Source: Marinilabiliales bacterium
GTDB lineage: Bacteria; Bacteroidota; Bacteroidia; Bacteroidales; PUMT01
Assembly: GCA_007695015.1 (NCBI GenBank)
Contig: REEN01000052.1
Location: forward strand, 1 to 63,252
Length of the DNA stretch: 63,252 bases
Direction: 5' to 3'
Both the position numbers and the translations under genes were made by a program. Numbering within the stretch: the first letter of the stretch is position 1; every line of letters begins with the position of its first letter. The notes below the pieces were generated by a model. That model had not been told where the DNA came from, ran no database searches, and saw only the letters and a program-made list of their open reading frames with translations. Below, one piece after another: positions 1 through 63,252 of the stretch.

Positions 1-82
1 AGCCAGGATCACGAGCGGGTCGCAGGCAGGCCTTTTTTTGGGTGCGAGTAATTCTGGCGGAATCACTGAATATTTCTCCTCT

Positions 83-2803
83 ATGTTAAAAAGAATCTTC
101 CAGCGTATTGTTCTTCCAGCTATCCTGTTTTGCGGTGTATTTTATTTACACGCTAATTCTGAAATTACCCTTCCTTCCTGTGTTATAACCTATCCTCACA
201 ATAACGCCTATTACCAGGAAGGCACCGATTTGGTTATCAGGGTCTATTCAACCGGTTTAGGGGGAACCAATGATCCGGCTGAAATTGTTAAAGTTGAGTT
301 CTTTGCAGATTCCCTGAAGATCCATGAAACTTCCGGACATGACCGCCACACCTATTCCTTTGTGTGGGAAGACCTTCAGGCCGGTACCTACAGGATCACT
401 GCCATTGCCACCGATGATCTTGGAACCACCTTTACCTCTGCCGGTGTTATTGTAAATGTCGGACTTGATCCGGTTATACGTAAAGGCATGAGTGCAGGTA
501 AAGGGAAGTACCTTGGCAATATTATAGGCCATCATGGCATACGAAGTGATTTCAATGAGTTATGGAACGGGGTAACGGCAGAGAATGGTGCCAAGTGGGG
601 GGTTGTGGAAGGCACCCGTGATGTCATGAACTGGACGCAGGCTGACTATGCCTATAATCATGCATATCACCACAATATGATGTACAGGTATCATGCGATT
701 GCCTGGGGCAGCCAGTATCCTCAATGGATTACGGAACTTGAGCCGGAGGAGTTTCAGCAGGAGCTTGAGGAGTATATGGCTGCAGTGGCAGACAGGTACC
801 CGATGATTGACCAGGTTGATGTTCTTAATGAACAGCTCCGGACACATGCTGCCGGCACGGTTTACTTCAGGGATGCACTCGGTGGTGCCGGAGAGACCGG
901 CTATGACTGGCAGATATGGATATTTGAGAAGGCCCGGCACTATTTTCCCGATGCAAAGCTTGTTCTTAATGACTACGGTCTGGAAAATGATGCAACTGCC
1001 ATCAATGAGATGCTCGGACTGGTGAGAGTACTAAGGGACAGGGGACTGATAGACGGATTTGGTACGCAGGCCCATTATTTCAATGTTGACCAGATGGCGA
1101 CCCGGCCAAATACACTGAAATCGCGAATTGACCTGATGGCATCGGGTGGTATACCAGTATACGTAACCGAGCTGGATCTGAGGGGCAGCTCAAATGATGA
1201 TGCATCCCAGCTTTTCAGCTATCAGCGTACTTTCCCGGTCTTCTGGGAGCATCCTGCTGTTGCGGGCATCACCCTGTGGGGATATGTGACCGGGCAGACC
1301 TGGCGGGAGGGCACAGGCCTGATAAACAGTGATGGCACTAAAAGGCCCGCCATGCTATGGCTGGAGGAATATATGGATGAACAGCCTGATACCGGTTATC
1401 CTCATTACGGAATTGAACATGAACCGGATAGTAACCTGATATACAACGGAGAGTTTAACTACGGCACAACGGGATGGGATATCCAGCTTCATTTCGATGC
1501 CCACGCCACGATGGAAGTTGTTACCGGGGCAGAAATGTCAGGATCCAATGCTTTGAGAATATGTCCGGTCAATCCAGGCACTGCCAACTGGCACATCCAG
1601 GTACGGCAGAATGCGCCCTTCGAGGCCGGAAGGCAGTACAGGATCGCTTTTATGGCAAAAGCCGACACTAACCGGGTTATGGATGTTGCTGTACAGCAGG
1701 AAGGAAGTCCGTGGACAACTCATTATCAGAGGTCCTTTGATCTTACGGCAGAGGTACAGGAATTCAGCCGGGTGTTTTCGCCGTCGGTCACTGATGCAAC
1801 CGCCAAACTGAAATTTTATGCAGGCAATGGCCAGCCCTGCATTTATATTGACAGGGTCGAATTTGTTGATATAACCGAGCCAGATGAAGAACCCGAACCT
1901 GATCCGGAGCCCGACCCCGACCCGGAGCCCGAAGCACCCGATTTTGCCCCGGTTGGGGCCACCTGGTATTATACCAAACACAATCCCATGTATTCGGATG
2001 ATATTTCATACCTGAAGATAATTGCAACGGGTGATACGATAGTTGATGGCATTGAGTGCAGGATACTTGAGAAGGAGAAAAATCTTGAATATACCGGGCG
2101 GCCTGATATTGAATATATGTACCAGGAGGACAGTGTAGTATATTTCTGGGATGAGACATTTGAAAAATTCCAAATCCTCTATGATCTGACAAAGGGGGAA
2201 GGTGAGTACTGGAAATTTGAGGTGCTGGATACCCATAATGACAATAAACGTGATACAATCAGAGTAACTGTTGATTCAGTCTCCTGGATTGAGATAAACG
2301 ATCAAATGCTCAAGGAGCTGCATGTTACCTATCAGATGGTTTCTGTTGAGCATTCACAGCCTTACAGTTCTACCATCATCGAGAAAATAGGCGACATCCA
2401 TTATATGTTCAATTATACGCCATACAGCACTTTACAATATGATGGCCCGATATCCGGGGGGCTGAGATGTTATGAAGACGCTGAACTCGGGTTCTATTCC
2501 ACCGGTATTGCGGAGTCATGTGACTATGAATACACGGATCCTGATACCGGCCTGACACCTGCACAACCGGCAGTCGAAGTGCAGGTTTATCCGAACCCCG
2601 CACGGGACATAATAAACATAATAACCGGCACGGCAACCGGACTTCATTTTGAACTTCTTGATATCAGGGGTGTTGCCCTCAGGGAAGGAAACCTCCCGGG
2701 CGATGTACGACTGGATATTTCAGCTATGCCTGTTGGGATCTACGTTTTGCGGATACTTGAGGATAACCGGTTGAAATCAGTACATAAGATTTTGAAGTAC
2801 TGA
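83..2803 (+). CDS. Secreted GH10 endo-1,4-beta-xylanase, multidomain, T9SS cargo
   Basis: Predicted extracellular xylanase of 906 residues. ATG at 83 is preferred over an in-frame TTG at 38 because it directly precedes a hydrophobic signal peptide (residues about 8-24). Order: Ig-like domain (30-127), GH10 catalytic domain (about 130-435), CBM4/9-type carbohydrate-binding domain (450-597), a Pro/Glu/Asp-rich linker (598-620), an unassigned beta-rich domain (621-820), and a T9SS type A sorting domain starting at a YPNPA motif and ending in KILKY. The acid/base is Glu250 in DVLNEQ and the nucleophile Glu363 in VTELD. The family's usual WHSQ motif reads WGSQ (208-211), a variant I recall from other Bacteroidota GH10 enzymes. 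The gene stands alone on its strand, and the DNA before it is cut by the window edge. The family is certain; exact substrate (xylan or mixed hemicellulose) is inferred. Confidence 0.93.
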   Translation: MLKRIFQRIVLPAILFCGVFYLHANSEITLPSCVITYPHNNAYYQEGTDLVIRVYSTGLGGTNDPAEIVKVEFFADSLKIHETSGHDRHTYSFVWEDLQAGTYRITAIATDDLGTTFTSAGVIVNVGLDPVIRKGMSAGKGKYLGNIIGHHGIRSDFNELWNGVTAENGAKWGVVEGTRDVMNWTQADYAYNHAYHHNMMYRYHAIAWGSQYPQWITELEPEEFQQELEEYMAAVADRYPMIDQVDVLNEQLRTHAAGTVYFRDALGGAGETGYDWQIWIFEKARHYFPDAKLVLNDYGLENDATAINEMLGLVRVLRDRGLIDGFGTQAHYFNVDQMATRPNTLKSRIDLMASGGIPVYVTELDLRGSSNDDASQLFSYQRTFPVFWEHPAVAGITLWGYVTGQTWREGTGLINSDGTKRPAMLWLEEYMDEQPDTGYPHYGIEHEPDSNLIYNGEFNYGTTGWDIQLHFDAHATMEVVTGAEMSGSNALRICPVNPGTANWHIQVRQNAPFEAGRQYRIAFMAKADTNRVMDVAVQQEGSPWTTHYQRSFDLTAEVQEFSRVFSPSVTDATAKLKFYAGNGQPCIYIDRVEFVDITEPDEEPEPDPEPDPDPEPEAPDFAPVGATWYYTKHNPMYSDDISYLKIIATGDTIVDGIECRILEKEKNLEYTGRPDIEYMYQEDSVVYFWDETFEKFQILYDLTKGEGEYWKFEVLDTHNDNKRDTIRVTVDSVSWIEINDQMLKELHVTYQMVSVEHSQPYSSTIIEKIGDIHYMFNYTPYSTLQYDGPISGGLRCYEDAELGFYSTGIAESCDYEYTDPDTGLTPAQPAVEVQVYPNPARDIINIITGTATGLHFELLDIRGVALREGNLPGDVRLDISAMPVGIYVLRILEDNRLKSVHKILKY

Positions 2804-2924
2804 CACCTTATTTTAATGATGCATATATTTAAATACGTTGGATGAAATAAAATAATTTTCCTATTTTAGCTCATTGAAATTTACGTGTAGTTATTTTCTG
2901 GATGCTCATTAAATAATCTTTATC

Positions 2925-3806
2925 ATGGCAAAGATCAACCGCCGGCAGTTTTTGCATACCGGTCTTGCAGGTGCCGCTGCCATTGGGGCAGGGCTTTTCA
3001 ATATCAGCTACAATCCTGTCGTCAGGGCAGGAGTGGATGAGGTAGCCCTGGGCGAAAGCGGACTGATGGTTCCGCGAATTGCTTTCGGAACTGGTTCGCA
3101 TGCCGGGGGAAGTCAGTCAAACCAGACGAGGCTCGGTACGCGTGGGTTTGTCAAGCTTGCACGTCACGCTTTTGACCGTGGGTTGAAGTTTTTTGACATG
3201 GCCGACACCTACGGTTCACATACTTATGTCCGTGAAGTGCTGAAGGAGGTTCCGCGGGAGGAGACAACACTGCTTACCAAGATCTGGACGACCGATACAA
3301 GCTGGTACAAGACCGAGCCGGTCGAAAAGACCCTTGACAGGTTCAGATTGGAGACAGGAAGTGATTATTTTGATATTGTTCTTATGCATTGCCTTATGAG
3401 GGGCGACTGGCAGGAGACATCACAGGAGATCATTGACGGTTTCTCTAAGGCAAAGCAACAGGGAGCGATCAAAGCCGTCGGGGTTTCATGTCACGACTGG
3501 GATGCCATGAAGGCTGCAGTCAATGACCCCTGGGTAGATGTGATACTTGCCCGGATCAACCCGTTTGGAACTCATATGGACGGCACCCCTGAAGATGTTA
3601 TGGGCCTTCTTGAAACCGCAAGGAAGAACGGTAAGGGTATCATCGGCATGAAGATCTTCGGAAATGGTGACAACACCTCTGTTGAGGAACGGCAGAGATC
3701 AATTGAGTACGTTACAAAAAGTCCGAATGTACACTGCATAACCCTTGGTATGGAGTCCCCCGAAGAGGTTGATGATGCTGTAGACAGGGTGATGAGGCTT
3801 GTTTAA
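2925..3806 (+). CDS. Tat-exported aldo/keto reductase
   Basis: NAD(P)H-dependent oxidoreductase of the aldo/keto reductase superfamily, 293 residues. The N-terminus has a twin-arginine signal (NRRQFLHTG followed by an Ala/Gly-rich hydrophobic stretch), so the folded protein with cofactor is probably exported. The catalytic tetrad is intact: Asp and Tyr in DMADTYG, Lys in LLTKIW, His in VLMHC. The gene ends 2 bp from the convergent stop of the DUF5916 gene. A second Tat-type AKR lies at 7207-8688, so two exported AKRs sit within 6 kb. The substrate is unknown; sugar aldehydes or lactones are a guess from the glycan context. Confidence 0.88.
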   Translation: MAKINRRQFLHTGLAGAAAIGAGLFNISYNPVVRAGVDEVALGESGLMVPRIAFGTGSHAGGSQSNQTRLGTRGFVKLARHAFDRGLKFFDMADTYGSHTYVREVLKEVPREETTLLTKIWTTDTSWYKTEPVEKTLDRFRLETGSDYFDIVLMHCLMRGDWQETSQEIIDGFSKAKQQGAIKAVGVSCHDWDAMKAAVNDPWVDVILARINPFGTHMDGTPEDVMGLLETARKNGKGIIGMKIFGNGDNTSVEERQRSIEYVTKSPNVHCITLGMESPEEVDDAVDRVMRLV

Positions 3807-3808
3807 TA

Positions 3809-6334
3809 TCAGAAAAAGGCATAATTGAACTTTAGCATGATGGTGTTGTGCGGGAAGACGGCGAAGAGGTCGCCTACCTGTTTGCCCAGCGGACTGTCAT
3901 ATGGTGATGCTCCCCATGGCGCCAGGGGGTTCATCTCATCCCTTTTCCTCCGGCTGTGGCTCCATACAAGGTAAAGCGTTGACCCCGGGCGGTATTCCCA
4001 GCGGGTCACGAAATTGGACTGGAGGTTCCGGTAACTGAAGTCCCTCTTTTTCGGGAAAGGATCAAACCCGGCAAGTTCATCGGGACTGACCAGGATACTG
4101 AAATTATCATAAGTTCCCTTGGCCAGGAACATCTGTGTATAGAGCTGGAAGGAGAGGTTACTTGTTAGTGTAACTGCACTTCTCAGGGTCAGGTCCAGCG
4201 CCCTGGTGTCGCGTTCACCAAACAGGGGCAGGTACCAGTACCCGTTTAAATGCTCATCAACCCTCCCGGTTATTTGATCCAGAAGCCCCCCGTCATCAAA
4301 CCCGGTGAAGTCTCCGGACGTCAATGCTTCCGGGGGAGCTGAAATATTTCCTATTGCCCATTGCCCGTTGGTTCTGGTGAATGTTTCATTTGAGGCCCAG
4401 GCTGTGTAGGAGCGTTCCCATTCCCCGTCAATACCTCCGGTAAACGAGAATCGTGTTCCTAAATCAATTTTGCCGCCCAGCGCAAGGTTGTACACCTTTC
4501 CCCCGTCGCCGAATACCTTGTAGCCTGCCTCCGGCGTCAACATCCAGCTCTCCCGTTCATCTGAATTATATACCAGGGTTACGGCAACATGATGGGGCCT
4601 CGCCCATCTGCCAAGTCCCCGCGTCTCCCATATATCATAACCTCCCATGATCTCAGAAAAGGCTACACCGGACCTTATCCTCTGAAACCCCCTGGTCACC
4701 CATTCTGACCTCAGGCTTAGAAAGTCACCCATGTTCCACCCTTCAACATATGAAAATCTCTGCCGCCCTGACATGCTGACCTGGGCCCTCTGGAATGGTC
4801 CGAAGGGCTGGCCGTCGTTTATATTGTAATTCAGTCCCGGCCAGATCTCGTGAAAGTTCCGCTCAAAGCTGGTCCACCCTATATCATTGGGATTATAGCG
4901 GTCTGAAAAGACAAGGTACGTGATATGGCCGTCCACCGTCCCCTCCCTTTTCCTCATTACAAGTCCGCTCATGAACCCGCTCTCATCATCCCGCCCGGGA
5001 ACAATTGATCTTCTTTCCGCGAAAGCGGTTATTCCCTCGAAGCTGTACCTGTTGCCGCCAAACCTCACGTCCCAGTCCGCTCCCCCGGTCATGCTCTGCC
5101 ATCCTATGCCATCCTGACGGGGACTGTGATAGGCTGTGATGATGCCGCCGGCTGACGAATACTGCCCTATCTGCTGTGTGGCCCGCACCACGCCGTAATT
5201 GTGGGACGGGTTGAAGTTCCGGCCCGCCGTTGCGCCCAGTATCCCGAATGACAGCCCCCCTTCAGAGCGTCCTGATACTTTTGCCGCTCCCGATATCGGA
5301 TCCTGAGCCCCGATCCTTCGTGAATAAAACAGACTGCTTATGCCGATCCCGAAATGGAAGATGTCGGCCCCTTCAATAAAGAACGGGCGTCTTTCTCTGA
5401 AGAATGTTTCAAATGCCGTCAGGTTGAGCACTGCCGGGTCGGCTTCAACCTGTCCGAAATCCGGATTTATAGTGGCATCCATCATTATGTTGGTACCCAG
5501 GCCGACCTTTATGTCGCCGCCTATATCAAATCTAGTGTCGTGTGTTCCCCTTCCCGGTTCTGCCGGGTTTTCGAAGAAATCAACACCCGAAAGAATATAG
5601 GGGCGGACCTGGATATTTCTTCTTGGCTCAAGATCGCGTATACCGGTTATCTGCCCGTACCTGGCAACCAGGTTCGCTCTCTCGGTACGGGGTATATACG
5701 GCCACTCCGAGATCTCACCCAGCCGTGGTATGCGCCTTGTGAAATGTACGCCCCAGGTTTGCTCCTCTGCCCCGGGAAAACGGAGCATGCTGTAGGGGAT
5801 GCGCAATTCAGCAACCCAGCCATCTTCGGTTATGCTTACAGCCGAAAACCAGATGGCGTCCCATGAGGTGTCGAGTCCGTCAAAAAGTCCGGTAGTATAG
5901 ACCCTCCTTCCGCCTTGCTGGCCATCTAGCTGCACGCCGGCGGCATTGACCGCAAATGTATAGGCCGTCCTGCGGTTGAAATAGGAGTCGATCGATATCA
6001 TGAACCAGTCCGCCCTGTTAAACTCATCCCTTCTGCCGAGAATATTCTCAACCTCTTCAGGGTCATCGTACATCCTGGCACCTATATAAAGGTCGTCTTC
6101 GCCAAATAGTATGCGCACCTCGGTCTTTCTTGACGCGGGTGATCCCTCCGAGGGTTCCAGCCTGATAAAGCCGGTTATCACCTCAGCCTTTTCCCAGTCA
6201 TCTTCATCGAGGCTTCCGTCGATAACGATCAGGTCTTTGGTGTAAGCGGCAGGAATTGCTGTGCCGGTCTGTGCAGATGTTGTTTTGATGCTGAAAAGCA
6301 GCAGCAGGAGCGAAATGGAAATTTTCAGGTGCAT
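3809..6334 (-). CDS. DUF5916 protein with N-terminal CBM9-like domain, outer-membrane barrel
   Basis: Large envelope protein of 841 residues with a signal peptide ending TTSAQ. The N-terminal ~200 residues look like a family 9 carbohydrate-binding/DOMON-like domain (IDGSLDEDDW start, later GRRDEFNRADW). The rest is DUF5916, rich in alternating aromatic/polar strands and ending with a C-terminal Phe (NYAFF), as outer-membrane beta-barrels do. It is the last gene of a minus-strand set after the AKR-FN3 and CBM9-like genes, 87 bp below the latter. The biochemical role of DUF5916 is not established; carbohydrate or ligand capture at the surface is an inference from the CBM9-like part. Confidence 0.85.
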   Translation of the reverse strand: MHLKISISLLLLLFSIKTTSAQTGTAIPAAYTKDLIVIDGSLDEDDWEKAEVITGFIRLEPSEGSPASRKTEVRILFGEDDLYIGARMYDDPEEVENILGRRDEFNRADWFMISIDSYFNRRTAYTFAVNAAGVQLDGQQGGRRVYTTGLFDGLDTSWDAIWFSAVSITEDGWVAELRIPYSMLRFPGAEEQTWGVHFTRRIPRLGEISEWPYIPRTERANLVARYGQITGIRDLEPRRNIQVRPYILSGVDFFENPAEPGRGTHDTRFDIGGDIKVGLGTNIMMDATINPDFGQVEADPAVLNLTAFETFFRERRPFFIEGADIFHFGIGISSLFYSRRIGAQDPISGAAKVSGRSEGGLSFGILGATAGRNFNPSHNYGVVRATQQIGQYSSAGGIITAYHSPRQDGIGWQSMTGGADWDVRFGGNRYSFEGITAFAERRSIVPGRDDESGFMSGLVMRKREGTVDGHITYLVFSDRYNPNDIGWTSFERNFHEIWPGLNYNINDGQPFGPFQRAQVSMSGRQRFSYVEGWNMGDFLSLRSEWVTRGFQRIRSGVAFSEIMGGYDIWETRGLGRWARPHHVAVTLVYNSDERESWMLTPEAGYKVFGDGGKVYNLALGGKIDLGTRFSFTGGIDGEWERSYTAWASNETFTRTNGQWAIGNISAPPEALTSGDFTGFDDGGLLDQITGRVDEHLNGYWYLPLFGERDTRALDLTLRSAVTLTSNLSFQLYTQMFLAKGTYDNFSILVSPDELAGFDPFPKKRDFSYRNLQSNFVTRWEYRPGSTLYLVWSHSRRKRDEMNPLAPWGASPYDSPLGKQVGDLFAVFPHNTIMLKFNYAFF

Positions 6335-6421
6335 TAACAGTGAGTTTGTTTTCAGGTCAGTACTCTGTCAGGCTCGGGTAATCAGTTGGCTGAGTCAATC
6401 ATCCGGGCTCAGGCTGTCACG

Positions 6422-7198
6422 TTACCTGAATATGATGGTTCCGAAATTATGCGGCTCATGGAAATGGACATCGGTCTCCTGCCATGAGAACCTGGCCGGT
6501 CCCTCATCGTAGTCGAGCCTGTAGAAGTTTGCCCTCCATTCTGTGCCCGGTTCCGGGGGTTCAATAACAAGCGGATCCATCAGCTTAAAGGGGATAAAGA
6601 ACTCGGCCGTCCATCCTGTCACGTTCCCCTCAACATCTTTATGAATTGTGGTCTGGCGGCGTGTCCTCTTGTCTCCCTCATAGTTCCACGGCAGCCAGCC
6701 CAGGAAACGCCGGTCTCCGTCAACATTTGGTATAAGCAGTGTCAGCTCCTGGTTAAGCGGCGAAATCTGGTATTCAAAATATACGGGGTAATCTTCTTCA
6801 GGCATCAGGAATACCTCTACCACATCCTCTTCCCAGAGGTTGAGGTTATCGCCCTGCATGGTTGCATTTATCACCTTGTCTTCGCAGTGGAATAGAAAAT
6901 ATATCCCTTTCGGGGAATAGAGGGCTTTCAGCCGGGTTTCGTAGCTGATCCTGTCATTCGACCTTTGGGGGATGATCTCCCACTCTGCCCTGTTCCACTC
7001 AGGAGAGCTGCCGTCTCCCGTAACCTCAAAATCGGTTACAGGCAGGATTTCAAGGTAACTCGTTTTACTGCTGCTCTGAGCCTCTGGTGCTGCCATCAGA
7101 TTAATGGTTGAAATAGATAATATAAACAATAAACTGAAAGCCGCCATCATCTGATACCGGCTCTCAGTTGGATTTAAGACATCAGTTTTCAGTGCCAT
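6422..7198 (-). CDS. Exported CBM9-like carbohydrate-binding protein
   Basis: A 258-residue protein made almost entirely of one family 9 carbohydrate-binding-like (DOMON-related) fold, with typical segments WNRAEW, LYSPKGIYFLF, EEDVVEVFL and WTAEFFIPF. A hydrophobic segment at about 19-35 is a probable signal peptide. If translation starts at the internal Met pair (7150/7147) the signal peptide is of standard length; ATG 7198 lies 8 nt below the stop of the AKR-FN3 gene and fits translational coupling. It carries no catalytic domain. It sits between an exported oxidoreductase and the DUF5916 barrel, which also begins with a CBM9-like domain, so a shared ligand is likely. Confidence 0.82.
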   Translation of the reverse strand: MALKTDVLNPTESRYQMMAAFSLLFILSISTINLMAAPEAQSSSKTSYLEILPVTDFEVTGDGSSPEWNRAEWEIIPQRSNDRISYETRLKALYSPKGIYFLFHCEDKVINATMQGDNLNLWEEDVVEVFLMPEEDYPVYFEYQISPLNQELTLLIPNVDGDRRFLGWLPWNYEGDKRTRRQTTIHKDVEGNVTGWTAEFFIPFKLMDPLVIEPPEPGTEWRANFYRLDYDEGPARFSWQETDVHFHEPHNFGTIIFR

Positions 7199-7206
7199 GA
7201 GCCTCG

Positions 7207-8688
7207 CTATACTGTCAACGCTTCAGTTGCCGATTTTCTTCCGGCGGCATCAACAGCAACTATTTTAAACTCTTTTCCGTCAGGTGTTTCAAAGCTGAAA
7301 GGCACTTTTGAGACCTGCGGCTTATGCCGGACGGTTTCCAGCAGCTCGCCGTCCCTCAGTATCTCATAGTGGGTAACCGGTTCATCTCCCGCATAGCTGG
7401 TTTCCCAGGAGAGCTTTATCCTGTCGGTCTTTTCAAGTTTTGCATTCCTCGGTGGTGTAAGTCCCCGATCAGCCATCTGGAAATAGTTGGTCTCGCCTCC
7501 ACGGGCCCTTTCCCCGATCTTCTCAAGTTCCCTTCTTTCCTGCACCGACAGGGCATCAGCCTCTATCTGCGCGGCATAGTAATTCTGAACGAGCTGGCAT
7601 TTCAGCGGGTCTTCGTTGATTTCGCCTATTCCCACGATAAGTGTATGTACTCCGGGTGTTGTAAGTGCATACTCAATAAGCGGTTTACTGGGAACTGACT
7701 CGGTTCCTATTATCCTTACCACGTCGTCGGGAACCCTTGACCATCCGGGCTCCTTGGTGTACATTGCCCCGTCGGCGAATACCTTCATGCCGATAACGCC
7801 TATGTTCCTCGCCTGTGCGACGGGTATCACGTTGTACTGCATGTTCAGGTAGCGCCTGTCGTTAACGTTTATAGTTACCAGCATGCCATCAAGCAGATCC
7901 CACTTGTCACGTTGTATCATGTCGATCATTGCAGGGGCATTGTGATGGCCCGAGAAACCCAGGTGGCGGACAAGCTTTTCGTGTTTCGGGTTCAGTCCGG
8001 TAATATTGGTGCCGTCGCGGTAGTCCCTCAGTGCTACCAGGGCCCCGAAATTGCCATCCTTGTCCAGCGGTGTTTCCAGTCCCTGATATACCACATCCAC
8101 CTCCTCAAAATCGACCAGGTTATGTATCATTATCATATCTACATATGCACCTTCGGGGTATGTCCCGTCGTCGTTGCCGAACATCTGCGAGAGTGATCTT
8201 TTGAGATCGGCAACCGCACCCTCGCCATGATCACCCTGGCTGCTGTTCCTTACGTTGGGGAGTTCGGGATAACCGCCCTTTGCCCAGCGTATCATGGTCT
8301 TTGTCGTAAGGAATATCGATTCCCTCAGTTGGCTGTTGTATCCTTCCATTCCGGGGACAAGGTCGAGCTTCCTGAAAGCCTTCCCGAAATTGAGCTGGCT
8401 CGGGCCGTAAACGTTGGAGGTGTCGTAGTAGTTGATGCCAAGGTCAAATGACTTAAGAATGATGTCAACGGGGTTGACGTCATCAGGGGTCCACTGAATG
8501 GAACCCTGTCCCCCGAGTGCCATGCTTGTTACATCAAAGTTTATTCTTCCAAATCTTCTTTTCAGCGGGGCAGGAAATCTGTCCACGCTGCATGAGAGTG
8601 CCGGCATAATGGTCATGCCGGCCGCAGCAGCTGCAGAAAGCCGCATAAAATCACGCCTTGATAATACGTTTCTCTTTTTCTGGCTCAT
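7207..8688 (-). CDS. Tat-exported aldo/keto reductase fused to a fibronectin type III domain
   Basis: A 493-residue protein. Residues 1-35 carry a twin-arginine signal (SRRDFMRLS, then an Ala-rich stretch); a Cys follows in ALSC but the lipobox is not canonical. Residues about 45-395 are an AKR domain with the tetrad visible (Asp/Tyr in YYDTSNVYG, Lys in TTKTM, His in MIHNL). Residues about 405-493 form a fibronectin type III-like domain (PPRNAKL to IKLSW, ending KIVAVDAAGRKS). The fusion suggests docking to a surface or partner protein. It is first in the operon with the CBM9-like and DUF5916 genes. Substrate unknown. Confidence 0.87.
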   Translation of the reverse strand: MSQKKRNVLSRRDFMRLSAAAAAGMTIMPALSCSVDRFPAPLKRRFGRINFDVTSMALGGQGSIQWTPDDVNPVDIILKSFDLGINYYDTSNVYGPSQLNFGKAFRKLDLVPGMEGYNSQLRESIFLTTKTMIRWAKGGYPELPNVRNSSQGDHGEGAVADLKRSLSQMFGNDDGTYPEGAYVDMIMIHNLVDFEEVDVVYQGLETPLDKDGNFGALVALRDYRDGTNITGLNPKHEKLVRHLGFSGHHNAPAMIDMIQRDKWDLLDGMLVTINVNDRRYLNMQYNVIPVAQARNIGVIGMKVFADGAMYTKEPGWSRVPDDVVRIIGTESVPSKPLIEYALTTPGVHTLIVGIGEINEDPLKCQLVQNYYAAQIEADALSVQERRELEKIGERARGGETNYFQMADRGLTPPRNAKLEKTDRIKLSWETSYAGDEPVTHYEILRDGELLETVRHKPQVSKVPFSFETPDGKEFKIVAVDAAGRKSATEALTV

Positions 8689-8739
8689 AAACTTTTTATT
8701 TTAGGGTTTTTATCCTGGAAATGTTCATGCTGAATGAAA

Positions 8740-8747
8740 CAAAAATA
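8740..8747 (-). promoter_or_regulatory. Candidate -7 element for the AKR-FN3 operon
   Basis: TATTTTTG on the minus strand matches the Bacteroidota -7 consensus TAnnTTTG about 50 bp before the AKR-FN3 start. No TTTG is found at the expected -33 distance. A match of this kind occurs by chance about once per 4 kb per strand, so the call is tentative. Confidence 0.35.
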
Positions 8748-8763
8748 CGAAAATTCCCGGAAA

Positions 8764-9822
8764 CTAATCGCCCTGCCTGATGCAACGAACCGAGAAGCCG
8801 CTGTTGATCATGAACATGTGCCTGTATACTCCCCCGTTGCTGCTGCTGATATTCCTGTACCATGCATGTCCTTCTCCAGCAGTGGTGGATGTCCAGAAAT
8901 TGGCAGACCTTCTAAGCATGTATGACCTGCCGTCAGGATGCCTGTACCCTCCGGGCAGTGCTGAGAAGCCAATCCGGTCAGTCGCCAGTGTATTGGGATC
9001 CCGCCAGTAAACTGTACCCGTTGCCTTCAGGCTGCCTCCTGCATACCTGTCCCTCAACCCGGTACTCCCGGCATCTGCGGCTGACATGCCAAGCTCCGTT
9101 TCAAGCCGTTGCCAGTGTCTGTCTGATGGTACCTCCCAGCCGGCCGGACAAATGCCCCTCTCATCTGCAACCGCATGGAAGTTGTAAAGCTTGCCGTAGA
9201 CCTCACCTAGCTTATCATCGTGAAAATAGTATGTCCATGCACCTTCTGTTGCCGACCTCCATTCATGCACCCCTTCCGGGTTGGGTATTACGTCACCATT
9301 GTTATATCTTGAAACAGACAGGTTGGCGGCGGTCCATTCCAGTCCGGCCGCCCTTAGGGTATTGTAGGTGTTGCCGTCGATATCAGTCACCGATCCCCAG
9401 AATGTTTTGAACCGGAACTCATTGCCGTATGCCACCTCGCCACTGTGGGATGCCCATGACCTTACATAGTAGACAGTCTCCGGCCGGAGTCCCTGAATCT
9501 CCATCCTGAACACAGGGTCGCTCCCCTCTGAGTTCAGCTTGCCTGCATGCCTGCTTACTGAAGGGTCGGGCAACGTATCCCATACCAGTCCCCGCCCCGT
9601 TATACCATTATTATCGCCGTAAACTATGGTGCCTCCGCTTACTGCTGTGGAGGAGGTGATCTCGCTTATAACGCCGGTTGCAATGATAACTGGGCCGGTC
9701 TGTTTAGAGCAGGAAGGGGCGAATATGACTGATAAGAGGAGAAACCAGGTAAAGATTGCAGCGACTTGCACGCGAAGCGAACGAAATATCCTGATGTTAC
9801 CGGTATTGCCTGCCAGAGCCAT
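8764..9822 (-). CDS. FISUMP-domain surface lipoprotein
   Basis: Predicted outer-membrane lipoprotein of 352 residues. The start at 9822 (MALAGN) is preferred over a longer frame from 9948 because it places a hydrophobic segment and the Cys of FAPSC as a lipoprotein-type signal. Residues ~45-155 look like a fibronectin-like module (GLRPETVYYVRSWA). The C-terminal ~200 residues match the Fibrobacter succinogenes major paralogous domain: VTDIDGNTYNT, WTAANL, GRLYNFHAV-like KLYNFHAV, CPAGWEVPSD, LPGGYR, FWTST, FSVRCI. The family is widespread in Bacteroidota and Fibrobacter surface proteins; its function is unknown, with substrate attachment proposed. The gene stands alone, 75 bp above the AKR-FN3 start. 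Confidence 0.85.
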   Translation of the reverse strand: MALAGNTGNIRIFRSLRVQVAAIFTWFLLLSVIFAPSCSKQTGPVIIATGVISEITSSTAVSGGTIVYGDNNGITGRGLVWDTLPDPSVSRHAGKLNSEGSDPVFRMEIQGLRPETVYYVRSWASHSGEVAYGNEFRFKTFWGSVTDIDGNTYNTLRAAGLEWTAANLSVSRYNNGDVIPNPEGVHEWRSATEGAWTYYFHDDKLGEVYGKLYNFHAVADERGICPAGWEVPSDRHWQRLETELGMSAADAGSTGLRDRYAGGSLKATGTVYWRDPNTLATDRIGFSALPGGYRHPDGRSYMLRRSANFWTSTTAGEGHAWYRNISSSNGGVYRHMFMINSGFSVRCIRQGD

Positions 9823-9942
9823 AATTGATGGCGATTTGTGTTTTTTATTATCCTGCACTTTTCCCCTTCCGGAATGAGTTGACGAATTGCCGAAAATAAT
9901 ATTTCGCTGTAAATTAAAAACAGCAGTTGTATTATATTGTTG

Positions 9943-9972
9943 TTTCAAAAATAAGTTTTTTGATTATATTTG
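9943..9972 (+). promoter_or_regulatory. Probable promoter of the phe leader-pheA unit
   Basis: TATATTTG at 9965-9972 is a perfect Bacteroidota -7 box. TTTC at 9943-9946 sits 18 nt upstream in the -33 (TTTG) position with one mismatch. Transcription would then begin within a few bases of the leader-peptide ATG at 9979, so the leader may be translated from a very short or absent 5' UTR. Confidence 0.55.
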
Positions 9973-9978
9973 CCGGAT

Positions 9979-10047
9979 ATGATGATAACTATCAACAACA
10001 GCTTTTTCTTTTTCTTTTTCAGGAGCGATCCGGAAAAGGGACTGTGA
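9979..10047 (+). CDS. pheL: Phenylalanine attenuator leader peptide (22 aa, six Phe in a row)
   Basis: A 22-codon frame starting with a double ATG: MMITINNS, then six consecutive Phe codons (TTT/TTC alternating, 10003-10020), then RSDPEKGL and a TGA at 10045. It lies between a -7 box and an intrinsic terminator and precedes prephenate dehydratase, the committed step to Phe. Ribosomes starved for Phe-tRNA would stall on 10003-10020. The region just after the Phe codons (10027-10043) is complementary to the terminator's 5' arm: GATCCGG pairs with 10079-10085, and GGGACT with 10075-10080. CTTTTTC at 10014-10020 can also pair with 10032-10038, giving the classical 1:2, 2:3, 3:4 segment design. 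Confidence 0.88.
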   Translation: MMITINNSFFFFFFRSDPEKGL

Positions 10048-10072
10048 TATTGCTGTTTACAATATTGTTTGG

Positions 10073-10101
10073 AAAGTCCCGGATCTCCGGGACTTTTTTT
10101 T
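10073..10101 (+). terminator. Attenuator terminator in the pheA leader
   Basis: Perfect hairpin with arms AAAGTCCCGG (10073-10082) and CCGGGACTTT (10087-10096), loop ATCT, then a run of T to 10101. It ends 20 nt before pheA. The 5' arm is alternatively paired by sequence at the leader-peptide stop codon, so it should form only when the leader is fully translated. Confidence 0.92.
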
Positions 10102-10120
10102 AACCAAAACCTGAGTAACC

Positions 10121-11017
10121 ATGACAGAGCAAGACAAGAAGAAGCGTACATTAAGGGTCGCCATCCAGGGCGGTTACGGGGCGTTCCATGAGATTGCCGC
10201 CAGGAAATATTACAGTGACAGGGAACTGACCATTGTGCCGTGCGACACATTTATAGACCTGTTCGATTCGGTGGCAGGCGGCGGTTCGGATGCAGCAGTA
10301 GTGGCCATTGAGAATTCGGTTGCAGGATCGCTTATACCCAATTATGCATTGCTCAGTGGCAGCGGATTGACTGTAACTGGTGAGGTGTACCTCAGGATCG
10401 TCCAGAACCTGATCGGACTGCCGGGACAAAAACAGGAGGATATCACCCAGGTACATTCGCATCCTATGGCGATCCTGCAGTGCCAGGAATATCTTGCGCC
10501 TATGCGCAGCAGGGGAGTGAAGGTGATTGAGTCGATCGATACCGCACTAAGTGCAAAATGGATCAGCGAGAACCGCAAGACCGGGGTGGCAGCACTCGCC
10601 AGTGATCTGGCTGCCGGGATGTACGGACTGGAGATCATTGCCGCAAGTATCGAGAGCAACAAGCGGAACTTCACAAGGTTCCTGATAGCCGAACCTGTCG
10701 CTGAACATGTTACCGAACCCGGAATTGATGACAAGGGCAAACATACTGATAAGGCATCAGTTTGCTTTACGCTTCCCCACGCAGTGGGCAGCCTCTCACA
10801 GGTCCTTTCCGTTTTTGCCTTCTACCGCATAAATCTCTCCAAGATACAGTCACTGCCTGTAGTTGGAAAGGAATGGGAGTATTTCTTTTACCTGGACCTG
10901 CTGTACGACGACGTGTCAATGTACAAAAAATCGCTTGAGGCTGTAAAGCCGTTGATTGACAAGCTGCAGATACTTGGTGAATACAGGGCCGGTGAAAGAA
11001 ATAACGAAAAAATATGA
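10121..11017 (+). CDS. pheA: Prephenate dehydratase with ACT domain
   Basis: Converts prephenate to phenylpyruvate in Phe biosynthesis (cytoplasm). It has 298 residues: the dehydratase domain at about 10-192 includes the AIQGGYGAFHE start, VAIENSVAGS and the TRF motif (185-187) needed for catalysis; the ACT domain lies at about 212-285. The usual ESRP effector motif of the ACT domain reads QSLP here, in a KIQSLP context, as I recall it from other Bacteroidota. There is no chorismate mutase domain. It is expressed from the attenuated leader just upstream and is a one-gene unit; a second promoter and leader for the ilv operon begin right after its stop. Confidence 0.95.
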   Translation: MTEQDKKKRTLRVAIQGGYGAFHEIAARKYYSDRELTIVPCDTFIDLFDSVAGGGSDAAVVAIENSVAGSLIPNYALLSGSGLTVTGEVYLRIVQNLIGLPGQKQEDITQVHSHPMAILQCQEYLAPMRSRGVKVIESIDTALSAKWISENRKTGVAALASDLAAGMYGLEIIAASIESNKRNFTRFLIAEPVAEHVTEPGIDDKGKHTDKASVCFTLPHAVGSLSQVLSVFAFYRINLSKIQSLPVVGKEWEYFFYLDLLYDDVSMYKKSLEAVKPLIDKLQILGEYRAGERNNEKI

Positions 11018-11035
11018 TTTTTTTCATGAATTCTC

Positions 11036-11065
11036 TTTGAACTTAATTAATAATTCCTACATTTG
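11036..11065 (+). promoter_or_regulatory. Promoter of the ilv-leu-thr operon
   Basis: TTTG at 11036-11039 and TACATTTG at 11058-11065, separated by 18 nt, match the Bacteroidota sigma-ABfr consensus (TTTG, about 19 nt, TAnnTTTG) exactly. The start point would be near 11071, giving a short leader ahead of the peptide ATG at 11090. Confidence 0.75.
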
Positions 11066-11089
11066 TCCCGAATTTATGTTATAAAACAT

Positions 11090-11149
11090 ATGCGACACAT
11101 GCTAACATCGATCATCTTTATTATTCTTACCTGTCACGGGAAGAAGTGA
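11090..11149 (+). CDS. ilvL: Branched-chain amino-acid attenuator leader peptide (19 aa)
   Basis: A 19-codon frame, MRHMLTS then Ile-Ile-Phe-Ile-Ile-Leu-Thr (11111-11131), then CHGKK and TGA at 11147. Four Ile codons plus Leu and Thr fall in one block, as expected for a sensor of branched-chain aminoacyl-tRNA. GAAGTGAGA at 11143-11151, which overlaps the leader's stop codon, is perfectly complementary over 9 nt to TCTCACTTC at 11193-11201 in the terminator 5' arm and loop. A ribosome stalled on the Ile/Leu codons leaves this antiterminator free; one reaching the stop covers it and lets the terminator form. An inner ATG at 11099 is an alternative start. Confidence 0.87.
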   Translation: MRHMLTSIIFIILTCHGKK

Positions 11150-11185
11150 GACCGATGTTTGTATAGTCACAATATAAAAAACAAC

Positions 11186-11220
11186 AAAGCCCTCTCACTT
11201 CAAAAGTGAGGGGGCTTTTT
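11186..11220 (+). terminator. Attenuator terminator in the ilv leader
   Basis: Fifteen-pair hairpin: 5' arm 11186-11200 (AAAGCCCTCTCACTT), loop CAA, 3' arm 11204-11218 with a single G-U pair, followed by a T tract ending at 11220. The ilvD start codon is only 7 nt further on, so the ilvD ribosome-binding region is next to the terminator. Confidence 0.93.
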
Positions 11221-11227
11221 AAGTTAA

Positions 11228-13129
11228 ATGGCTATGCAGCGGAAACTGAGAAGCGACACCACTACCCGGGGCAGACTTAATGCCGGCGCAAGAAGCCTCT
11301 GGAGGGCAAACGGGATGAGGCATGAACAGATGGGCAAACCTGTCGTGGCCATTGCAAATTCATTCACACAATTTGTTCCAGGCCATGCGCACCTGCATGA
11401 TATCGGGCAGAAAGTGAAGAAACTTGTAGAGAAACAGGGATGCTTTGCTGCCGAGTTTAATACCATTGCAGTTGACGACGGCATTGCCATGGGACATAAT
11501 GGAATGCTCTATTCGCTGCCGTCGCGCGAGCTTATAGCCGACAGCGTTGAATATATGGTCAACGCACATTGTGCCGATGCACTTGTATGCATAAGCAACT
11601 GCGACAAGATAACCCCTGGCATGCTGATGGCAGCCATGCGGCTGAACATTCCGACCGTGTTTGTCAGTGGCGGACCCATGGAGGCTGGCAGGCACCGCGG
11701 CAGGGCAGTTGACCTGGTCGATGCCATGGTCGCCGCGGCCGACCCTTCGGCTGCTGACGAGGACTTATATGATATCGAAAAAAATGCCTGTCCCACCTGC
11801 GGATCCTGTTCGGGTATGTTCACAGCCAATTCGATGAACTGTCTTAATGAGGCTATCGGACTTGCCCTTCCGGGGAACGGTACGGTGGTTGCCACCCACG
11901 TCAACCGTTTATCGCTTTTCGAGGAGGCAGCCTCGCTTATAGTTTCGCTGGCGGAGAGGTATTATGGCAGCGGCGATGAGACCGTCCTGCCCAGGTCCAT
12001 AGCAACTCGCGATGCCTTTCTCAATGCTATGAGGCTCGATATTGCCATGGGAGGATCGACAAACACCGTTCTCCATCTCCTGGCTATCGCTCATGAAGCC
12101 GGAGTTGATTTTACCATGAAGGATATCGACAGGCTTTCGCGCACAACGCCTGTACTGTGCAAGGTGGCGCCCAGCAGCAGCTACCATGTAGAGGATGTAA
12201 ACCGGGCGGGAGGCGTGTTCGGTATCATGGCTGCACTCCGCGATGCAGGGCTGATTGATACGGATGTGCCCCGAATAGACTATCCCACCCTTGGCGATGC
12301 GCTGAGGGATTACGACCTGAAGTCGTCGTCGGCCATACAGAAGGCGTGGGACATATACGCAAGCGCACCCGGCGGCTTTCATAACCTGGTGCTGGGGTCG
12401 CAACGTACCGTTTACGAGAACCTTGACCTTGACCGTGAGAATGGTTGTATAAGGTCCGTTTCCAGTGCATGGTCAGTTGATGGGGGACTTGCAGTTCTTT
12501 ACGGCAATATCGCACCCTGCGGGTGTATAGTGAAAACGTCCGGTGTTGACCCGGAGTTGCTTCACTTTGAAGGTCCTGCCCGGGTATTTGAATCGCAGGA
12601 TGATGCATGCAGGGCAATACTTGATGGTGATATAAAGGCAGGAGAGGCGGTGATCATAAGGTATGAAGGACCACGCGGCGGACCGGGCATGCAGGAGATG
12701 CTCTATCCCACTTCATATCTTAAGTCCGCGCAACTGGGCGCCTCATGTGCCCTTGTCACCGACGGTCGGTTCTCGGGGGGTACAAGCGGACTGTCAATCG
12801 GACATGTTTCGCCCGAGGCTGCCGCAGGAGGCCCTCTTGCTCTTTTAAGGGACGGCGACAGGATAGTGATCGATATACCAGGAAGGGAGATAAATGCAGG
12901 TGTGCCTGATCAGGAGCTCTCAGCCCGGCGCAAAGAGGAGCTGCAGCGTAACGCTGATGCATTTACCCCCGCCGTGCGAAAGAGGAATGTCTCTTTATCG
13001 CTCAGGCTTTATGCCTCGGTAGTGTCGTCGGCCGACAGGGGAGCCGTAAGAATGCTTACCGGTGCAGGTAATACTGCCTGCAGCCATGAAAATGAGAATT
13101 CAGGCCTGGAGTACAGGCAGCAACAATAA
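11228..13129 (+). CDS. ilvD: Dihydroxy-acid dehydratase
   Basis: Fe-S enzyme that dehydrates 2,3-dihydroxy-isovalerate and -methylvalerate to the keto acids of Val, Leu and Ile. It is 633 residues, slightly longer than the usual ~560-616 because of a C-terminal tail. It follows the E. coli-type sequence closely: [34 protein letters not shown], cluster cysteines in [11 protein letters not shown] and [11 protein letters not shown], and late motifs GPRGGPGM and TDGRFSGGT. It is the first structural gene after the attenuator, and ilvB follows 8 nt after its stop. Confidence 0.97.
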
Positions 13130-13137
13130 TTACAGCC

Positions 13138-14871
13138 ATGCAAAAACAAAATGAATTATTGATGGAAGATCAGAAAAAAGAGACTGTTAAGATGACAGGT
13201 TCGGAGGCGGTAATGGAATCGTTCGTCCGCGAAGGCGTCGACCTGATATTCGGTTACCCCGGCGGTGCGATCATGCCGGTTTACGATGCACTCTACTCAT
13301 ACCGGGAAAAGATTAACCATATCCTGGTAAGACATGAGCAGGGAGCGGTACATGCCGCCCAGGGATACGCACGTGCCTCAGGAAGGGTTGGCGTGTGCCT
13401 GGTGACCTCTGGTCCGGCCGCTACCAATGCGGTTACAGGTATTGCCGATGCAATGATCGATTCTACACCCGTGGTTGTCATAAGCGGACAGGTGGGATCG
13501 GTGTTGCTGGGTTCCGATGCCTTCCAGGAGGTCGATGTGGTTGGTGTGACCCAGCCGGTTACCAAATGGAACTACCAGATAACACGCGCCGAAGAGATCC
13601 CGTGGGCGATTGCACGGGCTTTCTACATAGCCCGTACCGGGCGTCCCGGACCGGTATTGCTGGATATCACGAAAGATGCACAGTTCGGTTCACTGGATTA
13701 CAGCTATAAGCCGGTGACATCTGTCAGAAGCTACACCCCGTATCCTTCGGTTGATCCCGGACTGATAGAAGAGGCCGCAAGGCTCATAAACCTATCCTCC
13801 AGGCCAATGGCCCTGGTCGGACAGGGTGTGGTGCTTGCAGGTGCCGAAAAGGAGCTGATAGAATTTCTTGAAAAGACGGGCATACCGGCAGCGCAAACGC
13901 TCCTGGGATTGTCTGCCATACCCTCCGGTCATCCCCTTAATGTGGGGGGACTTGGTATGCATGGTAACTATGGTCCCAATGTAATGGTGAATCAAAGCGA
14001 CCTGGTGATTGCCATAGGAATGAGGTTTGACGACCGTGTGACTGCCGATCCGAAGAGGTATGCCACCAGCGCCAGGGTGATCCATATGGAGATAGACCCT
14101 GCCGAGATCAACAAGATAATCCATGCCGATGTGCCACTTCTCGGGAATGTTAAGGAGAGTCTGCCCATGCTTACCGGAAAGGTGAGCAAAAACGACCACG
14201 GCAATTGGGTTGAGGAGTTCAGGGCATGCGACAGGGTTGAGTACAAGCGGCTTGTTGAAAGGGAAATTTACCCCGACAAGCCCGAGATCACCATGGCAGA
14301 AGTTGTTAGAAGGGTTTCCGATGCCTATGATGACGACGCCATCATGGTGACCGATGTGGGTCAGCACCAGATGATCTCCTGGAGATATTTCAAATTCAGG
14401 CAGTCACGTTCGGTAATCACCAGCGGGGGACTCGGTACGATGGGCTTCGGACTGCCGGCTGCCATCGGGGCCAAGCTGGCAATGCCCGGCCGGCCGGTCT
14501 GCCTCTTTGTGGGTGACGGAGGGTTCCAGATGACGATCCAGGAGCTGGGCACCATATACCAGTCCAAGGTACCCGTAAAAATAGTACTGCTCAACAACAA
14601 CTTCCTGGGAATGGTAAGGCAGTGGCAGGAGCTCTTCTTTGACCACCGTTATGCACATACCTCCCTCATAAATCCCGACTTCCAGACAATTGCCAAAGGG
14701 TACTACGTGCCCGCGGTCAAGGTGACCAGGCGTGAGGAGCTGGACAAGGCGGTAAAAAAGATGGTCAGCGCTGAAGGCCCGTTCCTGCTCGAGGTTGCCG
14801 TCGAGAAAGAGGGCAATGTTTTCCCGATGGTGCCGGCAGGGGGCTCAGTCGATGAGATAATACTTGAATAA
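13138..14871 (+). CDS. ilvB: Acetolactate synthase, large (catalytic) subunit
   Basis: ThDP-dependent synthase forming acetolactate and acetohydroxybutyrate. It is 577 residues, or 569 if ATG 13162 is used. Visible features: catalytic Glu in VRHEQGAVHAAQGYAR, central FAD-type domain, and the ThDP/Mg motif from GDGGFQM to LLNNN near residues 460-485. It is directly followed by the small subunit, which confers feedback control. Confidence 0.97.
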   Translation: MQKQNELLMEDQKKETVKMTGSEAVMESFVREGVDLIFGYPGGAIMPVYDALYSYREKINHILVRHEQGAVHAAQGYARASGRVGVCLVTSGPAATNAVTGIADAMIDSTPVVVISGQVGSVLLGSDAFQEVDVVGVTQPVTKWNYQITRAEEIPWAIARAFYIARTGRPGPVLLDITKDAQFGSLDYSYKPVTSVRSYTPYPSVDPGLIEEAARLINLSSRPMALVGQGVVLAGAEKELIEFLEKTGIPAAQTLLGLSAIPSGHPLNVGGLGMHGNYGPNVMVNQSDLVIAIGMRFDDRVTADPKRYATSARVIHMEIDPAEINKIIHADVPLLGNVKESLPMLTGKVSKNDHGNWVEEFRACDRVEYKRLVEREIYPDKPEITMAEVVRRVSDAYDDDAIMVTDVGQHQMISWRYFKFRQSRSVITSGGLGTMGFGLPAAIGAKLAMPGRPVCLFVGDGGFQMTIQELGTIYQSKVPVKIVLLNNNFLGMVRQWQELFFDHRYAHTSLINPDFQTIAKGYYVPAVKVTRREELDKAVKKMVSAEGPFLLEVAVEKEGNVFPMVPAGGSVDEIILE

Positions 14872-14960
14872 CAGCATCTCCCATGAGCCGGCGCCTTACT
14901 GCCGGCCGGGCGGAGGAGATACATAACAATGCAAACCAGTTAATTACAAATAACAACACA

Positions 14961-15506
14961 ATGAAGCAGGAGTTCACTGTTACCGTATATACCGAAAATC
15001 GTGTCGGCATACTGAACCAGGTCACCTCGGTTTTTACGAGAAGGCACATCAATATAGAGAGTCTTACCACGTCGGAGTCGGCCATAGAAGGCATACACAA
15101 GTTCACTGTCGTGGTTTATGCCACGAAAGAGGAGATTGACGTACTCGTGCGTCAGATCGAGAAGCGCATCGACATCCTGAAAGCTTACTATTTCTCGCAG
15201 GATGAGATAGTCTACCAGGAGATAGCCCTATACAGGGTACCTACAGCCTCGCTTTTCGAAGGGAACGAGGTCGAAAAGCTGGTACGCCAGTTCGGTGCAA
15301 GAATCCTGGAGATGACGCCCGAATATACCGTCATTGAGAAGACCGGCCACAAGAACGAGACTCAGGAGCTTTTCAACAAGCTTGACCCTTACGGGGTCAC
15401 CCAGTTTACCAGGTCAGGGCGGGTAGCCGTGAACAAGCTGAAGAAGGAGCCGCTGAACAGCTACCTGCGCAAACTTGCAAAAAATGGCGTTAATCCAGGA
15501 AACTGA
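14961..15506 (+). CDS. ilvN: Acetolactate synthase, small (regulatory) subunit
   Basis: Regulatory ACT-domain subunit of acetolactate synthase, binding branched-chain amino acids. The start at 14961 (MKQEFTVTVYTENRVGIL) is chosen over the open frame from 14883: the ACT domain begins immediately, and the DNA before it is the A-rich leader usual for this phylum. This gives 181 residues, with the N-terminal ACT at 3-78 and the C-terminal small-subunit domain at 85-165. It lies 89 nt after ilvB. Confidence 0.93.
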   Translation: MKQEFTVTVYTENRVGILNQVTSVFTRRHINIESLTTSESAIEGIHKFTVVVYATKEEIDVLVRQIEKRIDILKAYYFSQDEIVYQEIALYRVPTASLFEGNEVEKLVRQFGARILEMTPEYTVIEKTGHKNETQELFNKLDPYGVTQFTRSGRVAVNKLKKEPLNSYLRKLAKNGVNPGN

Positions 15507-15597
15507 ACCCCCCGTCATTGCGCCGTGCAAGTCCGTGACATGAGGATTTAAAACGAATGAATATATACAACATTTTAAAAACCAATAAAACAGAACT

Positions 15598-16644
15598 ATG
15601 GCACAGATCAATTTTGGCGGAGTAACTGAAAATGTAGTAACCCGTGAAGAGTTTCCCCTGTCCAGGGCGCTTGAAGTAATGAAAGACGAGACCATTGCCG
15701 TGTTAGGTTACGGGGTGCAGGGACCCGGACAGGCACTGAACCTCAAAGACAATGGCTTCAATGTGATAGTGGGTCAGAGGAAAGAATCCAAAACCTGGGA
15801 AAAAGCTGTTGCTGACGGCTGGGAACCCGGCAAAAACCTCTTCCCTATAGAGGCAGCCCTGGAAAAGGGCACGGTAATACAGTACCTGCTTTCAGATGCA
15901 GGCCAGATAGCGCTGTGGCCGGCGGTGAAAAAAAACCTCTCTCCCGGCAAGGTGCTCTATTTCTCACACGGGTTCGGCATTACCTATAAGGAGCAGACAG
16001 GGATAATCCCCCCCAAAGATGTTGATGTAGTGCTTGTCGCTCCCAAAGGCTCGGGTACCAGTCTCCGCAGGATGTTTCTGGAGGGACGGGGACTTAACAG
16101 CAGCTATGCCATATTCCAGGATGCAACAGGCAGGGCAGAGGAGAGGGTCATTGCTCTCGGCATAGGGGTTGGCAGCGGATATCTGTTTGAAACCACTTTC
16201 AAAAAGGAGGTTTACAGCGATCTGACAGGCGAAAGGGGTACGCTGATGGGAGCAGTCCAGGGATTGTTCGCTGCACAGTACCAGGTTTTGCGTGAAAACG
16301 GCCACTCGCCGTCAGAAGCTTTCAACGAGACTGTTGAGGAGCTTACCCAAAGCCTTATGCCACTGGTTGCAGAGAACGGAATGGACTGGATGTATGCTAA
16401 CTGTTCGACCACTGCCCAGCGGGGTGCGCTGGACTGGTGGAAAAAATTCAGGGACACCAACCTGCCGGTTTTCCGGGAGCTCTATTCGGAGGTGGCCAAA
16501 GGCAACGAGGCCCGCAAGGCCATCGAGGCAAATTCAAAACCCGATTACAGGACCGGACTTGAAAAGGAGCTTGGCGAGCTGCGTGACTCTGAGATGTGGA
16601 GGGCCGGTGCCGAGGTCAGAAAACTGCGTCCCGAAAACCTATAA
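15598..16644 (+). CDS. ilvC: Ketol-acid reductoisomerase
   Basis: NADPH- and Mg-dependent isomeroreductase converting acetolactate to dihydroxyisovalerate. 348 residues. The Rossmann motif is GYGVQGPGQALNLKDNG (about 37-53), followed by GQRKESKTW, HGFGITY, and the C-terminal metal-binding region with ETVEELTQS and GMDWMYANCSTTAQRGA. The preceding 91 nt and following 59 nt are A-rich with no terminator-like hairpin, consistent with one operon. Confidence 0.96.
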   Translation: MAQINFGGVTENVVTREEFPLSRALEVMKDETIAVLGYGVQGPGQALNLKDNGFNVIVGQRKESKTWEKAVADGWEPGKNLFPIEAALEKGTVIQYLLSDAGQIALWPAVKKNLSPGKVLYFSHGFGITYKEQTGIIPPKDVDVVLVAPKGSGTSLRRMFLEGRGLNSSYAIFQDATGRAEERVIALGIGVGSGYLFETTFKKEVYSDLTGERGTLMGAVQGLFAAQYQVLRENGHSPSEAFNETVEELTQSLMPLVAENGMDWMYANCSTTAQRGALDWWKKFRDTNLPVFRELYSEVAKGNEARKAIEANSKPDYRTGLEKELGELRDSEMWRAGAEVRKLRPENL

Positions 16645-16703
16645 TACACTTAAAGAAAAGATAAAAGAACCATAAAATTGTAACCAATAAAACAGATTCT
16701 GAT

Positions 16704-18197
16704 ATGGACAAAAAGATTCACATTTTTGATACCACGCTGAGAGACGGTGAACAGGTCCCGGGCTGCCAGCTCAACACCATAGAAAAGATTGAGATTGCCA
16801 GGCAGCTTGAAAAGCTTGGAGTCGATATTATTGAAGCCGGGTTCCCTATCTCTTCACCCGGTGATTTCAACTCAGTTGTGGAAATATCCAAAACAGTTGA
16901 AAAACCGGTTGTTTGTGCCCTTACAAGAGCAGTTGATAAGGATATTGAGGTTGCGGCCGATTCACTGAAGTTTGCCAAAAGGAAGAGAATACATACAGGC
17001 ATCGGCACTTCTGAATTCCACATAAAGAATAAACTGAACTCGAACAGGGAAGATATACTCAAAAGAGCCGTTGCCGCGGTAAAGCTTTCAAGGAAATTTG
17101 TCGACGATGTAGAGTTTTACGCCGAGGATGCCGGGAGGACCGAAAACGAATACCTCGCAAGGGTTATCGAGGCCGTTATAAAGGCTGGCGCCACTGTTGT
17201 CAATATTCCCGATACCACGGGATACTGCCTGCCCGGCGAGTACGGCGAAAAGATAGCCTTCCTGGTGAATAATGTGCCCAACATCGACAAGGCGGTGATA
17301 TCAACACATTGTCATAATGACCTCGGCATGGCCACGGCCAATACGTTATCAGGTGTCATTAACGGTGCCCGCCAGGTGGAGGTCACCATAAACGGCATTG
17401 GCGAACGGGCCGGCAACACATCTCTTGAAGAGGTAGTCATGGCGCTGAAAAGCCATCATACGCTTGACTATGAAACGGGTGTCGACACACAGCAGATCAT
17501 GAGAACAAGCAAGCTGGTGTCTACCCTTATGCGCATGCCGGTACAGCCGAACAAAGCGATAGTCGGCCGCAATGCCTTTGCCCATTCTTCCGGCATTCAC
17601 CAGGACGGTGTGCTGAAAGACAGGCAAAACTACGAAATCATTGATCCTGCAGAAGTCGGCGTCAAAGAGTCCGCCATAGTGCTTACCGCACGCAGCGGAA
17701 GGGCAGCCCTGAAGCACCGTCTTCAGATACTGGGCTACGAGTTCGGTAACGAAGAGATGGAAGATGTATACAGCCGGTTCCTTGACCTGGCAGACAGGAA
17801 AAAGGATATCGGCGATGAGGATCTTGAGATCCTTGCGGGCAGGGAGAAGAAAGGTAAGCCGCCCATTGAGCTTGTCTCCCTCCAGGTGATGTGCGGCAAG
17901 TCCACCATCCCCACGGCAACGGTGCAGGTAAGCTTCAAGGGCGACGTCTTTACCGAGACCGCTTCCGGTAATGGCCCTATTGATGCCTCATTCACCGCCG
18001 TCAAGAACCTTGTAAAAAGGAGGGTGCGACTCGAGGAGTTTCTTATACAGGCCATCACCAGGGGCAGCGACGATCTCGGGAAGGTCCACGTGCAGATAGA
18101 GCACAAGGGTGACAACTATTACGGCTTTTCGGCCCATACCGATATCGTTACCGCATCCGTGGAGGCATTCCTCGATGCAATAGGAAAAATATCATAG
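16704..18197 (+). CDS. leuA: 2-isopropylmalate synthase
   Basis: Condenses acetyl-CoA with 2-oxoisovalerate, the first step of Leu synthesis. 497 residues. The TIM-barrel domain starts [14 protein letters not shown] with metal ligands in the HCHNDLGMA motif (HxH) and NGIGERAGN; the C-terminal LeuA dimer domain (about 365-495) is the Leu-responsive part. A paralogue at 20241 carries a similar catalytic core but a different C-terminus. Confidence 0.95.
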
Positions 18198-18225
18198 TTG
18201 GACAAAAAGTTAAAACCATTGAACA

Positions 18226-19626
18226 TTGAGCAGCAAGACGACATTTGACAAGATATGGGACGATCATGTGGTAAGCACCGTTCCCGAAGGTCCCGATGTG
18301 CTGTATATCGACAGGCACTTTATCCACGAGGTTACCAGTCCCCAGGCGTTCGGGGGACTTAAAAGGAGAGGTATAAAGGTATTCCGTCCGGCCAATACGG
18401 TGGCCACGGCCGATCACAACGTACCGACAACCAATCAGCACCTGCCCATCCAGGAGGAGCTTAGCAGGGTTCAGGTAGAAAAACTGGCAGAGAACTGCAG
18501 CGAGCATGGCATCACCCTTTACGGGCTGAATCATGCCTATAACGGAATTGTCCATGTGATCGGTCCCGAGCTGGGTATAACACAGCCCGGCATGACGATA
18601 GTCTGCGGCGACAGCCACACATCGACCCACGGCGCCTTCGGCAGCATCGCTTTCGGCATAGGCACCAGCGAGGTGGAGATGGTTCTCGCCGGCCAGTGCA
18701 TAATGCAGGCACGTCCTAAAACCATGAGGATCAATATTGACGGTGTTCCCGGAAAAGGGGTTACCTCAAAGGATATCATACTGTACATAATAGCGCAGAT
18801 ATCAACAGGAGGGGCAACAGGGTATTTCGTGGAATACAGCGGTGAAGCGGTGCGGTCGCTCTCTATGGAGGCCAGGATGACCATTTGCAATATGAGTATT
18901 GAGATGGGTGCACGCGGGGGACTCATAGCCCCGGACGAGGTTACTTTTGAATATCTCAGGGGACGGGAATTTGCTCCTGCAGAGAAGGAGTTTGACAGAT
19001 ATGTTGAGAGGTGGAGAAAACTTGCATCGGACAGTAATGCGTCTTTCGATAAAGAACTTTATTTTGATGCCGCAGCTATTGAGCCGATGATTACCTGGGG
19101 CACCAATCCCGGTATGGGAATACCGGTCACTGCCCCTATTCCCCGGAAGGACGATACAGGTAACACATCTGAGGCATCTTTCAGAAAATCGCTCGATTAT
19201 ATGGGGTTTAATCCCGGCGAGCCGTTGGCGGGCAAGAGAGTGGACTACGTCTTTGTAGGCAGCTGCACCAATGGTAGGATAGAGGATATGAGGAGCTTTG
19301 CGCAATTTGTGAAAGGCAGGAAAAAGGCAGAAGGAGTAACGGCATGGATAGTGCCGGGGAGCAGGCAGGTTGAAAGGCAGGCTGCCGGGGAAGGCATACG
19401 GGATATCCTTGAAGAGGCAGGGTTTGAGTTGCGCCAGCCGGGCTGTTCAGCATGCCTGGCGATGAACGAGGATAAGATCCCTGAAGGAAAATATGCGGTT
19501 TCGACTTCCAACAGGAATTTCGAGGGAAGGCAGGGCCCTGGTGCACGCACCATGCTTGCCAGTCCCCTCACCGCCGCCGCTGCAGCGATCACTGGCGTGG
19601 TAACCGATCCGCGTGAATTTTTATAA
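18226..19626 (+). CDS. leuC: 3-isopropylmalate dehydratase, large subunit (TTG start)
   Basis: Aconitase-family isomerase large subunit; 466 residues, cytoplasmic. Fe-S ligands are in FVGSCTNGR and GCSACLAMN, and Hx[16 protein letters not shown] and [12 protein letters not shown] are present. The start is forced: an in-frame TGA lies at 18220 and the conserved [10 protein letters not shown] begins six codons after TTG 18226, with no ATG between. A TTG start is likely to lower translation relative to leuD, which is needed in equal amount. The gene begins 28 nt after leuA. Confidence 0.93.
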
Positions 19627-19647
19627 TTAATAATAAAAAGATCAGAA

Positions 19648-20244
19648 ATGCCTTTAGATAAATTTACAACACTTGTGTCAACATGCGTTCCGCTGCCTGC
19701 AGAGAATGTGGATACCGACCAGATCATACCGGCAAGGTTCCTGAAGGCCACTTCACGTGAAGGGTTTGGCGAGAACCTTTTCAGGGACTGGAGGTACGAC
19801 AATGCCGGGCGTCCCAGGGAAGATTTCGTGTTGAATGACAATAGGTACGAGGGAAGGATACTTGTCGCCGGAAAAAATTTCGGCAGCGGGAGCAGCCGCG
19901 AGCATGCAGCCTGGGCGATAAAGGATTACGGCTTCAGGGTGGTGGTCTCCAGCTTTTTTGCCGACATATTCAGGAATAATGCCCTGAACAACGGATTGCT
20001 GCCGGTGCAGGTAACCGGCGATTTCCTGTCGCTGCTTTTCGACCGTATAAGGAAAGACCCGCGGGTGAAGGTGAGGGTTGACCTGGCACAACAGTCTGTC
20101 AGCCTGGAGGCTGGAGGGTTGTCTGAAAACTTTGAAATAAGTGCATACAAGAAAAAATGCCTGCTTAACGGGTACGACGACATAGACTACCTGTTAAGCA
20201 TGAAGGAAAGAATTGTAGAATGGGAGCAAAAAAGAGAGCTATGA
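19648..20244 (+). CDS. leuD: 3-isopropylmalate dehydratase, small subunit
   Basis: Swivel subunit of isopropylmalate isomerase, 198 residues, pairing with LeuC. Motifs include [25 protein letters not shown] and [18 protein letters not shown]. Its stop codon overlaps the ATG of the next gene (ATGA at 20241-20244), pointing to coupled translation. Confidence 0.96.
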
Positions 20245-21815
20245 TAAATGTTGAAGTAATGGACACAACGCTCAGGGATGGTGAACAGACCACGGGTGTA
20301 TCTTTCAATGATGGTGAAAAGCTTGCAATAGCGCAGCTGCTGCTCGATGAGATCAGGGTTAACCGTATTGAGGTGGCATCGGCCAGGGTTTCGGAGGGAG
20401 AGTACCGCGCGGTAAAACGGATCACCGAATGGGCGGCTGCAAAAGGCTATCTTGACCGGGTCGAGGTACTTGGTTTTGTCGATGGCACGCTGTCGCTGGA
20501 CTGGGCCTGTGAAGTGGGCGTCAGGGTTGTGAACCTGCTTACCAAGGGGTCGCTGAAGCATTGCGAGGGGCAGCTGCGCAAAACACCGCAGCAGCACCTT
20601 GACGATATCGACAGTGTGATCGAAGAGGCTGCAGGAAGGGGGCTGAAGGTGAATGTATACCTGGAGGACTGGTCCAATGGCATGATACACTCACCCGCGT
20701 ATGTTGAGAACATGATCGAATACCTGAGCACCAGGAAAGTTGAAAGGATCATGCTTCCCGATACGCTGGGGATACTGAACCCCGGCCAGACCCTGGAGTT
20801 CTGCAGTTGGGCCGTTAAGCGATGGCCGGATATCCATTTCGACTTTCATGCGCACAATGACTATGACCTGGGCACTGCCAACGTCATATCGGCCGTAAAG
20901 GCAGGTGTCAGGGGGGTTCATACCACCGTGAACGGACTGGGTGAACGTGCTGGGAATGTGCCTCTTGCCAGTGTGATAGGGGTGCTGAACGACCACCTTA
21001 AAGCCGGGAACACCCTTGTAGAATCGAAGGTTTCAAAGGTCTCGAAGATGGTCGAGCTGTTCAGCGGGATCAGGATTCCTCAGAACAAGCCGCTTACCGG
21101 CGAATATGTCTTTACCCAGTGCTGCGGCGTGCATGCCGATGGCGACGACAAGGGAGACCTTTATTTCAATGAGCTTCTGCCCGAGAGGTTCGGCAGGTTC
21201 AGGCGTTACGCCCTGGGCAAGACTTCAGGCAAGGCCTCCATAAAGAAGAACCTCGATGAGCTTGGCATCACCCTGTCGCGCGAGGACCTCGACAAGGTGA
21301 CGCGCAGGGTCATTGAGCTGGGCGACCAGAAAGAGACTGTCACCACGGGCGACCTGCCCTACATCATTTCAGACGTGCTCAGGAATGGATCAAAGGAGCA
21401 ATCAATCTGCCTGGTCAATTACCACCTCACGGTTGCACGCGGGATGAAGCCGGTGGCCTCGCTCAGCGTGTCGATAGACGGTGAGACCTATTCCGAAACG
21501 TCGGTAGGTGACGGACAATACGATGCATTCATGAAAGCCATGTGGAAGATATACAGAAACCTCGGCAGGCCCGTTCCGGCGCTTACCGATTACCTGGTGA
21601 CAATACCCCCCGGTGGCAAGACCGATGCCCTTGTTGAAACGATCATCACATGGGAATATGAAGGGATAGAGTACCGGACAAGGGGACTGGATGCAGACCA
21701 GACGACCGCTGCCATCAAGGCTACCATGAAGATGCTCAACATAATCGGGAACCGGCCGGCTAAAACGAAAACGTCCAAAACTGCCACGATTACCGGTCAT
21801 GTTCAGACCAAATAA
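20241..21815 (+). CDS. cimA: Citramalate synthase / second isopropylmalate synthase-like enzyme
   Basis: Acyl-transferring lyase of the IPMS/homocitrate/citramalate family, 524 residues from the ATG that overlaps the leuD stop; ATG 20220 is an alternative. The [12 protein letters not shown] core, HAHNDYDLG metal site and NGLGERAGN are intact, and a regulatory domain lies at about 385-510. It resembles the CimA-related group more than LeuA ([21 protein letters not shown]). Its place inside the leu operon is as I recall in Bacteroides. If it uses pyruvate it would give a threonine-independent route to isoleucine through LeuCD and LeuB; no ilvA is present here. Specificity cannot be settled by eye. 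Confidence 0.8.
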
Positions 21816-21842
21816 CGATCAATAACATATTATCTTTGCAAG

Positions 21843-22910
21843 ATGAACATAAAAATTGCGGTGCTTGCCGGCGACGGCATAGGACCTGAAATTACACGGC
21901 AGGCGGTCAAGGTCATTGACCAGGTTTGCAAGAAGACCGGGCACATACCCGGATACGGCGAAGGCCTTGTCGGCGCAGTTGCAATTGACAAAACCGGCGA
22001 TCCTTATCCCGACGAGACCCATAACCTCTGCATGGCATCGGATGCGGTCCTGTTCGGGGCCATAGGCGACCCCAGGTTTGACAATGATCCCAAAGCCAGG
22101 GTGAGGCCAGAGAAGGGGCTGCTGGAGATGAGACAGAAACTTGGCCTTTATGCAAATATAAGGCCGGTGATGACCTTCGAATCCCTGGTCCATAAGTCAC
22201 CCCTGCGTGAGGATATTGTTGCCGGTGCCGACTTTATAACTGTGAGGGAGCTGACCGGCGGCATCTATTTCGGTCGGCCCCAGGGGAGGTCTGAGGACGG
22301 CACCACTGCCTACGATACCTGTGTCTATCACAAGTATGAGATAGAGCGCATCTGCAAGCTGGCCTTCGGGTTCGCCATGAAGAGACGTAAGAAGCTGACG
22401 ATGGTTGACAAGGCGAATGTGCTTGCCACATCCAGGCTGTGGAGGGAGACGATGCAGGAGCTGGCGCCATCTTACCCGGAGGTAGAGGTTGAGTATATGT
22501 TTGTCGATAATGCCGCAATGCAGATAATTCAGTGGCCCAAAAGGTTTGACGTGATAGTTACCGAGAACATGTTCGGCGACATACTTACCGATGAGGCCAG
22601 CGTCATAACCGGTTCCCTGGGAATGCTGCCATCGGCATCCATCGGGGTGCATACCTCGGTCTTCGAACCAATTCACGGCTCCTATCCCCAGGCTGCGGGC
22701 AGGAATATTGCAAACCCGGTGGCCACGGTGTTGTCGGCCGCCATGATGTTCGAGCAAGCCTTTGACAGCGAAGAGGGCGGCAGGCTGATCAGGATGGCGG
22801 TTGAAGCTTCTCTTGAGGCAGGTGTCGTTACCGGCGATATCGACAGCACAGACCCGGCTTCGACCGATGAGGTGGGGGACTGGCTGGCCGGATGGATAGA
22901 AAAGAGTTAA
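21843..22910 (+). CDS. leuB: 3-isopropylmalate dehydrogenase
   Basis: NAD-dependent oxidative decarboxylase completing 2-oxoisocaproate formation; 355 residues. Begins with AGDGIGPE; substrate and metal motifs [24 protein letters not shown], and [12 protein letters not shown] are all visible, and the NAD-site motif [12 protein letters not shown] is near residue 278. Starts 27 nt after the preceding synthase; thrA begins 14 nt after its stop. Confidence 0.97.
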
Positions 22911-22924
22911 TAACAAATAGAGAT

Positions 22925-25378
22925 ATGATCAAGGTTCTCAAATTCGGCGGCAGCTCACTCTGCGATCCCGGCACACTCGACACCCTGCTGGATGTCATTT
23001 CAGCCAACCAGGAGGAAAAGCGTGACGTGGTAGTTGTATGCTCCGCACTTGAAGGTGTTACCAACCAGATTAACGGCCTCGTCGAACAGGCGATTGCCGG
23101 CAAGGACCTGTCCCCCGCCATCAGGCAGCTTGAAGAGCTGCATTACAGCATTGTCAGGCAACGCCTTGAGGTGACGAGGCAGAACGAAGTGCTGCTCACA
23201 CTCAAGCTCTATTTTAACCAGCTTGAGGAGATGCTGGCCGGAATATCGGCACTGGGGGAGGTTTCGTTGCGGACGGTCGACCGGGCGCTCTCCTACGGAG
23301 AGCTCTGCTCGGCATTCATGTTCACTGCATTCGTGTCGCAATCCTTTGGAAAGGCAGTCTTTGCCGATACCAGGCAGCTCATAAAGACCGACAGCAGTTA
23401 CGGCCAGGCCAACGTCATTGAGGAGTTCAGCAATACGCTGATCAGAAATTTCGTAAAGGAGAACGAAGGCGCCATACCGGTATTCACCGGTTTCATAGCT
23501 TCCAATGAGGCCGGTATCACCACCACCCTGGGACGCGGGGGCTCGGACTATACCGCGGCAATAGTTGCCTCGGCGCTCGATGCCGGTGAGATAGAGATAT
23601 GGACCAATGTTGACGGCATAATGACGGCCGACCCCCGGATGGTGAAAAAGGCTTTTTCCATTCCGCGCCTCTCTTACAGCGAAGCCGTCGAGCTTAGCTA
23701 TTTCGGTGCAAGGGTGATCCATCCGCCAACCATGTTCCCGGCCAGGGCGAAAAACATACCCATAACGATAAAGAACAGCTTCAACCCCTCATTCGAGGGA
23801 ACCATCATCACGGGGGAGGCCGACAAAAACGGGTCGCTTATCAAGGGTATTTCCTGCATATCTGAAATATGCCTGATCACCATATCAGGCGGTGCCATGG
23901 TAGGCGAGAAGGGACTCAGCGGCAGGCTCTTCAGCCGTATGGCCTCAGAAGGGATCAATGTGTTCCTGATAACCCAGGCCAGTTCCCAGCACAGCATCAG
24001 CCTGGCTATCGGACCCCAGGACATACCGCTGGCCAGAAAGGTTATCAACCGCGAGTTCGAGCTCGACCTGCAGTCCGCCCGCCTTGACCGCCCCCTGTTT
24101 GATGACAACCTTAGCATTATTGCAGTGGTGGGTGAGAACATGAAGAATAAACGGGGTCTCTCCGGCAAGGTGTTCAGCTCGCTCGGCAGGAGCGGGGTCA
24201 ACGTGGTGGCCATAGCGCAGGGGTCGTCGGAGCTCAACATCTCGGTGGTGATTGACAGGAAAGACCTTTCGAAGGCGATGAATTCGGTGCATGACGCGAT
24301 GTTCCTCTCGCCCGTAAAGACGCTTAACGTATTTTTCTGCGGTGTCGGGAACATAGGCGGCACCCTCCTGAGGCAGATAGCCGGCCACCATAGGTTCCTG
24401 GAGGAGAACAGGCACATCAGGCTCTCCCTTGTGGGGTTATGCAACAGCAAACGCTTCTTTTTCAACCCCGAGGGGGTCGATCCGGAAGCGTGGAAAGAGG
24501 ATCTCAGCAGCAGGGGTGTGCCGGGGACGGTTAACGAATTCATTGAATATGCCTTCAACCTTAACCTTCCCAACTCCGTTTTTGTCGACAATACCGGAAG
24601 CAGGGAGGTGCCAGGGCTCTACCGGCAGTTGTTTGAGAAGAGCTTTTCTGTCGTTACCTGCAACAAGATAGGTAATACAGGTGATTTTGACAGCTACCGG
24701 CTCAACAGGGATGCCGCCGCCAGGTTCGGCGTTGACTATCTTTATGAAACAACAGTTGGTGCCGGGTTGCCCATAATAAAGACGCTGCAGGAGCTTCTTG
24801 TCTGCGGCGATGAGATACTCAGGGTCGAGGCCATCCTTTCAGGCACCATCTCTTTCGTGTTCAATGAATATAAGGGGGAGAGGACCTTTGCCAGCGTGGT
24901 GCGTGAAGCGCAGGAAAAGGGCTTTACCGAGCCTGACCCCAGGGATGACCTGAGCGGACTCGATTTTGCAAGGAAGATGCTCATTCTGGCCAGGGAGACC
25001 GGACTTGAGACCGAATTTGATGATATGGAGCTGCAGCCCATACTGCCCGATAACTGCCTTAAGGCAGCAACGGTAGAGGATTTTTACCGGGAGCTTGAAG
25101 CCTCCGAGGAGCACTTCGGCAAGCTCAAGAACAAGGCTGCCGCCGAAACCAAGGTTGTACACTACGTGGGTATATTGGCAGACGGAAAGGCCAGGACCGA
25201 GCTGATGATGCTCGACTCTTCACATCCTTTCTACAACCTGACCGGAAGCGACAATATAATCTCATTCACCACCAACCGTTATCTTGACAACCCGATGGTT
25301 ATCAAGGGTCCCGGAGCAGGGGCTGAGGTTACCGCCGCCGGGGTGCTTGCCGACCTGGTGAGAGTGGGAGCGGATTGA
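22925..25378 (+). CDS. thrA: Bifunctional aspartokinase / homoserine dehydrogenase
   Basis: Catalyses the first and third steps of the aspartate pathway. ATG 22925 (MIKVLKFGGSS) gives 817 residues; an upstream in-frame ATG at 22892 overlaps leuB and precedes nothing conserved. Kinase about 1-295 (KFGGSS, GFIASNEAG, TTLGRGGSDYTA), two ACT units about 310-455, homoserine dehydrogenase about 460-817 (GVGNIGG Rossmann motif, VTCNKIG, ETTVGAGLPII). Length and order match E. coli ThrA. It is the first threonine gene yet has no leader of its own, so it probably reads through from the ilv promoter. Confidence 0.96.
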   Translation: MIKVLKFGGSSLCDPGTLDTLLDVISANQEEKRDVVVVCSALEGVTNQINGLVEQAIAGKDLSPAIRQLEELHYSIVRQRLEVTRQNEVLLTLKLYFNQLEEMLAGISALGEVSLRTVDRALSYGELCSAFMFTAFVSQSFGKAVFADTRQLIKTDSSYGQANVIEEFSNTLIRNFVKENEGAIPVFTGFIASNEAGITTTLGRGGSDYTAAIVASALDAGEIEIWTNVDGIMTADPRMVKKAFSIPRLSYSEAVELSYFGARVIHPPTMFPARAKNIPITIKNSFNPSFEGTIITGEADKNGSLIKGISCISEICLITISGGAMVGEKGLSGRLFSRMASEGINVFLITQASSQHSISLAIGPQDIPLARKVINREFELDLQSARLDRPLFDDNLSIIAVVGENMKNKRGLSGKVFSSLGRSGVNVVAIAQGSSELNISVVIDRKDLSKAMNSVHDAMFLSPVKTLNVFFCGVGNIGGTLLRQIAGHHRFLEENRHIRLSLVGLCNSKRFFFNPEGVDPEAWKEDLSSRGVPGTVNEFIEYAFNLNLPNSVFVDNTGSREVPGLYRQLFEKSFSVVTCNKIGNTGDFDSYRLNRDAAARFGVDYLYETTVGAGLPIIKTLQELLVCGDEILRVEAILSGTISFVFNEYKGERTFASVVREAQEKGFTEPDPRDDLSGLDFARKMLILARETGLETEFDDMELQPILPDNCLKAATVEDFYRELEASEEHFGKLKNKAAAETKVVHYVGILADGKARTELMMLDSSHPFYNLTGSDNIISFTTNRYLDNPMVIKGPGAGAEVTAAGVLADLVRVGAD

Positions 25379-25433
25379 ACCGGCCAATGTTGTCAGCCGG
25401 CATAGGGTATACTTTAATTCAAATTCCGAACAG

Positions 25434-26363
25434 ATGGATCAGGTAAGGGTTTTTGCTCCTGCAACAGTTGCTAACGTTGGCTGCGGCTACGATGTGCTCG
25501 GTTTTGCCCTGTATCGTCCGGGCGACGAGGTTACCGCGCGCCTGACCGGCAGCGGGAAGGTTACCCTCGACCGGGTTGAGGGCGACGACGGCAGGCTTCC
25601 CCTCGATCCGGAGAAGAATACTGTCAGCTCGGTGGTCATCAGCTACCTTGAGCATATCGGCTCAAAGCAGGGTGTCGGCATTAGCCTGCACAAGAAAATG
25701 CCTTTCGGGAGCGGACTGGGTTCCAGCGCGGCAAGTGCTGTCGGTGGACTTGTTGCAGTGAATGAGCTAATGGGAAACCCCCTTGACAGGAAGGATCTGC
25801 TCCCTTTTGCAATGGAGGGTGAAAGGCTCGCATGCGGAAATGCCCATGCCGATAATGTTGCTCCCTCATTGCTCGGGGGATTCGTGCTGATACGGTCATA
25901 TGATCCCCTCGATGTGATCCAGCTTCCCGTACCGAAAGATCTTTGCTGCGCACTGGTCTATCCCCATATTGAGATACCCACGCTGGCGGCACGGCAGATC
26001 ATCAGGAGGAACATACCGATGACAGATGCCATAAGACAGTGGGGCAACGTGGGGGCCCTTGTTGCCGGCCTGTACAGGGACGACCCGGAACTGATAGGAA
26101 GGAGTCTCGAGGATGTTATTGTTGAGCCGGTAAGGAAGATGCTCATACCGGGGTTTGACGGGCTCAGGGAGACTGCCGTGGCTAACGGCGCCCTGGGATT
26201 TGGCATATCGGGGTCGGGGCCCACGGTCTTCAGCCTGTGCATGAACAAATCCTGCGCAGAGTCCGCCGCAAAGGCGCTGGTGAAAAAGCTGGCAGGCAAC
26301 GGGGTGGCCTCAACCTCGTGGGTGTCTGAAATAAACAGTGAAGGGGCGGTGGTGCTGAAATAA
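25434..26363 (+). CDS. thrB: Homoserine kinase
   Basis: GHMP-family kinase phosphorylating homoserine; 309 residues. N-terminal FAPATVANVGCGYDVLG, ATP loop PFGSGLGSSAASA (about 86-98) and the C-terminal GFGISGSGPTVF are diagnostic. It lies 55 nt after thrA and 112 nt before thrC. Confidence 0.95.
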   Translation: MDQVRVFAPATVANVGCGYDVLGFALYRPGDEVTARLTGSGKVTLDRVEGDDGRLPLDPEKNTVSSVVISYLEHIGSKQGVGISLHKKMPFGSGLGSSAASAVGGLVAVNELMGNPLDRKDLLPFAMEGERLACGNAHADNVAPSLLGGFVLIRSYDPLDVIQLPVPKDLCCALVYPHIEIPTLAARQIIRRNIPMTDAIRQWGNVGALVAGLYRDDPELIGRSLEDVIVEPVRKMLIPGFDGLRETAVANGALGFGISGSGPTVFSLCMNKSCAESAAKALVKKLAGNGVASTSWVSEINSEGAVVLK

Positions 26364-26475
26364 CCCGGCAGCGCCGGTAGCGGTCCGGGTCCGGTCTGGC
26401 GGACTGCCACAGGCAACACAGTCAACAAAGCCAACAAATGCACCACTCGAAACAAATGCTAAAATTATTATCTCT

Positions 26476-27780
26476 ATGTTATATTACAGCACCAAAGGCA
26501 CAGCACCGGCAGTTTCTCTCAGGGAGGCTGTTTTAAGGGGACCGGCCCCGGATGGGGGACTTTACATGCCTGAAGAGCTGCCCCGGTTCGACGGATCATT
26601 CATCAGTTCGCTACACGGCAGGAGCCTTGTCGAAACAGCTTTTGATGTCGCGACGGCCTTTCTGGGCAGCGACATACCGCCTGATGTGCTTGAAGGGATC
26701 GTTGGCGAGGCCCTCGATTTTCCCATTCCCCTCACAGAGGTGCAGCCGGCTACCTTCAGCCTGGAGCTTTATCACGGCCCCACCATGGCCTTTAAGGATG
26801 TGGGAGCGCGCTTCATGTCGAGGCTCATGTCCTTTCTCTACCGTAACAGGGAGAAGCCGCTGAATGTAATAGTCGCCACATCGGGCGATACCGGGTCGGC
26901 AGTGGCTTCGGGTTTTTACGGGGTGGACGGCATAAATGTGGTTGTGCTGTTTCCCAAAGGCAGGGTCAGCAGGCTTCAGCGGCTGCAGATAACCACCCTC
27001 GGGGGGAATATACACCCGCTCGAGGTTGAGGGGAACTTCGATGACTGCCAGAGGCTGGCTCGCACCATCCTGGCTGATGAGGAGCTGAACGGCGAGCTGA
27101 CCCTTACATCGGCCAACAGCATCAATGTCGGTAGACTTATACCGCAGTGCTTCTATTATTTCCATGCTTATGCCATGCTGGGTAAGGAGCCTGGCGAACC
27201 GGTATTCAGCGTCCCGAGCGGCAATTTCGGGAACCTTACTGCCGGCGTGATGGCACGGAGTGCCGGATTGCCCGTAAGGAAATTCATAGCATCGGTGAAC
27301 ATTAACGATGTATTCCCTGAATTCCTCGCAAGCGGGCAGTACAGGCCTGCCCCCTCGGTGCCCACATACAGCAGCGCCATGGATGTGGGTGATCCTTCAA
27401 ATTTTGCCAGGCTCGATATGCTGATGGGGGGACAGGCCGTTAATTTCCGCGAAAGCGTAATGTCCTGGTCCTTTACCGATGAACAGACTGCAGATGCGAT
27501 AAGAAGGGTGGCGAACGAAACCGGTTATATAATGGACCCCCACGGGGCCGTGGCATGGCTCGGACTGGAGAGATATGCCCGTGAAACCGGGTACGAGGGG
27601 CCGGGTGTCTTTCTGGAGACTGCCCACCCTGCCAAGTTTCCGGAAACGATGGGAGAGATACTCGGCAAATATGAGTATGTGCCGCCGCAGCTAAGGATGC
27701 CCGGCACTGAGGAGACGTATGCCCGGATTCCATGCGATGCCGGTGCGGTGAAGGAATACCTTCTGGGCATAAACCGGTAG
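26476..27780 (+). CDS. thrC: Threonine synthase
   Basis: PLP enzyme converting O-phosphohomoserine to threonine; 434 residues. PLP-binding Lys is in MAFKDVGARFMS (about residue 101), followed by ATSGDTGSAVASGF and NSINVGR. It is the last gene of the ilv-leu-thr run. The following 165 nt lack a clear terminator: only a 4-bp CGCA/TGCG hairpin at about 27852-27862 is visible. Confidence 0.95.
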   Translation: MLYYSTKGTAPAVSLREAVLRGPAPDGGLYMPEELPRFDGSFISSLHGRSLVETAFDVATAFLGSDIPPDVLEGIVGEALDFPIPLTEVQPATFSLELYHGPTMAFKDVGARFMSRLMSFLYRNREKPLNVIVATSGDTGSAVASGFYGVDGINVVVLFPKGRVSRLQRLQITTLGGNIHPLEVEGNFDDCQRLARTILADEELNGELTLTSANSINVGRLIPQCFYYFHAYAMLGKEPGEPVFSVPSGNFGNLTAGVMARSAGLPVRKFIASVNINDVFPEFLASGQYRPAPSVPTYSSAMDVGDPSNFARLDMLMGGQAVNFRESVMSWSFTDEQTADAIRRVANETGYIMDPHGAVAWLGLERYARETGYEGPGVFLETAHPAKFPETMGEILGKYEYVPPQLRMPGTEETYARIPCDAGAVKEYLLGINR

Positions 27781-27945
27781 GCATTTTACAAACACGGCCC
27801 GGCTTCGTTAGTAACTGCACCATACCATTTCCTGCATTACCATGGCCATGCCGCACGGTGCGTTAATAAAAACTTAACGGTATGTTTTTATCTGGTCTGG
27901 AAAAATGTTGTATTTTGTGGTATAATTAAAAATGCAAATACTGCC

Positions 27946-29967
27946 ATGAGAAACCAGAATTTGTTAAACCGGACTGTTCCTGCAGGCTTCCTGCGTATTA
28001 ATGAATATATCAGCGGAAAATTAACCGTAAAGCCTTTGCTGTACCTTCCGCTGTTTATCATCCTGCTCGCGTTGCAGTCCCCCCTAACTGCCCAGGTCAA
28101 AAGGGTTACCTTGCTCAATACCACCGATGAGCACTCCACGCTGCTGCCCCTGCCCCTGGTTGACTACCACCCTGATGTGGCTAACCCCTCGGTCGGCGGT
28201 TTTCCCCGGCTGGCAACACTTGTGCGTTCGATAAGGGAGGAGGCGGGCAGCGACCCGGTACTGCTGATGTCGGCCGGCGACTTTGTGGGGGGCACCCCGT
28301 ATGCATGGCTGATACTTGAAGGCTATTCTGCCGAGATCGGGATAATGAAGAATATAGGCTACGATGTGCTTACCATCGGAAACCATGAGTTTGATTACGG
28401 GCCCGGCAAGATTGCAGAGTACTTCATGAATGCCGGTTACCCCGGGTATAACGACACCATGCCGCTGGTATCTTCAAACCTGGTTATACCTGAAGGTAAC
28501 CCGCTCATGGATGTGGGTATACGCGAACATCATATGATCGGACTGCCAAACGGTTTACAGATCGGGGTGTTCGGCCTGCTGGGCCGGGAAGCATACAGTG
28601 TTGCCAGTTACATTGAGCCCGTTACCGTAAGCGACCAGCATGAGGCCGCCGCGCGTCAGGTCTCGCTGCTCAGGGAGAAGGGCGCCGATATAATTGTGGC
28701 GCTTACACACTCAGGCGTAGGAGAGGACAGGGAGCTTGCAGCGGCTGTTGACGGCATTGATGTTATTATGGGAGGGCACGATCATCACCTGACGCATGAA
28801 CCTTTGAGGATAAACAACACTGTTATCCTGCATCCGGGGTATTACCTTTCCAATCTAGGGAGACTGGACCTGGAGTGGGATTCCCAGACCGGAGCCCTGT
28901 CGGTTGTTAACGAAAGGAACAATAGTCCGTTCCTCATTCCCCTTGACAACTCTGTGCCTGAGGACCCTGAGATACTGGCGATGATAGACGGTTACACGCA
29001 GAAGCTGAACCTCTTTGTATCGGAGCACACCGAAGGCATGTTCACTGGAGTTGAGGATCCTGTTTTCAGCTCGGGCTTCAGCATGATCAGTCCGGGACCG
29101 TTCAGGGAAACCACGGTCGGCAACTTCGTTACCGATGCCATGAGGCAGGAGGTAGCGCGGCTGACCGGGCACAGGGTTGACTTTGCAGTGCAGGCGAACG
29201 GCGTTGTAAGGGCCGACATCGTGCCCGGCACGATGGAGTGGTCGCGCAACCAGGTCTCGTTTTTTGACCTGGTGACCGTTTCAGGCCTGGGATCGGGACT
29301 GGATGGGAAAGCAGGCTATCCCCTTGTCTCTTTCTGGCTTACCGGCCGTGAGATATTGAATGTTCTCGAAATTACCTCACTGCTTTCGCAGCTGATGGGT
29401 GATATGTACTTTTTGCAGGTTAGCGGACTGCGTTACACCTATGACCCCGGCAAGGCCACCTGGCTCAGAATACCGTTTGCAGGGATACCGGTTCCGGCCT
29501 ACCGCTCGGTGATCAGCGCAGAGATGTATGCCGGAGAGGGAATTCAGTATAACGGCAATTATGTGCCCGTTGAAGAAGATAGGCTCTACCACGTGGTGAC
29601 CGATCACTATCTCACCTCGTTTCTGCCGATGGTGGGGGATATACTGCCGCGACTCGGACTGGTACTGAAGGATGAGCATGGCAACCCACTCACTCCCGAT
29701 GAGACCATCCTGGTGCACGATGGGAAAGAGTTCAAGGTATGGGAAGCCCTTGCACGGTATGGCGCATCATTTGAGCCGGGAGAGGACGGACTGCCTCTGG
29801 TGCCTGCCTACTATGCCGAAACCGGTGACAGGATTACCTCACGCGAAGGTGTTCCTCTTGCCGTGTGGGCATGGACCGTTATTATAATTGTATTGCTTAT
29901 CCTCTCTTTGCTGGTGCGGCTGGCCGTGATCAGGATAAGGGCGCGCATAAGGCGCAGGAAAGGTTAA
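27946..29967 (+). CDS. Membrane-anchored 5'-nucleotidase / UDP-sugar hydrolase-like metallophosphoesterase
   Basis: 673 residues. An N-terminal hydrophobic signal (about 30-50, ending LTAQ) is followed by a calcineurin-like metallophosphoesterase domain (about 53-290) with metal motifs NTTDEHS, SAGDF, GNHEFDYG, THSG and GGHDHH, then a 5'-nucleotidase C-terminal substrate domain (about 350-560). Residues about 638-662 are a strong transmembrane helix followed by an Arg-rich tail, so the enzyme is probably held in the inner membrane facing the periplasm, unlike soluble UshA. Likely role: periplasmic hydrolysis of nucleotides or nucleotide sugars for salvage. The exact substrate is unknown. Confidence 0.87.
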   Translation: MRNQNLLNRTVPAGFLRINEYISGKLTVKPLLYLPLFIILLALQSPLTAQVKRVTLLNTTDEHSTLLPLPLVDYHPDVANPSVGGFPRLATLVRSIREEAGSDPVLLMSAGDFVGGTPYAWLILEGYSAEIGIMKNIGYDVLTIGNHEFDYGPGKIAEYFMNAGYPGYNDTMPLVSSNLVIPEGNPLMDVGIREHHMIGLPNGLQIGVFGLLGREAYSVASYIEPVTVSDQHEAAARQVSLLREKGADIIVALTHSGVGEDRELAAAVDGIDVIMGGHDHHLTHEPLRINNTVILHPGYYLSNLGRLDLEWDSQTGALSVVNERNNSPFLIPLDNSVPEDPEILAMIDGYTQKLNLFVSEHTEGMFTGVEDPVFSSGFSMISPGPFRETTVGNFVTDAMRQEVARLTGHRVDFAVQANGVVRADIVPGTMEWSRNQVSFFDLVTVSGLGSGLDGKAGYPLVSFWLTGREILNVLEITSLLSQLMGDMYFLQVSGLRYTYDPGKATWLRIPFAGIPVPAYRSVISAEMYAGEGIQYNGNYVPVEEDRLYHVVTDHYLTSFLPMVGDILPRLGLVLKDEHGNPLTPDETILVHDGKEFKVWEALARYGASFEPGEDGLPLVPAYYAETGDRITSREGVPLAVWAWTVIIIVLLILSLLVRLAVIRIRARIRRRKG

Positions 29968-30108
29968 GACGTGATTTTAGCGAGACCTTCTTCCCGCGCC
30001 ACGGAAGTACACCCTCACTTGCCTGCCTTTGACCGGCCTGCCAGTTAGTGCATGGCCTCAGTCGCTCAGCAGGGCCTTATTCCTGGAGCTTGCCCGGCCA
30101 GGTGTGTG

Positions 30109-30384
30109 TTACTTCTGGAGTTTGTCCAGCAGCGGTATGGTCTTGTTTTTGATGTCGTCTATTATCGACCGGTAGTGTTTCCTGACCAGAGCCGGGTTGT
30201 CTTTGCCGTCGGGGCGGTTGGCCCGGGCAATATATTCATTGCGGTGGGAAATGATCTCTTCGATAATATTGTTGATCTTCTCCTCCTTTACTTCAGGATG
30301 GAAATGCTGGTAAACAAGACATTCGGATATAAGCTCAAATGTGAGGCTGTGTATGTCCTTCTTAAGTTCTCTGCGGCTGGCCAT
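30109..30384 (-). CDS. Small conserved hypothetical protein
   Basis: 91 residues from ATG 30384 (MASRRELKKDIHSLTFEL); an upstream Met at 30408 is less likely. Charged, helical, with no cysteine and no signal peptide. It ends KTIPLLDKLQK. I recall similar short proteins starting with an RRELKKDI-type segment in other Bacteroidales, function unknown. It lies alone on the minus strand between the nucleotidase and the divergent mobA, 74 nt apart from the latter. Confidence 0.7.
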   Translation of the reverse strand: MASRRELKKDIHSLTFELISECLVYQHFHPEVKEEKINNIIEEIISHRNEYIARANRPDGKDNPALVRKHYRSIIDDIKNKTIPLLDKLQK

Positions 30385-30458
30385 GACTGTTCTGTTTTGT
30401 TCCGGCAAAAGTAGGAAAATATTTGCACTATTGATATATTGCTCCTCTTAAAACAGAT

Positions 30459-31055
30459 ATGTCTGCCTCAGCAAAACAACTCACCGCAGTGATCCTCGCA
30501 GGAGGGAAGAATGTCCGTTTCGGCGGAGATGACAAGGCTTTCATGCTCATTGACGGAACGCCTGTTATAAAGGTACTTGCCCGTAAGCTGGATAACCTTT
30601 TCGGGGAAATAGTCGTAGTGACCAACACACCCGGCAGGTATGCCGGCATTGAGGGAATCGTTACTGTTACAGACATAATCATTGACAAGGGCCCCCTGGG
30701 AGGAATTCACGCGGCCATGAAAAGGGCCGCCGCGCCTGCGATATTCGTTGTGCCATGCGATATGCCTTTTGTCGATACAGACGTTATCGGGATGCTTATC
30801 ACACGATATGAGAAACTGCCCGGAGCAGATGCTGTCATTCCTGTATCAGGCGGATTCCCAGAGCCGCTCCATGCGATTTACCGGACAGGCCTTGCCGGTG
30901 ACCTGGAGAATTTCCTTGCCTCCTCACCCGACCTTTCTGTCCGCCATTTCATTGCCGGGCTCAATGCAGATTACATAGAAATGCCGGATACTGAGAAGAT
31001 CAGGAGATCATTTACCAACATCAATACCCCCGGCGACCTGCCGGAGCCGGGATAA
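30459..31055 (+). CDS. mobA: Molybdenum cofactor guanylyltransferase-like protein
   Basis: Nucleotidyltransferase of the MobA family, 198 residues, adding GMP to molybdopterin in the cytoplasm. The signature is VILAGGKNVRFGGDDKAF (residues 11-28), with GPLGGIHAAM and VPCDMPF downstream and PEPLHAIYR near residue 130. No other molybdopterin genes are in the window, so the call rests on sequence alone; other small sugar-nucleotide transferases share the fold. Confidence 0.85.
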   Translation: MSASAKQLTAVILAGGKNVRFGGDDKAFMLIDGTPVIKVLARKLDNLFGEIVVVTNTPGRYAGIEGIVTVTDIIIDKGPLGGIHAAMKRAAAPAIFVVPCDMPFVDTDVIGMLITRYEKLPGADAVIPVSGGFPEPLHAIYRTGLAGDLENFLASSPDLSVRHFIAGLNADYIEMPDTEKIRRSFTNINTPGDLPEPG

Positions 31056-31112
31056 TGCAGTTATTTATTGCCAGGAGAATTATAGAGCACCGGATAAATC
31101 GGTGAGAATGCC

Positions 31113-31120
31113 TAATTTTG
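31113..31120 (+). promoter_or_regulatory. Candidate -7 element for the aspartase gene
   Basis: TAATTTTG fits TAnnTTTG and lies 41 nt before the ATG at 31162. It supports that start over the in-frame GTG at 31102 or ATG at 31108, which would lie upstream of transcription. No -33 TTTG at standard distance. Confidence 0.4.
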
Positions 31121-31161
31121 TATTTTCCGTTATTGGCAATGTTAAAACAAATATTGATATC

Positions 31162-33030
31162 ATGGCAGGCGCAGAAATAAAGGAATTCTTAAAGGAGATT
31201 GAATTGTTCCGTGAGCTTGAAGAAGCAGAATATGATGCACTCTACAAGGCAGTTTCAGAGAAATTGATCCGGGAGGGCTCACTGCTTTTCAGGGAGAATG
31301 CTCCCAGGACCAATATATTTATTATCTACAGCGGAGAGGTGGAACTTTTCAAGACAACGCCATTCGGACTTGAAAAGAGGCTCACATACTTCAGCAGGGG
31401 CGATTTCCTTGGTGAGGGCTCCTGGGGCAGCAAATCGCCCCATTCAACATCGGCGCGTGCCCTGGCTAAGACCAGGGTACTTGCGATCGACCAGCAGTTC
31501 TTCCTGGAGAACAGCTCTGCGGCCCTCAAGATATTCTCAAACATTGCACGTGTCATGTCGCGCAGGATGCGCAACGCCAACAACCGCATCGTTGACGTTG
31601 GAGCGCAGTACGAATCGGGCAGGACCAGGGAGGAGCATGACCTGCTGGGTGACAGGAACGTGCCTTTCGAGGTATATTACGGCATCCAGACCCTGCGGGG
31701 GATGGAGAACTTCAATATCAGCGGCATCACCCTGAACTTCTACCCGGTACTGATAAATGCCCTGGCAATGGTAAAAATGGCGGCAGCCAAGGCAAATTAT
31801 GATCTGGGTCTGCTCGATAAATCGGTCTGCGACGCAATAGTGCGTGCCTGCAATGAGATCAGGAACGGCAAGTTCCACAGCAATTTTGCGGTCGACATGA
31901 TTCAGGGCGGGGCAGGTACCTCTACAAACATGAATGCCAACGAGGTTATAGCGAACCGGGCGCTGGAGATACTCGGCCATGAGAGAGGGGAGTATGAATA
32001 CTGCCATCCCAACAACCACGTCAACCTGTCGCAGTCCACCAACGACGCCTATCCCACCGCTATCAAGATAGCGCTGATAAACAGCAATAAGACCCTGGTT
32101 GAGGTGCTGAAGGAGCTGATCGGTTCATTCAGGAAGAAAGGGGAGGAGTTTGCCGGTGTTATCAAGATGGGAAGGACCCAGCTCCAGGATGCCGTCCCGA
32201 TGACTTTGGGACAGGCCTTTGAGGCCTATGCCACCACCCTGGAGGAGGAGATACTCAGGCTGAACGAGAACGCCGACCTTTTCCTGGAGGTGAACATGGG
32301 GGCTACTGCAATCGGTACAGGAATAAACTCCGATCCAGGCTATCCCGGCAAGGTCATAAAACACCTTCAGTCCGTTACCGGCCTCAAGATAGTCAATGCC
32401 GCCAACCTTGTAGAAGCAACCCAGGATACAGGAGCTTTCGTAATGTACTCATCGGCAATTAAAAGGACGGCAATTAAGCTGAGCAAAATATGTAATGACC
32501 TCAGGCTTCTTTCTTCTGGCCCCCGTGCCGGATTTAATGAGATTAACCTGCCGCCCATGCAGCCCGGCTCATCGATCATGCCCGGCAAGGTCAACCCCGT
32601 CATACCCGAGGTGGTGAACCAGATTGCCTTCAAGGTCATCGGCAACGACCTTACCGTCAGCCTTGCAGCCGAGGCAGGACAGCTCGAACTGAACGTGATG
32701 GAGCCGGTCATGGTGCAGAGCCTGTTCGAATCGGTCGAGATGCTCAAGAACGGAATGCGGACGCTCAAGATCAGGTGCATTGACGGCATCACGGCCAATG
32801 AGCAGCATTGCCGTGCACAGGTTCAGAACAGCATCGGCCTCGTTACCGCCCTCAATCCGGTCCTTGGCTACGAAGTGTGCACAAAGCTGGCAAAGGAGGC
32901 ACTCGAGACCAACAGGGGCGTCTACGACCTGGTCCTGGAGCAGGAGCTGTTGTCAAAAGAGGAACTCGATACCCTGCTTTTACCCGAGAACATGATCGCC
33001 CCTCAGAAGATGGTCAGGAAGAAGCAGTGA
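31162..33030 (+). CDS. aspA: Aspartate ammonia-lyase with N-terminal cyclic-nucleotide-binding domain
   Basis: Deaminates aspartate to fumarate. 622 residues from ATG 31162, about 150 longer than ordinary aspartases (~470). Residues about 8-130 form a CAP-like effector domain (ELFRELEEAEYDALY, IREGSLLFRENA, IIYSGEVELFK, RGDFLGEGS). Residues about 150-620 are the fumarase/aspartase superfamily, with AGTSTNMNANEVIANRA, NNHVNLSQSTNDAYPTA and the signature GSSIMPGKVNP near 468-478. The frame is continuous through the junction, so this is a true fusion. A regulatory nucleotide could tune fumarate supply for anaerobic respiration; this is inference. Confidence 0.93.
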   Translation: MAGAEIKEFLKEIELFRELEEAEYDALYKAVSEKLIREGSLLFRENAPRTNIFIIYSGEVELFKTTPFGLEKRLTYFSRGDFLGEGSWGSKSPHSTSARALAKTRVLAIDQQFFLENSSAALKIFSNIARVMSRRMRNANNRIVDVGAQYESGRTREEHDLLGDRNVPFEVYYGIQTLRGMENFNISGITLNFYPVLINALAMVKMAAAKANYDLGLLDKSVCDAIVRACNEIRNGKFHSNFAVDMIQGGAGTSTNMNANEVIANRALEILGHERGEYEYCHPNNHVNLSQSTNDAYPTAIKIALINSNKTLVEVLKELIGSFRKKGEEFAGVIKMGRTQLQDAVPMTLGQAFEAYATTLEEEILRLNENADLFLEVNMGATAIGTGINSDPGYPGKVIKHLQSVTGLKIVNAANLVEATQDTGAFVMYSSAIKRTAIKLSKICNDLRLLSSGPRAGFNEINLPPMQPGSSIMPGKVNPVIPEVVNQIAFKVIGNDLTVSLAAEAGQLELNVMEPVMVQSLFESVEMLKNGMRTLKIRCIDGITANEQHCRAQVQNSIGLVTALNPVLGYEVCTKLAKEALETNRGVYDLVLEQELLSKEELDTLLLPENMIAPQKMVRKKQ

Positions 33031-33061
33031 CAAGATTCCACCAGTTGTGCCGGGCAGCAGA

Positions 33062-33853
33062 TTACTCAATTTTGCGGGCTGTTGTTTTATACAGATAAAC
33101 CAGGGTGTCAACGCGGTTTTTATATTTTCTAAACTCAGTCTTCGGCTTGTTTTCACGATTGTAAACAAATGTTGAAGTATAAATAGTGTCAACATGATTT
33201 ATTATATTACAATGCGGATCATCTTCCAGCATACAATCAGGATACTCATCCCATAAAGCAATCTTCGATTTTCTATTGTTCTGAGATAACTGTTTTGCAG
33301 AAATTAACGGTAATCCAATATTGTAAACCGGATTGATCATGCTATCGTATGAATAGACAAACTCAGTCCATACACCTATATCTATATCTACCCTGCCATT
33401 TTTTGACACATTATTGCCAGCATATTCAAAAGCCTCAGGAAAGAACGCCTTAATCTGTATTAGTTTTCCTGCTTCATTATATATTAAAGTCCGAGTTTCC
33501 AGGATACGAATCGGAGGTCGGCTAACATATATTGAACTGATCCTGTTTAATGAATCATATGAAAAGTCTTTGTGGGTAAGGCGATTATTTGTTAAATTGT
33601 ATATTGTCAATCCAGTTAGTAAACCACTTGAATCATAATGAAATTCAGTTTCCTCAATTATATTATTCTCCATAGTTTTATATGAAATAATCAAAGAATC
33701 AGTATAAATCAATTGCAGCAAAGTATCCTGTTTGTTGATTATTATCAGTGAATGCTCAAATGAATATTCATAATAAATTTCATCTGCAGGTTCCTTTTCG
33801 CACCCTGCCATTAAAACAATTAACCAAAAAAATAATATTGCATTCGGTTTCAT
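33062..33853 (-). CDS. Orphan lipoprotein with RHS/YD-like repeats
   Basis: 263-residue lipoprotein with lipobox LMAGC at residues 14-18. The body contains repeated Y-D-S-x-G/N motifs (HYDSSGLLTGLTIYN, YDSLNRISSIY, YNEAGKLIQI), reminiscent of short YD/RHS repeats and DUF4595-like Bacteroidota lipoproteins. It is clearly richer in A+T than its neighbours and begins an AT-rich patch that continues into the MNT/HEPN pair, which suggests horizontal acquisition. The start codon sits within a 13-bp palindrome ATATTC-T-GAATAT (33852-33864), possibly an operator. Function unknown. Confidence 0.7.
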   Translation of the reverse strand: MKPNAILFFWLIVLMAGCEKEPADEIYYEYSFEHSLIIINKQDTLLQLIYTDSLIISYKTMENNIIEETEFHYDSSGLLTGLTIYNLTNNRLTHKDFSYDSLNRISSIYVSRPPIRILETRTLIYNEAGKLIQIKAFFPEAFEYAGNNVSKNGRVDIDIGVWTEFVYSYDSMINPVYNIGLPLISAKQLSQNNRKSKIALWDEYPDCMLEDDPHCNIINHVDTIYTSTFVYNRENKPKTEFRKYKNRVDTLVYLYKTTARKIE

Positions 33854-34031
33854 ATTCTGAATATTTGTTGTACGATTTTATACGGCAGTGTACTGTCAAT
33901 TAAATGCCCTGTAACGGTCGAGTGTATGTTTCCGGGCGGGAATTATTTCTACTTCATTTTGACTGTCCGCCGAATTCACTTTAGAGCAAGATACCGAATT
34001 TTATGAAAAACCCGCCTGGAATATACACTTT

Positions 34032-34046
34032 GTTGGAGGTAGTGCC
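34032..34046 (+). repeat. Inverted repeat, left copy, beside the MNT/HEPN pair
   Basis: GTTGGAGGTAGTGCC. Its inverted partner at 34836-34850 matches at 14 of 15 positions. The two copies bracket the HEPN and MNT genes. An 8-bp direct repeat CTACTAGG also occurs next to both ends (34046-34053 and 34799-34806). Confidence 0.6.
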
Positions 34047-34048
34047 TA

Positions 34049-34450
34049 CTAGGGTTTGGGAGTAATCAATCCTTCAACTACTTCTTTTATTTCTTTCGCC
34101 ACTTGGTTATATTCCTCAGTTTCGCTTATTGTCGGAATATAAAAGTCATCTGGATACCTTACTGAAACACCAAATTCGCTTAAGCTTTTTAGATTAATAT
34201 CCTGAAATGCCTCTTTATTAATCTTTTGACACTCTATTAATAGAAAATCCAAATCATGCGTCCTAGGAAAATCGACATCATGATGAACTAAAAAGGCCTT
34301 TAAAAATTTTTCTGATGCTTGTTGAGCATGAAAACAAATTGTGCTGGTATAATTCTCAATTCCAGCATTAATCAAATTATCTATTACTGCAATATCCTCA
34401 TTTGCTCTGAAAAGCCAGTTTTTAATATATTCAAGTTTTTCCAGGTTCAT
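34049..34450 (-). CDS. HEPN-domain protein (partner of MNT nucleotidyltransferase)
   Basis: 133-residue, mostly helical HEPN protein (WLFRANEDIAVIDNL start, FHAQQASEKFLKAFLVHH, THDLDFLL). Its start overlaps the MNT stop by 4 nt (ATGA). In MNT-HEPN toxin-antitoxin pairs the HEPN protein is the usual toxin/RNase. Here the Rx4-6H nuclease motif is not found: the equivalent region reads RYPDDFY. It therefore belongs to the RYPxD-type HEPN subgroup and may not cut RNA. AT-rich, as is its partner. Confidence 0.85.
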   Translation of the reverse strand: MNLEKLEYIKNWLFRANEDIAVIDNLINAGIENYTSTICFHAQQASEKFLKAFLVHHDVDFPRTHDLDFLLIECQKINKEAFQDINLKSLSEFGVSVRYPDDFYIPTISETEEYNQVAKEIKEVVEGLITPKP

Positions 34451-34764
34451 AAGAAGATTGAATCATTAAGGATCGTTTTAATAATATGGCCGGGCAGCTT
34501 TTTTTTCTTTTCAATTTCTTGATGACTTTGGATGAGAATATCGGTTCTAATATTTGATTGCAATAATTCTTTCCGAATTTTTGTCTTATATGGCAGCTTT
34601 TGCTTGGGAGACAGATTTTTGTGGGTAATTATTAGGATATCGTAATCACTTTCTGAATCATGAGTCATTCTAGCTCTGGAACCGAATAATACTACTTCAG
34701 CATCAGGTAAATATTTCCTTGCCGTGGTTTTGATGACTTCTTCAGCGCGTATTGAGTTTTCCAT
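34447..34764 (-). CDS. MNT-type minimal nucleotidyltransferase (antitoxin-like)
   Basis: 105-residue minimal nucleotidyltransferase. The active-site motif is FGSRAR followed by SDYDILI, with a third acidic residue in RTDILI; all the metal-binding aspartates are present, so it should be able to transfer a nucleotide. In related systems the MNT protein modifies the HEPN toxin with AMP. It is first in a two-gene operon with the HEPN gene. It lies in an AT-rich segment bracketed by inverted repeats. Confidence 0.87.
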   Translation of the reverse strand: MENSIRAEEVIKTTARKYLPDAEVVLFGSRARMTHDSESDYDILIITHKNLSPKQKLPYKTKIRKELLQSNIRTDILIQSHQEIEKKKKLPGHIIKTILNDSIFL

Positions 34765-34781
34765 GCCCCAGATGTATATAG

Positions 34782-34789
34782 CAAATATA
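34782..34789 (-). promoter_or_regulatory. Candidate -7 element for the MNT/HEPN operon
   Basis: TATATTTG on the minus strand, 17 nt before the MNT ATG, matches TAnnTTTG. The -33 box is not evident. Its closeness to the start implies a very short 5' UTR. Confidence 0.4.
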
Positions 34790-34835
34790 TCAATAATTCT
34801 ACTAGGAACTATCAGAAAGAGGGTTGGGTTTTCTT

Positions 34836-34850
34836 GGCATTACCTCCAAC
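34836..34850 (-). repeat. Inverted repeat, right copy, beside the MNT/HEPN pair
   Basis: GGCATTACCTCCAAC on the plus strand, the inverse of 34032-34046 with one mismatch. It lies 72 bp upstream of the MNT start. The internal CTCCAAC also pairs with a nearby GTTGGAG at 34861-34867. Confidence 0.6.
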
Positions 34851-35070
34851 TTGTTTATATGTTGGAGAAAGGTATTTATGCATCTGAGGGTGTTGTGTGT
34901 GGGTGGATAATTGGTTGATTTTTGGAATGCACAATCAAATTTAGGGCTTTTATGTATATGATGCAACAGGGGGGGGTGAGGGGTGCGTTGTTAAAAAGGT
35001 GGATGGGTAGGAGGGGGGTGATGCTGTGCCAAAGGTGGTGAGGGCTGATGCGGGGGGAAGCGGAATAAAA

Positions 35071-35094
35071 AAAGCGGCAGGTTGCTGCCGCTTT
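35071..35094 (-). terminator. Intrinsic terminator after the giant T9SS gene
   Basis: Ten-bp perfect hairpin (AAAGCGGCAG / CTGCCGCTTT, 4-nt loop), flanked by A-run on the left and T-run on the right of the plus strand. It can work in both directions, but only the minus-strand gene ending at 35131 feeds into it. Confidence 0.85.
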
Positions 35095-35130
35095 TTTTGG
35101 TGGTTCTTCTGCCGGTGGGGCAGTGGAGTG

Positions 35131-38100
35131 TTACCTGAACACCATCTTGACTGTCTTGACGGTTCCGTTGTCTCTTATCCTCAGGAAGTAGATGCCCCTG
35201 GCGGCGGTTCTCAGGTCAATGGTTTCCCTGAGGTCTCCGGCGCCCTGGTACTCCCTTGCATAAACGATGTTTCCGGTAACGCTTATCACTTCAACGGTTA
35301 TCGCTGCTCCGGGCCTGCCGCCATATTCGAGGTTGAACAACCCGTCACTGGGGTTTGGGTATGCAAGTATCCGGGTGCCCGGACTGTCAGGCAGGGTCAA
35401 ACCTACAGGGATGAGATTGATTGTTATCTCAACATCTGCATCGGTAATCGTGAATGTGCCGCTGTCATCCTCATAATCTTCGGCCGATACGGTAAAGGTG
35501 TAATCGCCCGCCGGCAATGTTGCATCTGCTTTTCCGTCCGTTCCGGTTGTGATGGATGCTACCTCGTCCTGATCTTTCAGGACAGCTATTACTGCTCCTT
35601 CAAAGGGAGTGCCGTCAGCTGCAAGCACTGTAAAGGTGACCGTCCGGTCTGTCTTTATGAAGTTTGCGGTCAGTGTGATGTCTGAGCCGGGCATCGTATA
35701 TGTGAAGCCGGCTTCATCACTCACCTCTTCTTCATCTTCATCTGTCCAGTTAACGAAAGCGAAACCTTCAACCGCAACAGCACTAAGTTCGATCTCTTCG
35801 CCTTCTTCATATTCTCCGCCCCCGGTCACGGTCCCGGCGCCTGCCGGATCGGCCCTGAGGGTGAGGGTGTACGTAACTGCGCCCTCTGCAATGAACCATG
35901 CGGTAAGATGGAGATCTTCAGCCGGCATTTCGAAGATATAGGGGTTGTCGTCGCTCATCTTCTCATTGTCTTTCCACCAGCCGCTGAATTCATATCCTTC
36001 ATTGGCGAAGGCCTCAAGGTACACCTCTTCTTCGAACTGGTATTCACGTTCTCCGGTCACCGATCCTGCACCGTCTGGCTTGATATCTACATGTACATTG
36101 AAATCGCGGTCAATGATGGTGAGCAGGAATTTTGCAGGCGCTCCCGTATCAAAGTGGATATCAATGCTAATGTAGATATGGAAATCACCCTTCGAAACCC
36201 CGGTTGCACCGGAAATGCCGGCACCTTTGCCGTTGTCGTTATCATCGCCTACATAAATACGCAGAACGGCGTTTGTACCGTCATCTTCAAGGATCTCCCA
36301 GTCATCATACCTGAACTTTTCAAAGGACCATCCGTAGTTTATAAAAAGCATCAGGCTGTCAACCTCTGAAGCATCGTTCCATGTGATAATGGTCTCAAAG
36401 TATTCAGGCATCTCAAATTCAAAGTAAGTTGCCGAGGATGGATCAATGGTGGCGTTGGCAATACCGCTTTCAATTGCAGTAATTGTGAGCAGTGCATCAT
36501 TACCGTCATCAAATGTGACGGTAAGCTCGATTTCATCGTCTGCAGCCTGCAGCATGCCGGAGAGATAACTTTCGTGGATAAAGAGCCATATGCCTTCAAC
36601 CCGGAAGTCATCATCTTCAGAAAGTGCACTGCCTGATTCCTCTACCGCGATAATACCGGCCCCGGTAACCGACAGAAGGCTGGTGTTCAGGTCACCCGGA
36701 TTGGACAGGTCATATACCAGCTCTGAAGGATCAAAATATGCCCTTACAGAAGGAACTATGTAAACACCAAACCATTCATGGTGACCGGTCCCGAATTCGA
36801 CCATGAAACCTATAACATCTCCTGCTTCAGGTTCCAGCCCTGTTATGAAACCGGCTGATAATGTGAGTATGTCACCGTCTATGGTATAATCGATATCCTT
36901 TTCAAGCTCGACTGAAATGTATTCATCTGACCCGGCATCATGGAACATATGCAACACTGCAGCTATCTCAGATTCACTGCCCCAGTCGATCGATATCTCT
37001 ACATTCTCCTCCTCAGCCAGTCCGAATACCGAAACGTCGGGTGTCAGGATAGGTTTGTGGTAAACTCCTGTAGTGAAGTTTATTACAAGGGCATCCTCCA
37101 TTACAATGTAGTTGTTTACCGCATCTGCCACTGAGTGGGCCGGTATGAAGAGGCTGTAGGATGTTTCATTTACAAGTGGCCAGTCAGGGATAATGTGGAG
37201 CTCATTGCCATTTATGACTGTTACCTGCAATGACCAGTATTCATCGTCTGCGCTCTTCAGGTATATCTCCTGGAACCCTCGGTTCATAGTACCCTCGCTT
37301 ATGTCACGTTCAAAGATGACCACAATATCGGTTGCAGGTGAAACATCAGTATCGTTGTCGGCCGGTATCGTTTCCTGAACCACAACGAACACCTGGTCAT
37401 CTCTCTCAAGAACAAAGCTGAACCTGTTACCGTCATGCGCCTCTTCAATAATTATAGTCTCATCCCGTGAAATGTATCCAAAGGCCTCTATTTGGAGGTC
37501 ATACGAACCGGAAGGGAGTGACAGTTCCGCGATGCCATGCTGGTCGGTTACCACCGTGACATCCGTGTCGCTGTTATCGGTTATGCTGATCACTGCCCCC
37601 GGAACCCGGGTGCTAGGACCGTCCGGATCTTCAATGGTTATCCTTACCCACCATGTGGGATCGGTAATAATTACTTTATAGGGTGCAGGTTCGCCCATAT
37701 CAAACACAACATACCCGTTAACTACATAATCATCACCTTTTCTCGCACTACCCTTTTTGGCGGGCGGGGTGATCTTCAGAGTTGCACTTTCCTGGTCTAT
37801 ATCTTCTACCGAGAAGTACATATCGAGCTCATCTCCGTCTATCAGCACATAAACCCGTTCAACTTCGGAGGCATCATTCCACGTTATTGTCGTTTCAAAT
37901 TCAGTGACATCGGAGAAATCCGCAAACGTAAACTCATCGGGGTCAATGGTTGCCCCCATGATCTCCCTGAATACAGCGGTGAGGGTGGCATCAGATCCCG
38001 GCATTATGAATTTGCCGTCTGCCAGGTCAACCGGATCTCCATCTTCATCTGTCCATTCCACGAACACCCAGCCCTCTGCCGGCTCTACGGATAGAGCAAT

Positions 38101-40725
38101 CTCTTCGCCTTCAGTGTATTTGCCTTCACCTGAAACAATCCCTGAGCCTTCTGGATTCACCAGTATGGTGAGCTCGTATATGCCAGTGCCTTCGGTTACG
38201 AAACTTGCCGTAAGAGTGACATCGTGTGCAGGCATTGTGAAATCAAAGGCAGCATTGCCGCTTACCTGCACACCCTCTTTCCTCCAGCTCACGAACTCGT
38301 ATCCTGCACTGGCTTCGGCATCGAGGCTGACCTCTTCACCGGCAGGGTAGGATCCTTGTCCGCTCAGCACTCCGCCGTCTGCCGGTTCGGCCTCGAGCGT
38401 CAGTTCATATTCTGGTTCTCCCAGTACGGTGTATCTGCTGAACCCGTCAACAGTGAATGTAAGCACATTGTCAACAAGCTCTGCAGTTGTGTTGGCCCTG
38501 ACATCCTCAGGTGCTTCATAATCGGCTTCGACACCATATTCGGTTTTTCTGATCGTAAATGAGCTCAGCTCATAGCCTTCTATCAGGATCTCTGCTTCGC
38601 GGCCGGCCAAAAATGTAAGCGATGCCGGATCGATCTCTACGTAGTAGATGCCCTCTGCGGGGTTGCTTACCAGTGCCAGTCCCTCATGCAGCGACGTCAG
38701 CTCCTGCCTGTTGTCAATAATGTTGAGACCCGGACCGAATTTAATGGTGCCGTGATCCTCCCTTGTAAATTCAATATCTTTTTCGGTATTGTAAAGGTTG
38801 TCAAAATCATAGAGGGCGGGTACGGCTGATATGTCGCCGAAGGGAATCTCCACACCCACGATTGCAAGTCCCCAATCCGAACCTGAATGCGGATCATACT
38901 CCTCGTCAGCAATGGGAAAGGGTCCTGTCGGAAATCCTCCGATAGATATGTCAAAACCTATCACCCCCTGGGAGAGACCATCCCTTATCGTACCCGTTAC
39001 TGTAAAGCTTCCGCCGTCGATACTGCTTATGCTCCTGTTGTCAAGCACCGCTTCCGCATCGAACTGGTCAGGGCCGGTATATATTCCTTCTGTTACCTGC
39101 GGAGTCAGTCCGTCAGGAAAGTTGGGATGATATATATTCACTTGAAATTCGTTCCCGGCAAAATATATCCTGTCGTGATTGTCATCAGCAAAAAAAACTG
39201 AGGGTGCATCTGGGTCTCCCGGATCACCCGGATCACCACCCTCCAATACAAGTTCGATAAGTGCGCCATCTTCATCAACCTCAAAGGGCATCCAGTCCAC
39301 CGGATCATAATCCGGTGCATCAATAAAATATTTGTAACTGCCTTCGGGAAGCAATATATTCAGATGACCCTCATGGTCAGTATGGAGATAGGGTGTGGGC
39401 CCGAGAATAACGGGACTGATCCCCTCAATCTGAATTCCTGTTTGGCTGACCGGGTTACCGGACTGGTCAGTCACTTCGAAAAACACATCTCTGCCTGGCA
39501 TGAAACGCAGATCATCTATGTAGAGCACTGCACCCTCGTTCTCACCTGACCTTATGTCCAGGCGCATAAAATCCGGGTCAGCGTGATAGTAATTCTGCCA
39601 TGCAATAAACCGGGTGTACTCATCTGCCGGCGGTAGTTGAAGGAAGTTGCCCCCGACATCATAATCACCGGCCAAAAACTGGTAGGAAAGGAAAGCATCG
39701 GTTTCAGGGGACAGGTATTTGTATGCTCCTCCTATAAACTGGGGCGTTCCGGTGAACGGAATTCCGCCGTCGTCCCAAAGCCCTTCTCCCAGCGAAAGCA
39801 TGCCAGATACGATATTGCCTTCATCCCATACATCGAACAGAACGGACTCAAGCCTTACAGCATAATCGCCCGAATAGCTGTCTTCGGTCCTTGTAACGTT
39901 TTCCATATCATAGGCTGCAAGGTAAGTGTTGCTTGATGTCCAGCCTTCAGGGTCATATGCAGTCATATCATCCCACTCCTCAAAGCTGCCATTGAGGTCG
40001 TGACCGGGAACTACGGAACCATCAAGGGTGAAATAGAAATTATCGACCATTATCCAGCTTCCCGCGACAGGGGAGAAATCGGGCAGGCCATCACCCTGTT
40101 TGTAATCTTCATCATCCTGGTCACCAAATATAAAGGAGCTGGTGAAGATTACCAGAAGTTCATCAACATCTATTGCCGTGCCTTCGAGGAGATCAATTTC
40201 AATGTTCCACCAGCTGTCATTCTGTCCTGTAAAGAACATCATGGTGTCACAAGCTACCTCGCCATCGCTTAATAACTGTATCCATGCAATCGCGGCATCA
40301 CCATCCTCAATATTGTATTTCATTGAAAAATGGACCTTATCGACCGTGTTGACCCAGGGCCTGGGCAATGGCATGTCTCCCTCATCATCATAATCATCTT
40401 CATCTCCCTTGAAAGTGGTGGCGAAGCCCTTTTTTGCCTGTCCTGGAAACTTACCGAACACGGCAAACCCAATTGCCACATAATCGTATCCCTCCTCAGG
40501 AACACTCGTCAGCCTGAGCGAATAGTCCCCATCAACACTGTCGTCTGACTTTATCGTTGTAAAAGTTGCAGTGGCAGGATACTCATCTGTAAGCCAGTTC
40601 GCGGGACTGGTGAAAAGGAATTTCTCTTCCCAGTTTTCGAAGTTTCCGTTGGGAATAAGCGGTTGTGAGTTCAATGCTGTTAATCCATAAAAGATTACAG
40701 CAGAGAAGAGTAGTAGTTTTTTCAT
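35131..40725 (-). CDS. Giant mosaic secreted protein, T9SS cargo (1864 aa)
   Basis: Signal peptide (1-20, LNSQ end), then two jelly-roll-like N-terminal domains starting NGNFENW and NGSFEEW (about 22-235 and 240-420), a carboxypeptidase-regulatory/Cna-B-like domain, a Gly-Asp-Pro linker, an unassigned region (about 510-780), and a string of repeats. These are two bacterial-repeat (InlB-type) domains, an X2-like domain (ATIDPDEF, ITWNDASEV), a Cna-B-like domain, an SbsA-type Ig domain, three more X2-like domains, two more InlB-type repeats and a last Cna-B-like domain. A T9SS sorting domain with YPNPSDG closes it. No catalytic motif was found. A surface adhesin or scaffold role is inferred. 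Highly acidic throughout. Confidence 0.88.
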   Translation of the reverse strand: MKKLLLFSAVIFYGLTALNSQPLIPNGNFENWEEKFLFTSPANWLTDEYPATATFTTIKSDDSVDGDYSLRLTSVPEEGYDYVAIGFAVFGKFPGQAKKGFATTFKGDEDDYDDEGDMPLPRPWVNTVDKVHFSMKYNIEDGDAAIAWIQLLSDGEVACDTMMFFTGQNDSWWNIEIDLLEGTAIDVDELLVIFTSSFIFGDQDDEDYKQGDGLPDFSPVAGSWIMVDNFYFTLDGSVVPGHDLNGSFEEWDDMTAYDPEGWTSSNTYLAAYDMENVTRTEDSYSGDYAVRLESVLFDVWDEGNIVSGMLSLGEGLWDDGGIPFTGTPQFIGGAYKYLSPETDAFLSYQFLAGDYDVGGNFLQLPPADEYTRFIAWQNYYHADPDFMRLDIRSGENEGAVLYIDDLRFMPGRDVFFEVTDQSGNPVSQTGIQIEGISPVILGPTPYLHTDHEGHLNILLPEGSYKYFIDAPDYDPVDWMPFEVDEDGALIELVLEGGDPGDPGDPDAPSVFFADDNHDRIYFAGNEFQVNIYHPNFPDGLTPQVTEGIYTGPDQFDAEAVLDNRSISSIDGGSFTVTGTIRDGLSQGVIGFDISIGGFPTGPFPIADEEYDPHSGSDWGLAIVGVEIPFGDISAVPALYDFDNLYNTEKDIEFTREDHGTIKFGPGLNIIDNRQELTSLHEGLALVSNPAEGIYYVEIDPASLTFLAGREAEILIEGYELSSFTIRKTEYGVEADYEAPEDVRANTTAELVDNVLTFTVDGFSRYTVLGEPEYELTLEAEPADGGVLSGQGSYPAGEEVSLDAEASAGYEFVSWRKEGVQVSGNAAFDFTMPAHDVTLTASFVTEGTGIYELTILVNPEGSGIVSGEGKYTEGEEIALSVEPAEGWVFVEWTDEDGDPVDLADGKFIMPGSDATLTAVFREIMGATIDPDEFTFADFSDVTEFETTITWNDASEVERVYVLIDGDELDMYFSVEDIDQESATLKITPPAKKGSARKGDDYVVNGYVVFDMGEPAPYKVIITDPTWWVRITIEDPDGPSTRVPGAVISITDNSDTDVTVVTDQHGIAELSLPSGSYDLQIEAFGYISRDETIIIEEAHDGNRFSFVLERDDQVFVVVQETIPADNDTDVSPATDIVVIFERDISEGTMNRGFQEIYLKSADDEYWSLQVTVINGNELHIIPDWPLVNETSYSLFIPAHSVADAVNNYIVMEDALVINFTTGVYHKPILTPDVSVFGLAEEENVEISIDWGSESEIAAVLHMFHDAGSDEYISVELEKDIDYTIDGDILTLSAGFITGLEPEAGDVIGFMVEFGTGHHEWFGVYIVPSVRAYFDPSELVYDLSNPGDLNTSLLSVTGAGIIAVEESGSALSEDDDFRVEGIWLFIHESYLSGMLQAADDEIELTVTFDDGNDALLTITAIESGIANATIDPSSATYFEFEMPEYFETIITWNDASEVDSLMLFINYGWSFEKFRYDDWEILEDDGTNAVLRIYVGDDNDNGKGAGISGATGVSKGDFHIYISIDIHFDTGAPAKFLLTIIDRDFNVHVDIKPDGAGSVTGEREYQFEEEVYLEAFANEGYEFSGWWKDNEKMSDDNPYIFEMPAEDLHLTAWFIAEGAVTYTLTLRADPAGAGTVTGGGEYEEGEEIELSAVAVEGFAFVNWTDEDEEEVSDEAGFTYTMPGSDITLTANFIKTDRTVTFTVLAADGTPFEGAVIAVLKDQDEVASITTGTDGKADATLPAGDYTFTVSAEDYEDDSGTFTITDADVEITINLIPVGLTLPDSPGTRILAYPNPSDGLFNLEYGGRPGAAITVEVISVTGNIVYAREYQGAGDLRETIDLRTAARGIYFLRIRDNGTVKTVKMVFR

Positions 40726-40857
40726 AGGTTGAAAGTTTTCAATTTAAGATAAATGATTATACGCTATATCTTATGGTAAGGTTTCGGCAAATTCCTGGTT
40801 ATTGATTATGTGAAACCGCCGGTGTTTTGTAATATTGCAAACAAAAATTATACCACT

Positions 40858-41607
40858 ATGCATGACACGATATTCAATCACCGCAGTATAAGAAAATATA
40901 AAAAGGACCCTGTAGACGAGGATCTGCTGAAAACAATCCTTTCGGCCGGCACAAGGGCTTCCACCACCGGCAACATGCAGGTTTACAGCATGGTTGTGAC
41001 CCGGGATGAGCAGCTGAGGAAGAAGTTATGGGAGTGCCATTTCAAGCAGGAGATGGTTATGCAGGCTCCGGTGCACATCACTTTCTGTGCCGATTTTAAC
41101 AGGTTCAACAAATGGTGTGAACAGCGCAGGGCTGTGCCGGGGTATGATAACTACCTTTCATTTTTTACAGCAGCTATTGATGCGCTTCTTGTTTCGCAGA
41201 ACGTATGCCTGGCTGCCGAGGAAAAGGGTCTTGGCATATGTTACCTGGGTACGGCAACCTATAATGCAGCGAAGATCATTGATATTCTGGGCCTTCCCCG
41301 TGGAGTAGTGCCGGTTGCCGCCATCGCAATGGGCTACCCTGATGAGGAGCCGGACCTGACGGACAGGTTGCCGCTTGAGGGCGTCGTTCACTATGAAAAG
41401 TACAGCGACTATGAACCTGATGATATTGACAGGATATATGCGGAGAAGGAGGCATCTGACCTGACAAGGGAGCTGCTGGAGATAAATCAGAAAGAAACGC
41501 TGGCTCAGATATTTACTGACAACCGTTACAAAAAGCAGGATAATGTCCACTTTTCGAAGGAATTTCTAAGAGTGATCGAAGAGCAGGGATTTATGAACAA
41601 CGAATGA
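40858..41607 (+). CDS. Nitroreductase-family NAD(P)H:FMN oxidoreductase
   Basis: 249 residues from ATG 40858 (MHDTIFNHRSIRKYKKDPV); the frame is open from a GTG at 40810 but conservation begins here. FMN-binding signs are HRSIRKYK, STTGNMQ and GLGICYLGTATYN; the C-terminal extension (YDPDDIDRIY-like to FSKEFLRV) is of the NfsA/flavin reductase type. Reduces nitro compounds, quinones or flavins; natural substrate unknown. Divergent from the giant T9SS gene. Confidence 0.88.
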   Translation: MHDTIFNHRSIRKYKKDPVDEDLLKTILSAGTRASTTGNMQVYSMVVTRDEQLRKKLWECHFKQEMVMQAPVHITFCADFNRFNKWCEQRRAVPGYDNYLSFFTAAIDALLVSQNVCLAAEEKGLGICYLGTATYNAAKIIDILGLPRGVVPVAAIAMGYPDEEPDLTDRLPLEGVVHYEKYSDYEPDDIDRIYAEKEASDLTRELLEINQKETLAQIFTDNRYKKQDNVHFSKEFLRVIEEQGFMNNE

Positions 41608-41684
41608 CCGGTTGGTGATCTTCAACCGTCATGATTTATTCCTGGTATGTCATCAATTTTTGCCGGAGTCGTGGGCAGCCAATC

Positions 41685-42440
41685 TCAGAATCCGTTTATT
41701 GTAAACCCTCCGTCAACGTTTATTGTCTGCCCGGTAATGTAGGAAGCAGCCGGCATACAAAGGAAAGCTACAGCTGCGGCTACGTCGGCGGGGTCGCCAA
41801 TCTTTTTAAGGGGGGTGCGGGATAGTACCTCTTCCTTGTATTTATTGTCGCCCAGAACCGCCCCGGCGAGCGGGGTGCTGATATACCAGGGGGCAACGGC
41901 ATTTACCCTGATATTGTCCGGAGCCCATTCAGCCGCGAGGTATTTCGTCATGTGTATCATTGCCGATTTGGTCATCCCGTAAACTACTCCGGTACGGACG
42001 CTGGTCTGTCCCGCGACCGAGCTGATGTTGACAATATTACCCTGCTGTGATCTTTTCAGAAGGGGGTGGAGCTTCCTGCACAGATCCCAGGCTGACCGGA
42101 GGTTGGTGTTGACGATAGTATCATATTCCTTATCCGAATACTCCACTGTCGGTTTGCGGATGTTCATCCCTGCATTGTTAACCAGGATATCGAGACTGTC
42201 CCATTTCTCCATCAGGGTTGCTACAAGTTTTTTCCGCTGCACTTTGTCGCTTATATCGCAGGCCATCCCGCTAGAACTCCCGAGATTGCCTGTAATGGCG
42301 ATGATATCATCCTGTTTCCTTGCAACTATGAATACTTCGGCACCAAGTGATGCGAGCTCAGTGGCTACAGCCAGTCCGATCCCTTTTGTTCCCCCTGTTA
42401 CCAGGGCACGCATTCCTTTAAGTCTCCACCGTTCAGTCAT
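41685..42440 (-). CDS. Short-chain dehydrogenase/reductase
   Basis: 251-residue SDR from ATG 42440; a GTG at 42449 overlaps the pyruvate kinase stop (GTGA) and is an equal candidate. Cofactor motif TGGTKGIG (about 14-21), NNAG, catalytic Ser in ISSVAG and Tyr/Lys in YGMTK, C-terminal [10 protein letters not shown]. Most like the tropinone-reductase/3-oxoacyl-reductase group. Probably co-translated with pyruvate kinase; substrate unknown. Confidence 0.88.
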
Positions 42441-42445
42441 AGCAG

Positions 42446-43867
42446 TCACGCCTCCTCTCTCAGCAGGTTTTTCACTGTGCCTATTTCGACGTATGACGCG
42501 CCGGTGCTGTGGCCGAAATTTCCTGCAATCACCACCACCAAACTGCTATCTTTCACCACGTTTTCGCGTACAAGAGAGTTGACCGCCTGCTGCACAAATT
42601 CGTGCGAGGTTTCGCTAGGCTTCATAAAATGTGCATTTACACCATATGAGAGGGCAAGCTCCCTTACTACTCTTCGGTCGTAGACTTTTGCCCATACCAT
42701 CTTATTGCCCCTGTAGGCTGAAAGTCCCCTGATGGTTCTGCCGGACATGGTGTCGGCAATGATAGCCTTTGCCGACAGGTCGACAGCCGCCCTGACGGCG
42801 GCCTTGATAAGGAATGCGGATATGCGGTTGTTAATGACTACAACGGGGATGTCGTTTATCGTATCCTTGGTTTTTTCAACTTCCTCGGCAACAGATGCCA
42901 TTGTTATAACCGATTCGAGAGGGTATGAGCCGTAAGCTGTCTCGCCGCTCAGCATTATTGCGTCGGTCTGGCTGTAGATGGCGTTTGCAATGTCGCTTAC
43001 TTCAGCCCTTGTGGGACGGGGATTGGTTATCATGCTGTGAAGCATCTGTGTGGCGATTATCACAGGCTTTCTTCTTTCAATGCATTTATCTATCAGCATC
43101 TTCTGGATGCCCGGGATCTTAGAGTAGGGTATCTCGATTGCAAGGTCGCCCCTTGCAACCATTATCCCGTAGGCATGGTCAAGGATTTCATCGATATTGT
43201 TGACACCCGACTGGTTCTCGATCTTGGCTATTATTTTGACCTTGCTGTTTTGCTTGTCAAGGATCTCCTGTACCTCTATTACATCTTCCTTGTTCCTGAC
43301 GAATGAGTGGGCTATGAAATCGATATTTTCGTCTATTGCCAGTTGCACGAACTCCCTGTCCCTGTCGTTCAGCGCTGGCAGGTTTATGTCAATGCCGGGA
43401 ATGTTTACGCTTTTTCTGCCAAGGATAATGCCCGGGTTACCTGCTTCGCAAACGAGATGATCCTTTTCTGCCGATCTGACGATCAGTTCAACATCTCCGT
43501 CATCTATCAGCAGCCGGCTGCCGGCTGGGATTTCATTAACCAGACCTTCGCAGGACATGTAAATTGTATTTCCTGATGATTTTTTTCCGGGTTCACCCCT
43601 GACTATCACCTGATCGCCCTTTTTCACCTGTAGCCCCTTCTCTGTGGGATTGGTCCTTATTTCAGGCCCTTTGGTGTCCAAAAGTATAGCTATCCTGTCA
43701 GATACCTTCCTTACATTTCTCACTACCTTGAGGGTGTCCTCAGGTTCCTGGTGGGCGGTATTGAGCCTGACGGCATTCATGCCTGAATTGAAAAGGTCGG
43801 TAAGGAAAGGAACTCCGCAGTTTTTATCAGAGATAGTGGCAACGATCTTAGTCTTCTTGTTCAGCAT
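42446..43867 (-). CDS. pyk: Pyruvate kinase
   Basis: Converts phosphoenolpyruvate and ADP to pyruvate and ATP. 473 residues from ATG 43867 ([13 protein letters not shown]); a TTG at 43894 also opens the frame. Motifs: [17 protein letters not shown], the active-site segment [41 protein letters not shown]. The C-terminal domain (about 350-473) is complete. Confidence 0.95.
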
Positions 43868-43902
43868 CTTGTGTTGATTCTCAATGATTGTCAAAATAAA
43901 CC

Positions 43903-43910
43903 CAAAGTTA
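43903..43910 (-). promoter_or_regulatory. Candidate -7 element for pyruvate kinase
   Basis: TAACTTTG on the minus strand, 35 nt before the ATG. The shared upstream region also serves the divergent recombinase gene, where TATATTTA at 43946-43953 is a one-off -7 match on the plus strand. Confidence 0.4.
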
Positions 43911-43984
43911 CAATATTAGCCTTAACGGTCATATAAAAAATGGACTATATTTACAATACTTAATAAACGGTAAATTACACTGCA

Positions 43985-44881
43985 ATGGAATGGGATCCCG
44001 CAATAAAGGAGTTCAGGGGATATCTCAAACTTGAAAAAGCATTATCTGACAATTCTGTTGAGGCCTACATAAGCGATATCACAAAACTGAAAAGCTTTGC
44101 CTCAATGATCGAAAGCAAGCCGGACCCTGACAGGATAGGTGTTGCAGAGCTTCACGCTTTTTTGCAGTGGCTTGACGACTTTAATGTTTCAGGCAGGACC
44201 CTGGCAAGGATCATTTCCGGTATAAGGGCTTTTTACAGGTTTCTCCTTCTCGGGGAAATGATCGAAAGCGACCCCTCATCTCTGCTTGAGATGCCGCGGA
44301 CAGAGCGCAAGCTTCCCGAGGTACTGACGGTGGCTGAGATCGATGCTGTTGCCGGCTCTGTTGACCTCAGCACAGAAACAGGCACCAGGAACAAGGCGAT
44401 TATTGAAACCCTCTACAGCGGCGGCCTGAGAGTGTCAGAACTGGTTAATCTGCGCATAAGCGATATCTTTTTCAGTGAGGGGTTCATACGGGTTACCGGC
44501 AAGGGAGATAAACAGCGCCTGGTACCTGTAGGAAGACAGGCGCTCAAAGCGATAGATGTTTGGATGGGGGACAGGAACAGGTTGCCGGTGGCAAGGGGGC
44601 ATGAGGATTTTCTGTTCCTTAACCGCAGGGGCAAAAAACTTACAAGGGTCATGATATTCACCATTGTAAGGCAGCTGGCCATGAAAGCCGGGCTGAAAAA
44701 GAGTATCAGCCCCCATACATTCAGACATTCATTTGCAACACATCTGATAGAGGGCGGGGCCGATCTGAGAGCGGTGCAGGAGATGCTGGGTCATGAGTCC
44801 ATTATAACCACTGAAATATACACACATCTGGACCGCGAATACCTGAGGGATGCCATTATCAGGTTCCACCCGCGCTCCTGA
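43985..44881 (+). CDS. xerD: Tyrosine recombinase XerC/XerD
   Basis: 298 residues, the standard XerC/D length, resolving chromosome dimers at dif. N-terminal SAM-like core-binding domain (LKLEKALSDNSVEAYISDI), then the catalytic domain with Arg in SGGLRVSELV, HTFRHSFATHLI, GHESIITTEIYTH and the terminal Tyr. All catalytic residues are present. It overlaps the convergent OLD-family gene by 23 bp tail to tail. Confidence 0.9.
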   Translation: MEWDPAIKEFRGYLKLEKALSDNSVEAYISDITKLKSFASMIESKPDPDRIGVAELHAFLQWLDDFNVSGRTLARIISGIRAFYRFLLLGEMIESDPSSLLEMPRTERKLPEVLTVAEIDAVAGSVDLSTETGTRNKAIIETLYSGGLRVSELVNLRISDIFFSEGFIRVTGKGDKQRLVPVGRQALKAIDVWMGDRNRLPVARGHEDFLFLNRRGKKLTRVMIFTIVRQLAMKAGLKKSISPHTFRHSFATHLIEGGADLRAVQEMLGHESIITTEIYTHLDREYLRDAIIRFHPRS

Positions 44882-47201
44882 GCTTTAACTCAAGGGAGGA
44901 AAAGATTGCTTTAAGATTATCACGGGTCTCCTCATCAATATCCTTGAGGGTGATAGTTCCCGCAGAAGCTTCCTGCATGAATGAGGCCGCTATTACCGGG
45001 CGGGAAATATTGTTGTCAGCTATATAGGCCGAGTTGGTGCCCGATATGCCAACTCTCTTCCTGATGATGTGCTTCTTGAAGTCCAGGTTCGACAAAAGAT
45101 CTTCAGCTGTCTGAAAGGATGTGGCATATACCAGTCGTGATTCGTTTGCATCCTTGTCAAAATTGTGAAGATATGACTGCAGTTCCTCTAGTGTAATGCT
45201 GTTATCGGGGTTGTCAAACAGCAGGACGGCAAAATCTAAACCCCATCCGGTCAGCAGGTTGACCAGTACGGATACTCCTGCGGGGCCGACAGCAGGAATA
45301 AAGCTCATTTTGGGCTCATGCCCTGTTATTGCGGCAAAAGCTGACAAATAGTAGAAGGTCGTAACGTCTTCAACTATAATGTTTCTGTCTCTGTCAGGCA
45401 CCTCTCTCCTGGTTATGCCTGCCCCCAGTAGTGAACTGACGGGTGAGAGGGTGTCTGATGTTGCTGAATGGAGGTGAGAGGCATCAAAGATGATCGTTTC
45501 ACTCTGCTCCCTGTCCTCGCCGGATCTCTGAACGGCCAGCAGTCTGTAGAGCTTACCGGTATCTATCAGGTGCGGTGAGTGTGTCGAATAAATTATCTGG
45601 ATATTTTCCTTAATATCTTCAAACACTTTCAGTACATCTTCCTGTGCGCGGGCATGAAGGCTGAGACCGGGTTCGTCTATAAGAAGTATCCTGTTCCTGG
45701 TGTGGTTCTTCCTTGCAAAGGCCTTAAGCTCAAGATAGAACGAAAGGAACCACCTTACACCCCTGCTTCTTTGTTTTGGATATAGCCTCTCGTGCCTGTC
45801 CTTGATCCAGAATTCGAGGTAGGGCCGCCCCATTTTGTCGGGATTTGATATGTCGTAATGCTCAAGTTCAAAATGAATCCTGATCTTGTTGGTTTTGCCA
45901 AGGCTTTGCCGCCAGTATTCCTGGAAGTCAACAGTCACCTCGTTGTTGAGGTTTTCTATCTTCTGCTTGAGTATCCTGTTGTTCGTCTGCCTGAAAAAGC
46001 CCGGATCAAGTCCGGCAACCAGCAGGAAATTGCGGACGGCCTTGTACCCTTCAATCCTTGCGTTGTCTTCAAAGATGTCTTCAAGATCTATCCTGTTGGG
46101 CAGTAAACTGCTGAAGTCCTCGAAAAACTCAAACGGTGGTATGTACTCAAAGAACAGGTCACCTGCCTCTTCGCAGGTCAGCATCGAGCTGAAGCTTTTA
46201 TAATCATCTGCGGCTTCTTCCTCCGCTGTTTCCGGTTCTGCCTGGTCGATGATCTTTGCCAGGGCTCTCAGCCTGATAGCCGTCTTTTCCCTTAGCAGTT
46301 CAACATTGCGGCTTATTTTGATATATTCTTCCTTTGCGTTGAATAACCGGGCCTCACCTGCCTTTTTCTCCATCTCCTCCTTCAGAAAGGGTATCGACTG
46401 CTCAATGTCAGCCATGACCGAATGTGCCTTCTCCATCCCTGCAATCTCCCGTTCCAGGTTCCCGTGTAGAGTCAGGCACTCTTTAGAATAGTTATTAATT
46501 AACTCCTCCTCTGCTATTTTAAGTCTGAGATCAGATAGCCGGTTCTCTTTGTCACTTATGTTTTGTGCAAGTGAAGCCAGCTTTTCTTTAACCTTCTCTG
46601 CATTGCGCCTTGTCACCTCGCCTGCTGAGGGATCTTTTGACCGTTTGATCTGCTTGTTCAGCAGGTTCAGCTTTGCTTCTGCGGCTTCGGTTTCTTTTCT
46701 CTGGTTAGTAATTCTGGTTTGCAGCTCTCCGATCTCTTTTTCTTTATCAGCAAACTGCTTTATGACCTCTTCAGCCCCGGCCAGGGCTGCTATTACCAGC
46801 TCTTTTTCGGCATCCTCTATTTGCATGAAAACATCGGTGATCTCATTACCTGACAGCTGAACAGTGCTTGATTGGTCGGATGTCCATGTCCTTTCAAGTA
46901 TGAAAGAGCCTTTCATTTTTATTAAATCTAGCACACCGGGGGGCAATGATCCGGTTCCTTCAAAATCAAAATTATCATCATCGGGCATGAACCGGCATGA
47001 GACAATCGGCATGCTCAGGTCGCTGCGAAGGACATCCTCGGATATGGTGCCTTTTTGAAAGCAGTGAAGAGCTTCAAGCACAGATGTTTTGCCCGATTCA
47101 TTCTGTCCGATAAGAGCTGTAATATTGTCGGGTGACAGGTTGTTCCAACCTGAATCGACAATGCTTCTGAAATGCCTGATCCTGAATTGTGTAAGGCGCA
47201 T
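44859..47201 (-). CDS. OLD-family ATPase/TOPRIM-like protein
   Basis: 780-residue ABC/SMC-type ATPase. Walker A GQNESGKTS at 32-40; a coiled coil at about 130-320; Walker B ILLIDEPGLSLHA at 505-517; the switch THSPHLID at 540-547; then a TOPRIM-like part (IIVEDVTTFYYL 608-619; LLFDNPDN 660-667). The usual DxD of TOPRIM reads D-N-P-D, so nuclease activity is uncertain. OLD proteins act in phage defence or DNA repair. No GajB/UvrD-type helicase is adjacent, so it would be a stand-alone (class 1) OLD protein, or a divergent relative. It follows the SpoIIE phosphatase by 12 nt. Confidence 0.85.
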   Translation of the reverse strand: MRLTQFRIRHFRSIVDSGWNNLSPDNITALIGQNESGKTSVLEALHCFQKGTISEDVLRSDLSMPIVSCRFMPDDDNFDFEGTGSLPPGVLDLIKMKGSFILERTWTSDQSSTVQLSGNEITDVFMQIEDAEKELVIAALAGAEEVIKQFADKEKEIGELQTRITNQRKETEAAEAKLNLLNKQIKRSKDPSAGEVTRRNAEKVKEKLASLAQNISDKENRLSDLRLKIAEEELINNYSKECLTLHGNLEREIAGMEKAHSVMADIEQSIPFLKEEMEKKAGEARLFNAKEEYIKISRNVELLREKTAIRLRALAKIIDQAEPETAEEEAADDYKSFSSMLTCEEAGDLFFEYIPPFEFFEDFSSLLPNRIDLEDIFEDNARIEGYKAVRNFLLVAGLDPGFFRQTNNRILKQKIENLNNEVTVDFQEYWRQSLGKTNKIRIHFELEHYDISNPDKMGRPYLEFWIKDRHERLYPKQRSRGVRWFLSFYLELKAFARKNHTRNRILLIDEPGLSLHARAQEDVLKVFEDIKENIQIIYSTHSPHLIDTGKLYRLLAVQRSGEDREQSETIIFDASHLHSATSDTLSPVSSLLGAGITRREVPDRDRNIIVEDVTTFYYLSAFAAITGHEPKMSFIPAVGPAGVSVLVNLLTGWGLDFAVLLFDNPDNSITLEELQSYLHNFDKDANESRLVYATSFQTAEDLLSNLDFKKHIIRKRVGISGTNSAYIADNNISRPVIAASFMQEASAGTITLKDIDEETRDNLKAIFSSLELKLRSAGGT

Positions 47202-47213
47202 ATTGTAGAAATA

Positions 47214-48014
47214 TCAGGTTATAGAAAAGCCTAAAACAAGTATGTCGTCAATCTGTTCAGTACCTCCCATCCAGTCAGCTATTGTTTCGGTGAGAATATT
47301 GAGTTGCTGTTTCATCTCCCTTTGATGGATATCCAGAAGAAGATTCTTGAAGGGTCCGTACTTGAATTTTTTTCCCTTGGGCCCGCCGAACTGGTCGGGA
47401 AACCCGTCAGTGAACATGTAGATCCGGTCGTTCCTGCTTATATTTATTATGTTGTTTGAAAAAGGTTCCTCGTCAACTGCATTGACGCCGACCGGCATCT
47501 TGTCAGGCTTGATCTCAATAAGTTCATTGTCCCTGATCAGGTAAAGCGGGTTATTCGCCCCTGAAAACTGAAGCTCCTGCTTCTCACAGTCTATTATACA
47601 CATTGAGAGGTCCATGCCATCCTTAGTCTCACTCAGGTCGCCGGTCTGGTTAAGCGCTTCCATTATTTTTTCCCTGAGCTTGTTCAGTATCCTGTTAGGC
47701 TTGCTGGTGCAGTCGGTTTTGACAACCTCGTTCAGAAAAGATATCCCGAGTATACTCATCAGTGCGCCGGGCACACCATGCCCGGTACAATCAGCTGCTA
47801 CTACAAAAATACATTTGCCTTTGCGGGATACCCAGTAGAAATCACCACTCACAACATCTTTAGGCATGAACAGGGTGAAATGTTCCCCCAGTATTCTCTC
47901 CATGCGTGCAGCCGAAGGGAGCAAGGCTCTCTGGATCATACCAGCATAGCGAAGACTTTTAACGATTTCCCGGTTATAAATATCTTCGGTATCAGATGTT
48001 TGGTTTGTCAACAT
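47214..48014 (-). CDS. SpoIIE-type PP2C serine/threonine phosphatase
   Basis: 266 residues from ATG 48014 (MLTNQTSDTEDIYN); the frame is open to 48071. It is almost only a SpoIIE/RsbU phosphatase domain: LLPS start, DVVSGDFYWV (metal Asp), FVVAADCTGHGVPGALMS, FSGANNPLYLI, DRIYMFTDGFPDQFGG, DDILVLGF. No HAMP, PAS or GAF sensor is fused, so the signal must come from a partner. Tightly upstream of the OLD-family ATPase. Confidence 0.88.
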   Translation of the reverse strand: MLTNQTSDTEDIYNREIVKSLRYAGMIQRALLPSAARMERILGEHFTLFMPKDVVSGDFYWVSRKGKCIFVVAADCTGHGVPGALMSILGISFLNEVVKTDCTSKPNRILNKLREKIMEALNQTGDLSETKDGMDLSMCIIDCEKQELQFSGANNPLYLIRDNELIEIKPDKMPVGVNAVDEEPFSNNIINISRNDRIYMFTDGFPDQFGGPKGKKFKYGPFKNLLLDIHQREMKQQLNILTETIADWMGGTEQIDDILVLGFSIT

Positions 48015-48291
48015 AATTCCAGGCCTGTTGCTCACAATGGTAAATGAGACTTTCAGGGCAGAAATGTACAAAATATTAACATAATATCGTAAATGGCAGA
48101 ATTCTTTTAACCTTTTAGGCCTGAAAATTGTTTATGTCAGCATTCTCAGACAAGTATTGAGGAGATATCGGACAAATTGTCGCTATCCTGACGTTAAAAG
48201 GGGTTTGGTAGATTTTTTGACAGAAACAAAATAAACTCTTAAAAATGGTGTTTCTTTAACTGATCTGACATTAACAATTAAACTTTTGAAA

Positions 48292-48972
48292 ATGGCTCCA
48301 ATCTGGATAATATTTATAGGTTTCATGCTGCTGAGCTGGCTTGTTGGAAACCAGCTCAAATCAAGGTTCAGGAAGTATTCGCAGATACCGGTGAACTATG
48401 GTATAACAGGCAGGGAAGTTGCCGAGAAGATGCTGCATGACAATGGAATTACCGATGTCAAGGTGAGATCTGTCGCAGGCAAGCTGACAGATCATTATCA
48501 TCCGCTCCAGAAAACAGTTAACCTGAGCAGTGATGTATATAACGGTAACAGCGTGGCTGCTGCTGCCGTTGCAGCTCATGAATGTGGGCATGCAGTGCAG
48601 CATGCACGGGCATATGCTTTTCTGAAGATGAGGTCGGCGCTCGTGCCGGCTGTGAGCTTTGCTTCCAAATGGGTCCACTGGGTATTGCTCGCCGGGATAC
48701 TGATGGTTGAGGCACAACCTGGGATCCTGCTTGCAGGTATAGTCCTGTTCGGACTTACCACGCTATTCAGCTTTATTACGCTGCCGGTCGAGGTAGATGC
48801 CAGCAGGCGTGCACTTGCATGGCTTAATCACAGTAATATAACAACCAGATCGACACATCCGCAGGCACAGGATGCCCTCAAATGGGCGGCATACACCTAT
48901 GTAGTTGCAGCTTTGTCGTCGCTCGCTACATTGTTGTACTATATCTGGATCTTTATGGGACGACGCAATTGA
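48292..48972 (+). CDS. Membrane zinc metallopeptidase (YugP-like)
   Basis: 226 residues from ATG 48292. Zinc-site HEXXH motif HECGH (about 102-106) in AAHECGHAVQHA, flanked by membrane segments at the N-terminus (IWIIFIGFMLLSWLVG) and in the second half, ending with a strong hydrophobic helix. It belongs to the neutral Zn-peptidase 2 (YugP) family; role unknown, membrane protein quality control is possible. Confidence 0.88.
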   Translation: MAPIWIIFIGFMLLSWLVGNQLKSRFRKYSQIPVNYGITGREVAEKMLHDNGITDVKVRSVAGKLTDHYHPLQKTVNLSSDVYNGNSVAAAAVAAHECGHAVQHARAYAFLKMRSALVPAVSFASKWVHWVLLAGILMVEAQPGILLAGIVLFGLTTLFSFITLPVEVDASRRALAWLNHSNITTRSTHPQAQDALKWAAYTYVVAALSSLATLLYYIWIFMGRRN

Positions 48973-49056
48973 ATGAATTTACGCCTTTCCACTGTCAGCC
49001 CGGATGCCTGTCCCTGAAGGGCAGGTGCCCGGGCCTGTGGCCGGTTAGCTTTTTGC

Positions 49057-49545
49057 TTACCTGATCGTGGACTTTCTCTGAAGCGGCGGCTTGACCGTCA
49101 AAAACGGCATGTCTTCCAGGGCATGGCATGAGTTGCAGGTATTCAGCATCAGGTTGATGCGCCTGTCGAACATTTCGGGGTTCCTGGCATCTATGGCCTC
49201 TTCAACATCGGGAATGGCTTTGGTCATGAATTGCTGCGCCGATGCCGCCCTCGCGGGTCTCCGTTCAAGTCCGAGTTCCAGCGTCTCCTCAAGCTCTTCG
49301 ATCTGGTGGGCGGCATATTCCCAGTTACCGTCCTGTCCCGCCCACCATAACTCCTGGAACCGGTAATCAACTTCCCACATTGCCTTTCCAAACCCGCCAA
49401 GGTGGTCGGCCACAGTCTCAAATTTTTCGGTTACATCGCCGGTAAGCCATCCTTCTGAGCCAACCGGACTGCCATGATCGCCATTGCATCCTGAAACAAA
49501 TATTGCCGCTGCTGCAATAGTGATGGTAATGATTTTTCTGCTCAT
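49057..49545 (-). CDS. Monoheme cytochrome c-type lipoprotein
   Basis: 162 residues with lipobox FVSGC (Cys about 20) and a single heme motif CNSCH near residue 139 (NTCNSCHALEDMPFL). The preceding part is helical (FGKAMWEVDYRFQELWWAGQ, HQIEELEETLELGLE), and the heme lies near the C-terminus, an arrangement reminiscent of cytochrome c prime-like proteins; no distal Met is obvious. Probably attached to the outer or inner membrane and working in periplasmic electron transfer. Alone in its strand context. Confidence 0.8.
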   Translation of the reverse strand: MSRKIITITIAAAAIFVSGCNGDHGSPVGSEGWLTGDVTEKFETVADHLGGFGKAMWEVDYRFQELWWAGQDGNWEYAAHQIEELEETLELGLERRPARAASAQQFMTKAIPDVEEAIDARNPEMFDRRINLMLNTCNSCHALEDMPFLTVKPPLQRKSTIR

Positions 49546-49868
49546 AACTGATAGGGTTTTTGGTTAGTAAATGATCCTAATAATAGAGTATATATTCAAA
49601 TATAGGCTAATTGGAATAGAAATTCAATTCCCGGTCAAACAATGGTGCGGTGATCCAAATCAAAAAAAATATTACCCGGACTGTAACATTTTGTCCGCTG
49701 AGCGGTCTTATATGCAGAAGGTGTTCAAAAACGTACAACATTGTTTCGTAACCGGACACCATAGTTATTAACAAGATGAGGTTATGTAATTTAAATACAG
49801 TCTAATAAGTAGTTTGGCACAAAAACTGTTAAAAAGAGAGTTGAGACCAAACCTTAAAATGAAACAAG
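49546..49868. other. 323-bp gene-free stretch between cytochrome and GRAM-like genes
   Basis: It contains a TATATTTG -7 candidate for the cytochrome gene (minus, 49597-49604) and a short inverted repeat CCGCT-G-AGCGG at 49695-49705. Nothing else coding or structured was recognised. Confidence 0.6.
49597..49604 (-). promoter_or_regulatory. Candidate -7 element for the cytochrome lipoprotein
   Basis: CAAATATA on the plus strand is TATATTTG on the minus strand, 51 nt before the ATG at 49545. No TTTG at -33. Confidence 0.4.
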
Positions 49869-50177
49869 ATGCAGATAGATTTGAAACCCAACGAAATGGT
49901 TGTAAAAGCCGGGAACTCCGACAGGCTTGAAAACGGAAGCAAAATTGACGGCAAGTTCATTGTAACAAACCAGAGAATTTACTTTAAGGGTTTGAACGGG
50001 AATGCAGGCAAGTATGACCTCGAGATAATGCCCTCGGATATCAGGGAGGTGCACTTTGTCAACACCGGGTTTCTCTCTCCGAACGGACTCAACCTGATCC
50101 TCAAGGGGGGACAGGAATTCAGGTTCAGGGTGAAGCAGAGAAACTCCTTCGGCGAACTGATAAACAGTATGTACTGA
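49869..50177 (+). CDS. Small GRAM-like domain protein
   Basis: 102 residues, no signal peptide. Sequence pattern (VVKAGNSDRLENGSKIDGKFIVTNQRI, later YDLEIMPSDIREV) resembles bacterial GRAM/PH-like domains (GxLYLTNxRIYF type). Probably cytoplasmic or membrane-associated; specific function unknown. Followed by a good terminator at 50239-50276. Confidence 0.7.
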   Translation: MQIDLKPNEMVVKAGNSDRLENGSKIDGKFIVTNQRIYFKGLNGNAGKYDLEIMPSDIREVHFVNTGFLSPNGLNLILKGGQEFRFRVKQRNSFGELINSMY

Positions 50178-50238
50178 TCTATTCCTATATATAACCGGCA
50201 TTTTGCCGGCCCTTGACATCATGAGCAGTTCATGTTTT

Positions 50239-50276
50239 AACCCTTTCCGTTAAGCTTTCGCGGAAGGGGTTTTTTT
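50239..50276 (+). terminator. Intrinsic terminator after the GRAM-like gene
   Basis: AACCCTTTCCG at 50239-50249 pairs with CGGAAGGGGTT at 50261-50271 (one G-U), 11-nt loop, then a T tract to 50276. Plus-strand orientation fits the GRAM-like gene upstream. Confidence 0.88.
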
Positions 50277-50289
50277 GATGCAAAAATAA

Positions 50290-50333
50290 TTGCCGAGGTG
50301 TCAGTCCAAAAAGCTTTGCCGAGGTACCAGTCC
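50290..50333. repeat. Short intergenic direct repeat
   Basis: TTGCCGAGGTGTCAGTCC (50290-50307) and TTGCCGAGGTACCAGTCC (50316-50333) match at 16 of 18 positions with a 26-nt period, followed by a GCCAGG/CCTGGC mini-hairpin at 50334-50347. Looks like a degenerate extragenic repeat unit between the terminator and the 3' end of rlmN. Confidence 0.55.
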
Positions 50334-50373
50334 GCCAGGTTCCTGGCAGTAAAGTGTTTCACGCCCTTATTTA

Positions 50374-51411
50374 CTATCCGGAAAGTTCTTTGGTTGACAG
50401 CATACCGCAGGCGGCAAGGATGTCTTCACCGCGTGACTGCCTTATGGTTGTGGTGATACCTTTCCTGCTGAGCCGGTCCCTGAAGCTTACCATGGTCCTT
50501 TCGTCTGCCGGTACGAGCTCCACACCCGGCACGGGATGGAACCTGATAAGGTTGATCCTGCAGCGAAGTCCGCTCAGCAGCCTGACCAGTTCCCTGGCAT
50601 GGTAGGGTGTATCATTCAGTCCCCCGAACATTATATACTCGAACGAAATTCTCCTCTGCCTGCCGGCTTCGAATGATTTCAGCATCCCAATCATTGTCCC
50701 GAGGGGGAATGCTTTTGTTACCGGCATCAGTTCGCGGCGTTCTTCCTCAACGGGGCTGTGAAGACTGACCGCGAGATGGCAGTTGCTCTGATCGAGAAAA
50801 GTTCGTATCCCGCTGGTTATCCCGATAGTGGAAACAGTAATCCGGCGGGCACCAAAGCCGAAGCCCCAGGGAGAAGTAAGTATATCCAGGCTCTTCATTA
50901 CCTCGGCAGTGTTGTCAAATGGCTCTCCCATGCCCATGTATACGATGTTGGTTATGCTGCTGCTTTCTTCAATCATTCTGAGCTGGTTGAGTATCTCACC
51001 TGCTGTGAGGTTGCATTGAAAACCCTGTTTGCCGGTGGCACAGAACAGGCACCCCATTTTACACCCAACCTGGGTTGACAGGCAGAGTGTGTGCCTGTTT
51101 TTTTCGGGGATAAAGACTGCTTCGATAAATTTGCCGCTCCTGGTGGGGAAGAGATATTTTTTTGTGCCGTCGGCCGAACAGACAAACTTGCTGAAAGGGG
51201 TCACCCCCATTTCATATTGCTGCGAAAGCTTTTCCCTGAAAGCTTTTGAAAGATTGGTCATCTCTCCGACAGATGCAGCCCTCTTTCCGTATATCCATTC
51301 TGCTATCTGCAGAGCAGAATATCCGGGCATTCCCAGGTTTTTTGCAACTGACTTCAGCTCTTCCAGGGTTTTTCCGAACAGGCTTTCCTTAACGGTTCCG
51401 GGCTTATCCAT
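50374..51411 (-). CDS. rlmN: 23S rRNA (adenine2503-C2)-methyltransferase
   Basis: 345-residue radical-SAM methylase of 23S rRNA A2503 (and some tRNAs). The radical-SAM motif is CKMGCLFC at about 117-124; GMGEPFDN follows; the C-terminal catalytic Cys is in ILAACGML. N-terminal part (GYSALQIAEWIYGKRA) matches the family. ATG 51411 is the natural start. Confidence 0.95.
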   Translation of the reverse strand: MDKPGTVKESLFGKTLEELKSVAKNLGMPGYSALQIAEWIYGKRAASVGEMTNLSKAFREKLSQQYEMGVTPFSKFVCSADGTKKYLFPTRSGKFIEAVFIPEKNRHTLCLSTQVGCKMGCLFCATGKQGFQCNLTAGEILNQLRMIEESSSITNIVYMGMGEPFDNTAEVMKSLDILTSPWGFGFGARRITVSTIGITSGIRTFLDQSNCHLAVSLHSPVEEERRELMPVTKAFPLGTMIGMLKSFEAGRQRRISFEYIMFGGLNDTPYHARELVRLLSGLRCRINLIRFHPVPGVELVPADERTMVSFRDRLSRKGITTTIRQSRGEDILAACGMLSTKELSG

Positions 51412-51510
51412 TACGATGTAAAGATAACAAGCTTAACGGTCAGTTTCTTTCAAAAGCCCTAAATTTCCTTTAAATTTACAGTGTACAGAAAATATTCAAA
51501 AAGAGGCATT

Positions 51511-53319
51511 ATGAATAATCTTGATTACGGTGCTATAGGAAACTGCATGAGTGCAGCACTGGTATCCAGGGATGGATGGATCGACTGGTGCTGCCTGCCC
51601 GATTTCGGATCGCAATCGGTTTTTGCGAGAATACTCGATGCCGGGAAGGGAGGCACATTCGGCTTTGAATGCGACAGCGGCTACCAAACAGAACAGGAAT
51701 ACCTGCCTTCTACCAATATACTGGTTACAAGGTTTGAGAAGGGCGCTGACAGGTTCGAGGTGATCGATTTCATGCCGCGTTATTACAATGAAGACGGGGG
51801 ATACTACGCTCCTCCCGATATTGTCCGTTACGTCGTGCATATTTCCGGGAAACCCCGGTTCAGGGTAGTGTATGACCCGAGGCTGAACTATGCAAAAGGG
51901 AAAACAGAGACCTTTGCAAACGATAATTATATCAAGAGCTTCAGCACAGAAGGAAAATATGAATCGGTCTATCTTTATACGGACTTTGATAAAGAGAGTA
52001 TAATCGAAAGGAGGGAGATCACCCTGGAGCAAAATGCATTTTTCCTGATGTCATACAACCAGAAGATCCGTGCACAGGATATTAACAGGGTATATCTCAA
52101 ATATGAAAGGACTAAGGTATACTGGCTCAACTGGTCGGAGAGGACCATCCACCTCAACATGTATGACAAGGAGATAAACCGGAGCGCCCTGGTGCTCAAA
52201 CTGCTCACCTTTCAAAAGACCGGCGCTGTTCTTGCTGCAGCAACAACGTCACTGCCCGAGGCAATTGGTGAAGTGAGAAACTGGGACTACCGGTTCTGCT
52301 GGATAAGGGATGCAGCAATGACCATAAGGATCTTCAATAAGATAGCCCACACAAACGAGGCCCTGGGTTTTCTGAAGTTCATCATCGACGTTACCCCGGC
52401 AAAGGATGAACGGATACAGATAATGTACGGCATAAGGGGAGAGAGAAGGCTGAAGGAGCGTTTCCTTGATCACCTCGACGGCTATTTCGGATCAAAACCG
52501 GTCAGGATAGGAAATGCCGCCTACAAACAGAAGCAGCATGATATTTACGGGGTGCTGATGGATGTGATTTACCAGGATATGACGATGTACCAGGTATCAA
52601 CCGAACATGCCGAAGAGCTGTGGACGATTGTGCGCAGCATAGTCAAATCGGTAGAGGTTAACTGGAAGAAACCTGACAAGGGGATCTGGGAGATCCGTTC
52701 GGAGGGCAGCCACTTTACCTTCTCAAAACTGTTGTGCTGGGTAGCGGTTGACAGGGCCATCAGAATTGCGCAGATACTGAGAATGGGTGATTATGTAAGG
52801 GATTGGACCAGTCTGAAGCGCACGATAAGCGACGAGATACACAGTAGAGCCTGGAACCCGGAATTGCAGGCCTTCACACAATCCTACGGAAGCGATAATA
52901 TGGATGCGTCAAACCTGCTGATGGAAACATACGGCTTTTTGGAGGCATCGGATCCGAAATTTATAAGCACGGTAGAGGCCATCCAAAGGGAATTGCTGAA
53001 TGACGGACTTATGTACAGGTACAGGAATGAGGATGATTTCGGGTTGCCCACAACCTCATTCACAATCTGCAATTTCTGGCTTGTGACCAGCCTGTGCAGG
53101 ATCGGCAGGAGAGACGAGGCCGAAGAGATGTTCAACAGGTTGCTTACGTACAGTAACCACGTGGGACTGTTCAGCGAGGACATTGAGTTCGGCACCCACA
53201 GGCTGCTCGGTAATTTTCCGCAGGCATATTCGCACCTTGCACTCATCGAATCGGCAATGGCGCTGGCAAAGGGTACAACCAGCGAATCAAAGGTTTTCAG
53301 GGCACTCGAAAAACCATGA
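51511..53319 (+). CDS. Glycoside hydrolase family 15 (glucoamylase/trehalase-like)
   Basis: 602 residues from ATG 51511 (MNNLDYGAIGN); a GTG at 51481 opens the frame further up. N-terminal beta-sandwich domain about 1-225, then an alpha/alpha barrel with NWDYRFCWIRDAAM (about 260), the general acid Glu in GIWEIRSEGSHFTFSK, and base Glu in LFSEDIEFGTHRLLGNFPQ. No signal peptide, so it acts in the cytoplasm, on maltodextrins, trehalose or related glucosides. Divergent from rlmN. Confidence 0.93.
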   Translation: MNNLDYGAIGNCMSAALVSRDGWIDWCCLPDFGSQSVFARILDAGKGGTFGFECDSGYQTEQEYLPSTNILVTRFEKGADRFEVIDFMPRYYNEDGGYYAPPDIVRYVVHISGKPRFRVVYDPRLNYAKGKTETFANDNYIKSFSTEGKYESVYLYTDFDKESIIERREITLEQNAFFLMSYNQKIRAQDINRVYLKYERTKVYWLNWSERTIHLNMYDKEINRSALVLKLLTFQKTGAVLAAATTSLPEAIGEVRNWDYRFCWIRDAAMTIRIFNKIAHTNEALGFLKFIIDVTPAKDERIQIMYGIRGERRLKERFLDHLDGYFGSKPVRIGNAAYKQKQHDIYGVLMDVIYQDMTMYQVSTEHAEELWTIVRSIVKSVEVNWKKPDKGIWEIRSEGSHFTFSKLLCWVAVDRAIRIAQILRMGDYVRDWTSLKRTISDEIHSRAWNPELQAFTQSYGSDNMDASNLLMETYGFLEASDPKFISTVEAIQRELLNDGLMYRYRNEDDFGLPTTSFTICNFWLVTSLCRIGRRDEAEEMFNRLLTYSNHVGLFSEDIEFGTHRLLGNFPQAYSHLALIESAMALAKGTTSESKVFRALEKP

Positions 53320-53359
53320 AACTCCGGTTCAGCGTGAACTGAAATCTGGAAATTTGTAA

Positions 53360-53367
53360 TAAATTTG
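53360..53367 (+). promoter_or_regulatory. Candidate -7 element upstream of tryptophanase
   Basis: TAAATTTG fits the -7 consensus; start of transcription would be near 53373. The -33 match is poor (ACTG in place of TTTG). Confidence 0.4.
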
Positions 53368-53545
53368 CAGAAATGGTCCCGTTTATTTATATATACACGA
53401 CCCCCAAGTTTCTTTATCTCAATATAAAGAAGAGGGATACCTGTCACTTCCTGCGCTTCTGACAAGCCACCCGGCAGCTTACTTTATGATCATGCCGGAA
53501 ACCGACGCCCGTTTTAATTTAAAACCTTTACAAACGATTAATTAT

Positions 53546-54925
53546 ATGGAACTTCCATTTGCAGAATCATATAAGATAAAGATGGTCGAGGCCATCAGGA
53601 GAAGTACCCGCGATGAACGTGAAAAATGGATCAGGGAGGCCGGATATAATGTGTTCAACCTTACCAGTGCGCAGGTTTATATAGACCTGCTTACCGATTC
53701 AGGCACCGGCGCGATGAGCGACAGGCAATGGTCGGCCATGATGGTTGGCGACGAGAGTTACGCAGGTGCATCGAGCTACTACAAACTAAAGGATGTCATC
53801 AAAGATATAACCGGGTTTGAATGGTTCCTGCCGACACACCAGGGCAGGGCTGCCGAGAACGTATTGTTCTCAGCACTAGTTAAGGAGGGGGACATTGTTC
53901 CCGGCAACTCCCATTTTGACACAACAAAAGGCCATATTGAATTCAGGAAGGCGGCGGCGGCGGACTGCACTGTTGATGCTGCAGAAGATACCACACTAGA
54001 CCACCCCTTCAAGGGCAATATCGATCTGCTGAAACTCGAAGATGTGCTCAGCAGCTACCCGGCCGAACGAATTCCATTCGTTATCGTTACCATTACCTGC
54101 AATTCCGGCGGAGGACAGCCGGTATCGATGGACAACCTGAGGGCTGTACGAGAAATGGCCAACCGCTTCGGGGTTCCTGTTATATTCGATGCTGCAAGGT
54201 TTGCCGAGAATGCATACTTCATAAAGGAGAGGGAAAAGCTCTACAGCGATAAAAGTATTAATGAGATAGTGCGCGAGATGTTCTCATATGCCGATGCAAT
54301 GACGATGAGCAGCAAAAAAGACGGGATTGTCAATATGGGTGGATTCATTGCATTCCGCAGGGAGGAGTGGTTCAGGAGGGCTTCGGTATACAGCATCATG
54401 TTTGAGGGTTTCATTACCTACGGGGGAATGTCAGGGCGCGACATGAACGCGCTTGCCCAGGGACTTGTGGAAGGGACCGATTATGAGTATTTGCGCACAA
54501 GGATAAGGCAGATTGAATACCTGGACGGGTTGCTGAGGCATTACAACATCCCGGTTCAGACACCTGTTGGCGGACATGCCGTTTTTGTTGATGCAGGCAG
54601 GTTCTTGCCGCACCTGCCCAGGGAGGAGTTTGTGGGGCAGGCCCTGGTGGTTGAGCTGTACAGGGAAGCGGGTGTAAGGGCTACAGAGATCGGCACATTG
54701 CTGGCAGACAGGGACCCGGTAACAAGAGAGAACCGTTATCCGGCAGTCGAATTTGTAAGGCTGGCCGTTCCCAGGCGTGTATATACGAACAACCATATGG
54801 ATGTGGTTGCAGCAGCACTGAAGAATATATACGACAGACGGGATGAGATAAAGAGGGGATACAGGATCGTTAAGGAGGCGCCTATAATGCGGCATTTTAC
54901 GATACAGCTTGAACCTGTGGAATGA
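53546..54925 (+). CDS. tnaA: Tryptophanase
   Basis: PLP enzyme splitting tryptophan into indole, pyruvate and ammonia. 459 residues from ATG 53546 (MELPFAESYKIKMVEAI), the start as I recall it for Bacteroides TnaA; the frame is open from 53486. Schiff-base Lys is Lys258 in MSSKKDG. Distinguishing it from tyrosine phenol-lyase: EIG at 381-383 (phenol-lyase has Arg here) and His450 in MRHFT, where phenol-lyase has Phe. Other phenol-lyase-like stretches (PRRVYT..HMDVV) exist, so substrate range should be checked. Confidence 0.88.
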   Translation: MELPFAESYKIKMVEAIRRSTRDEREKWIREAGYNVFNLTSAQVYIDLLTDSGTGAMSDRQWSAMMVGDESYAGASSYYKLKDVIKDITGFEWFLPTHQGRAAENVLFSALVKEGDIVPGNSHFDTTKGHIEFRKAAAADCTVDAAEDTTLDHPFKGNIDLLKLEDVLSSYPAERIPFVIVTITCNSGGGQPVSMDNLRAVREMANRFGVPVIFDAARFAENAYFIKEREKLYSDKSINEIVREMFSYADAMTMSSKKDGIVNMGGFIAFRREEWFRRASVYSIMFEGFITYGGMSGRDMNALAQGLVEGTDYEYLRTRIRQIEYLDGLLRHYNIPVQTPVGGHAVFVDAGRFLPHLPREEFVGQALVVELYREAGVRATEIGTLLADRDPVTRENRYPAVEFVRLAVPRRVYTNNHMDVVAAALKNIYDRRDEIKRGYRIVKEAPIMRHFTIQLEPVE

Positions 54926-54965
54926 TGTTGTTCAGGCGAAAGCCGGCATTAAGTTTCCGGTTGGA

Positions 54966-55643
54966 TTATTCATTCAGGCCGTTTAGCGAGTTAAGCATTT
55001 CCCAGTGCGAAGCTGTAAAATCGGCAAGGCTGTCGAGGCAGATATCGGCAATACCGAACCTGGGGTTGGTGCGGTTACTTTCTTCAGGTACGGCCATGGC
55101 TCTCATCCTTGCCGCTTTTGCTGCTATAAGCCCTGCAAGTGAGTCTTCAATTGCCAGGCAGTGTGCAGGATCAACACCCAGCTTCACGGCCGTGGTAATA
55201 TAGACGGCAGGATGAGGCTTGCCGTAATCCTCATGTGCGGCGCTATGGATTATCCCGAACTGATCAAGGAGTCCCAGCCTGTTTAAAATCCGGCCGATCA
55301 CTCCGGGTGATGACGACGAGGCCAGTGCCATGGGTAGCCCCATGCTTTTGAAAAAGCCAATGATCCCGGTAACGCCGCGGGCAGCTTCACCCTTTTTATC
55401 AATGATATCGCATACGGCCTCTTCGATCTCCCTGCCTACCTCTTCCTGTGATTTTCCTTTCCATGGTTTGTAGCTGTACCAGTGCGCCACGGCCTCGTCG
55501 GTACGGAGCCCGGTGGTCTGGCGGCACAGCTCACTATTCAGGTTTATACCCACTTTCCGGAAAACTTCTATCTCAGCCTCACGCCACAGCGGCTCGGAAT
55601 CTATCAGCACCCCATCCATGTCGAAAATCACAGCTTTTATCAT
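54966..55643 (-). CDS. HAD-superfamily sugar-phosphate phosphatase
   Basis: 225 residues from ATG 55643. HAD motif I FDMDGVLIDSE (nucleophile Asp at about 8), cap domain, motif II ASSSSP, motif III Lys in GKPHP, motif IV IEDSLAGLIAA. Close in style to hexitol- and 2-deoxyglucose-6-phosphatase (YniC/HxpB). Substrate specificity in this family cannot be read from sequence. Convergent with tnaA. Confidence 0.88.
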   Translation of the reverse strand: MIKAVIFDMDGVLIDSEPLWREAEIEVFRKVGINLNSELCRQTTGLRTDEAVAHWYSYKPWKGKSQEEVGREIEEAVCDIIDKKGEAARGVTGIIGFFKSMGLPMALASSSSPGVIGRILNRLGLLDQFGIIHSAAHEDYGKPHPAVYITTAVKLGVDPAHCLAIEDSLAGLIAAKAARMRAMAVPEESNRTNPRFGIADICLDSLADFTASHWEMLNSLNGLNE

Positions 55644-55662
55644 AGTTCCCGGGTTTTGACGG

Positions 55663-55670
55663 CAAAGATA
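55663..55670 (-). promoter_or_regulatory. Candidate -7 element of the HAD phosphatase gene
   Basis: CAAAGATA on the plus strand is TATCTTTG on the minus strand, 19 nt before the ATG at 55643; no clear -33 TTTG. Confidence 0.4.
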
Positions 55671-55682
55671 CTTTTTTCTGTT

Positions 55683-55690
55683 TAAATTTG
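55683..55690 (+). promoter_or_regulatory. Candidate -7 element of the GH26 mannanase gene
   Basis: TAAATTTG, 60 nt before the ATG at 55751; TTTG at 55655-55658 lies 24 nt upstream, slightly too far for a standard -33. It faces away from the HAD phosphatase -7 element 12 bp away. Confidence 0.45.
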
Positions 55691-55750
55691 CCATTTGCGC
55701 CGACTTCATAGCCTCTGTTTAAATGAGTGTTTTTCACTTCAAACAACCAT

Positions 55751-57727
55751 ATGACAAATACAAATATCAACAAATGCATTTCTTCAATAATGTCTCCCTG
55801 TATTTTGATTGCATTTTTTTTGGCATTAAACTTTCCGGGATTCTCACAAAACAACACACTGGTCGATTCGGCTGAAGCCGAAGATGGCGAACTCCTTGGC
55901 GGAAGTGCCATACAAACTTCAATTTCCGGATATTCGGGAACAGGTTACGTTGGCAATATCAGAAACAGCGGCGATGGTGTTACCGTAACTGTTTCTGTAC
56001 CCAAAACTGCTTTCTATCAGATTCTTATCAGGTATCATTCTGCAACCAGGAAAATTCAGAATGTTAATATAAATGACACTGGGGACTCGCAGGTTGAATT
56101 TCCGGGCTCAAGCGGATGGGAATTTGCCGATGCTGGTAAATATATGCTCAACGAAGGTAAAAACTCAATTAAGCTGACACACAACTGGGGATGGACTGAA
56201 ATTGACCGTTTCGATGTTCATGCCACAACATTGAACAATTATGACGACTTGGTATCTGAACTGGTTGTTGAAAACTCAACCGTTGCTGCCAGATCGGTTT
56301 ACAACTATATTTTGTCTCATTACGGTGAACGTATTATTTCAGGGCAGACCGATGGTGCAACTTATTATCAGGTTAAAGAACTCACTGGTCAGTCGCCACT
56401 TTATAAAACATGGGATTTCCAACAATACACGGAAGGATATCCATACTTGTGGCGTGACGGGGGTCACACTTTTGGAGCAAATCCCAATGCCAGGAACGTC
56501 GAAAATGCCATAGACTGGTATAATAACAGCGGCAGGAAGGGTATTGTTGGTTTTCAGTGGCATTGGCATTCACCAGCCGGCGGTCAGGTAAGCACCAACA
56601 CCTTTTACACCAGTCAGACTACTTTTGATGTGCGCGAAGCTGTTAAAGAGGGTACACCCGAATATGACCTGATTATAAGGGATATTGATGCCATTGCTGT
56701 TCAATTGAAGAAATTCCGGACAGCCAATATTCCTGTATTGTGGAGGCCATTGCACGAAGCAGGTGGTGGCTGGTTCTGGTGGGGAGCAAAGGGACCCGAA
56801 GCCTGCCTGAAATTATATGATATAATCTTTGACCGGATGACAAATCACCATCAGCTGGACAATCTGATCTGGGTATGGTCAACTCCCGAAACTGACTGGT
56901 ACCCGGGTAATGATAAGGTTGATATTGTAGGACATGATTCATATCCAGGAAACTATAACTACTCAACACAAAAGAACATATTCGATATTTACCACGAACT
57001 TGCAGGTGGTAAAAAAATAGTGGCAATGACTGAAAACGGCCCGATCCCCTACATTGATACTTCTCTCGATTATGATGCACCCTGGGCTCTTTTCGCATCA
57101 TGGTACAATCTTGTCTTTGAACAGAATTCAGATGATCACCTCATAGAGGTTTACAACAATCCTCGTGTCATCACCATCGAAAAAGACACCTTTCCCAGGA
57201 TTCTGAGCACTGCAAACGGATCAGTTTGCAATTCAGGAACAGCGACACTGGGGGCTGAATCCAATTTTGGCGAAGTAAACTGGTATGCAGCACCGGCCGG
57301 TGGTGAGATTTTACATACAGGTGAAAGGTTCATTACTCCTGAAATTTCTGAAACAACCACCTACTATATTGAAGCTTCTTACAATGGCAGCAATAGTATA
57401 ATGAACCGTATTGCCGTAACGGCAAAAGTGTATGAACCTGTCGGAGTATCAGAAATAAAAGGGTTTACGGATGTATGCCAGGGAGATAATAAGTTCAGGA
57501 TATATCCCAACCCGCTGAAAAGTGGTAATGCAGTAGTTACAATATATGGAATCGATCTATATTCAGATGTTTTAATCAGCTTATTCGACCTGAATGGACG
57601 TAAGATCTACTCAGGTGAACTAACCGGCCCTGAATTTGAATTGGATAATGGTCTCACACCCGGTATCTATTTTATCAGAATTACCGGCTATGCAATCAAT
57701 TATTCTGAGAAACTGGTTTTTTTATAA
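55751..57727 (+). CDS. Secreted GH26 beta-mannanase with CBM35 domain, T9SS cargo
   Basis: 658 residues from ATG 55751 (GTG 55727 and ATG 55790 are alternatives). Signal peptide ends GFSQ at 33. CBM35-type carbohydrate-binding domain about 36-158; GH26 catalytic domain about 175-475 with acid/base Glu336 in RPLHEAGGGWFWWG and nucleophile Glu428 in MTENGP; an Ig-like/PKD-type domain about 485-560; T9SS sorting domain from YPNPLKSG to the end. Hydrolyses beta-mannan outside the cell. More AT-rich than its neighbours. Confidence 0.93.
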   Translation: MTNTNINKCISSIMSPCILIAFFLALNFPGFSQNNTLVDSAEAEDGELLGGSAIQTSISGYSGTGYVGNIRNSGDGVTVTVSVPKTAFYQILIRYHSATRKIQNVNINDTGDSQVEFPGSSGWEFADAGKYMLNEGKNSIKLTHNWGWTEIDRFDVHATTLNNYDDLVSELVVENSTVAARSVYNYILSHYGERIISGQTDGATYYQVKELTGQSPLYKTWDFQQYTEGYPYLWRDGGHTFGANPNARNVENAIDWYNNSGRKGIVGFQWHWHSPAGGQVSTNTFYTSQTTFDVREAVKEGTPEYDLIIRDIDAIAVQLKKFRTANIPVLWRPLHEAGGGWFWWGAKGPEACLKLYDIIFDRMTNHHQLDNLIWVWSTPETDWYPGNDKVDIVGHDSYPGNYNYSTQKNIFDIYHELAGGKKIVAMTENGPIPYIDTSLDYDAPWALFASWYNLVFEQNSDDHLIEVYNNPRVITIEKDTFPRILSTANGSVCNSGTATLGAESNFGEVNWYAAPAGGEILHTGERFITPEISETTTYYIEASYNGSNSIMNRIAVTAKVYEPVGVSEIKGFTDVCQGDNKFRIYPNPLKSGNAVVTIYGIDLYSDVLISLFDLNGRKIYSGELTGPEFELDNGLTPGIYFIRITGYAINYSEKLVFL

Positions 57728-57831
57728 AAATGCCCGAACCGGATTAAACTTAAAACTACCTGATCATCATAATCCTGCGTCAATATCAAATATAACTGCT
57801 TCGTTCATCTGGGTTACAAATTTTTATAATC

Positions 57832-59046
57832 ATGCAAAGCATCAGGCATATATACAAGACAGGTCACGGGCCATCCAGTTCCCATACGATGGCTCCCAGG
57901 AGCGCATCATCGATCTTCCTAAGCCGTCATCCCGGTGCCGGCAGGTACAGGGTGACCCTTTACGGGAGCCTTGCTGCGACGGGACTCGGACACCTGACCG
58001 ACGTAACTCTGAAGGAGGCCTTTGAGGGAAACGAAATGGAGCTGGTAATGAAACCCGATATGTTCCTTGAACGGCACCCCAATGCGATGGTGTTTGAGGC
58101 TTTGGACAGCGGAGGCAAGGTGTTGGGAACGTGGACCGCATACAGTATCGGAGGAGGAGATATTGACGATGATTCGGGCATGTTCAGGCGGGAGGATATT
58201 TATCCTGTCAGTTCAATGGAGAAGATTCTTGAGTGGTGCTATGGTAATGGTAAGGCCATATGGGAATTTGTTTCGGAATATGAGGAGCCGGATATATGGG
58301 ACTATCTTGCAGAGGTATGGAAGATCATGCAGGCTTCCATAAAGAGTGGCCTGGAGAAGGAGGGTACACTGCCAGGCGTATTGAAGCTGGCGAGAAAGGC
58401 CCCTTCGTATCATGTAAGAATTATGCATTCGAAAGGCTACATAAAGAAGCGGACCTCAGTATATGCCTATGCCCTTGCCGTTTCGGAGGAGAATGCTTCA
58501 GGCAACCTGATAGTTACCGCCCCTACCTGCGGTGCCTGCGGCGTGCTGCCTGCCGTGCTTTACCAGAACAAAAACTTCTACAAGACACCCCAGAAAAGAA
58601 TATTGCGCGCCCTTGCCACTGCCGGATTAATCGGCAACCTTGTGAAATCCAATGCTTCAATATCAGGGGCTGAAGTTGGCTGCCAGGGTGAAGTGGGCAC
58701 TGCATGTGCAATGGCGTCGGGAGCCCTTGCACAGCTTTACGGCGGCAGTATCTTCCAGGTTGAATATGCTGCCGAGATGGGGCTGGAGCATCACCTGGGA
58801 CTGACATGTGACCCGGTGGCCGGACTGGTGCAGATACCCTGTATTGAACGTAATGCCCTTGCAGCCTCAAGGGCATTGTCGCACAGTGATTTTTCAATGC
58901 TGTCTGACGGACGGCACCTGATAGGATTTGACCAGGTGGTCAAAACCATGATGAAAACCGGACAGGACCTCCCGAGTCTCTACAAGGAGACCTCGGCGGG
59001 GGGACTTGCGTTGTTTCACGGCATTGACAGGCTGGGAAGTAAATGA
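57832..59046 (+). CDS. sdaA: L-serine dehydratase (single-chain, Fe-S)
   Basis: 404 residues. Serine to pyruvate and ammonia using a 4Fe-4S cluster. Substrate loop GHGPSSSHTMAPRSAS at residues 11-26, cysteines in TAPTCGACGVLP, GCQGEVGTACAMASGA and LTCDPVAGLVQIPCIERN. Both the beta-type N-terminal and alpha-type C-terminal halves are in one chain. Converges on the hypD gene. Confidence 0.95.
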   Translation: MQSIRHIYKTGHGPSSSHTMAPRSASSIFLSRHPGAGRYRVTLYGSLAATGLGHLTDVTLKEAFEGNEMELVMKPDMFLERHPNAMVFEALDSGGKVLGTWTAYSIGGGDIDDDSGMFRREDIYPVSSMEKILEWCYGNGKAIWEFVSEYEEPDIWDYLAEVWKIMQASIKSGLEKEGTLPGVLKLARKAPSYHVRIMHSKGYIKKRTSVYAYALAVSEENASGNLIVTAPTCGACGVLPAVLYQNKNFYKTPQKRILRALATAGLIGNLVKSNASISGAEVGCQGEVGTACAMASGALAQLYGGSIFQVEYAAEMGLEHHLGLTCDPVAGLVQIPCIERNALAASRALSHSDFSMLSDGRHLIGFDQVVKTMMKTGQDLPSLYKETSAGGLALFHGIDRLGSK

Positions 59047-59072
59047 TGCGGGCCGGGTGCCGGCTGCTGTGA

Positions 59073-61442
59073 TCACCTTTGTGTTGTTTGTTCGGTTCTT
59101 TGGATGATCTCATTCTGCAGGTCCTCGCCCAGATCATTGAAATAGTCGCTGTACCCGGCAACCCTCACGATCAGATCGCGGTATTGTTCGGGGTTTTTCT
59201 TTGCATCCCTGAGTGTGGAGGCTGATACCACGTTGAACTGTATATGGTGACCGTCCATGCGGAACCAGCTTCTGACCAGCGCAGTGAGCTTGTTATAGCT
59301 TTCACTGTCGTCGAAAAATGACGGGGCGAACTTCTGGTTGAGCAGGGTGCCACCGGTTCTGATATGGTCTATTTTGGAGGCCGATCTGAGCACGGCGGTC
59401 GGGCCAAGGGTGTCAGCACCCTGGACGGGACTTATACCCTCTGAAAGCGGCATGGCAGACCTGCGGCCGTCAGGCATCGCCCCGGTTACCTTTCCGAAGT
59501 AGATATGGCAGGTGGTGGGCAGCAGGTTGATATGATGGCACCCGCTCCTGTAATTGGGCTTCCCGTCAACAGCGTCAAAGAAGATATTGAAGGTGAGGAT
59601 GGCGTGCCGGTCGGCGTAATCGTTGTCGTTGCCGTATTTGGGAGTATTAAAGACCAACTCTTCCCTCAGTATTTCGAAATCTTTGAAGTCAGCTTCAAGG
59701 GCGGCAAGCATTTTGTTCATGGTGATCGTCTTCCTGTCATATACATGATAGCGCAAAGCAGTCAGGCAGTCTGTTACACTGCCAAGTCCCACGCCCTGTA
59801 TATAGCTTGTATTGTATCTTGCTCCACCGGAGTTGTAATCCTTCCCGTTCTTTATGCAGTCCTCTGTCAGCAACGACAGGAAAGGAGCAGGAAGATGATC
59901 GCTGAACAGTTTCTCTATGGCCCTGTTCCCTGTAATCTTCAGGTCTGCAAAGTAATTTAGCTGAGCCCTGAAGGCAGCGGCAAGATCTTCGAAGGCGGCA
60001 AATTTTCCCGGGTCACCTGTCTCAGGACCCGCCTGTACCTTCGTACGCCTGTCATATCCGTTGTTAAGGGCAAGCTCCAGAATTTTTACCAGGTTGAAGT
60101 AGCCGGTAAGTATATATGCCTCGGCGCCGAAGGCCCCGGACTCAACGCATCCTGAAGCGCCCCCGTTTCGTGCGTCTTCAATGGATTTACCCTGGCGGAG
60201 AAGTTCCTGTATAATGGCATCTGTATTGAACAGCGACGGCTGTCCGAATCCGGTACGTATGATATCAAGTGATTTGTGGATAAGGGTAGCGGGATTTTTT
60301 TTGCTGACCTGCACCATGCTGCCCGGCTGAAGCAGCCTCATCTCCTTTATCACCTCCAGGATGAGGGATGTCATGTCGTTAACGCCGCAGGAGCCGTCTT
60401 CTTTTAAGCCCCCGAGGTTGATAAGTGCGAAGTCGGTGTAGGTGTTGCTCTCCTCTGCCGTCACACCTATTTTAGGAGGGGCCGGGTGGTTGTTGAACTT
60501 GACCCACAGGCACTGCAACAGCTCCTTTGCTTCAGCGGCGGTAAGCCTCCCTTCGGCGGAATCCTTTTCGAAGAAACCGGCAAGGTGCTGGTCCAGCCGT
60601 CCCGGACTGAACGAATCCCATGGATTAAGCTCGGTTATGACCCCCTGGTGTATGAACCAGTAATGCTGCAGTGCCTCATGGAACGTACGTGGTGCGTTTG
60701 CAGGAACATGGCGGCAGATTGCTGCCATCCTGCCGAGCTCCTCCCGGCGCGCCGGGTCCTTCTCTGTGGCCGCCATCTTTTCCAGGGCGACGGCATAGCG
60801 GCTGGCATAGGCAATCACAGCCTCCGCGGCTATCTGCATGGCTTTCAGCTGTGCTCTCTTTTTGGGGGCTTCAGGATCAGCGGTTTCAATGCCGGCCGAT
60901 GCCTCTTCACACTCCTTGATAAGTCCGGCAAGTCCCTTTTTCCATGGTTTGTGTCCGAGTACAGTATGACCGGGGGCCCGCTGCTCCTGGAATTCTGTGA
61001 ATACCCCTGCCTCATAGGCCTTTTTCCATTCCGGTGTCATCAGCCCCATGAGCCTGTCCCTGTTGGTCCTGCCTTTCCAAAAGGGTATGATGATATCGCG
61101 GTAGGCGCGCCTCGTTTCATCCTTCACGGCGAAAGAGACTTTCGGGCGGGAGCTGAGTATCTCCAGGTCCTTCACGGAGTGCAGGGTTATTTCCGGATAG
61201 GTCGGTGCAGCCTTTGGTGCCGGTCCGCGTTCGCCGACTATCAGCTCGCCTTCGCCTGTCCAGAGCTTCTTGTTTTCTAGAATATGCCTCAGGCACAATG
61301 CCCGCTGTACCGGAACCGGACCGGCATCATCTGCATGGTTGCTGTAAAACTCCGTCACCAGCAGGGCCCTCTCATGATCGAGCCGGTTAACCGCTTCAAG
61401 ACTCTGTTTTCTGAGCTGCTGCACCCTGTTCGTCATAGCCAT
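59073..61442 (-). CDS. hypD: Glycyl-radical trans-4-hydroxy-L-proline dehydratase
   Basis: 789 residues. It follows the Clostridioides difficile HypD sequence over its whole length. Catalytic Cys432 and Glu434 lie in SGCVESG, and the glycyl radical is Gly763 in RVAGYSD; both are offset by two from C. difficile numbering (434, 436, 765, recalled from memory). Substrate-site positions also correspond: Asp276 (PWDSF), Ser332 and Phe338, Tyr448, Thr643, His159. It converts hydroxyproline to pyrroline-5-carboxylate, an oxygen-sensitive reaction, so the organism must be anaerobic. The activase gene is 5 nt upstream. No proC is nearby. Starts at ATG 61442 or the near ATG 61436. Confidence 0.88.
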   Translation of the reverse strand: MAMTNRVQQLRKQSLEAVNRLDHERALLVTEFYSNHADDAGPVPVQRALCLRHILENKKLWTGEGELIVGERGPAPKAAPTYPEITLHSVKDLEILSSRPKVSFAVKDETRRAYRDIIIPFWKGRTNRDRLMGLMTPEWKKAYEAGVFTEFQEQRAPGHTVLGHKPWKKGLAGLIKECEEASAGIETADPEAPKKRAQLKAMQIAAEAVIAYASRYAVALEKMAATEKDPARREELGRMAAICRHVPANAPRTFHEALQHYWFIHQGVITELNPWDSFSPGRLDQHLAGFFEKDSAEGRLTAAEAKELLQCLWVKFNNHPAPPKIGVTAEESNTYTDFALINLGGLKEDGSCGVNDMTSLILEVIKEMRLLQPGSMVQVSKKNPATLIHKSLDIIRTGFGQPSLFNTDAIIQELLRQGKSIEDARNGGASGCVESGAFGAEAYILTGYFNLVKILELALNNGYDRRTKVQAGPETGDPGKFAAFEDLAAAFRAQLNYFADLKITGNRAIEKLFSDHLPAPFLSLLTEDCIKNGKDYNSGGARYNTSYIQGVGLGSVTDCLTALRYHVYDRKTITMNKMLAALEADFKDFEILREELVFNTPKYGNDNDYADRHAILTFNIFFDAVDGKPNYRSGCHHINLLPTTCHIYFGKVTGAMPDGRRSAMPLSEGISPVQGADTLGPTAVLRSASKIDHIRTGGTLLNQKFAPSFFDDSESYNKLTALVRSWFRMDGHHIQFNVVSASTLRDAKKNPEQYRDLIVRVAGYSDYFNDLGEDLQNEIIQRTEQTTQR

Positions 61443-61447
61443 AATGA

Positions 61448-62248
61448 TTATCCTCCGATTTTCACATTGTAACCGCTTCGGGTAAAAACCTCCTTCAACA
61501 TGTTGGTCTGCTCTCCGTCTGTCACCTTTTCCGTAGTGGCCGGCGGTACCATTCCGAGCTTTTTGTATTTTTCATTGCCCAGCCGGTGCCAGGGCAGAAG
61601 GTCGATCCTGGCAACCCTGGCCTCTGTTGCAGAGATCAGGTCACGCAGCCCCTCCATATCCTTAACTGTACAGTTGAAGTCCGGTATCAGTGGGATGCGG
61701 ATAATTACCCGGGGTCCTGCACCGTCAAGAGCCTCAAGGTTCGCAATGATAAGACTGTTGTCCTGTCCGGTAAAGGAGCTGTGCTTGCCGGCATCGGCTG
61801 TTTTGAGGTCATAAAGCATGAGGTCGGTGTTTTCAGCCACCCTGTTGAACTGATCAGGCGGAGCATGACCGGAAGTGTCGACCGCCGTATGGAGTCCCCT
61901 ACCCCTGCATAATAACAGCAGACTCATAAGGAATTCATACTGCATCAGAGGTTCTCCTCCCGAGAATGTAACACCCCCGCCGCTCTCTTCATAGAATATC
62001 TGGTCTTTGATCACATCGGCCATCACCTCTGCGGGGGTCATCAGGCGTCCGACCGCATCCTGGTAATTTTTACTTTTACCGTTTAACCGGCGGGTCCGCG
62101 TGATCTCCTGCTGTTCCGGAGAGATGCCTTCCGGGTTGTGGCACCAGGTACATTTCATGGGACAGCCCTTGAAAAAGACGGTTGTCCGGATGCCCGGCCC
62201 GTCATGCACCGAGTATCTGCGTATATCGAATACAAGACCATTTGTCAT
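61448..62248 (-). CDS. Glycyl-radical enzyme activase (radical SAM)
   Basis: 266 residues. Radical-SAM cluster motif CPMKCTWC (about 29-36), GGGVTFSGGEPLMQ, DTSGHAPP. Unlike most activases for glycyl-radical dehydratases, the region after the cluster has no further Cys, so the ferredoxin-like double-cluster insert is missing, as in pyruvate formate-lyase activase. It precedes hypD by 5 nt and installs the Gly763 radical. The partner call rests on position. Confidence 0.92.
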   Translation of the reverse strand: MTNGLVFDIRRYSVHDGPGIRTTVFFKGCPMKCTWCHNPEGISPEQQEITRTRRLNGKSKNYQDAVGRLMTPAEVMADVIKDQIFYEESGGGVTFSGGEPLMQYEFLMSLLLLCRGRGLHTAVDTSGHAPPDQFNRVAENTDLMLYDLKTADAGKHSSFTGQDNSLIIANLEALDGAGPRVIIRIPLIPDFNCTVKDMEGLRDLISATEARVARIDLLPWHRLGNEKYKKLGMVPPATTEKVTDGEQTNMLKEVFTRSGYNVKIGG

Positions 62249-62316
62249 AATCCAGAATCAAGGTATACATGGCCGGGTGCTGTCTTTCCGGCGCTCATTA
62301 TATGCTTTAATAACAT

Positions 62317-63171
62317 TCAGGATCTGCAGTCGTCGCAGTCACAAAGTTCGCCTACCTCCTCAAGGAGCTTCTTTCTCTTCTGCGGGGTGACCTCCAGCTT
62401 ATCCACTATCTTATGATCCCGGCATATTTGCCGGCACAAAACAATACCCGCATCAAGCAGTACCTGTTTCTGCTGCTTGTTGATGGAGGTGAGGACCGTT
62501 ACCGGAAAGAATTTCTCTTTTTCTATCATGTCGCGAAGTCCGTGACCTGCCGGATAATCCCAGCTTACCAGGTGCAGTCCCGAGCACTTTCCGTAATCGA
62601 CGGCATCGGTGGTGAACCGGGTATTGGTAACAACCCACCCCTGAAACTTAAAACCGGAGAATTCCGGCAGGACCTCCCTCTTTTTTACTATGTCATCGAC
62701 CCGGGACCTGATATAGAGAGGCACCCTCACATTGGCATGTTTTCCCTGGCTGTTATAGAATTTGCACTCGACAAAGATCTGCCTGCCGTTGCCGGTAGCC
62801 ACTACATCAACTTCGTGTCTGACGCACTGCCCTTCTAATTCCTTACCCACTTCAATATCATATCCGTAGTGTTTTATGAGCTGTCCCACAAAATGTTCAA
62901 AAGGGTATCCCGTAGGCCCCATCTCCATAATTGCCTTCTTGAGCTTGTATCTTGCAGCCGTGCCGCTCTTGTGCTTCTTCAGCAGCCTGAATGCCTCCCG
63001 GTATATCTTTTTGGTAGATACCCCCTCCTGCAGCCAGTTGCTGATCTCATCGGTTATGCGGGCTGTGGCCTCTTTGCCGGCGCCAACCCGCCTGAGCGAG
63101 TTTTCAAGTTTTTCGGCTGAGAAGGGCTCTTTCTCACCGGAAGCCTTTTTGATGAGTATTTCCTGCGTCAT
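62317..63171 (-). CDS. ATP-cone domain fused to Mrr-like restriction endonuclease fold
   Basis: 284 residues. N-terminal ATP-cone, as in NrdR and ribonucleotide reductases (about 5-90: IKKASGEKEPFSAEKLENSLRR, KSGTAARYKLKKAI), then an Mrr/PD-(D/E)XK nuclease-like domain (about 95-215) with EVDVVAT and the FVECKFYN motif, then a helical C-terminal part ending with a Cys-rich CDCDDC tail. Transcribed 68 nt upstream of the activase; no signal peptide. Role unknown; a nucleotide-regulated nuclease is inferred. Confidence 0.8.
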   Translation of the reverse strand: MTQEILIKKASGEKEPFSAEKLENSLRRVGAGKEATARITDEISNWLQEGVSTKKIYREAFRLLKKHKSGTAARYKLKKAIMEMGPTGYPFEHFVGQLIKHYGYDIEVGKELEGQCVRHEVDVVATGNGRQIFVECKFYNSQGKHANVRVPLYIRSRVDDIVKKREVLPEFSGFKFQGWVVTNTRFTTDAVDYGKCSGLHLVSWDYPAGHGLRDMIEKEKFFPVTVLTSINKQQKQVLLDAGIVLCRQICRDHKIVDKLEVTPQKRKKLLEEVGELCDCDDCRS

Positions 63172-63252
63172 TTTAAGGGTTTATGCAGTTAGACAGAAAA
63201 CTCAATGTTAGTAATTATTGCCGTCTTTTACAAATACCCCGGAGAACTGAGA

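Follow-up and report, generated by a model that had tools for sequence, protein, structure and literature searches.

Anatomy of a putative phenylalanine attenuator upstream of pheA in a Marinilabiliales bacterium, with a comparison of aromatic leaders across Bacteroidota

Described attenuators and the pheA locus

The pheA gene of enteric bacteria is preceded by an attenuator with a Phe-rich leader peptide, overlapping 1:2, 2:3, and 3:4 stems, and a terminator before pheA, and the enteric pheA protein is fused to chorismate mutase. In Bacteroidota, an attenuator has been predicted (Merino) before the B. thetaiotaomicron operon pheA>hisHb>aroAIb-aroQ>tyrA (PMC1173090, Table 7), and the accessible text on F. 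psychrophilum mentions a structured 5' element before pheA as well as attenuation clues upstream of amino-acid operons generally (PMC9723704). Among the motifs listed for Bacteroidetes is Bacteroid-trp (RF01692; PMC2864571, Table 1). Outside this phylum, the rnTrpL attenuator of Sinorhizobium meliloti is leaderless, its transcript beginning at the trpL ATG (PMC7298713), and the Salmonella mgtCBR leader holds two short ORFs, each with an attenuator, which sense different signals (PMC3641672). A literature search of mainly open-access sources, as far as their accessible text goes, yielded no description that we recognised of the Phe-leader, leaderless, tandem, or codon aspects in Bacteroidetes. 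pheA attenuators have been predicted earlier in Bacteroidota, and what is new here is the comparison across loci and the predicted near-leaderless layout.

The window, by which we mean the whole 63,252-nt stretch of DNA analysed, comes from a Marinilabiliales genome of 3.4 Mb in 118 contigs, and carries pheA on the forward strand (10121..11017, ATG at 10121). According to the ORF call, Pfam, and NCBIfam, it is a stand-alone gene encoding prephenate dehydratase; the product matches Pfam PDT with 168 bits (cut-off 25.2), and NCBIfam prephenate dehydratase models match it with scores under their curated cut-offs. The initial annotation had proposed a complete phenylalanine attenuator controlling pheA. 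The anatomy is readable in the sequence, and by this anatomy the element upstream of pheA is a ribosome-mediated Phe attenuator, while the control of pheA by Phe is what such an anatomy predicts. Divergent from pheA lies a gene with a FISUMP (Fib_succ_major) domain (8764-9900, minus strand), which by eye has a lipoprotein-like N-terminus; its listed TTG start at 9948, near the pheA promoter, is probably wrong.

Anatomy and folding of the pheA leader

A Bacteroidota sigma-A -7 box, TATATTTG, conserved in the genus, is located at 9965..9972 (+). A possible -33 element (TTG TTG, 9937..9942, +), 22 nt from the box, is weak and showed no conservation in the genus leader alignment. The leader peptide MMITINNSFFFFFFRSDPEKGL, also conserved in the genus, is encoded by 22 codons at 9979..10047 (+), with the stop TGA at 10045-10047, and its sensor is a row of six Phe codons (TTT TTC, three times) at 10003..10020 (+). 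An intrinsic terminator, AAAGTCCCGG(ATCT)CCGGGACTTT, follows at 10073-10096 with T to 10101; it has a 10-bp stem and a 4-nt loop, and the T tract ends 20 nt before the pheA start. The locus therefore possesses what marks an amino-acid attenuator, namely a leader ORF rich in codons for the pathway product (six Phe) and a terminator between this ORF and pheA. A simple sigma-70 promoter and terminator scan, which is uninformative for this phylum, detected neither the promoter nor the terminator of pheA. The pheA promoter is not of the sigma-70 type, and the terminator was probably missed because its stem absorbs the T run.

Several strands of the leader are able to pair in alternative ways. Segment 1 (inner strand 10012..10020, +, the tail of the Phe codons) pairs in the predicted fold with 10033-10041; segment 2, the antiterminator strand GATCCggaaaaGGGACT (10027..10043, +), lies beside the leader stop and can pair with 10075-10085; segment 3 is the terminator 5' arm (10073..10082, +), and segment 4 its 3' arm with the T tract (10087..10101, +), both delimited with the masked folds described below. 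The initial annotation had placed a 22-codon peptide with six Phe codons in a row between the -7 box and the terminator, had paired the Phe-codon tail with the segment after it, and had described the stretch beside the stop as complementary to the terminator arm. Its coordinates are correct to the base: 10014-10020 (CTTTTTC) is exactly complementary to 10032-10038 (GGAAAAG), and the complement of 10075-10085 (AGTCCCGGATC) is found inside 10027-10043, split by six bases. The 1:2 hairpin is wider than was first described, because its base joins 9997..10002 (AACAGC, +, just before the Phe run) to 10052..10057 (GCTGTT, +, just after the stop), outside the inner helix. This basal helix is predicted for six of nine same-genus leaders (not for G012, G007, and G015), and AACAGC:GCTGTT is replaced by the compensatory AACGGC:GCCGTT in G013. 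The terminator arm GGTCCC and leader tail GGGGCC of G005 correspond to AGTCCC and GGGACT in the window. A MAFFT alignment of the nine leaders misaligned the basal helix and one terminator, and it was not used for pair counts.

The pheA leader folds with z = -4.87, and none of 200 dinucleotide shuffles was equally stable. For the masked folds, the leader was folded up to the terminator 3' arm, and a ribosome was assumed to hide the 18 nt before and the 12 nt after the A-site codon. With the ribosome on the Phe codons (codons 9-14), the expected number of 2:3 pairs was 11.1, 11.3, 10.7, 10.7, 8.1, and 7.3, respectively. It was 0.0 for codons 1-2 and 4.8-8.4 for codons 3-8; beyond the Phe run, it fell from 6.2 (codon 15) to 1.6 (codon 16) and then to 0.0 (codons 17-23). 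2:3 pairing in the window is thus not exclusive to stalls at Phe codons, as codons 3-8 and 15 also allow it. When no ribosome was present, 2:3 pairs fell to 0.0 and 1:2 formed instead. In these models, the 1:2, 2:3, and 3:4 stems of the window are mutually exclusive, so that the switch logic suggested at first holds in silico. In full-length equilibrium folds the terminator wins in every masked state; therefore, antitermination would have to be kinetic, as in other attenuators. A coarser measure, which scored every pair of the terminator arm with upstream sequence, was applied to 114 units. The strongest aromatic stall exceeded the stop state by more than 3 pairs in 77 of them, the stop state had at most 1.5 pairs in 21, and both strict criteria held in 20. 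Among nine same-genus leaders it gave a clean switch in the window only; the stop states of the other eight keep 1.7-7.0 pairs, and in G013 the stop state exceeds the stall state. This measure was judged too crude, therefore no support was drawn from it, and we relied on the window fold and the swap test below.

On this basis, a ribosome-mediated transcription attenuator very probably sets pheA expression according to the supply of charged tRNA-Phe. Transcription would begin about 2 bases upstream of the leader AUG, and the near-leaderless end would be where a ribosome loads. When Phe is ample, the ribosome would reach the stop codon and cover segment 2, the 3:4 terminator would form, and transcription would end near 10101. 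When Phe is short, the ribosome would stall on the six Phe codons and cover segment 1, so that segments 2 and 3 could pair ahead of the synthesis of segment 4, and pheA would be transcribed. If the leader is not translated at all, 1:2 would form and transcription would terminate. From the elements, their conservation and complementarity, and the match between codons and operons described below, we infer the transcription start, translation, stalling, and termination that this scheme includes.

A stable leader structure would also suit another RNA sensor (a T-box, a riboswitch, or a protein-bound leader) in which the Phe codons occur by chance. The conserved core, however, is the coding run itself, and no Rfam family reached its gathering score anywhere in the window, T-box leaders included. 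A permissive Rfam scan of 9900-11230 returned 23 sub-threshold hits, none of which was a T-box or an amino-acid riboswitch. We consider such a sensor extremely improbable.

The leader peptide had also been suggested to start near-leaderless. By analogy with F. psychrophilum, where the sigma-A box spans -12 to -5 (PMC9723704), a transcription start at 9977 (+) and a 5'UTR of 2 nt are predicted in the window. The suggestion gains from the box-ATG spacing: the TAnnTTTG box starts 13-15 nt before the leader ATG in all nine same-genus leaders, where the intervening bases have changed, and the same rule predicts a 5'UTR of 1-3 nt in all nine. As background, 5'UTRs shorter than 10 nt make up about 3.7% in B. 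thetaiotaomicron (PMC7366714, from the text accessible to us), leaderless mRNAs make up 5.5% in F. psychrophilum, and the phylum is described as being without Shine-Dalgarno sequences (PMC9723704). Within the window, the background consists of just eight box-gene pairs, including one with 0 nt. At 21843 (+), the first in-frame ATG of an ORF coincides with the predicted transcription start after a TATCTTTG box (predicted 5'UTR 0 nt).

Attenuation may be right and the near-leaderless start wrong, if the leader is translated from a longer 5'UTR of another promoter. The start in the window is a prediction, and in the order draw the predicted 5'UTR is at least 11 nt (median 18) in each of the 45 units with a box. 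Even in the same genome, the ilv leader described below has a predicted 5'UTR of 20 nt, and the leader of the tyrA operon starts about 32 nt after a non-consensus TATTATTG. Against a longer 5'UTR stand the invariable presence of the box 13-15 nt before the ATG in the genus and a genus alignment in which no other promoter-like element stood out. Short predicted 5'UTRs also recur elsewhere, in 3 of 19 boxed class units (at most 4 nt; L170, L181, and L183, 2-4 nt) and in L025, a named Bacteroidales contig outside the order draw (4 nt). Predicted 5'UTRs are lacking for 18 of 63 order units and 17 of 36 class units, in which no consensus box lies within 75 nt. We regard the longer 5'UTR as unlikely, though with appreciable weight, and tentatively favour the near-leaderless start.

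Distribution, co-variation, and codon content of aromatic leaders

The family search covered 16 genomes, 13 of which had a match: ten same-genus orthologues (window included), two in a sister genus, and one divergent (G008). The G008 pheA match (36% identity, L013) was judged non-orthologous and left out, and G021 (two fragments) and G267 (partial match) were left out as well. The initial annotation had its reading depend on related genomes keeping the Phe-codon run and the terminator; both, together with the box, are kept in 9 of the 10 same-genus orthologues. The tenth, G006 (L138), keeps the -7 box, segment 2, and terminator upstream of pheA but lacks roughly a dozen codons, the Phe run among them; either the sensor has been lost naturally or the assembly is at fault. 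In the sister genus (g2; L139 and L140), pheA lacks a leader and attenuator, but the tyrA-DAHP operon does have an aromatic leader (L223-L225).

In the order search, pheA was matched in 68 of 148 genomes, and 65 loci outside the genus were examined. Under strict rules, an aromatic leader followed by a terminator precedes pheA at 55 of them; L113 and L126 show both under looser rules only, and L107, one of the ten misses, has just 21 nt of upstream sequence. The class-wide draw matched pheA in 57 of 197 genomes. It added 52 loci, three of which belong to the order already searched, and an aromatic leader-terminator unit was present at 33 of the 52. A search of named contigs found the unit at six of ten loci examined. 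L024 (a duplicate of L083), L014-L019 (repeats of family-search genomes), and L031-L035 (records named as other phyla) were left out.

In the swap test, which covered 78 units, the pairing of each leader tail with the terminator 5' arm of its own unit was compared with its pairing to the arms of the other units and with that of shuffled tails. The means were -13.7 kcal/mol for the own arm, -9.1 kcal/mol for arms of other genomes, and -6.5 kcal/mol for shuffled tails. The own arm ranked within the best 10% of swaps in 50 units and beat 95% of shuffles in 66 (48 and 60 of 69, respectively, when the genus is set aside). The window pairs at -12.1 kcal/mol, placing it at 7% of swaps and 3% of shuffles, that is, ahead of 97% of shuffled tails. 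On average, own partners pair better than swapped ones, which indicates that leader tail and terminator arm co-vary across units.

Leader codons follow operon content. The downstream genes were identified by BLAST comparison with reference proteins, and stand-alone status was judged on the fetched downstream DNA, from 2.3 kb (L137) to 9.2 kb; L066, whose contig ends 1.1 kb after pheA, was left out. Of the unit-bearing loci in the order and the genus, 12 have a stand-alone pheA (nine of the genus plus G103, G029, and G039), and 51 have pheA with DAHP synthase, an aminotransferase, and/or tyrA, some also with aroB, aroD, and aroC. In the 12 stand-alone loci, Tyr makes up a share of 0-0.14 of the aromatic cluster, and in the 51 multi-gene loci this Tyr share is at least 0.17 (median 0.40), with no overlap. 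With the genus counted once (4 versus 51), the Mann-Whitney test gave p = 4.8e-4, relatedness among the 51 being uncorrected, and Fisher's test gave 2.9e-6 at a cut of 0.15 chosen after seeing the data, again uncorrected for that relatedness. The cluster measure was adopted after a fixed 12-residue window, under which Tyr was absent in 6 of 11 stand-alone loci (more than 4 kb downstream) and in none of 51 multi-gene loci. In the class set, all 33 unit loci have another aromatic gene downstream, and their Tyr share is at least 0.18. Trp occurs in the cluster at 15 of 64 order and genus loci and at 13 of 33 class loci. Leaders of stand-alone pheA are Phe-only or nearly so, and those of multi-gene aromatic operons mix Phe, Tyr, and sometimes Trp. 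Two stand-alone pheA genes without any leader (L103 in G141 and L115 in G112) and the leaderless-operon pheA of sister genus g2, which likewise has no leader peptide unit, run counter to a simple rule.

The lineages with a stand-alone pheA leader carry tyrA elsewhere. In the genus of the window, a separate operon of tyrA, DAHP synthase, and aroB has its own leader, whose antiterminator is of the AAAAGGGGCC type and whose terminator contains GGCCCCTT. The identity of tyrA was confirmed by Pfam in the genomes tested, and in G012 Pfam named prephenate dehydrogenase and 3-dehydroquinate synthase in this operon. The genome of the window has the tyrA leader MAPVHTYYAWSFFFFYFQNKRGHAV upstream of tyrA (L253:1574-1651, contig C51), and DAHP synthase is encoded at the beginning of a different contig. 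The tyrA leaders of the genus, readable in nine genomes, are mixed and mostly Phe-dominated (Tyr share 0.14-0.50, Trp in six), and here the contrast between Phe and Tyr leaders is weakest. In G008 (L228), the terminator of the tyrA operon is separated from tyrA by a short tandem repeat (about 275-440, read in the direction of tyrA) with units such as GAGCAAGAAAAGAACAGGAT. G039 has the leader MIKNISVFAYFYYYFYFSKK before aminotransferase-DAHP-tyrA (Tyr share 0.56), and its congener G141 has a similar tyrA-operon leader with the same share of 0.56; G029 has MNNTFGYYAFYYYFFYNN before tyrA-DAHP (Tyr share 0.60); and G103 has two leaders in series before aminotransferase-tyrA-DAHP (Tyr shares 0.50 and 0.62). 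All four lineages with a stand-alone pheA leader therefore bear a Tyr-containing leader, Tyr-rich in three, on a separate tyrA operon. We read this coexistence of a Phe-only or nearly Phe-only pheA leader with a Tyr-containing tyrA leader as the strongest evidence for amino-acid sensing.

The same observations bear on whether the terminator is fixed and the ORF a bystander, in which case pheA transcription would be lowered and Phe would not be sensed. G006, which lost the Phe codons and kept the terminator and segment 2, speaks for such a fixed terminator, since it implies that the terminator can persist alone. A bystander ORF sits poorly, however, with codon content that tracks operon content, on which the stand-alone pheA loci of four lineages agree, and with the co-variation of leader tail and terminator arm. 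We consider the fixed terminator very unlikely and retain attenuation by Phe.

Repeated units were found as well. Tandem aromatic leader-terminator units precede pheA at 11 of the 55 order loci, eight under strict rules (L073, L077, L079, L093, L094, L109, L114, and L119) and three read by eye (L097, L111, and L116), and no consensus -7 box was found between units. The second unit of L093 is doubtful, its tail-arm pairing being worse than 99% of swaps. Look-alikes occur at the class loci L176 and L219 (L180 is doubtful) and before the tyrA operon of G103 (L272), and the pheA leader of the window is a single unit.

The window carries a second putative attenuator, read from sequence and folds, at 11058..11220 (+), before ilvD-ilvB-ilvN-ilvC-leuA. 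It comprises a -7 box (11058-11065), the leader MRHMLTSIIFIILTCHGKK with Ile codons (11090-11149), an antiterminator AAGTGAG (11144-11150), and a terminator (11186-11220). The gene ilvD was named by NCBIfam and Pfam, and ilvB, ilvN, ilvC, and leuA were named by reading of the sequence, outside the family search. With 32 nt from the start of its box to the first ATG, the ilv leader is not near-leaderless.

Comparison with described systems

The comparative pattern is more interesting than the pheA element itself. We tentatively propose, with slightly less than even confidence, a single re-tunable family of aromatic attenuators in Bacteroidota, in which a stand-alone pheA with an attenuator has a Phe-only or nearly Phe-only leader, an operon of tyrA and DAHP synthase has a mixed or Tyr-rich one, about one-fifth of the unit-bearing pheA loci of the order are tandem, and the Phe sensor of the genus would be a leaderless message with ribosome loading at its 5' end. 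Scattered predictions are replaced by a phylum-scale picture, with units at 55 of 65 and 33 of 52 pheA loci. Operon splits act as natural codon-swap experiments, which link leader codons to operon products without bench work, and they predict that changing the Phe codons to Tyr should change the ligand of the sensor. If the sensor peptide is indeed leaderless, it would be a clean system for studying the synchrony of ribosome loading and transcription in attenuation.

Like the enteric pheA (pheL) attenuator, described by Rfam RF01859 (Phe_leader), the window has a Phe-rich peptide, overlapping stems, and a terminator before pheA, and it scores 23.1 bits against the RF01859 gathering threshold of 55 (E = 0.42). 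It differs from the enteric system in promoter type, in its predicted near-leaderless start, and in a protein that consists of PDT only. The multi-gene loci surveyed here look like the type predicted for the pheA operon of B. thetaiotaomicron. The accessible text on the Bacteroides and F. psychrophilum elements gives no leader sequence, codon-operon comparison, or leaderless start. Unlike Salmonella mgtCBR, the tandem units found in other genomes all read aromatic codons. The S. meliloti rnTrpL transcript begins at the leader ATG within a classic attenuator, a layout close to the one predicted for the window, but that system senses Trp and belongs to Alphaproteobacteria.
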